A program made the position numbers and the translations under genes. A model generated the notes under the pieces. That model searched no databases. It was not told the origin of the DNA and saw only the letters and a list, made by a program, of their open reading frames with translations. A stretch of DNA of 24,718 nt from a virus: positions 1-24,718 of the IMG/VR virus record IMGVR_UViG_3300038369_000016. One strand, 5' to 3'. How positions within the stretch are numbered: the first letter of the stretch is position 1; each line of letters opens with the position of its first letter. Shown here piece by piece: positions 1 through 24,718 of the stretch.

Positions 1-182
1 TAAATAAATTTAGAGGATTGATGGGTGAGAGAGAAATACCTACTGTCAATGTTTCTGATGGTGGTTTAGCTAAAGACGAGGTTCTATCTAGAGTCGCTGA
101 CCCTCGCTATAGAGATGATGTAGCATTTAGAAAACAAGTTGAGAGAGATTTAGAAGAATTAGAGAGAGCTGGAAAGCTATAA
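1..182 (+). CDS. C-terminal end of probable capsid scaffolding protein (partial)
   Basis: The frame is open from the left edge and ends at a TAA at 180-182. About 59 complete codons are visible. The peptide is highly charged and probably helical, ending in a stretch with the motif DPRYRDDVAFRKQVERDLEE. A charged helical C-terminus of this kind is usual for podovirus capsid assembly (scaffolding) proteins, where it contacts the coat protein, and the position directly upstream of the major capsid gene fits that job. The assignment is by position and composition only; the N-terminal part lies outside the window. It could instead be another head protein such as a prohead protease tail. Confidence 0.5.
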   Translation, partial: NKFRGLMGEREIPTVNVSDGGLAKDEVLSRVADPRYRDDVAFRKQVERDLEELERAGKL

Positions 183-208
183 AATAAATTTGAATTTTTC
201 TAAAAAAA

Positions 209-330
209 GAGTTATAAATATAATATTAACTCATAACCCTATTCAGGGCGAGTTTGGCTGCTCAGAAATGAGTCGTTGCAAGAGCGGAATCTTGTAGCCA
301 AGGCTGAATTTTTTCAATAACCGATAGGCG
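209..330 (+). promoter_or_regulatory. Structured untranslated leader of the capsid gene (candidate RNA element)
   Basis: The 184 bases between the upstream stop and the capsid start hold no gene but several complementary segments. TTGGCT (254-259) can pair with AGCCAA (296-301). Inside it lie CTCA-GAAA-TGAG (261-272, a hairpin with a GNRA-type loop) and a hairpin of CAAGA (279-283) with TCTTG (290-294) around a GCGGAA loop; together these form a three-way junction. Upstream are GAGTTA/TAACTC (209-214/227-232) and CCCT-ATTC-AGGG (237-248). CCTAT (238-242) could instead pair with ATAGG (324-328), enclosing the junction. Six Ts follow at 309-314. It could be an mRNA stabiliser, a processing site, an attenuator or a ribozyme-like element. 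I matched it to no known RNA family; it lacks the hammerhead core and the glutamine-riboswitch signature. Confidence 0.4.
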
Positions 331-366
331 ATTAGTTTTATATTAATTTTAAACAAGGAGTACACA

Positions 367-1221
367 ATGAGTACAGGACTATCAACTGCATTTATTACTT
401 TGTTTGAGGCTGAAGTAAAACAGGCTTATCAAGGTGATGCAGTATTAAGAGATAGTGTTAGGATGCGTACAAATGTTGAGGGTTCAACTGTAAAATTCCC
501 TAAAATTGGTAAGGGTACTGCACAGATTAGAACACCACAGACAGATGTTGTGCCGCTTAACACTTCATTCTCAACAGTAACAGCCACTATGGAGAACTAC
601 ATTGCGGCTGAATATTCGGACATTTTTGACCAAGCAAAGGTTAATTTTGACGAAAGACAGGAACTTGCACAAGTAGTGGGTAAAGCCATTGCTCGTAGAG
701 AGGACCAAATAATAATTGATGTTATGGAAGCAGCTTCTCCAGGAACAACTATTGCTAACACAGTAGTAACTTCAGGTTCAGCGGCAGCTTCAGATTTGAA
801 CATTGGTAAAATCATCGCAGCTAAAAAAGCTATGGATGCTGCTAATGTTCCTCCAACAGACAGACACGCAGTTATTCATGCGAATAGTCTTGCTGGATTG
901 CTTGGTGATGAAAGAGCAATCTCTGGAGATTTCCAAAACATTAAAGCTCTTGTTGCTGGTGAATTGAATACCATGATGGGTTTTCAGTTTCACATTGTTG
1001 GTGACAGAGATGAAGGCGGACTAGCTATTGATGGTTCAAGCGATAGAAATACTTTCTTCTATCATCGTTCAGCCATCGGTTGCGGTGTGGGTATCCCACC
1101 AAAAGTTGAGGTCAACTATGTGCCTGAGAAAACATCATTCCTGGTGAGTGCTATGTATTCTGCTGGTGCTGTTGCGATTGACACAGCTGGTCTTATTAAA
1201 GTAACTTGTAGAGAGTCGTAG
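367..1221 (+). CDS. Major capsid protein
   Basis: A 284-residue protein that would form the icosahedral head shell. Its length, composition and place (after the probable scaffold end, before the tail tube genes) fit a phage coat protein with the HK97-type fold. The N-terminal segment (about 1-60) resembles marine podovirus coat proteins, with an arm followed by VRMRTNVEGSTVKFPKIG and a TPQTDVVPLN stretch. The middle holds a long helical region around FDERQELAQVVGKAIARREDQ (the spine-helix position). The C-terminal part returns to beta-rich sequence. The ATG follows AAGGAG at 355-360 with ideal spacing, as expected for a highly expressed gene. A structured leader lies upstream and a hairpin terminator lies after the next gene, which would set its high dose relative to tail genes. 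The family is inferred without a database search. Confidence 0.88.
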   Translation: MSTGLSTAFITLFEAEVKQAYQGDAVLRDSVRMRTNVEGSTVKFPKIGKGTAQIRTPQTDVVPLNTSFSTVTATMENYIAAEYSDIFDQAKVNFDERQELAQVVGKAIARREDQIIIDVMEAASPGTTIANTVVTSGSAAASDLNIGKIIAAKKAMDAANVPPTDRHAVIHANSLAGLLGDERAISGDFQNIKALVAGELNTMMGFQFHIVGDRDEGGLAIDGSSDRNTFFYHRSAIGCGVGIPPKVEVNYVPEKTSFLVSAMYSAGAVAIDTAGLIKVTCRES

Positions 1222-1231
1222 GAGGTAAATT

Positions 1232-1507
1232 ATGGCATTTTCAAGAGATGGCTGGAATCCAATCGGCGGCATGAGTAAAAGAGGTACTGCACCACAAATG
1301 TGGAGCTATACCACAACTGACAGCTTAGCCACGATGAATACAGCTGCGTACTTCAATTCGGTATCGGATGAAGTAAAAGTCGGTGATTTAATTTATGTTC
1401 ATGATTCTAACACACCTACAGCTTCGCTAGTTGTTGTATTAAGTAATTCTAGCGGCGTAGTTGATGTTTCAGACGGAACAGCATTAAGTGTTGCTGACTC
1501 AGACTAA
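1232..1507 (+). CDS. Small virion structural protein, possibly head decoration
   Basis: A 91-residue protein starting ten bases after the capsid stop, with a strong TAGGAGG ribosome site. It begins MAFSRDGWNPIGG and continues with a serine/threonine/valine-rich, probably all-beta sequence (SYTTTDSLATMNTAAYFNSV, then VGDLIYVHDS, then a repeat-like VVDVSDGT stretch). Similar short proteins often follow the coat gene in marine podoviruses and have been seen in virions. Sharing the capsid transcript, and lying before the terminator, suggests high copy number, as for a decoration or cement protein. There is no membrane segment or enzyme motif. The exact role is an inference from position. Confidence 0.65.
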   Translation: MAFSRDGWNPIGGMSKRGTAPQMWSYTTTDSLATMNTAAYFNSVSDEVKVGDLIYVHDSNTPTASLVVVLSNSSGVVDVSDGTALSVADSD

Positions 1508-1519
1508 ACTATAAACTGT

Positions 1520-1545
1520 GGGGAGGGTTTTCCCTCCCTACTTTA
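1520..1545 (+). terminator. GC-rich hairpin terminator after the capsid genes
   Basis: GGGAGGG (1521-1527), a TTTT loop (1528-1531) and CCCTCCC (1532-1538) form a perfect seven-base-pair hairpin in otherwise A+T-rich DNA, followed by TACTTT. The T tract is short, so termination is probably partial. The site matches that of the T-phi terminator of phage T7, directly behind the capsid gene, and would favour capsid over tail transcripts. Confidence 0.7.
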
Positions 1546-1555
1546 AAGGATTTTT

Positions 1556-2176
1556 ATGGCAGCAGGTGACACTCAAGTAAGTATAGCAAATCAAGCTCTA
1601 TTGTTGCTTGGTGCTGATACAATATCAAATTTCACAAACGGAACAGCAGTAGGTAATGCGTGTTCTATAATTTTTCCAAAGGTTAAAGCTACAACTCTAG
1701 GTATGTATCCTTGGAGTTTTTCTTTAAAAAAGGCTGAGCTTTCTCGGTTATCCACCGCACCAACAGCACATTTTTTATATCAATATGCCCTCCCCCCTGA
1801 TATGCTTAATAGTGTTCCGAGAGCGGTTTATGCAAGTGGTGACCGAGGCTCACCAAAAATAAATGGTGAATGGGAAGTACAAGGCGAAACATTATTAACG
1901 GACAGAGATAAAATTTTTGTTGATTATCAACAGGATGTTGTTGAAGGTAAACTACCGAGTTACTTTACACAATTACTTGTATATATGTTAGCTTGGAACT
2001 TAGCCGAACCAATAACAGACCAAACAGAGAAAGGTGCATATTACAAACAAATTGCATTAGGTACAGCAGCTGACAACAACAGAGGAGGTTATTTCAGAAC
2101 AGCTATTAACATTGATGGTGCTGGAGAAACACCACCTGTTATTGCTCAGTATCTGTTAACTGAGGTTAGAAACTAA
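1556..2176 (+). CDS. Tail tubular protein A (T7 gp11-like adaptor)
   Basis: A 206-residue protein resembling the T7 gp11 family, which forms the ring between portal and nozzle of the short tail. Visible family features are the N-terminal helix IANQALLLLGADTISNF, the following helix ending in LGMYPWSFSLKKAEL (the conserved 'PW.F' segment), YALPPDMLNSV in the middle, a late FTQLLVYMLAWNLAEPIT helix and an arginine-containing C-terminus. Length is normal for the family. The start follows an AAAGGA site just past the terminator hairpin, and the stop overlaps the next start by one base (TAATG), so the two tail proteins are probably translationally coupled. Confidence is high for the family, with no search made. 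Confidence 0.85.
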   Translation: MAAGDTQVSIANQALLLLGADTISNFTNGTAVGNACSIIFPKVKATTLGMYPWSFSLKKAELSRLSTAPTAHFLYQYALPPDMLNSVPRAVYASGDRGSPKINGEWEVQGETLLTDRDKIFVDYQQDVVEGKLPSYFTQLLVYMLAWNLAEPITDQTEKGAYYKQIALGTAADNNRGGYFRTAINIDGAGETPPVIAQYLLTEVRN

Positions 2177-4209
2177 TGTCTAGGATTGTTCAGTATCAAT
2201 CGTCATTCACAATGGGTGAGTTTGACCCATTAGTAAAAGGTAGGGTTGATATTCAACAATATCAAAATGCACTTGAGAAAGCTACAAACATTGTATGTAT
2301 TCCTCAAGGAGCTATAGAACGCAGACCAGGCACACAATTTTTATTAGATGTTTCAAGTCATTTAGGTTCAGGTATTACTGCTCAGCAAGGTATAAGATTA
2401 ATACCTTTTGAATTTTCTACTACTGACTCATTTATGTTAGTGTTTGTTAAAGTATCAACAAGCTCAACCAATAATGCTAGGATGTTTGTTTTTAGTAATG
2501 GTCAACTTATTACAAATATAAATTCAAGCGGAAATAATTATTTAACAGTTTCCTTGGGTGATATATCTTTTGATAAATTAACATTTACACAATCGGCTGA
2601 CACTTTAATTTTAATGAATGAGGATTTAGCACCTATCAAAATTGTAAGAGGTGCAAACAATCAAACTTGGACAGCATCAACTATATCTTTAACTTCACCA
2701 CAATATGGATTCACACTTGCAACAACAAATCCGTCTGGAACAATTACACCATCATCCATTGACGGAACAGCAACAATAACTGCCTCTGCAAGTGTATTTA
2801 GTTCAAGCCATGTTAATCAATATCTCAATGTTACTAATGGTTTTGGTAGAGCAAGAATAATTGAATTTGTTTCTGCAACAAGTGTAAAAGTAAATGTTGA
2901 AGTACCCTTCTTTAATACGAGTGCAGTAGCCAATGGGAATTGGGAATTAGAAACAGGTTATGAGGATGTTTGGTCAGCTACTAAAGGTTACCCAAGGTCA
3001 GGTACATTCCATGAGGGTCGTTTATATTTTGGTGGTGCAAAGAGTCTACCCTCTGCATTATTTGGTAGCAAGGTTGGAGATTTTTTTAATTTTCAGGAGT
3101 CCGAAGGTTTGGACGATGACGCAATCTTTGCCATACTTTCTTCGGATGCTGTAAACGCAATAACAGGATTAAGGAGTGGAAGGGATTTACAAATATTTAC
3201 AACAGGTAACGAGTTTTTTGTTCAACAGGCAGAAGGTCAGCCAATTACACCAGGTAATTTAACAATCAAAGCTGCAACTAAATCTGGGTCAAAAGAAAAT
3301 CTTATGCCTGTAGCTGCTGAAGGTGGTACTATATTTTTACAAAGGTCAGGTAAAGCCTTACGAGAATTTTTATTTAGTGATGTTGAATTATCTTATCAAT
3401 CAAACAACATATCTTTATTATCTAGCCACCTATTAAAAACTCCTGTTAAGATGACATTTCGTAGAGCAACCTCCACCGATGATGGAGATTTATTAATTAT
3501 TGTCAATGGGCAAGACGGAACGATGGCAGCCTATTCTATACACAGAACACAGAAAGTTGTTGCACCTAGTGAATTTATAACTGACGGAACTTTTGAAGAT
3601 TGTAGTGTAGATATTAATGATATTTATGTTATTGTAAAAAGAACAATTAACTCAGCAACAAAACACTATGTGGAGATTTTAGATGACGATAGAACTACTG
3701 ATTGCTCTTTTCAGCTTTTTGATGGGTCTGCTGATGGGAATAAGCCTACCTCAACAACAGTTACAGGTCTTACGCACCTTGAAGGAAAAACTGTGGAAGT
3801 TATTAGAGATGACATATTCTTGGGTACGAAAACTGTTTCGTCTGGGCAAGTAACTATTGACCAAATACCAACCACCTATGTAGAGATAGGTTTACATTAT
3901 GATGTGGTTGCTAGAACTTTACCAGCTGAACCTAGACTCCCTTCTGGAACTATGGTTGGTAGAAAGAAAAGAATTGTGGATGCTAGTCCTATTTTATTTC
4001 AAACTCAGAACATTGCTATCAATGGCAAGGAAGTTCCTTTAAAACAGTTTCCCTATACTCTTGATTCAGCCGAAACTATTTTTTCTGGTCGTAAAAGAGT
4101 TACTCCAATACTTGGATATAGTAGCGAAGTACAATTAGAAATAACCCAGACTAAGCCTTTGTTTTTTACATTACTTGGTTTAGAATACAATGTGAGTGGT
4201 AGTCAATGA
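2176..4209 (+). CDS. Tail tubular protein B / tail nozzle (stabilisation) protein
   Basis: A 677-residue protein in the position of T7 gp12, expected to form the tail nozzle. The N-terminus shows the widespread signature of this group: QSSFTMGEFDPLVKGRVD, then QYQNALEKATNIVCIPQGAIERRPGTQFL. Next come beta-rich segments, an inserted immunoglobulin-like stretch around residues 180-250 (ITPSSIDGTATITASASVFSS), then the conserved GYPRSGTFHEGRLYFGG segment and LFGSKVGDFFNFQESEG. The C-terminal part includes GRKKRI and TLPAEPRLPSG, also typical. It overlaps the gene before by one base and the gene after by four (ATGA), indicating one tail operon. There is no enzymatic motif. Confidence 0.85.
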   Translation: MSRIVQYQSSFTMGEFDPLVKGRVDIQQYQNALEKATNIVCIPQGAIERRPGTQFLLDVSSHLGSGITAQQGIRLIPFEFSTTDSFMLVFVKVSTSSTNNARMFVFSNGQLITNINSSGNNYLTVSLGDISFDKLTFTQSADTLILMNEDLAPIKIVRGANNQTWTASTISLTSPQYGFTLATTNPSGTITPSSIDGTATITASASVFSSSHVNQYLNVTNGFGRARIIEFVSATSVKVNVEVPFFNTSAVANGNWELETGYEDVWSATKGYPRSGTFHEGRLYFGGAKSLPSALFGSKVGDFFNFQESEGLDDDAIFAILSSDAVNAITGLRSGRDLQIFTTGNEFFVQQAEGQPITPGNLTIKAATKSGSKENLMPVAAEGGTIFLQRSGKALREFLFSDVELSYQSNNISLLSSHLLKTPVKMTFRRATSTDDGDLLIIVNGQDGTMAAYSIHRTQKVVAPSEFITDGTFEDCSVDINDIYVIVKRTINSATKHYVEILDDDRTTDCSFQLFDGSADGNKPTSTTVTGLTHLEGKTVEVIRDDIFLGTKTVSSGQVTIDQIPTTYVEIGLHYDVVARTLPAEPRLPSGTMVGRKKRIVDASPILFQTQNIAINGKEVPLKQFPYTLDSAETIFSGRKRVTPILGYSSEVQLEITQTKPLFFTLLGLEYNVSGSQ

Positions 4210-4910
4210 GTGCTTCAGCAGTATTTGGTGGACTTGGTTTATTTTTAGCTTACCGACAATATCAGGCAACTGTTGCTGGTGGTAAGATACAAAGACAAGC
4301 CTATGAAGCTCAAGCAAGAAACAGAAGATTAGAGGGTAGAGTAGAAGCGGTAAGTGCTAAAGAAAAAGCCAATGAAATATTAAGACGAGCAAAGATTGCT
4401 TTAGCTAGTAATATAGCTGGTGGTTATGCAAGTGCAGTAAATCCTTTTGTTGGTTCTGTTGATACTGTAAGCAAACAACAGATTTTAAGACCAGCTGCTT
4501 TAGATGTAAATGTTCAGGAAGAAGAGGCTTTATTAGCTGTAGAAAAAGCGGATAGGGAAGCTCGTTATTTAGAGTACAGAGGACAGATGGCACAAGCACA
4601 AGCTAGAACTTCGGCACTAAGTGGTTTGGGTATGGCAGCATTACAGGTTGGTTTATCTGGTGCGTTTAGTGCTTTAACACCAAATCTTTCACTTGATTTG
4701 GGAAATAGATTTGGAATGGGTAGGTCGGCTATGACAACAACTCCTGTAACAGGTAATCTAGCAGTTGGTGGAGGTCTATTGTCTGGAGGAAATACAGCTG
4801 GAAGTTCTTTAGCAAATTTTTCTACTAACCCAATGTTTTTTAATCAAATGAGTCCTGTTAATACTTCTGCACTAAACACAGCTGGAGGACCTTCCTTCAT
4901 GGGAATATAA
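4206..4910 (+). CDS. Internal virion protein, gp14-like
   Basis: A 234-residue protein in the position of T7 internal virion protein gp14, thought to be ejected and to form a channel in the outer membrane. The N-terminus is hydrophobic (AVFGGLGLFLAYRQYQA). A long charged helical region follows, rich in alanine, glutamate and arginine (about residues 25-145, coiled-coil-like). A hydrophobic glycine/alanine stretch near 150-170 and a low-complexity Gly/Ser/Asn/Thr tail complete it. This is the usual layout of gp14-type proteins, whose sequences diverge fast. It shares ATGA with the preceding gene. The role is inferred from position and composition. Confidence 0.65.
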   Translation: MSASAVFGGLGLFLAYRQYQATVAGGKIQRQAYEAQARNRRLEGRVEAVSAKEKANEILRRAKIALASNIAGGYASAVNPFVGSVDTVSKQQILRPAALDVNVQEEEALLAVEKADREARYLEYRGQMAQAQARTSALSGLGMAALQVGLSGAFSALTPNLSLDLGNRFGMGRSAMTTTPVTGNLAVGGGLLSGGNTAGSSLANFSTNPMFFNQMSPVNTSALNTAGGPSFMGI

Positions 4911-4913
4911 ACT

Positions 4914-6698
4914 ATGGCAACAAGAAAAACATTACAAAGACAATTTCTCGGTCCTCGCTACTCCCCATCATCAGAGGCAGAGATAGGTGTATTTAACCAG
5001 GCACAATCTGGAATGTCCGCATTGTCACAAAATCTAAATCAAATGACCAATTTCTTTTTTAAGGAAATGCAAACCAGAGCAGTAGAAGAAGGAGAAATTT
5101 ATGGAGCTACCAATCCCATTACTATGGATGAATTAGAACAAGCAGCAAAAACAGGTGAGGATGTTACAGGTCGTTTAGGTTATGGGTTAAAAGGTAAGGC
5201 AGCTCGTAGCACAGCATTCGCAAGTGTTATTTCTGAAATAGAATTAGAAGCCTCCAGAGATTATATGGGTTATATAGAAAATGCAAAACTAACTCAACAA
5301 GACCCACAGGATGTTATTGATGGTTTAGATTCTATCACTTTAGGTTACACATCTTTGTTAAAAAAAGCGAGTCCAGAGAACTATGGAATAGTTAAAGGTG
5401 CGTTGTCTAAATTGAGTAATGGTGTACTTAAAGGTTATATAAACGACATTGCTGATATAGCTCAACAACAAATTCAATCTATGGCAGCTGTAAAAATTGA
5501 AGGTATTAAAAGTAATTTAGGGAATTATATAGAAGGTGAACTTGACCCTAGTAAAACTGAACAACAGATGATTAATGATTTAACTAAATTACAATCAGTA
5601 CAAACAACAACTGCTTTATCTATTGCAATAAATGAAGGTAAGTATACAGGACAACAAACATCACAACTTATAAAGGATGTAGAAAAAGACATTATAGAGA
5701 AAAAAAAGGGGATTGCTATTAATCAGGCTTTAAAAACAGGAACTGTATCTTCTATAACATCACAAATAGTGCAAGGTAAAAAAACAAATAATCCACAAAT
5801 AAATGCTTTGATAGCTGGTATGACGATAGAAGATAAAAATGATTTAGTAAAAAAAATGTATGCAGCAAGACAAGATGAAATTTCTTTTGAAAAGGCTATA
5901 GATGAATCTGATGATGAGAATAGTAAAACTCAATTTGCAGAAGCTAACCTTGCAGCTTTTGAGGCTTTAGATGAAAATAACATTATTGAATTTAACAAAC
6001 AATTAAATATTATGAGAGCCATTGACCCAAGTGATTCAAAAATATTTGAGCTAGAACGAAAACGAGTAGAACTTGGTGGGAGAAGATTGACGAGCAATCC
6101 TGTAGAATTTAAGAGGTTACAAGAATTAGAACAAAAAAACATTTTAGACTTTGACGAACTTAATAAATTTAGAGGTGAGTTAAGTAAAAAAGATTATGAT
6201 AGCTTGTTTAGTGAAGTAGAAAAAGATAAAAAATTCCAAATAAGCACCGCTTTGCGAAAAGTTGAGGGATTACAAACATATAACCCAGAACAGCTACTTC
6301 TAGCTGAAACTAAAGAAAGTAAACTATATGCAAAATTAAGTGGTGGATTAAAAGCTGCCGCTGCCAAAGCACAAAACGAGTTAAAGGCTTTTGATGTAAA
6401 TAAATGGTTAGAAGATAATTTGAAAGAACAAGAAGATGAGATTAACAAAGCTATTGCCTCTAAATTAAAAACAGAAATGTCAATAAACTTTTTACGAATA
6501 AAGAATGAAATTCAAAAAGCAGAATTACCTATACAAATTTCTGATAAATTTTCAATACAAAATTATGAACAACTTTTGATTGCCATAATGTCAAATAAAA
6601 ACAAAAAGATTCAAAGGTATAATGATAGAGCAAAACCATCAATTTCATCTTTATTAAAACAGATTAATGATTACAAACAGGAATATGGCAATGAATGA
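4914..6698 (+). CDS. Internal virion / ejection protein, gp15-like position
   Basis: A 594-residue protein with almost continuous helical, charged sequence and no membrane segment, in the position of T7 gp15, part of the ejected core. The N-terminus (RKTLQRQFLGPRYSPSSEAEIG, then FNQAQSGMSALSQNLNQMTNFF) is like the first helical segment of such proteins. The rest is rich in Lys, Glu, Asn and Gln, with coiled-coil-like stretches between residues 100 and 560. It starts three bases after the upstream stop and overlaps the next gene by eight bases. I recognise no catalytic domain. The function rests on synteny. Confidence 0.6.
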   Translation: MATRKTLQRQFLGPRYSPSSEAEIGVFNQAQSGMSALSQNLNQMTNFFFKEMQTRAVEEGEIYGATNPITMDELEQAAKTGEDVTGRLGYGLKGKAARSTAFASVISEIELEASRDYMGYIENAKLTQQDPQDVIDGLDSITLGYTSLLKKASPENYGIVKGALSKLSNGVLKGYINDIADIAQQQIQSMAAVKIEGIKSNLGNYIEGELDPSKTEQQMINDLTKLQSVQTTTALSIAINEGKYTGQQTSQLIKDVEKDIIEKKKGIAINQALKTGTVSSITSQIVQGKKTNNPQINALIAGMTIEDKNDLVKKMYAARQDEISFEKAIDESDDENSKTQFAEANLAAFEALDENNIIEFNKQLNIMRAIDPSDSKIFELERKRVELGGRRLTSNPVEFKRLQELEQKNILDFDELNKFRGELSKKDYDSLFSEVEKDKKFQISTALRKVEGLQTYNPEQLLLAETKESKLYAKLSGGLKAAAAKAQNELKAFDVNKWLEDNLKEQEDEINKAIASKLKTEMSINFLRIKNEIQKAELPIQISDKFSIQNYEQLLIAIMSNKNKKIQRYNDRAKPSISSLLKQINDYKQEYGNE

Positions 6699-8853
6699 TG
6701 ATGATATTTTAGATTATATTGAAGATAGTCGTAATCTACGAGCTACAGGTATGGAGCTAGAATTTGATTATGATGAAAACGATATGCTAGTTATGAAGCC
6801 ATATTCAGAAATGTCAACACTAGAAAGCATAAGTATTGGTTTAGAAAAAGTAGGTTCAGCAGCCACAGGAATTGCAGGTGGTGCGTTGTCAGCCACCGCT
6901 GGTTTTATACCTGACCTTACTGTTGCTTTACCTGTGGCAGTTAAAGATGCGTTGAGTGCAGAAGATGGTAAAAAATTAAAAGCCTTTGGAGAAACATTTG
7001 AACGACTATCAAAAGAAAATTTTGGTGTAGAATTTTATAGAGGTTTGTTTGACAATGCAATAGATAGCTTAGACTTGAGTGAAGAACTGAAGAAAGACGC
7101 AAAGTCTGGTTTTAATCTAGGAGAGTTTTTTGATTTCTTAGGTCCAGCCTATGCAGCTGTAAAAAAAGGTCCACAAATAGTTAGAGGTGTAAAAAATAAA
7201 ATGCAACAAGTAAGTGAGGCTGCACAAAAAAGATTAGACGAAGATAAAGGTTCAGTAACTGTATCAAGTATGGGTGTAGGTGAAATGGGTAGGATGGTAG
7301 ACAAAGGTTTATCTAAACTAGCTCCTACAGAAGGTAAAGTTGTAAACCTTAAACCAAAAACAGACCGCCTTAACTTTTACTCTAAAGCAGAAGAAGTAAC
7401 CAATCAGTTAAAACAAAACAAAGGCACAGGACAACAGTATCGTCAACAATTACTTAAAGCAGGTGTAAAACCAGATGAGATAGAATGGCTAGGACTTGAT
7501 GATGTTCTTAATAAAGGCAAGATTACTAAACAAGAAATACAAGACCAGATAAACGCAAACAGAATAGAGTTAGATGAGGTAGAGTTGTCTGGCACTGGTA
7601 TAGATTCACCTGCAACAAGATTTAACGAAAATGAAACAGTAATGTCCGCAGAAGATGCTTATGGACCAGAGTATTTAAATAACCGAGCAGATGAGATTTT
7701 TAAAGATGGGATTGAGCTTGATGAAAACAGAAAATACACAATAGAGGATGCCTATAAACAAGCAAAAGATGAATATGATATTAATCCTGTCATGAAATAT
7801 GTTGACCCACAAACAGGATATACAATTACAGGAAATGGTGATTTAGGGTATCAAATATTTAGGTCAGAAGCAGACAGTAGTAATTTCCGTAATGCTATTG
7901 ATTTTCCCGATACTCCATATTCACTTAATGAAGCGGTAATAAGAGCAGAAAATGATATGATGGAAAGAGGAGATATAATGATGTATGGAGATGGTTCAAG
8001 GTTAGGAGAAGGTACGAGGTTTGAGGAATACACAGAACCAGGCGGAGATAATTACCGAGAGTTTTTAATTAGATATGATAATCCTAGAGAACGGAATGAA
8101 GTACAATTTGATGATGACCATTTTGGCATACCAGGAAAAGAGAATGTCATTGCTCATTTTAGAACAAAAGATAGAACAACAAGCGATGGTAAGAAAGTAT
8201 TTTATATAGAGGAGATTCAATCGGATTGGGGTCAAAAAGGTAGACAAAGTGGTTTTAAAAAACCAGAAAGAAAAATGGTAGAAATATCAAATAAAAGAAA
8301 ACAAGCACAAAAAAAATTAGATGAATATGAAAAAATAGTTAATGATTCTGGTGAAGATTTAGCGGGTAAAGATTTAGATGAAGCAACTTCATTAAGAATG
8401 TATTTGCAACAAACTCAAAATTTTGTAGTTGACAATGACAAAAAAGTTTTTAAAGCACCATTCATAACAGATACAGATAAATGGACACAGCTTACTCTAA
8501 AAAGAATATTATCTAAAGCAGTTGATGAAGGATATGATTTTGTATCTATAACACCAGGCAAAGCACAAATGGATAGATGGAATAATGAAGGGGTGGCTAA
8601 ATTCTATGATGAGATTGTTCCAAAGAATGCAGAGAAGATTGTTAAGAAGTTAGATAAAAATGCTATACGAAAAGATAAACAAGTTTTGGTTACTGATAGA
8701 GAAGATTTACTACCTGATAACCTTAAAAAAAGATTTCCGTATGCACAAATTAGATTTAGCATAGAACTTACACCACAGCTAAAAGAAAAAGTAAAAAAAG
8801 GAATGGCGATGTTTAGTGCAACACCACTTGTCGTTGGTCAGGAGAATGAGTGA
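6691..8853 (+). CDS. Internal virion protein with a C-terminal EIQSDW-type polyvalent domain
   Basis: About 720 residues. I place the start at the ATG at 6691 because AGGA (6679-6682) lies eight bases before it; the in-frame ATG at 6667 has no ribosome site and would lengthen the overlap with the gene before. The N-terminal third has an acidic head and a glycine/alanine-rich hydrophobic segment (around GSAATGIAGGALSATAGFIP), plausibly membrane-interacting during ejection. The C-terminal region (about residues 430-705) carries a domain common in large phage 'polyvalent' and ejection proteins. Its segments are FLIRYDNPRERNEVQF, VIAHFRT.DRT, IEEIQSDWGQKGR (E508 onward), WTQLTLKRILSKAVDEGYDF and FYDEIVPKNAEKI. 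The biochemical activity of this domain is not known to me. The stop overlaps the next start (TGATG). Confidence 0.6.
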   Translation: MNDDDILDYIEDSRNLRATGMELEFDYDENDMLVMKPYSEMSTLESISIGLEKVGSAATGIAGGALSATAGFIPDLTVALPVAVKDALSAEDGKKLKAFGETFERLSKENFGVEFYRGLFDNAIDSLDLSEELKKDAKSGFNLGEFFDFLGPAYAAVKKGPQIVRGVKNKMQQVSEAAQKRLDEDKGSVTVSSMGVGEMGRMVDKGLSKLAPTEGKVVNLKPKTDRLNFYSKAEEVTNQLKQNKGTGQQYRQQLLKAGVKPDEIEWLGLDDVLNKGKITKQEIQDQINANRIELDEVELSGTGIDSPATRFNENETVMSAEDAYGPEYLNNRADEIFKDGIELDENRKYTIEDAYKQAKDEYDINPVMKYVDPQTGYTITGNGDLGYQIFRSEADSSNFRNAIDFPDTPYSLNEAVIRAENDMMERGDIMMYGDGSRLGEGTRFEEYTEPGGDNYREFLIRYDNPRERNEVQFDDDHFGIPGKENVIAHFRTKDRTTSDGKKVFYIEEIQSDWGQKGRQSGFKKPERKMVEISNKRKQAQKKLDEYEKIVNDSGEDLAGKDLDEATSLRMYLQQTQNFVVDNDKKVFKAPFITDTDKWTQLTLKRILSKAVDEGYDFVSITPGKAQMDRWNNEGVAKFYDEIVPKNAEKIVKKLDKNAIRKDKQVLVTDREDLLPDNLKKRFPYAQIRFSIELTPQLKEKVKKGMAMFSATPLVVGQENE

Positions 8854-11675
8854 TGGTTAAGAAAATTAAAAAAGGTCTTGAGTATCTATCTCAACAACTT
8901 GGCAAAGCCGAAGATGTACAAAAAGAAATAAGAAAATATTCTGCACCTGATGACGAAATATCAAAAGCTAAAGGTGGTGAAATACTTGTTAAGGGTGCAA
9001 GTGCCGATGCTGTAAAAGCTCTTAATGAATCATTAAAACTTAATGGATATAAAGGACCAGGTCTTAATATAGCTAAAGTTGTTATGAAAGCAAAAGGGTT
9101 AGATAAAGTAAATCTAGCAGAACTTTTAACTAAAATTAAAGATGATAATAAAGAATTATTTGAGTTTTTACGCAGACCAAAACAAACAATAGAAACAATG
9201 GTTGCGGCAGCAGAAGCCAATGGATTTGATAAAATAGCTTATAAATTACTATCAAGAAAACCTGGAGAAGTTCCTAGGGTGGAAGATACTTTAGGTGGTT
9301 TAATAGCAACCCTAAAACTAGGTCAAGACTTGGAGGAAAAATCAAAAGTCATACTTAAAACAACTAACCCTGAAAAGAAAAAAGAACTATTTAAAGAATT
9401 TAAATTACTTGTATCACTACAAACAAATTTACTCGGTCAGGTATCTGGAGCTGTATCTGAATATGGTAGAGGTTTAGGAGCTATATCAGCGGCACAAAAA
9501 TTAGAAAATATTAATTTAAATGATTATACAAATAGAATAGATGAGTTTGTAAACAATCTTGACGATAATATGATAGATTTTCATGCTCAAACATTTTTAT
9601 CTTTACCAAGTCCTGGCAGAGCAGAATACGCAAGAAATAGTTTTGCATTAAAAACTTATGATACTTTGATGGAATTATTTATAAATGGTATACTCTCAAG
9701 TCCTGTAACACATATTGTTAATACAGCTGGTAATGCTATATTTCAAATTCAACAAGCAGCTGAAGCTGGTGTAGCTGGAATAATTGGTGAAGTAAGAACA
9801 CTCGGAGGTAGAAGAGGAGTTGTTGGGGACAGAGTATACAAAGCAGAGTTTGCTGCTGAATCTCATGGAATGATAATGGCTTTAAAAGATGCTTTTAGAG
9901 CTTTTGGTTCATCAATGGTTACAGGTGAGGCAGGAGATTTTGCAAGTAAAATTGACCTTAAAAACAGAAGAGCTATAGGTAGAACAGATAATATTGCTCA
10001 TATAACAAAGAGTATTTCGGAAGGTGACCCAATGGCTGTTGTAGACATACTTGGAATACTTGCTAGATTGCCAGGAAGATTTCTAGGTTCGGAGGATGAG
10101 TTTTTTAAAGTTATATCTGAACGAGCAGTATTGTATAGAGAGGCTTATAGAGAAAGTGCTATGGCTTATGATAATGCAAGAAGAAGTGGATTGAGTAAAG
10201 CAGAAGCTAAAGATTTAGGACAAAATGCTTATGCAAATACATTACTTGAACCTAATCAATCTATAAAAGATATGATGGCTCAAGAAGCTAAAATTAGAAC
10301 ATTTCAAGGTAATCCAGAAGGATATTGGGCGAGTTTTGTACAATTAGCTAACACAGTACCTGGTGGTAAAATGATTGTTCCATTTAGTAAAACACCTACA
10401 AATATTATGAAAGAAGCATTTGACAGAACTCTAAATTGGTCACCTGTATATAAAGCACTTAAAGGAAAATTACCAGGACAAACAGGACCATCTGGTAGAG
10501 AATTTGACAGAGCTATGTCAAAACTATTAGTAGGTAATTCCACATTTGGTATTATGGTAGCTATAGCTATGGGTCAATTTGGTGATAATATTAAAATTGT
10601 TGGTAGTGGTCCAAGTGACCCTAAAGCACAAAAATACTTAGCAGGTATGGGTATAGATAGATATTCAATTAATTTTAAACAAGATGATGGAACTTATGTT
10701 GGTTATACTTTTTCTAGACTTGACCCTATGTCAGCAGTTTTATCTATGGCAGCCGACTATGCTTACTATGCACAAAACTCTGATAGTCAAAACTTAATTG
10801 ATTTAGAAAATATATTCAAATCAGGAACTTTAGCTGCAGCTCAGTACGCAACTAATATGCCATTCCTTCAAGGTGTTTCAGAATTAGTTAAAGCGGCTGG
10901 TAATCCATACGGAGTGCCAGAAGGTTTTGGTGAACGCATGGGAAAATTTCTTGTTAAAAAAGCATCTGATGTTGTTTTTACAGCTACAGGTATGGTGGAT
11001 TTATATACACCTGGTATTGATATTGTTGGTGCTACAGCCTATTCAGGTTTAATAGACCGAATAAAAAATCCAGATGCTTCAAGTATAAAACTTTCTGAAG
11101 AACAATTAATTAAAGCGGAATATGCTTATTTACCTACTGTTATGAAAGGTTTTTATGAATCTTATAATCAGGCTTTAAGTAAAAATCCTCGTTTTTCTAA
11201 AACCTTACCAGATGGTTTAAATATGTGGGGAGAAGTTAAACAACAAAGTGATGGTCTAAACTACAATTTAGTTTCACCAATCAGAATATCTAATCCACAA
11301 TTTACCGAACTTAATGAAGAATTAACATTTTTATCTGAGAGAAGAATTGGAACTTTCACAAGTCATAAAGAAAAAATAGGTGGTGTACAACTATCTGCTG
11401 AACAAATTAATGACCATATTCTTTTTATAAATAACTCAAACAAACTTAGTAAAAATGTTCATTTAAGTGAAAATGATAAAGGATACAATCCTAACGAAAG
11501 TTTATTAGCAAAATTAAATGCTGAAATAAAAAAAAATGATTATCAAGTAAGTGATTTAGAGGACCGCTATATAAGACTTAATAGTATACTTGCAGATGCT
11601 AGAGAAAGTGGTAAACATTTATTATTTAAAAAGTATCCTGGATTAAAAGTTAGAATTGATGCTTTGAAGAAGTAA
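8853..11675 (+). CDS. Large internal virion / ejection protein (polyvalent-type), gp16 position
   Basis: About 940 residues, the largest gene here, last of the ejection set and in the place of T7 gp16. I choose the ATG at 8853 (GGAG at 8841-8844, eight-base spacing, TGATG coupling); an adjacent in-frame GTG at 8850 is also possible. The middle has features widespread in giant phage virion proteins: LMELFINGILSSPVTHIVNTAGNA (residues about 270-295), LARLPGRFLGSEDEFFKVISERA, and a later PFSKTPTNIMKEAFDR segment. The last two resemble the large polyvalent protein-associated LPD38 type. Hydrophobic helices (for example FGIMVAIAMGQF) could insert in the host membrane. I see no lytic transglycosylase motif, unlike T7 gp16. 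Function is inferred from position. Confidence 0.62.
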   Translation: MVKKIKKGLEYLSQQLGKAEDVQKEIRKYSAPDDEISKAKGGEILVKGASADAVKALNESLKLNGYKGPGLNIAKVVMKAKGLDKVNLAELLTKIKDDNKELFEFLRRPKQTIETMVAAAEANGFDKIAYKLLSRKPGEVPRVEDTLGGLIATLKLGQDLEEKSKVILKTTNPEKKKELFKEFKLLVSLQTNLLGQVSGAVSEYGRGLGAISAAQKLENINLNDYTNRIDEFVNNLDDNMIDFHAQTFLSLPSPGRAEYARNSFALKTYDTLMELFINGILSSPVTHIVNTAGNAIFQIQQAAEAGVAGIIGEVRTLGGRRGVVGDRVYKAEFAAESHGMIMALKDAFRAFGSSMVTGEAGDFASKIDLKNRRAIGRTDNIAHITKSISEGDPMAVVDILGILARLPGRFLGSEDEFFKVISERAVLYREAYRESAMAYDNARRSGLSKAEAKDLGQNAYANTLLEPNQSIKDMMAQEAKIRTFQGNPEGYWASFVQLANTVPGGKMIVPFSKTPTNIMKEAFDRTLNWSPVYKALKGKLPGQTGPSGREFDRAMSKLLVGNSTFGIMVAIAMGQFGDNIKIVGSGPSDPKAQKYLAGMGIDRYSINFKQDDGTYVGYTFSRLDPMSAVLSMAADYAYYAQNSDSQNLIDLENIFKSGTLAAAQYATNMPFLQGVSELVKAAGNPYGVPEGFGERMGKFLVKKASDVVFTATGMVDLYTPGIDIVGATAYSGLIDRIKNPDASSIKLSEEQLIKAEYAYLPTVMKGFYESYNQALSKNPRFSKTLPDGLNMWGEVKQQSDGLNYNLVSPIRISNPQFTELNEELTFLSERRIGTFTSHKEKIGGVQLSAEQINDHILFINNSNKLSKNVHLSENDKGYNPNESLLAKLNAEIKKNDYQVSDLEDRYIRLNSILADARESGKHLLFKKYPGLKVRIDALKK

Positions 11676-11726
11676 GGATTGATAATATGGGTCATATAGT
11701 GTATAAATATTATAAGCGAGAATTAC

Positions 11727-12482
11727 ATGGCAACATTTAACATTAACGATACAAACCGCAGGGTTCAATATACGACCAATGGCAGCCAAACTGCTTTTGC
11801 TTTTAGTTTTCAGATTAATGCTGATTCAGAACTGAAAGTAATCCTTGGAGAAACAACTCAAACTCTTTCGGTACATTATACAGTAACTATAGCAGCTGAC
11901 GGAACAGGTACAGTTAATTATTCTTCAGCTCCAAGTTCAGGACAAAAACTAACCATTCTCGCCAACAAACCATTATCAAGGGAAAGTGTTTATTCTACAG
12001 GAGCTTCATTCACAGCTGCATCATTAGAAACAGATTTTGATAATACTATTATGGTGTTGCAACAGTTTGAAGAAAAGATTGATAGAACATTACAATTACC
12101 TGAATTTGTTACAGGCTCAACAGCTCCGAGTCTAACTGTACCATATAATGACACAACCGCAAATAATGCTAATAAGGTTATTGGTTATAATACAAATGGT
12201 ACAGATTTAACTTTATTGAGTAAGGGTGTAACAACTTGTAATGTGACAGCTAATACTTTATCCGCTGGTGCTAGTGCTACAGGTTCTGCTTCTGTTAGTG
12301 GAGATACACTTAGCTTAACACTAGGAATACCAACAGGAGCTACAGGTCCTCAAGGAGCGACAGGAGCTACAGGTGCAACAGGAGCTACAGGTGCAACAGG
12401 AGCTACAGGAGCTACAGGTCCTCAAGGTCCAGCTGGAGATGTGTCGGCTGGGTTTGCAATAGCAATGAGTATAGCTTTATAA
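11727..12482 (+). CDS. Tail fibre anchor protein with T7-like N-terminus and collagen-like repeats
   Basis: A 251-residue fibre protein. Residues 1-130 match the T7 gp17-type N-terminal domain that fixes fibres to the tail: RRVQYTTNGSQTAFAFSF, then VHYTVTIAADGTGTVNYSSAPSSGQKL, then LETDFDNTIMVLQQFEEKIDRTLQLPE. A short beta-rich linker leads to eleven Gly-X-Y triplets (residues 204-236, mostly GAT with GPQ and GPA) that would form a collagen-like trimeric stalk, then a short tail ending SIAL. There is no C-terminal receptor-binding head, so further fibre parts from the following genes may attach. The ribosome site is weak (GCGAG) and the 51-base A+T-rich gap before it could hold a promoter that I cannot define. 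Confidence 0.8.
   Translation: MATFNINDTNRRVQYTTNGSQTAFAFSFQINADSELKVILGETTQTLSVHYTVTIAADGTGTVNYSSAPSSGQKLTILANKPLSRESVYSTGASFTAASLETDFDNTIMVLQQFEEKIDRTLQLPEFVTGSTAPSLTVPYNDTTANNANKVIGYNTNGTDLTLLSKGVTTCNVTANTLSAGASATGSASVSGDTLSLTLGIPTGATGPQGATGATGATGATGATGATGATGPQGPAGDVSAGFAIAMSIAL
12336..12434 (+). repeat. Collagen-like Gly-X-Y coding repeat
   Basis: Eleven nine-base units code for (Gly-X-Y)11. Within them an 18-base unit, GGAGCTACAGGTGCAACA, recurs in tandem with small changes. Such tracts can lengthen or shorten by slippage or recombination without breaking the frame, giving fibre stalks of different length. Confidence 0.9.
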
Positions 12483-12491
12483 AGGAGAAAT

Positions 12492-12818
12492 ATGGCACAA
12501 GATTTTAGAAGATTCACAAGTAATGCGGTAGGCACTTCGGCTGTTACCATATTTACTGCAAATAGTTTTGATACTGTTGTTGGAATTAGTTTAGCTAATG
12601 TTCACACCAATGCGATAACAGTTCATTGTTATATTAACGATGGTTCAAACGATATTAGTTTAGTAAAGGATGTTAGTATACCAGCAGGGTCAGCTTTACA
12701 AGTATTAGACGGAGGTGCAAAGTTTGTGGTACAATCAGGCGATGCACTTAAAGTTATTTCAGATACAGCTAGTTCTGTAGATGTTTGGGTTTCTGTAGTA
12801 GATGCAATTAGTACATAG
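12492..12818 (+). CDS. Small beta-rich virion-associated protein
   Basis: A 108-residue protein with an AAAGGAG site just after the fibre anchor. It begins MAQDFRRFTSNAVGTSAVTIFTANSFDTVVGISLANVHTN and consists of alternating short beta strands, with GSALQVLDGGAKFVVQSGDALKVIS near the C-terminus. Proteins of this pattern are common in marine phage tail regions and look like small jelly-roll or beta-sandwich structural units. It may cap the collagen-like stalk or decorate the tail or head. There is no signal peptide or membrane segment. The role is inferred from context. Confidence 0.55.
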   Translation: MAQDFRRFTSNAVGTSAVTIFTANSFDTVVGISLANVHTNAITVHCYINDGSNDISLVKDVSIPAGSALQVLDGGAKFVVQSGDALKVISDTASSVDVWVSVVDAIST

Positions 12819-12827
12819 GAGATATAG

Positions 12828-13739
12828 ATGCCATATATAGGGCAACAACCAGCAACTTCCTTTCATTCGTTAGTCAAACAAGATTTTTCTGTTAGTGCAA
12901 CGACAGGTTATACACTATCACAATCAGTAACGAGTGCTAACGATATAGCTTTATTTATTAACAATGTAAGACAAGAACCTACTACAGCATATTCTGCATC
13001 TGGAACAACTTTAACACTAACAGCTGCAACTGCATCTGGAGATGATATGTACTGTATTTATTTAGGAAAAGCAGTAGGAACAATTAATCCTGCAAGTGGA
13101 AGTGTAGGTTTAGCACAGCTATCAGCTACAGGTACAAAAAGTAGTAGTACATTTTTACGAGGTGATAATAGTTTTGCAACTGTAAGTGGGTCAAATGTTC
13201 TTGAGATTCTTACAGGTGTTTGTGATGGTCGTTCAGTAACAGTTCCTAGTGGTACATACACTATGCCTAATGTTACAGCAGTTCAAAGTTTAACTGGAAG
13301 TTACGCAGATTTAACTGGTTCAGAAATAGCATATACTCCTCCAAGTGGTACGAAACAAGTTATCTATAGTTTTCAACACATATTCACAAGAGATGGTGAT
13401 TATCCTTTAGCACACTATAAATTTTTTGTGGATTCTGACGAAGCAACTAGATATAGAACAACTCTTTACGGAGCATATACAATTATGCTTCAAGAATTAA
13501 GATTTATAATAAGTATTACAGGTAGTGCAGATACAACAAATGCAAATTTAGCGTCTTGGTCATCCGCTAAAACTCTTAAAATACAAGCAAGAGAGTATAC
13601 TGATGGTTCTGGTGGCTCTACTAATACTGCAAGAGCACACGGACTTATCTATTGGGATGGAGGAGGACTATCTGGGTCTGGAAATGGTTTTCAATATAAA
13701 GCACCAATTTTAACAATAACTGCATTAAAGGATAGTTAA
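12828..13739 (+). CDS. Tail fibre / adhesin protein (pair 1)
   Basis: A 303-residue fibre-like protein with a TAGGAG site. The N-terminal module (1-90, starting MPYIGQQPA, with LFINNVRQEPTTAYSASGTTLTLT) is a small attachment domain repeated in many marine phages and again at the start of the gene at 14804. A linker with STFLRGDNSFATVS, typical of fibre linkers, leads to a C-terminal beta-rich domain of about 170 residues (VIYSFQHIFTRDGDYPLAHY onward), probably the receptor-binding head. It is followed after one base by a small helper gene. The adhesin role is inferred from architecture. Confidence 0.7.
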   Translation: MPYIGQQPATSFHSLVKQDFSVSATTGYTLSQSVTSANDIALFINNVRQEPTTAYSASGTTLTLTAATASGDDMYCIYLGKAVGTINPASGSVGLAQLSATGTKSSSTFLRGDNSFATVSGSNVLEILTGVCDGRSVTVPSGTYTMPNVTAVQSLTGSYADLTGSEIAYTPPSGTKQVIYSFQHIFTRDGDYPLAHYKFFVDSDEATRYRTTLYGAYTIMLQELRFIISITGSADTTNANLASWSSAKTLKIQAREYTDGSGGSTNTARAHGLIYWDGGGLSGSGNGFQYKAPILTITALKDS

Positions 13740-13740
13740 G

Positions 13741-13959
13741 ATGTCTAAAGAATTTGAATCAGCAATTGACGCAATTAGAATGGAAAGAAATCATATATTG
13801 ATGTCAACAGATTGGGAAGTTTTAAAATGTTTAGAAACAGGTCAAACAGTTTCAGATTCGTTAAAAAAATATAGACAGGAATTAAGAGATTTAACTAATG
13901 GTGTTACAACATTAGACAAATGCAAAAATATAAAATTTCCAACTAGGGAGAAAGATTAA
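13741..13959 (+). CDS. Tail assembly chaperone-like small protein (helper of pair 1)
   Basis: A 72-residue helical protein. The segment AIRMERNHILMSTDWEVLKC followed by KKYRQELRDLTNG matches the pattern of the phage tail assembly chaperone family (PF16778 type, R..RN.LL...DW ... YRQ.LRD). Two further copies of this pattern occur at 15658-16086 and 16717-17013. Members are usually encoded directly after a fibre gene and help fold, trim or join the fibre. It starts one base after the upstream fibre stop and runs straight into the next fibre gene. The third copy is most complete; this one has a degenerate middle (LETGQTVSDSL). Confidence 0.7.
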   Translation: MSKEFESAIDAIRMERNHILMSTDWEVLKCLETGQTVSDSLKKYRQELRDLTNGVTTLDKCKNIKFPTREKD

Positions 13960-14502
13960 ATGCCATTAAGTAAAATATTATCAACTTCGTTAGCAAGTGG
14001 TGTAGGAGGTAAAGTATTGCAAGTGGTACAAAATCATGATGACCAATATGCAACATATTCTAATACAAGCATAGATGCACAAGCTACAGTATTAAGTCAA
14101 GCAATTACACCAAGTGCAACATCTAGTAAAATTTTAATTAAAGTTAATTTATGTGTAAGTTGTACAACTGATGGTAACAAACATTTTGGATTAGTAATGT
14201 ATAGAGGTTCAACTGAAATTGGAAGTGGTGATGCGTCAAGTTGGAATTCTGGTGTTGGCACAACACATAGTGCTACTGAACAAGTAAATTACTCACAGCC
14301 AGATAAAATACTTACAGGATTTTATTTAGATTCTCCAAACACTACATCAGCAACAACTTATAATATAAAAAGTTATATTCACGATTTTGGTAGTTCTATT
14401 AGTGCAAAAAATTTAGTAGTGAATGGTGGTGGTTACAGTTATAATAATAAAGAAACTGCTATAACATCATCAAGTATAACTTTAATGGAGATAGGTGCGT
14501 AA
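13960..14502 (+). CDS. Tail fibre-like / adhesin protein (pair 2)
   Basis: A 180-residue beta-rich protein beginning MPLSKILSTSLASGVGGKVLQVVQ, a start seen in many phage fibre tips. The rest (TYSNTSIDAQATVLSQAITPSATSSKILIKVNLCVS, then a Ser/Gly/Thr-rich C-terminus ending SSITLMEIGA) has the look of a compact beta-sandwich head domain without its own long shaft. It abuts the helper gene before it and shares a base with the next gene (TAATG). It is probably an exchangeable receptor-binding tip, by architecture and position. Confidence 0.65.
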   Translation: MPLSKILSTSLASGVGGKVLQVVQNHDDQYATYSNTSIDAQATVLSQAITPSATSSKILIKVNLCVSCTTDGNKHFGLVMYRGSTEIGSGDASSWNSGVGTTHSATEQVNYSQPDKILTGFYLDSPNTTSATTYNIKSYIHDFGSSISAKNLVVNGGGYSYNNKETAITSSSITLMEIGA

Positions 14503-14804
14503 TGGCTTATATAGTAGATGCAATATTAGCTTTAGATTCAAAAGCAAGAGTAAAAGTTGTAGGTGAAGATTATGATAAAATTACTTGGTTTGATGACAAT
14601 CCAAATAAAATTACTATTGACCAAATTAAAACAAAGAAGGCAGAATTAGATAAGGTAGATAAAGCTAATGAATATAAAATGCAAAGAGAAAAAGAATACC
14701 CAAGAATAGAAGAACAATTAGATACTATTTATCATAAAGGAATAGATGAGTGGAAGAAAACAATTAAAGCAATTAAGGATAAATATCCAAAGGAAAGTAA
14801 ATAA
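14502..14804 (+). CDS. Small fibre-associated helper protein (pair 2)
   Basis: A 100-residue protein starting MAYIVDAILALDSKARVKVVGEDYDKITWFDDNP, followed by a charged helical C-terminus with REKEYPRIEEQLDTIYHKGIDEWKKTIKAIKDKYPK. The 'EYP.IEEQLD.IYHKG...W...I..IK..YP' pattern recurs in small proteins next to fibre genes of cyanophages and other marine phages and is reminiscent of XkdW-like proteins. It differs from the other three helpers but sits in the same place, so it likely does an equivalent assembly or connector job. It shares one base with each neighbour. Confidence 0.6.
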   Translation: MAYIVDAILALDSKARVKVVGEDYDKITWFDDNPNKITIDQIKTKKAELDKVDKANEYKMQREKEYPRIEEQLDTIYHKGIDEWKKTIKAIKDKYPKESK

Positions 14805-15658
14805 TGCCCTATATTGGAAAATTACCTACAACAGGAAACTTTATAAAGTTAGACACCATATCTGTTGTTAATGGTCAAGCTGCCTATACTATGCAAAAAG
14901 ACTCTGCTAACTTTAGTCCTGCAAGTGCAAATCAAATGCTTGTTAGTCTTAATGGCATAATACAAAATCCAGGTTCGTCATTTACTATATCTGGTTCTAC
15001 AATTACCTTTGCTAGTAATCTTGTAACAGGTGATGTAATAAATTATATTTTGGTATTAGGTGATGTTCTTAATATAGGTACACCATCAGACGGAACAGTT
15101 ACAAATGCTAAGACAAATTTTGTATCAACATCAAGTGCAGCTGGATTACAAATAAAAGGAGATGGAACTACAGACGGAACTTTGCAACTCAACTGCTCTC
15201 AAAACTCTCATGGTGTTAAAATAAAAAGTCCAAATCACTCGTCAGCACAATCATATACATTAACCTTGCCAAGCACAGCACCAAGTGCGGATAAGATATT
15301 ACAATCAGATGGTTCAGGTAATTTAAGTTTTATTGATACACCAAGTAGTGCAACAGTATCAGAAAAAGCAAGTACAACAGGAACAGGAGCTTTTAGTATC
15401 ACAAGTTTAACAGTTAATGTTCCTTTATTTGTAGTTGCTGAAAGCACAGGAGCAAATAAACCAGAATGTTTATTTAGAGTTACAGCAGGAACAACAAGTG
15501 GTGGAACAACTCAAAATAGTAATGTTAAGTGGTTTATAGGAGCTGACGATAGCACTAATGCAAATAGAACAGTTCCAGGATTTGTTTTAATTCCAAGTGC
15601 CACAACAGTTACTATTACAGTAGATAGTATTGACGGAAAATTAAGGGCATATCAATAA
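14804..15658 (+). CDS. Tail fibre / adhesin protein (pair 3)
   Basis: A 284-residue protein with the second copy of the MPYIG N-terminal module (MPYIGKLPTTGNFIKLD, then MLVSLNGIIQNPGSSFTISG). A typical fibre linker follows (LQIKGDGTTDGTLQLNC, SYTLTLPSTAPSADKILQSD, GNLSFI), then a C-terminal beta-rich domain of about 100 residues from ATVSEKASTTGTGAFSI. The first module is homologous in layout to the gene at 12828, while the C-terminal domain differs. That pattern is expected when phages swap receptor-binding ends onto a conserved attachment domain. The helper gene begins at the last base of its stop codon. Confidence 0.7.
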   Translation: MPYIGKLPTTGNFIKLDTISVVNGQAAYTMQKDSANFSPASANQMLVSLNGIIQNPGSSFTISGSTITFASNLVTGDVINYILVLGDVLNIGTPSDGTVTNAKTNFVSTSSAAGLQIKGDGTTDGTLQLNCSQNSHGVKIKSPNHSSAQSYTLTLPSTAPSADKILQSDGSGNLSFIDTPSSATVSEKASTTGTGAFSITSLTVNVPLFVVAESTGANKPECLFRVTAGTTSGGTTQNSNVKWFIGADDSTNANRTVPGFVLIPSATTVTITVDSIDGKLRAYQ

Positions 15659-16086
15659 TGAAAGGATATATAAAACTTACACCAGAGGGATTAATTGCAT
15701 TAAATTCTGATAATACAAAAGACCAAACTATGTATGAGAATGATAAAACTGCAAGAGAATTTACAAAAGATGAATATAAATTATTTGGAACACAATTAAA
15801 ATATGCTGGAAATGAAAACACAAAGGTTATTGGTAAATCACTTGATGATGCTAAATTATCTTTTACAGCATATACAGCAACAGAATTATTTAATACTGCT
15901 ATTAGTGTATTAAGATATAAAAGAGATAAACTTTTAAAAGAAACTGATTATGTAGCATTACAAGATGTAACAATGAGTAATAATATGAAAGAGTATAGAC
16001 AAAAATTAAGAGATTTAACAAAAGATTTAAAAACCCATACTGAAGTTGATGCAGTATCATTTCCAACAAAACCGAGTGGAGGGTAG
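15658..16086 (+). CDS. Tail assembly chaperone-like protein (helper of pair 3)
   Basis: A 142-residue protein. The first 80 residues (MKGYIKLTPEGLIALNSDN, then FGTQLKYAGNENTKV) form an extra N-terminal part not present in the shorter paralogue at 13741. The C-terminal part, AISVLRYKRDKLLKETDYVALQDVTMSNNMKEYRQ and on to LRDLTKD, carries the tail assembly chaperone pattern (PF16778-like). It ends in a short proline/threonine tail, FPTKPSGG, comparable to the MPEKPK end of the paralogue at 16717. It is followed without gap by the next fibre gene. Confidence 0.72.
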   Translation: MKGYIKLTPEGLIALNSDNTKDQTMYENDKTAREFTKDEYKLFGTQLKYAGNENTKVIGKSLDDAKLSFTAYTATELFNTAISVLRYKRDKLLKETDYVALQDVTMSNNMKEYRQKLRDLTKDLKTHTEVDAVSFPTKPSGG

Positions 16087-16698
16087 ATGGCAATAATTAG
16101 AGCAAACAATAATACTTTATCTAGTGTAACTGCATTACCTTTTGCAACAGGTGGGTTGGTTAAATTAGTATCTAGTACAAATGATGGTACAAATCCATCT
16201 ATTACATTTGATTTAACAAGTGCAACAATAGGTACAACATATAAAGCATACAAAATATTTGGACATAATCTTAGTTCTTTTTCTGCAAGTAATCCAAATC
16301 TAAATATGTTTTTTGGTACTGCATCAGATACTTTTTCTACACAAATTCAAAAAGGTGGTATTAGAAATCATACTGATGTTAATGGTGCTAACGATTCTAT
16401 AAGTTATACAAGTTGGCATAGGTCTGGACAAACAGATACAGGAGGTGCAACAGTATCTTATTATGTGCCTAATACATCTGACCATGCTACATTTGAAATT
16501 ACAGTTTTTGCAATAAACGATAGTTCAGTTAAAGCAAGGTATCATGGACATTTAAATTTCAATTCTTCAGGTAATTATGTATTTACATCAATTATAAATG
16601 GTAGATTTAATGCAACAACAATAACACCCTATGTTAAATTTCAAGCATCAAGTGGTAATTATGCGGGAACAATTACTGCTTATGGAATAGTAGATTAA
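16087..16698 (+). CDS. Tail fibre-like / adhesin protein (pair 4)
   Basis: A 203-residue beta-rich protein (MAIIRANNNTLSSVTALPFATGGLVKL, central SISYTSWHRSGQTDTGGATVSYY, C-terminal GTITAYGIVD). The 'MAIIRANNNTLSSVTALP' start recurs in marine phage fibre tips. It contains several aromatic and histidine-rich loops (GHNLSSF, RNHTDVNG, RYHGHLNF) that could contact a receptor or bind metal; this is speculative. No shaft or collagen segment is present, so it probably joins a fibre made by another gene. The helper gene follows after 18 bases with a strong AAGGAGG site. Confidence 0.65.
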   Translation: MAIIRANNNTLSSVTALPFATGGLVKLVSSTNDGTNPSITFDLTSATIGTTYKAYKIFGHNLSSFSASNPNLNMFFGTASDTFSTQIQKGGIRNHTDVNGANDSISYTSWHRSGQTDTGGATVSYYVPNTSDHATFEITVFAINDSSVKARYHGHLNFNSSGNYVFTSIINGRFNATTITPYVKFQASSGNYAGTITAYGIVD

Positions 16699-16716
16699 AA
16701 AAGAAAGGAGGAAGAT

Positions 16717-17013
16717 ATGTCTATTTATACACATAAAATGGTTAATGATAAAAAAGTAAAATTAACTGCTGACGAAATCAAAGAACTTGAAGCTAGAGAT
16801 GTAGAATGGGCTAAAGGCGAATATGACAGACTTATGCTTAGTATTCGTCAAGAAAGAACTAATCTTTTAGCTGAATGTGATTGGATGGGAATGTCTGATT
16901 TAACTATGTCTGCCGAGTGGAAAACTTATAGACAAAAGTTAAGAGATATAACTAAAGATGTTGATACAGTTGATAAAGCTAAAGCTGTTACTATGCCTGA
17001 GAAACCTAAATAA
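16717..17013 (+). CDS. Tail assembly chaperone-like protein (helper of pair 4)
   Basis: A 98-residue protein preceded by AAGGAGG. It begins MSIYTHKMVNDKKVKLTADEIKELEARD, then shows the clearest copy of the tail assembly chaperone pattern: SIRQERTNLLAECDWMGMSDLTM, then WKTYRQKLRDITKDV, and a C-terminal MPEKPK. It aligns by eye with the C-terminal parts of the products at 13741 and 15658, so the three are paralogues. The strong ribosome site suggests higher output than the other helpers. The family assignment is by motif memory. Confidence 0.75.
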   Translation: MSIYTHKMVNDKKVKLTADEIKELEARDVEWAKGEYDRLMLSIRQERTNLLAECDWMGMSDLTMSAEWKTYRQKLRDITKDVDTVDKAKAVTMPEKPK

Positions 17014-17027
17014 AGAAAGGAGAAACA

Positions 17028-17087
17028 ATGCCAGGACATTATGGAAAAAAAAAGAAAATGATGGATAAGAAAAAAAAGAAAAAGTAA
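17028..17087 (+). CDS. Lysine-rich 19-residue microprotein
   Basis: A very short reading frame with a strong AAAGGAG site (17016-17022) properly spaced before ATG at 17028. The product is MPGHYGKKKKMMDKKKKKK, with 11 lysines in 19 residues. The stop TAA shares its last base with the next ATG (17087), so the frame is coupled to its neighbour, which argues for real translation. I recall near-identical peptides in other marine phages, but this needs a search. Such a cationic peptide could bind DNA, RNA or membranes; no function is known to me. Confidence 0.6.
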   Translation: MPGHYGKKKKMMDKKKKKK

Positions 17088-17278
17088 TGCGTAGTTTAAT
17101 GAGGAAGTTTAATCCTGTTCCTAAAACTAAGGGCGGTGTTCCAAAGAAGTATGTATCTGGAGCTAAGAACCCAAAGGCAAGGGAAGAGGAAATAAAAAGA
17201 ACTGCCAGACTTTATAGGCAAGGCAAACTAACACCAGCAATGATGGATAAAATATCAAAACAAAGGAGTAAAGGATAA
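17087..17278 (+). CDS. Small basic protein of unknown function
   Basis: A 63-residue basic protein (MRSLMRKFNPVPKTKGGVPKKYVSGAKNP followed by a helical half, REEEIKRTARLYRQGKLTP, and a basic end, MDKISKQRSKG). The pattern 'VPKKYVSGAKNPKAREEEIKRTA.LY..GKLTPAMMD.I.KQRSKG' is one I associate with marine phage proteins of unknown role. It overlaps both neighbours by one base. The compact helical, cationic character suggests nucleic acid binding or a small virion or packaging accessory, but nothing in the sequence decides this. Confidence 0.6.
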   Translation: MRSLMRKFNPVPKTKGGVPKKYVSGAKNPKAREEEIKRTARLYRQGKLTPAMMDKISKQRSKG

Positions 17279-17385
17279 TGCCATTTAGTAAATATAGTCC
17301 AAAACAAAAGAAGTTAGCTGCGGTTGCAAAACCTAGAAACAAAATTACAGGAGCTGATTTAAAAAAATTGAGGAAAAAAACATGA
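17278..17385 (+). CDS. 35-residue basic protein
   Basis: A short frame whose ATG overlaps the upstream TAA by one base and whose TGA overlaps the next ATG by four (ATGA), so it is embedded in a coupled run of genes. The product starts MPFSKYSPKQKKLAAVAKPR, continues with a segment containing KITGADLKKLRKK, and is strongly basic. 'YSPKQK.LA.VA.PR.KITGAD...LR' is a pattern I associate with short proteins in marine phages. The role is unknown, perhaps virion-associated. Confidence 0.6.
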   Translation: MPFSKYSPKQKKLAAVAKPRNKITGADLKKLRKKT

Positions 17386-17591
17386 GTAAATATTCTAGCA
17401 TACCAGGTTCAGGAAGATTTGGAAAATCAACCTTAGATAAAGTTTATCGTAGAGGGTTGGGTGCTTATTATAGTAGCGGCAGTAGACCAAAAACTTCAGC
17501 TCATGCCTGGGCAATGGGCAGGGTAAAATCTTTTGTATCTGGTAAGGGTGGAGCTAGAAAAGCAGATAAGGATTTGTTAGGTAAAAAGTAA
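17382..17591 (+). CDS. Small protein of the GLGAYYSSGSRP family (DUF5824-like)
   Basis: A 69-residue basic protein with a highly recognisable core, KVYRRGLGAYYSSGSRPKTS, followed by AHAWAMGRVKSFVSGKGGARKAD. This core recurs in many cyanophages and other marine phages and resembles the DUF5824 group; the function is unknown. It shares ATGA with the gene before and one base with the gene after, in the run of small basic genes between fibre and lysis modules. The conserved Arg, Tyr and His residues could form a nucleic acid or nucleotide site, but I cannot support a reaction. Confidence 0.68.
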   Translation: MSKYSSIPGSGRFGKSTLDKVYRRGLGAYYSSGSRPKTSAHAWAMGRVKSFVSGKGGARKADKDLLGKK

Positions 17592-17779
17592 TGGCAACTA
17601 AAGCGGATAAGAATGAGATGAGAATAAGTAAGCATGAGGAAGTTTGTTCTGAGAGGTATCGCAATATTCATGATAATATTGCCGACTTAAAATCTAGAAT
17701 GAAGAGAGTTGAAACAATCATGATGGCTAACACAGTTGCTGTTCTCGTAGCTCTTATCTCTGTGTTTATGAAGTTATAA
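17591..17779 (+). CDS. Small coiled-coil protein with C-terminal membrane anchor
   Basis: A 62-residue protein with a charged helical N-terminal part (residues 5-41, with heptad-like spacing around NIADLKSRMKRVETI) and one hydrophobic segment at about 42-60 (MANTVAVLVALISVFM), ending in KL. The layout is that of XhlA-type hemolysin/lysis accessory proteins and of some holin-associated proteins: soluble coiled coil inside, membrane anchor at the end. Its position at the start of the lysis block supports a lysis accessory role. It overlaps the upstream stop by one base. Confidence 0.55.
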   Translation: MATKADKNEMRISKHEEVCSERYRNIHDNIADLKSRMKRVETIMMANTVAVLVALISVFMKL

Positions 17780-17781
17780 CG

Positions 17782-18258
17782 ATGGCTCTCATTGACCCAT
17801 TAACCGCTTTTGCTGCAATCAAGACAGGTATATCCTTAGTTGAAAGAGGTATTAAAGCAGGAAAAGAATTGCATGAACTGGCTTCACCTATAATGAAGTG
17901 GGCGAGTAATGAAGCTCATTTAGAAACACACTCATCAAGAAAAGGTAACACAGGTTTCCTCGGTAAGTTTACAGGAGTTGAACAGGATGCTATCGCTGCT
18001 TTTATCCGTAAACAAGAGATAGAAAAAAAACGAGCAGAACTTAGAGAAATTTTTTTATTGTATGTTGATGATGGTTTAAATAAGTGGGAACAGTTACAAA
18101 AAGAAATTGCTCATCAACGAGCTTTAAATAAACAAAGAATTAAAGAACAGATAGCCAGAAAAAAAAGATTTAGAAATACTTTAATAATACTTGGTTCTGT
18201 AGGATTAGCGGTTACAATATTACTAATAGAATTTTATTATTTGATGAGAGTAAAATGA
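17782..18258 (+). CDS. Membrane-anchored coiled-coil protein near lysis genes
   Basis: A 158-residue protein. The N-terminus (MALIDPLTAFAAIKTGISLVERGIKAG) is an amphipathic, 'DPLTAFA'-type helix found in marine phage proteins of unknown role. A long Lys/Glu/Arg-rich helix spans about 65-130, and a single transmembrane segment at about 131-153 (NTLIILGSVGLAVTILLIEFYYL) is followed by MRVK. One membrane anchor plus a long coil, upstream of the holin and endolysin, would suit a spanin-like or holin-regulating function, but there is no lipobox and the coil orientation is uncertain. It shares ATGA with the next gene. Confidence 0.5.
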   Translation: MALIDPLTAFAAIKTGISLVERGIKAGKELHELASPIMKWASNEAHLETHSSRKGNTGFLGKFTGVEQDAIAAFIRKQEIEKKRAELREIFLLYVDDGLNKWEQLQKEIAHQRALNKQRIKEQIARKKRFRNTLIILGSVGLAVTILLIEFYYLMRVK

Positions 18259-18437
18259 CAGACTTCTATACATTTACTGTTGAGATAGAAAAGAAAAAAA
18301 ATCGTAAACAACCGCCAACAGTATGTATTAGATTCTTTGGATGCAAGGATATGGACGATGCAAATAAACTTGCAGAACACTTAAATATAATGTTAAATAC
18401 AGACATGATTGCCATAGAGGGTGAGAGTCTACATTAA
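18255..18437 (+). CDS. Hypothetical protein, 60 residues
   Basis: A small soluble protein (MTDFYTFTVEIEKKKNRKQP, then CIRFFGCKDMDDANKLAEHLNIMLN, ending IEGESLH). The predicted order is beta strand, basic loop, beta strand, helix, beta strand, like a tiny alpha/beta fold. Two cysteines lie six residues apart. It overlaps the membrane gene before by four bases and precedes the holin by nine. I recognise no family; its place in the lysis block is the only hint of role. Confidence 0.5.
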   Translation: MTDFYTFTVEIEKKKNRKQPPTVCIRFFGCKDMDDANKLAEHLNIMLNTDMIAIEGESLH

Positions 18438-18446
18438 GGAGGTAGA

Positions 18447-18815
18447 ATGTTTCAAGCAATTTTAGGACCTGTTGCAAATCTTGTTGGAACTTACATTAAA
18501 GGTAAACAAGAAAAAGCAAAACTTAAAACTCAAGTAGAATTAACTAAACTTGAAGCAACAAAAAAACAGATAGAGAAGGATGGAAGCTGGAGTGAAAAAG
18601 CTATGGAAGCTAGTGCAGATTCTTGGAAAGACGAGGCTTGGACTCTAACTTTTATTCTTATACTATTCGCATCTTTTGTTCCAGCATTACAACCATATAT
18701 GAAAGAGGGTTTCTTATTTCTTAAAAACGATTGTCCTGATTGGATTTCTTACGGAATACTTGCAAGTATTGCTGGTTCTTTCGGACTTAAAAGTATTAGT
18801 AAAATTAGGAAATAA
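18447..18815 (+). CDS. Probable holin (3TM / GTA-holin-like)
   Basis: A 122-residue protein preceded by AAGGAGG. Residues 1-60 are a charged amphipathic helix (LGPVANLVGTYIKGKQEKAK and following Lys/Glu-rich coil, then SWSEKAMEASADSWKDE). Two hydrophobic segments follow, at about 65-85 (WTLTFILILFASFVPALQPYM) and 99-115 (WISYGILASIAGSFGL), with a basic KSISKIRK end. This matches holins of the GTA_holin_3TM type common in alphaproteobacterial phages, and the endolysin follows one base later. The role is to form membrane lesions that release the endolysin. Confidence 0.75.
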   Translation: MFQAILGPVANLVGTYIKGKQEKAKLKTQVELTKLEATKKQIEKDGSWSEKAMEASADSWKDEAWTLTFILILFASFVPALQPYMKEGFLFLKNDCPDWISYGILASIAGSFGLKSISKIRK

Positions 18816-18816
18816 A

Positions 18817-19272
18817 ATGCAACTATCAAAACATTTCAAACTTTCAGAGTTTACAAAGTCACAGACAGCTGCTCGTATGGGTATTGATAATACACCTCCA
18901 GAAGAAGTCATACCTAAACTTACTTTCTTATGTAGTCAGATACTTGAACCCTTGCGAGAAAAAATTGACAAACCAATAATTGTTACTTCAGGTTACAGGT
19001 CCGTTAAATTATGTGAGGCAATAGGTTCAAATGCAAACTCACAACATTGTAAGGGAGAGGCTGTGGATATAGAAGCTCTTGGTATGTCAACTCTCAACCT
19101 TGCGGAAATGATAATCAACCATTTTGATTTTGACCAATGTATCATGGAATGTTACACACCAGGAGATATGAACTCAGGATGGGTTCATGTAAGTCTAACC
19201 TCTGGAGAAAATAGAAAAGAAGTATTAACTTACAGTAAAGAGAAAGGATATGCCAAGGGATTGGTAATCTAA
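18817..19272 (+). CDS. Endolysin, M15-type peptidase
   Basis: 151 residues from the ATG at 18817, which lies one base after the holin stop; a longer frame from 18760 would run inside the holin gene and is unlikely. The zinc-peptidase motifs are complete: SGYRS (58-62), SQHCKGEAVD (75-84, zinc ligands H77 and D84) and WVH (122-124, third ligand H124). The N-terminus MQLSKHFKLSEFTKSQTA is also typical of the Peptidase_M15_3 group. The enzyme would cut peptide cross-bridges or stems of peptidoglycan. There is no signal peptide, so export depends on the holin. Length is normal for the family. Confidence 0.88.
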   Translation: MQLSKHFKLSEFTKSQTAARMGIDNTPPEEVIPKLTFLCSQILEPLREKIDKPIIVTSGYRSVKLCEAIGSNANSQHCKGEAVDIEALGMSTLNLAEMIINHFDFDQCIMECYTPGDMNSGWVHVSLTSGENRKEVLTYSKEKGYAKGLVI

Positions 19273-19273
19273 A

Positions 19274-19681
19274 ATGTCTGAGCTTACTGTCGGTAGGATT
19301 GGGGAGTTAATCTGTTGTTTACGATTAGAGGAGATAGGTATTCCCAACGAGATTGCACACATCAACGGATTTGATTTAGCTGCTCATTACAATAACAGAT
19401 TAATACGAGTACAAGTTAAAGCCAGAACAGTTCCTGATACTCGTAGAAAAAATGTTTATATGTTTACTACATCAAAGGGAGCTAAGAAAAAAATTGCACT
19501 AACCAGAAAAGAATGTGATGTTATTGGATTAGTAGCTATCCCAGAAAAATCAGTTATATTTATGCCTGTCAAAACAAAAGTAAATGTTACAGCAAGAGTT
19601 AAAATTTCTGAGTTTAAAAAAAAAGACATTGCCCTCATCACATGGAATCAGGCAATGCGTACCCTAAAGTATTCTGATTGA
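19274..19681 (+). CDS. PD-(D/E)XK-family nuclease-like protein
   Basis: A 135-residue protein beginning one base after the endolysin stop. The N-terminal half follows the nuclease pattern of archaeal Holliday junction resolvase-like and group I intron endonuclease-like PD-(D/E)XK proteins: VGRIGELICCLRLEE (E11 in the first helix), GFDLAAHY (D34) and RLIRVQVKAR (Q47, K49). The usual E-X-K is Q-V-K here, as in many members that use Gln. Lys/Arg-rich strands follow, and WNQAMRTL closes the protein. It could resolve junctions or trim DNA during packaging. It ends 18 bases inside the convergent LexA-like gene. Confidence 0.6.
   Translation: MSELTVGRIGELICCLRLEEIGIPNEIAHINGFDLAAHYNNRLIRVQVKARTVPDTRRKNVYMFTTSKGAKKKIALTRKECDVIGLVAIPEKSVIFMPVKTKVNVTARVKISEFKKKDIALITWNQAMRTLKYSD
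19612..19656 (-). terminator. Candidate intrinsic terminator of the leftward operon
   Basis: Read on the minus strand, ATTGCC (19656-19651) and GGCAAT (19633-19628) form a six-base-pair stem with a 17-base loop (a T-G wobble can extend it), followed at 19624-19616 by nine Ts. It begins eight bases after the stop of the last leftward gene (19664), which supports a real role. It lies within the convergent nuclease coding sequence. Confidence 0.5.
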
Positions 19682-19870
19682 CCTTGATGAACCTTTGATT
19701 CTCGTTATCTTTTTATCAACCTCTAATTTTGTTAAGGCTTGTATAACTGCTGAACGAGTATTATGTCCAAGTGCATCAGCAATCTCTGCTTGAGTTGGTG
19801 GGAATCCATTACTGCTAGAGTAGGATATTATAAAGTCAAATACACTTTCTTTTAACGATTTAGTTTTCAT
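19664..19870 (-). CDS. Stand-alone LexA-type DNA-binding domain protein
   Basis: A 68-residue protein from the ATG at 19870, chosen because AGGAGG (19883-19878) lies seven bases upstream; a TTG six bases earlier is less likely. The whole protein is a LexA N-terminal winged-helix domain: LKESVFDFIISYSSSNGFPP, TQAEIADALGHNTRSAVIQAL (helix-turn-helix, about 26-47), TKLEVDKKITRIKGSSRSIRIL (wing). There is no S24 protease/dimerisation domain, so it cannot self-cleave like LexA. It may regulate phage promoters, or compete at host SOS sites. It is the last gene of the leftward operon and overlaps the preceding gene by eleven bases. Confidence 0.8.
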   Translation of the reverse strand: MKTKSLKESVFDFIISYSSSNGFPPTQAEIADALGHNTRSAVIQALTKLEVDKKITRIKGSSRSIRIL

Positions 19871-20594
19871 TTTCAAACCTCCTAATTTTTTCGTCTATGT
19901 TACTAAAAGTATCGTCATTATTTATTTTTCTAAGATAAGCAATCCGAGTGTCATTTAACTCAAAAAAATCTTTAATGTATTGTATTTTTTCATCTGGTCT
20001 TTTCTTATCGCTTTCAAATATCTTATCTAACATTGAATCAATATCATCAATAAGGTCATTTGGTGTTTCGTATGTTTTTTTCTTACCACCAGGAAACGAT
20101 AGTGTCCATTCAGGGGTATTAGCTTGTTGTATAGCCTCTTTTAAGTCTTTGGTACTACCACTCATCTTACCTGCGTTTTGCGACCTGGTGGCTTTCTCTG
20201 TGGCTTTTTTTTTCTTTTTAGCTATGTCCATCTCCAAGGATGAGGCATATTCACCACCACTTAGTCCACAACTAGATAAAGCTCTACCGATTGCACTCGT
20301 TTCACAATTTTCTACAGCAGAAGTTTTATTGACATAACCCTGTCCTCTAATTTCTTCGGCATATCCACATCCAACTATAGTGCCTTCAAGGTCTTTGATT
20401 ACAGCTTTAAAAACTATTCGCTTACCATCATCAACAACCATAGAAGTTTCTATGCCATAATTAAATTCGCAATACTTTCTAAAGACATCAACTCTGTCTT
20501 GAACTTGCGTATATTTTTTACCACCTCTTTGAGGCACTCCTTGAGTCTGATTTAACTCTTGGATTTCATTCATCATATCTTTCATTTTATTCAT
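19860..20594 (-). CDS. Probable single-strand annealing / ssDNA-binding recombination protein
   Basis: A 244-residue protein with an AAAGGA site, directly downstream of the exonuclease and overlapping it by eight bases. Residues 30-85 (RVDVFRKYCEFNYGIETSMV, then IVFKAVIKDLEGTIVGCGYAEE) and the motif at 89-121 (NKTSAVENCETSAIGRALSS, then GEYASSLEM) match phage proteins annotated as Erf/Rad52-like or ssDNA-binding recombination factors. 'VEN.ETSAIGRAL...G' is the key signature. A basic KKKKK stretch follows at about 126-130, then a variable acidic C-terminal half. Paired with the YqaJ exonuclease it would anneal the 3' single strands made by that enzyme. The exact family is not certain. Confidence 0.6.
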   Translation of the reverse strand: MNKMKDMMNEIQELNQTQGVPQRGGKKYTQVQDRVDVFRKYCEFNYGIETSMVVDDGKRIVFKAVIKDLEGTIVGCGYAEEIRGQGYVNKTSAVENCETSAIGRALSSCGLSGGEYASSLEMDIAKKKKKATEKATRSQNAGKMSGSTKDLKEAIQQANTPEWTLSFPGGKKKTYETPNDLIDDIDSMLDKIFESDKKRPDEKIQYIKDFFELNDTRIAYLRKINNDDTFSNIDEKIRRFENEN

Positions 20595-21546
20595 CTTTGA
20601 TTTCCTTTACTGTTAATTTTTCATATTGAGATTCTGGTTTTGCTGGAACTATCTTTTCTGGAGTAGCCTTTCTGACGATAGTGTCTAGTGCCACCTTTCT
20701 ATCATTGATTGTAATGTAAGAAACATTTTCAGATTTAAGAGTACCGATAATCTTTTCTCTGGCACTTTCCTTCAATTCTTTTTGCTCCTTAATTTTTTTA
20801 TCGCAGTTATCAAAGTCAGTAATATAATCCATTACCTCATTACTCTTTCTGTGATTAGTCCAATCAACGAAAGTTTTTTCTGGTTCACTATCATCATCAT
20901 AAGGAATATCATCCTCAACTCTTTTCCAGAAATCTTTTACCGCTTCAACGATAGTATCCTGAATCTCCTTATCAGACTCGTAAACATACATATCAAATTT
21001 AAGATTAGGACCGAGCTTACCTATGATTGCCCATTTATAACCAGAACAAAACATCTGAGCTTGTACTTGTAGTATGTTCTCATAAGTAGGAGGACCAGAA
21101 TTATATCCTTGAGTCTTTATTTCACAGACTCCGAATCCTTCTAGGTTTACCATCTTATCCTCTAACCTATCGTAGAACGGAAGAACACCACCCTTGATTT
21201 CAAGAATACCATCCAGAGAAGCTGCCATCTTATATTTTTTTTTATGAAAACCTTCTTTAGGTATATGAAGATTACAGGACATCCTCCCTTCTTGTTGAGA
21301 ACATAACTCATCAAGGTCATCGGATACCCATTCTCTCAATCCAGGTTCAAGATATTGACCTCTCTTTGCTGCATTGGGAGCTGATGTAGAATCCATTTGT
21401 TCAATCTCACCTAACTGAATCCTTCTAAATTGGTAGCGAAGATATTCTCTGACATAGAAATTGTTTTTACCAAGGACAATGACACCGATTTTAGAAGCTC
21501 CAATTTCAAATCCATCATGACTAAATTTATTCATTATTACTGACAT
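20587..21546 (-). CDS. YqaJ-type phage recombination exonuclease
   Basis: A 319-residue PD-(D/E)XK nuclease. Catalytic features in order: GQYLEPGLREWV (E67), MAASLDGIL (D112), GVCEIKTQ (E142, K144) and ILQVQAQMFCSG (Q162, Q164), the classic order of lambda-exonuclease/YqaJ enzymes. The C-terminal part (about 205-300) is charged and helical, with many Lys/Glu residues and a TPEKIVPAKPE linker. The protein probably resects double-stranded ends 5' to 3' to load the annealing protein encoded next. The start at 21546 has an AGGA site eight bases upstream, giving a 20-base overlap with the gene before; ATG at 21534 is the alternative. Confidence 0.82.
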   Translation of the reverse strand: MSVIMNKFSHDGFEIGASKIGVIVLGKNNFYVREYLRYQFRRIQLGEIEQMDSTSAPNAAKRGQYLEPGLREWVSDDLDELCSQQEGRMSCNLHIPKEGFHKKKYKMAASLDGILEIKGGVLPFYDRLEDKMVNLEGFGVCEIKTQGYNSGPPTYENILQVQAQMFCSGYKWAIIGKLGPNLKFDMYVYESDKEIQDTIVEAVKDFWKRVEDDIPYDDDSEPEKTFVDWTNHRKSNEVMDYITDFDNCDKKIKEQKELKESAREKIIGTLKSENVSYITINDRKVALDTIVRKATPEKIVPAKPESQYEKLTVKEIKDE

Positions 21547-21712
21547 AAGGCACTTCCTGTATTGGGTTCATGTGAAGGTTATAACATTCATCATCAGAGG
21601 CACAAGTTACAAGTAAAAACATATATGCCATGACCATAAATATTGTTATTAAAAGTATTGAAGGTATTACCTCCAGATAATCTTTGAGATGTTTTAATAT
21701 TTTATTTCTCAT
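21527..21712 (-). CDS. Small membrane protein with paired cysteines
   Basis: 61 residues from the ATG at 21712, chosen because it shares ATGA with the upstream stop and has AAAGGA in front; a start at 21733 would add seven residues. A basic N-terminus (MRNKILKHLKDYLE) precedes one hydrophobic segment at about 15-36 (PSILLITIFMVMAYMFLLVT), then C37 and C43 in an acidic loop and a short soluble tail ending VSNNE. The layout suggests an inner-membrane protein with the tail outside. The lipobox fit (LVTC) is poor. Roles such as superinfection exclusion are possible but unsupported by homology. Confidence 0.55.
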   Translation of the reverse strand: MRNKILKHLKDYLEVIPSILLITIFMVMAYMFLLVTCASDDECYNLHMNPIQEVPYVSNNE

Positions 21713-21915
21713 TCTTTTTCCTTTGTTACACATTGTTGTTTATATTTCGTATATCCGAATATATTTAATGATGGATTTTTTGGGTCAGCCTTTGACCAAC
21801 CCTTATCAACCCATACGCAAGTATATTGTCTTTCATTGTTTTTCTTTTGCACAAAGAAGTCTGCATTGCTCCAAGAATACAAGTTAAAGACAAGACCAAT
21901 AATTAATGTTTCCAT
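21709..21915 (-). CDS. Small probably exported protein with two cysteines
   Basis: A 68-residue protein with a TAGGAG site. The N-terminus METLIIGLVFNLYSWSNA looks like a short signal peptide, with a plausible cleavage after SNA. The mature part is Lys/Trp/Tyr-rich (QYTCVWVDKGWSKADPKNPS, then YTKYKQQC) with two cysteines that could form a disulphide in the periplasm. It lies between the serine recombinase and the membrane protein gene, with which it is coupled by ATGA. The general plan resembles the product at 23319. I recognise no family; an envelope-acting early protein is the best guess. Confidence 0.5.
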   Translation of the reverse strand: METLIIGLVFNLYSWSNADFFVQKKNNERQYTCVWVDKGWSKADPKNPSLNIFGYTKYKQQCVTKEKE

Positions 21916-21923
21916 TATTTCTC

Positions 21924-22634
21924 CTAGTGAAGTGTTGATATTCTATCTAAAGCTCTCTTAACTGTGGAGGCACTCCAACTACAACCTCTGGCAGTTTTTA
22001 TATTACGAACATTTAAATAATTAGCCATACCAAGTAAAGACCTGGAATGATTCTTTGCATCGTTGAGATGAATCTGAACCTTGGATAAATTTCTCATGGC
22101 TTTTTGCTTTACAGCTTCAGTAGCTTTTGCTCTAGCCTTATCCATAGAGTTATGAACACCGAGTTTCGTCATCTTACGATTTGTAGATTTAGTAATGTAG
22201 TAACCTTTTTCAGCAATAGAAGTTTTCATCTCTAAACATTTTTCTTTTTGCTTGGCAGATAAATCCCTTCTGTATTGGTCAGACATAATCGCATTGACAC
22301 CAAACATAATTCTATTTTTATCTTCAGTTATCTCTGGATTATTACACACCACTAAATTAAAATTTTTATTATCTCTAAACTTCATCATGTCATAGTCCAA
22401 ACGACCTAACCTAGAAATATCCGCAGCTAGAATAGTTGTACCTCTTGGTGCAGTTTTAAGTACAGAACCGAGTTTAGGTCTGTCAAGGATAGGCACTCCA
22501 CCTGAAGTACCTATCTCCTCAACAAACTCAACATTGTCTGTAATGTTATTACGATTTATGTAATCATTGATGATAAACTTTTGCCTATCAATGTCTGATT
22601 GGTCATTACTTAATCTGATGTATGCTACTATCAT
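21924..22634 (-). CDS. Small serine recombinase (resolvase/invertase family)
   Basis: A 236-residue protein. The catalytic domain (about 1-140) has the family start MIVAYIRLSNDQSDIDRQKF, with nucleophile S9 and nearby R7, then GTSGGVPILDRP (R52) and the conserved ADISRLGRLDYD loop (R75, R78). After a long helix (YRRDLSAKQKEKCLEMKTSI) a DNA-binding end follows, with ANYLNVRNIKTARGCSWSAS, TVKRALDRI, like the HTH of Recombinase-type enzymes. It is far shorter than large serine integrases, so integration is possible but not assured; plasmid-type resolution or inversion are alternatives. It shares a base with the upstream stop. No att-like core was found nearby. Confidence 0.82.
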   Translation of the reverse strand: MIVAYIRLSNDQSDIDRQKFIINDYINRNNITDNVEFVEEIGTSGGVPILDRPKLGSVLKTAPRGTTILAADISRLGRLDYDMMKFRDNKNFNLVVCNNPEITEDKNRIMFGVNAIMSDQYRRDLSAKQKEKCLEMKTSIAEKGYYITKSTNRKMTKLGVHNSMDKARAKATEAVKQKAMRNLSKVQIHLNDAKNHSRSLLGMANYLNVRNIKTARGCSWSASTVKRALDRISTLH

Positions 22635-22852
22635 TATGTTGATTCCTTTCCGTTGGGTAGTTCATACACTTTTTTTATGTATTGCATTTGTATGTCATGA
22701 CTATTATTAGGGAATAAACTTTTTAATTCTTGCATTTTTTCTTCACTAAAATGTAAAATATTAGTTTCATTCTCCACATTATAAAGAACCCTTACAAAAC
22801 ACTTTTTTTTGTCTAATGGTATAGCAACAAATTTTATTTCATATTTATTCAT
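22634..22852 (-). CDS. Hypothetical protein, 72 residues
   Basis: A small soluble protein (MNKYEIKFVAIPLDKKKCFV, then NILHFSEEKMQELKSLFPNN, ending KKVYELPNGKEST) with an AGGAG site. The predicted order is beta strands first, then helices. It is the second gene of the leftward operon and shares its stop with the recombinase start (TAATG), so the two are translationally coupled. I recognise no family. Early operon position and coupling make it a candidate partner of the recombinase or a small host-takeover protein; this is inference. Confidence 0.55.
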   Translation of the reverse strand: MNKYEIKFVAIPLDKKKCFVRVLYNVENETNILHFSEEKMQELKSLFPNNSHDIQMQYIKKVYELPNGKEST

Positions 22853-22862
22853 TATTTTTCTC

Positions 22863-23027
22863 CTATTTTATGCCTAAGAATTTTAGCATTTCTGTATGTA
22901 CCTTTTCTTTTTCTTTCTCGTTTTTTACATGACAATCAATACTTACTTCAATATGGTCATCCCAATAAGTCAAATACAAATCATAGAAAATATTTTTAAC
23001 AATAACTTTTGCTTGTTTTTGGTTCAT
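22863..23027 (-). CDS. Hypothetical protein, 54 residues, first gene of the leftward operon
   Basis: Below the size usually reported. The ATG at 23027-23025 follows a strong AAGGAAGG ribosome site and lies about 35 bases downstream of the likely start of the leftward transcript. It encodes MNQKQAKVIVKNIFYDLYLT, then a segment with WDDHIEVSIDCHVKNEKEKEK, ending EMLKFLGIK and a TAG stop. A helix-strand-helix pattern with an acidic middle and Lys/Glu-rich helix is likely. The next gene starts ten bases later. There is no recognisable family. First position next to a regulated promoter suggests high early expression. Confidence 0.6.
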   Translation of the reverse strand: MNQKQAKVIVKNIFYDLYLTYWDDHIEVSIDCHVKNEKEKEKVHTEMLKFLGIK

Positions 23028-23045
23028 AGTTTACCTTCCTTTGTT

Positions 23046-23149
23046 ATAGGCATAATTGCCTACTATACATTATATATATTTCTGATATATTGTCAAATGC
23101 CTACCTATATTTTTTGGTATCCTTCCCCATAACTAGCCATAGGTAGGCA
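23046..23149. promoter_or_regulatory. Operator cluster with four TGCCTA/TAGGCA elements
   Basis: ATAGGCA (23046-23052) and TGCCTACTAT (23057-23066) form a near-palindrome at the leftward start point. TGCCTACCTAT (23098-23108) sits beside the leftward -35 box, and its exact inverted copy ATAGGTAGGCA (23139-23149) lies just before the rightward regulator gene. The TGCCTA elements at 23057 and 23098 are 41 bases apart, and so are the centres of the 11-base copies, close to four helical turns. Such an arrangement is expected for a repressor binding cooperatively to control both directions. Confidence 0.7.
23069..23096 (-). promoter_or_regulatory. Leftward sigma70-type promoter
   Basis: On the minus strand, TTGACA (23096-23091) and TATAAT (23074-23069), both perfect consensus boxes, are separated by 16 bases. 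Transcription would start near 23062 and read the recombination operon, whose first ribosome site follows. A putative operator lies at the start point and another just upstream of the -35 box, so the promoter is probably repressible. Confidence 0.78.
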
Positions 23150-23163
23150 CAGAAAGGATGATT

Positions 23164-23319
23164 ATGAAAGGTTTATTTATTAGAATTGATGAGAAAGTTT
23201 ACGACAGATTAAAGAAAGAATCTAAAAATAAAAGAGTTCCTATGGGTAGGCTTGTTGAGCATTATTGTGAGGAGGGTTTACAGGACCAAGGTGCATTCAG
23301 AAGATTGTTTGGTTTCTAG
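23164..23319 (+). CDS. Ribbon-helix-helix DNA-binding protein (Arc/CopG-type), candidate repressor
   Basis: A 51-residue protein from the ATG at 23164, with AAGGA five bases upstream (an ATG at 23158 overlaps that site). The sequence MKGLFIRIDEKVYDRLKKES gives the beta strand and first helix; KNKRVPMGRLVEHYCEEGLQ gives the turn and second helix; RRLFGF ends it. This matches the minimal ribbon-helix-helix fold of dimeric repressors such as Arc, Mnt and CopG, where the strand contacts DNA. It is encoded directly beside the operator cluster and is first in the rightward early operon, so autoregulation and control of the leftward promoter are likely. Its stop overlaps the next gene's GTG. Confidence 0.68.
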   Translation: MKGLFIRIDEKVYDRLKKESKNKRVPMGRLVEHYCEEGLQDQGAFRRLFGF

Positions 23320-23570
23320 TGTTTGTTAAATTTGCAATTTGGATTATGGTTTTTTCTAATTACCCTCCACCAGCAAATCATTATTATGTAGGTGATACTA
23401 ATACTTGTAAAAACGCACAGGAATTAGTTGACGATTGGATAGCTAGACATCATAAACCAAAAGGTTATTACGGATGGGTATGCCTTAAATGGGAGGAACA
23501 TTTAAATTTATTATATGCTGGAAGGCGATATAAGGACCGAGTGAACGATGACAAAATACAAAGCGATTAG
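23319..23570 (+). CDS. Small protein with hydrophobic N-terminus and two cysteines
   Basis: 83 residues from a GTG that overlaps the upstream TAG by one base; an ATG at 23346 would remove nine residues. The N-terminus MFVKFAIWIMVFSNYPPPAN is hydrophobic and could act as a signal or anchor. The rest (YYVGDTNTCKNAQELVDDWI, HHKPKGYYGWVCLKWEEH) has two cysteines about 30 residues apart and many aromatic residues, suggesting a small disulphide-bonded extracytoplasmic domain. Its end overlaps the next gene by 23 bases. There is no known family; it resembles in plan the exported protein at 21709-21915. Confidence 0.5.
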   Translation: MFVKFAIWIMVFSNYPPPANHYYVGDTNTCKNAQELVDDWIARHHKPKGYYGWVCLKWEEHLNLLYAGRRYKDRVNDDKIQSD

Positions 23571-23853
23571 AACTGAGGTTGATGGTATCACCTTTGCCTC
23601 AAAGAAAGAGGCTATGCGATACAAAGAATTGAAATTTTTAAGAGAACAAAAAAGAATTAGTGATTTAGTATTACAACCAAAGTTTCCTATTGAAGTTTGT
23701 GGGAAAAAGATATGCACATACATTGCTGATTTTATGTACTACGAAAATGGTAATAAGATTATTGAGGATGTAAAGGGAGTAAAAACTTCTGTGTATAGAG
23801 TAAAAAAAAAACTAACCGAAGCTATTTATGATATAACAATTAAGGAGGTATAA
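23548..23853 (+). CDS. DUF1064-family nuclease-like protein
   Basis: A 101-residue protein with the DUF1064 pattern, a phage PD-(D/E)XK-like family: VDGITFASKKEAMRYKELKF (E21 in the first helix), QKRISDLVLQPKFPI, then CTYIADFMYY (D61) and KIIEDVKGVKT (E73, K76). The order E, D, E-x-x-K agrees with a metal-dependent nuclease core. Such genes lie among early phage genes near replication functions; the natural substrate is not established to my knowledge. It shares its last base with the next gene, which has a strong AAGGAGG site inside this frame. Confidence 0.8.
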   Translation: MTKYKAIRTEVDGITFASKKEAMRYKELKFLREQKRISDLVLQPKFPIEVCGKKICTYIADFMYYENGNKIIEDVKGVKTSVYRVKKKLTEAIYDITIKEV

Positions 23854-24200
23854 TGGCTGAACCTAAATACAATATAGAATTAATTAATCCTGACCATTAC
23901 AAACAAGGAACTATTGAGTGCATAGATTATATACGAGATAGACTTGGCTATGAAGGATTCAAGGCTTACCTTCTGGGTTCACATTACAAATACACTTATA
24001 GATTTTCCTACAAACATAAACATCTTGACCCACTCTCACGCAAAAAAGAGGAGGATAGAGATTTACGCAAGGCAATGTGGTATCTATGTCGCTACCAGGA
24101 TATGCTTAAAAAGGAAATAGAAGCTCATGAGGAGATAGATAATCGTCAAGAGGTAGAATATTCAGATGGGGATATACCAAGTGATACTGAACAGAAATAG
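23853..24200 (+). CDS. DUF3310-family protein
   Basis: A 115-residue protein with the DUF3310 signature: INPDHYKQGTIECIDYIRDR, GYEGFKAYLLGSHYKYTYRF, then RDLRKAMWYLCRYQD. The family is common in phage early regions and is often annotated as a nucleotide kinase-like protein, though I know of no firm reaction. The C-terminus (about 85-115) is an acidic tail ending DIPSDTEQK, unusually long. The start has an AAGGAGG site and overlaps the previous stop. Its end overlaps the next frame by 35 bases. Confidence 0.8.
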   Translation: MAEPKYNIELINPDHYKQGTIECIDYIRDRLGYEGFKAYLLGSHYKYTYRFSYKHKHLDPLSRKKEEDRDLRKAMWYLCRYQDMLKKEIEAHEEIDNRQEVEYSDGDIPSDTEQK

Positions 24201-24414
24201 TGAAACGCATAGATTACTCGCAAAGGAAGCTATAGAATTTCTTTTATTCTGTCTGAATAATGATATGAAACTAGGTGATATACAGCGAATGTATATTAAA
24301 AAAGAACTGACTAACTTGACCTATGCGAATGTTCTTCAAGCATTAATTAACGAGCATATTGATTGTCATGTCAGACTATCCATGAAAAATGAAGAAGAAC
24401 AGCGGACCACATAG
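24166..24414 (+). CDS. Hypothetical helical protein, 82 residues
   Basis: A mostly helical protein (HRLLAKEAIEFLLFCLNNDM, then LGDIQRMYIKKELTNLTYAN and VLQALINEHID), ending in a polar tail with EEEQRTT. The middle could form a small helix-turn-helix-like bundle. The start is uncertain: ATG at 24166 lies 35 bases inside the DUF3310 gene without a good ribosome site, and the in-frame GTG at 24181 is an alternative. The end overlaps the next small gene by 26 bases. No family recognised. Confidence 0.45.
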   Translation: MGIYQVILNRNSETHRLLAKEAIEFLLFCLNNDMKLGDIQRMYIKKELTNLTYANVLQALINEHIDCHVRLSMKNEEEQRTT

Positions 24415-24568
24415 GATTAAATGTGATTGGTGTAATAAGATATTCTGGAGTGATGAACCTTTTGTTGTGACAGGAAACGGAATAACATTAGAACTAAAGT
24501 GCAATGAACAATTTGTTAAGAATGGATACAGACTACAAGGACAAAATACGGAAGAAGATTCTGGATAA
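24389..24568 (+). CDS. Small CxxC protein, possible zinc-ribbon-like
   Basis: A 59-residue frame not usually reported because of its size: MKKNSGPHRIKCDWCNKIFW, then SDEPFVVTGNGITLELKCNE, ending NTEEDSG. A C-x-x-C knuckle at residues 12-15 and a third cysteine at 38 suggest a small metal-binding or beta-ribbon fold, but a fourth ligand is not obvious. The start overlaps the upstream gene and has no strong ribosome site, so translation may depend on coupling. It lies in the early region beside the replication gene. Reality of the gene is moderate. Confidence 0.45.
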   Translation: MKKNSGPHRIKCDWCNKIFWSDEPFVVTGNGITLELKCNEQFVKNGYRLQGQNTEEDSG

Positions 24569-24718
24569 TGGTAAGAATAATATACAGAGTGTATATTCTG
24601 GAGGACCATTTACTGTTGTACCAAGAAGAGCTTTGAATGATAAACGCATCGCCAAGTCACCAATTAAATACCTGATATTATCTGTGTTATGCAGTTGTGC
24701 AAATAATTATACAGGAGT
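24504..24718 (+). CDS. N-terminal part of probable HTH replication protein (cut by window end)
   Basis: An open frame running past the right edge. ATG at 24504 is the first start after an in-frame stop at 24495-24497; ATG at 24522 is an alternative, and neither has a clear ribosome site. The visible 71 residues include YSGGPFTVVPRRALNDKRIA and KSPIKYLILSVLCSCANNYTG. The 'VPR.AL.D.RI...PIKYLILSVL.S.ANNYTG' pattern is the start of phage replication-initiation (lambda O-type) or helix-turn-helix proteins, in which a winged helix follows. The catalytic or partner-binding part is outside the window. Confidence 0.55.
   Translation, partial: MNNLLRMDTDYKDKIRKKILDNGKNNIQSVYSGGPFTVVPRRALNDKRIAKSPIKYLILSVLCSCANNYTG

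Follow-up and report, generated by a model that had tools for sequence, protein, structure and literature searches.

A predicted ribbon-helix-helix switch with a palindromic operator and a probable mRNA leader hairpin in a small marine podovirus

The control region and the genes around it

The control region described here belongs to a small marine podovirus and lies in IMG/VR record IMGVR_UViG_3300038369_000016, of which positions 1-24,718 make up the stretch of DNA analyzed as a whole (24,718 nt), referred to below as the window. Two overlapping, divergently pointing sigma-70-type promoters are predicted in this region, one directed leftward toward a pair of small cargo genes and a serine recombinase, the other rightward toward the gene of a 51-aa ribbon-helix-helix (RHH) protein. 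The features on which the argument rests are given below, from left to right.

19664-19876, far end of the leftward operon: LexA-like HTH protein, 70 aa, with only a LexA DNA-binding domain (6.1e-9)
21924-22634, minus strand: small serine recombinase, 236 aa (Pfam Resolvase, 1.2e-16; PHROG integrase/DNA invertase)
22634-22852, minus strand: second cargo gene, 72 aa, function unassigned; L039, which has three cargo genes, carries it as the third
22863-23027, minus strand: first cargo gene, 54 aa, function unassigned; replaced or absent in phages 86-97% identical outside this slot
23047, 23057, 23098 and 23144: TGCCTA/TAGGCA elements, read directly
23047-23062, no strand: predicted palindromic operator O1, TAGGCA-TAAT-TGCCTA, 16 bp, on the predicted leftward start point
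23069-23096, minus strand: predicted leftward promoter TTGACA-N16-TATAAT, a 12/12 consensus match, with its start predicted at about 23062, within O1
23083-23091, plus strand: predicted rightward extended -10 of the RHH gene, TGATATATT, overlapping the leftward -35; start predicted at about 23098
23098-23108, plus strand: arm 1, or half-site 3, TGCCTACCTAT, of a predicted 5'-terminal hairpin in the RHH leader
23109-23138, plus strand: loop of that hairpin, pyrimidine-rich with CCUUCC, read directly
23139-23149, plus strand: arm 2, or half-site 4, ATAGGTAGGCA, directly 5' of the RHH ribosome site
23164-23319, plus strand: 51-aa RHH protein (MKGLFIRIDEKVYDRLKKES...), the predicted repressor, with the ribosome site AGAAAGG just upstream

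An earlier, sequence-only reading of this DNA had reported the leftward promoter, the four elements, the near-palindrome, the inverted pair and the 51-residue gene, all of which lie where it placed them and are unlikely to have arisen by chance. A perfect TTGACA-N16-TATAAT occurs once in the whole window, against 0.08 expected from shuffles, and four TGCCTA/TAGGCA copies inside 23028-23163 arise with a frequency of 5e-5 in dinucleotide shuffles (5/100,000), any 6-mer (low-complexity ones excluded) reaching four copies in the region in 1.4% of shuffles. The arms TGCCTACCTAT and ATAGGTAGGCA form an exact 11-base inverted pair with centres 41 apart, and a pair of this length appears in 0.3% of shuffles of the region. 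The window overall has no excess of TGCCTA (13 observed vs 11.5 expected); an extra copy at 22871-22876 lies beyond the switch, immediately before the second cargo gene. That reading had missed two features, the rightward extended -10 and the fact that the first leftward gene is variable.

The start of the RHH gene is best placed at 23164, because the alternative in-frame ATG at 23158, which would give 53 aa, abuts the AAAGG ribosome site with zero spacing. The suggestion that the product is an Arc-like RHH protein is supported by its best family match, PHROG 3180 'Arc-like repressor' (E=4.7e-5), and by an AlphaFold2 monomer (pLDDT 80.5) in which helices 10-23 and 27-40 follow residues 1-9, as in the helix-helix layout of the RHH fold, whose N-terminal strand forms only in the dimer. 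Less decisive are the Pfam RHH/CopG-type models, which match below their curated cut-offs, and the leading Foldseek matches in the PDB (AmrZ-DNA, Arc, CopG and PutA), which are weak (E about 1 with a monomer query), as is to be expected of a 51-residue monomer of an intertwined dimer; sequence searches of the PDB returned chance matches only. From the agreement of the PHROG, Pfam, AlphaFold2 and Foldseek results, we take the 51-aa product to be an RHH protein; its contact strand carries G-F-R. The genes that follow it in the rightward operon are probably replication/recombination genes.

Relatives, exchange of the cargo slot, and the predicted operator O1

Scans of IMG/VR yielded about 40 viral loci with an RHH gene, in which the RHH protein is 90-98% (class A), about 56-62% (class B) or about 44% (class C) identical to that of the window, with class D consisting of a single contig, L204. 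A pattern scan of viral contigs with TAGGCATNATTGCCTA returned 104 stretches, and those that could be assigned were already known members. A search of 84,980 bacterial and archaeal genomes turned up no relatives of either the RHH protein or the recombinase. The named phages contained neither nucleotide relatives of the window nor relatives of the RHH protein, and their recombinase matches were distant, at 27% along most of the protein's length or 37-39% along one third of it. By its capsid, the nearest cultured relative is Methylophilales phage MEP301 (58.8%).

The leftward operon also holds a RecE/YqaJ-like exonuclease and probably an Erf-like gene, the LexA-like HTH protein at its far end being a possible second regulator. 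Between the leftward promoter and the serine recombinase lie 0-3 small genes, varying by relative, and the recombinase is the first leftward gene in L036, L043, L067 and L072. L005 matches the window at about 97% identity on either flank of a segment, 22638-23029, that has no match between the two, and homology with relatives resumes at 23030; the cargo genes are joined at the start codon, and some of them are shared, at up to 99% identity, by loci with class A, B and C promoters. In the recombinase block (21907-22650) the window shares 92% identity with class C phages, whereas the other aligned pieces of those phages in this stretch of genome are mostly 66-81% identical, which points to a recent move between lineages. 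Thus, as the alignments suggest, cargo and recombinase appear to be exchanged, and the switch remains in its lineage. Mobility of the switch itself was rejected, the alignment showing that it is the recombinase block that moves and that the switch is lineage-bound. A small cysteine-containing protein of the leftward operon (21709-21915) is related to the 63-aa protein that the first gene of the rightward operon encodes in class C phages (33%, E 8e-10), its gene standing on the opposite side of the switch from that relative.

In classes A and B, O1 reads TAGGCA-TMAT-TGCCTA, with one base altered in a few loci; in class C it reads TAGGTA-AAAA-TACCTA, and in the one contig of class D TAGACA-TAAT-TGTCTA. 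Its half-site centres are separated by 10 bp, and between classes it changes symmetrically, in both half-sites at once. The contact strand of the RHH protein is G-F-R, S-L-R, A-V-R or N-L-R in classes A and B and Q-N-R in classes C and D, and it changes together with the site, G-F-R, S-L-R or A-V-R accompanying TAGGCA and Q-N-R accompanying TAGGTA or TAGACA, in a covariation that rests on about two evolutionary changes, class D being one contig. Covariation of the operator with the N-terminal contact residues, as in Arc/Mnt-type systems, is present here in few independent events, and the sequence-only reading, which had linked the TGCCTA sites to the regulator, is supported in that O1 follows the RHH class across relatives.

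The distribution of recombinase types separates two possible readers of these elements. Resolvases bind several inverted subsites adjoining their own gene, and the serine recombinase lies within the leftward operon, at its head in the four loci named above, so that the elements could be res-like sites of this enzyme (cf. Tn3 res) and the RHH gene merely a neighbour. Class C phages, however, share an identical O1 with recombinases either about 95% or about 34% identical to that of the window, while class A phages with the recombinase of the 95% type have an O1 different from that of class C, and the half-sites are only 6 bp long with centres 10 bp apart. Recombinase binding sites were rejected on this independent assortment of operator and recombinase type, and we hold them to be very improbable. 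O1 goes with the type of the RHH protein, not with that of the recombinase, and this speaks for the RHH protein as its reader. The proposal that this protein controls the recombination/serine-recombinase operon likewise gains support from the comparison of O1 across classes.

The location of O1 is consistent with this assignment. The leftward promoter matches 10-11/12 consensus positions in class A relatives and 8-11/12 in classes B-D, and its -10 usually ends 5-9 bp before the operator, the gap being 5-6 bp in most relatives; the predicted leftward start, taken from the -10 element, coincides with O1 in most loci, and in L063 and L204 the best-scoring match is poorly placed, which, like the weaker scores in classes B-D, counts against the assignment. 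Paired half-sites thus lie over the controlled start point, as in Arc/Mnt-type systems, with the start placed from the promoter. In searches of whole records the palindrome has at most one intergenic copy per genome, G001 and G003 lacking an exact match because they carry a one-base variant. A regulon of O1 sites was rejected on the basis of this single palindrome per genome, the second match in G006 falling inside a coding frame.

In AmrZ, GGC half-sites are read via Lys18, Val20 and Arg22, the Val at the middle contact position, which is hydrophilic in most RHH proteins, selecting cytosine, where thymine would clash (PMC3325190). This rule fits the window family by analogy, hydrophobic F, L or V being found with GGC and N with GGT.

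Another candidate reader of O1 is the LexA-like HTH protein, which has a recognizable DNA-binding domain and likewise varies between genomes of classes A and C (43% identity); the RHH protein would then have another role. We consider this unlikely. Classes A and B have the same operator, yet their LexA-like proteins are about one-third different, as are their RHH proteins; the changing residues of the RHH protein occupy known DNA-contact positions, and the half-site size and spacing fit dimers of RHH dimers. A further alternative retains the RHH protein as reader and alters its role. Short RHH proteins that bind their own promoters are common among antitoxins. RelB is one example (PMC2812701), and the window protein has weak CopG-antitoxin and ParD-like matches, as would suit an antitoxin of a toxin-antitoxin pair whose autoregulatory operator is the palindrome. 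Against this, no toxin family was found beside the RHH gene, the 83-aa gene next after it (23319-23570) having no significant match in Pfam or PHROG; in class C the RHH gene is preceded by a different small ORF; and O1 sits on the promoter of the opposite operon. An antitoxin therefore strikes us as highly improbable, and we retain the RHH protein as the predicted repressor acting on O1.

The second pair of elements and the leader of the RHH mRNA

A TGNTA-type extended -10 is present in 25/25 loci tabulated, 6-9 bp (mostly 6) before arm 1, a spacing that puts the expected start of the RHH transcript at arm 1. The arm sequences differ between classes (TGCCTACCTAT/ATAGGTAGGCA in A, CCTAAATGTAC/GTGCATTTAGG in B, GGTAGATGTAAC/GTTATGCCTACC in C and CCTAGATGTTAC/GTGATATCTAGG in D), with pairing retained in all of them. 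In classes A and B, 87% of the alignment cells are paired, compared with 20-44% when the arms are slid, and four pairs are changed on both sides; in classes C and D, 96% are paired and three pairs are changed on both sides; the arm alignments behind these figures were hand-written, with a made-up linker for the loop and 6 (A/B) and 4 (C/D) distinct rows, so that shuffle counts made on them are indicative only. The leader of the window folds with -16.9 kcal/mol (z -3.6), leaders across loci having z values of -2.5 to -7.1, and the arm helix includes G-U pairs, which indicate RNA. On the strength of the two-sided changes and the G-U pairs, we read the arms as a 5'-terminal RNA hairpin whose stem is kept by compensatory changes, the transcript start being placed from the extended -10; the arms, that is, probably form the 5'-terminal hairpin of the RHH mRNA.

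The four core pairs of the arms (CCTA/TAGG) are invariant within classes A and B and match the core of O1, and the class D arms contain TAGA, as does the class D O1. Half-sites 3 and 4 may double as DNA operators, a role less certain than that in the hairpin. The sequence-only reading had treated all four elements as operators, which is supported for O1; the second pair behaves as an RNA stem in which the half-site core is retained. One could go further and regard the four elements as nothing but 5'-terminal RNA hairpins that stabilize both divergent mRNAs, with no DNA operator present, since both predicted transcripts start with an inverted repeat and the rightward repeat has compensatory changes and G-U pairs. 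We think this quite unlikely: O1 retains its exact 6-4-6 sequence, single O1 variants (L036, L048, L058 and L069) break the pairing and are uncompensated, O1 changes together with the RHH contact residues, and a pure RNA stem would not need the constancy of the four core pairs of half-sites 3 and 4 in classes A and B.

The loop was also considered as a pairing partner. A pseudoknot between the loop and the ribosome site of the RHH gene itself was rejected, its strength in most loci being no greater than in shuffles. Duplexes of the loop with the leftward ribosome site have own-class means of -12.8 (A), -16.7 (B) and -12.8 (C) kcal/mol, and each loop pairs less well with the leftward leaders of other classes than with those of its own; the match goes beyond shuffles in class B (0-3.4%) and in some class C loci, and is not significant in the window (15% of shuffles; third of 40 ribosome sites). 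A two-level switch, in which the RHH protein represses, the loop of the RHH mRNA blocks the ribosome site of the cargo mRNA and the stem bases are operators too, is in our estimate doubtful.

Other hairpins are found in class C and D leaders. The class C leaders L059 and L069-L072, which lie before the 63-aa ORF, have a second strong hairpin ahead of the first rightward gene, its stem kept and its sequence widely variable among contigs (GGGAGAAT, GTAGAGAGAATC, GTAGGGAAAA, GGGAGAGAGA). Most class C and D leftward leaders (L056-L072 and L204) carry a small hairpin, GGC-N6-GCC, between operator and ribosome site, which in L204 takes the form GGGC-N6-GCCC; it was not seen in class A or B.

The proposed switch and its known counterparts

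Taken together, the comparisons make an Arc/AmrZ-type RHH switch acting on O1, with a hairpin leader and shut-off of the leftward operon, the explanation that we consider likely. The leftward promoter would drive the cargo genes, the serine recombinase, the RecE/YqaJ-like exonuclease and probably the Erf-like gene, and the rightward promoter would drive the RHH gene followed by the probable replication/recombination genes. Two RHH dimers would sit side by side on O1, in the manner of Arc and AmrZ, covering the leftward start point and turning the leftward operon off, and this repression should free the rightward promoter because the two promoters overlap. Half-sites 3 and 4 would lie within the stem of the hairpin that opens the RHH mRNA at its very 5' end, where the same bases would provide transcript structure (stability or translation control) and possibly autoregulatory operators. 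Conservation of the sequence, the covariation of O1 with the RHH type and the compensatory changes in the hairpin are observed; the binding, repression, start sites and timing of the switch are what we infer from the DNA. Its role would be to shut off early recombination and cargo genes in lytic infection, and we prefer such a timing role to a lysogeny switch: the finding of no RHH or recombinase relatives in the 84,980 genomes leads to this reading, and we see no indication of lysogeny, the lack of relatives in those genomes not being proof. The recombinase, at 236 aa, is shorter than serine integrases.

The loci, from marine phages that are mostly uncultured, form a natural series of one small repressor family and three operator sequences matched to it, and this series makes RHH recognition rules testable, with a hydrophobic middle residue for GGC and asparagine for GGT. 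Bases of the operator half-sites apparently also belong to a conserved hairpin at the 5' end of the mRNA. The switch stands above a cargo slot that differs between near-identical phages, and thereby locates fast-changing accessory genes.

Among cultured phages, MEP301 (MW452941; PMC8024684) has the same gene order of resolvase-type recombinase, YqaJ and ERF, together with an RHH-like gene, gp52 (read from its sequence), beside RusA. It differs in that the window recombinase has no tblastn match there, gp52 cannot be aligned to the window RHH protein, and there is no TAGG-type 6-4-6 palindrome and no control region of this kind. The text of the MEP301 paper (PMC8024684) contains neither the word 'repressor' nor the word 'ribbon'; gp52 (L186 32729-32890) is a regulator candidate.

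Among RHH proteins, the plasmid repressor CopG resembles the window protein as a minimal RHH repressor and as a Foldseek fold match. CopG serves plasmid copy control, without a divergent recombination operon. Arc of Salmonella phage P22 is a similarly short RHH protein (53 aa, vs 51 in the window) with an operator of two half-sites about one turn apart. Arc has a Q-N-R contact triad and operator half-sites beginning TAGA; the class C and D proteins share this triad, and the class D half-sites also begin TAGA. In contrast to these likenesses, the window protein has the triad G-F-R and no sequence homology to Arc detectable in PDB searches, the target genes are others, and no lysogeny genes were seen in the window phage. 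To our knowledge, no hairpin leader has been described for Arc. AmrZ of Pseudomonas aeruginosa (PDB 3qoq; PMC3325190) differs in being a cellular regulator with a C-terminal domain, similar at the level of the fold only, and in having a 5-bp linker, compared with 6 bp in the window (GGC to GCC); it resembles the proposed switch in binding as a dimer of dimers to two GGC half-sites across an A/T-rich linker, in its hydrophobic middle contact residue, and in autorepression.
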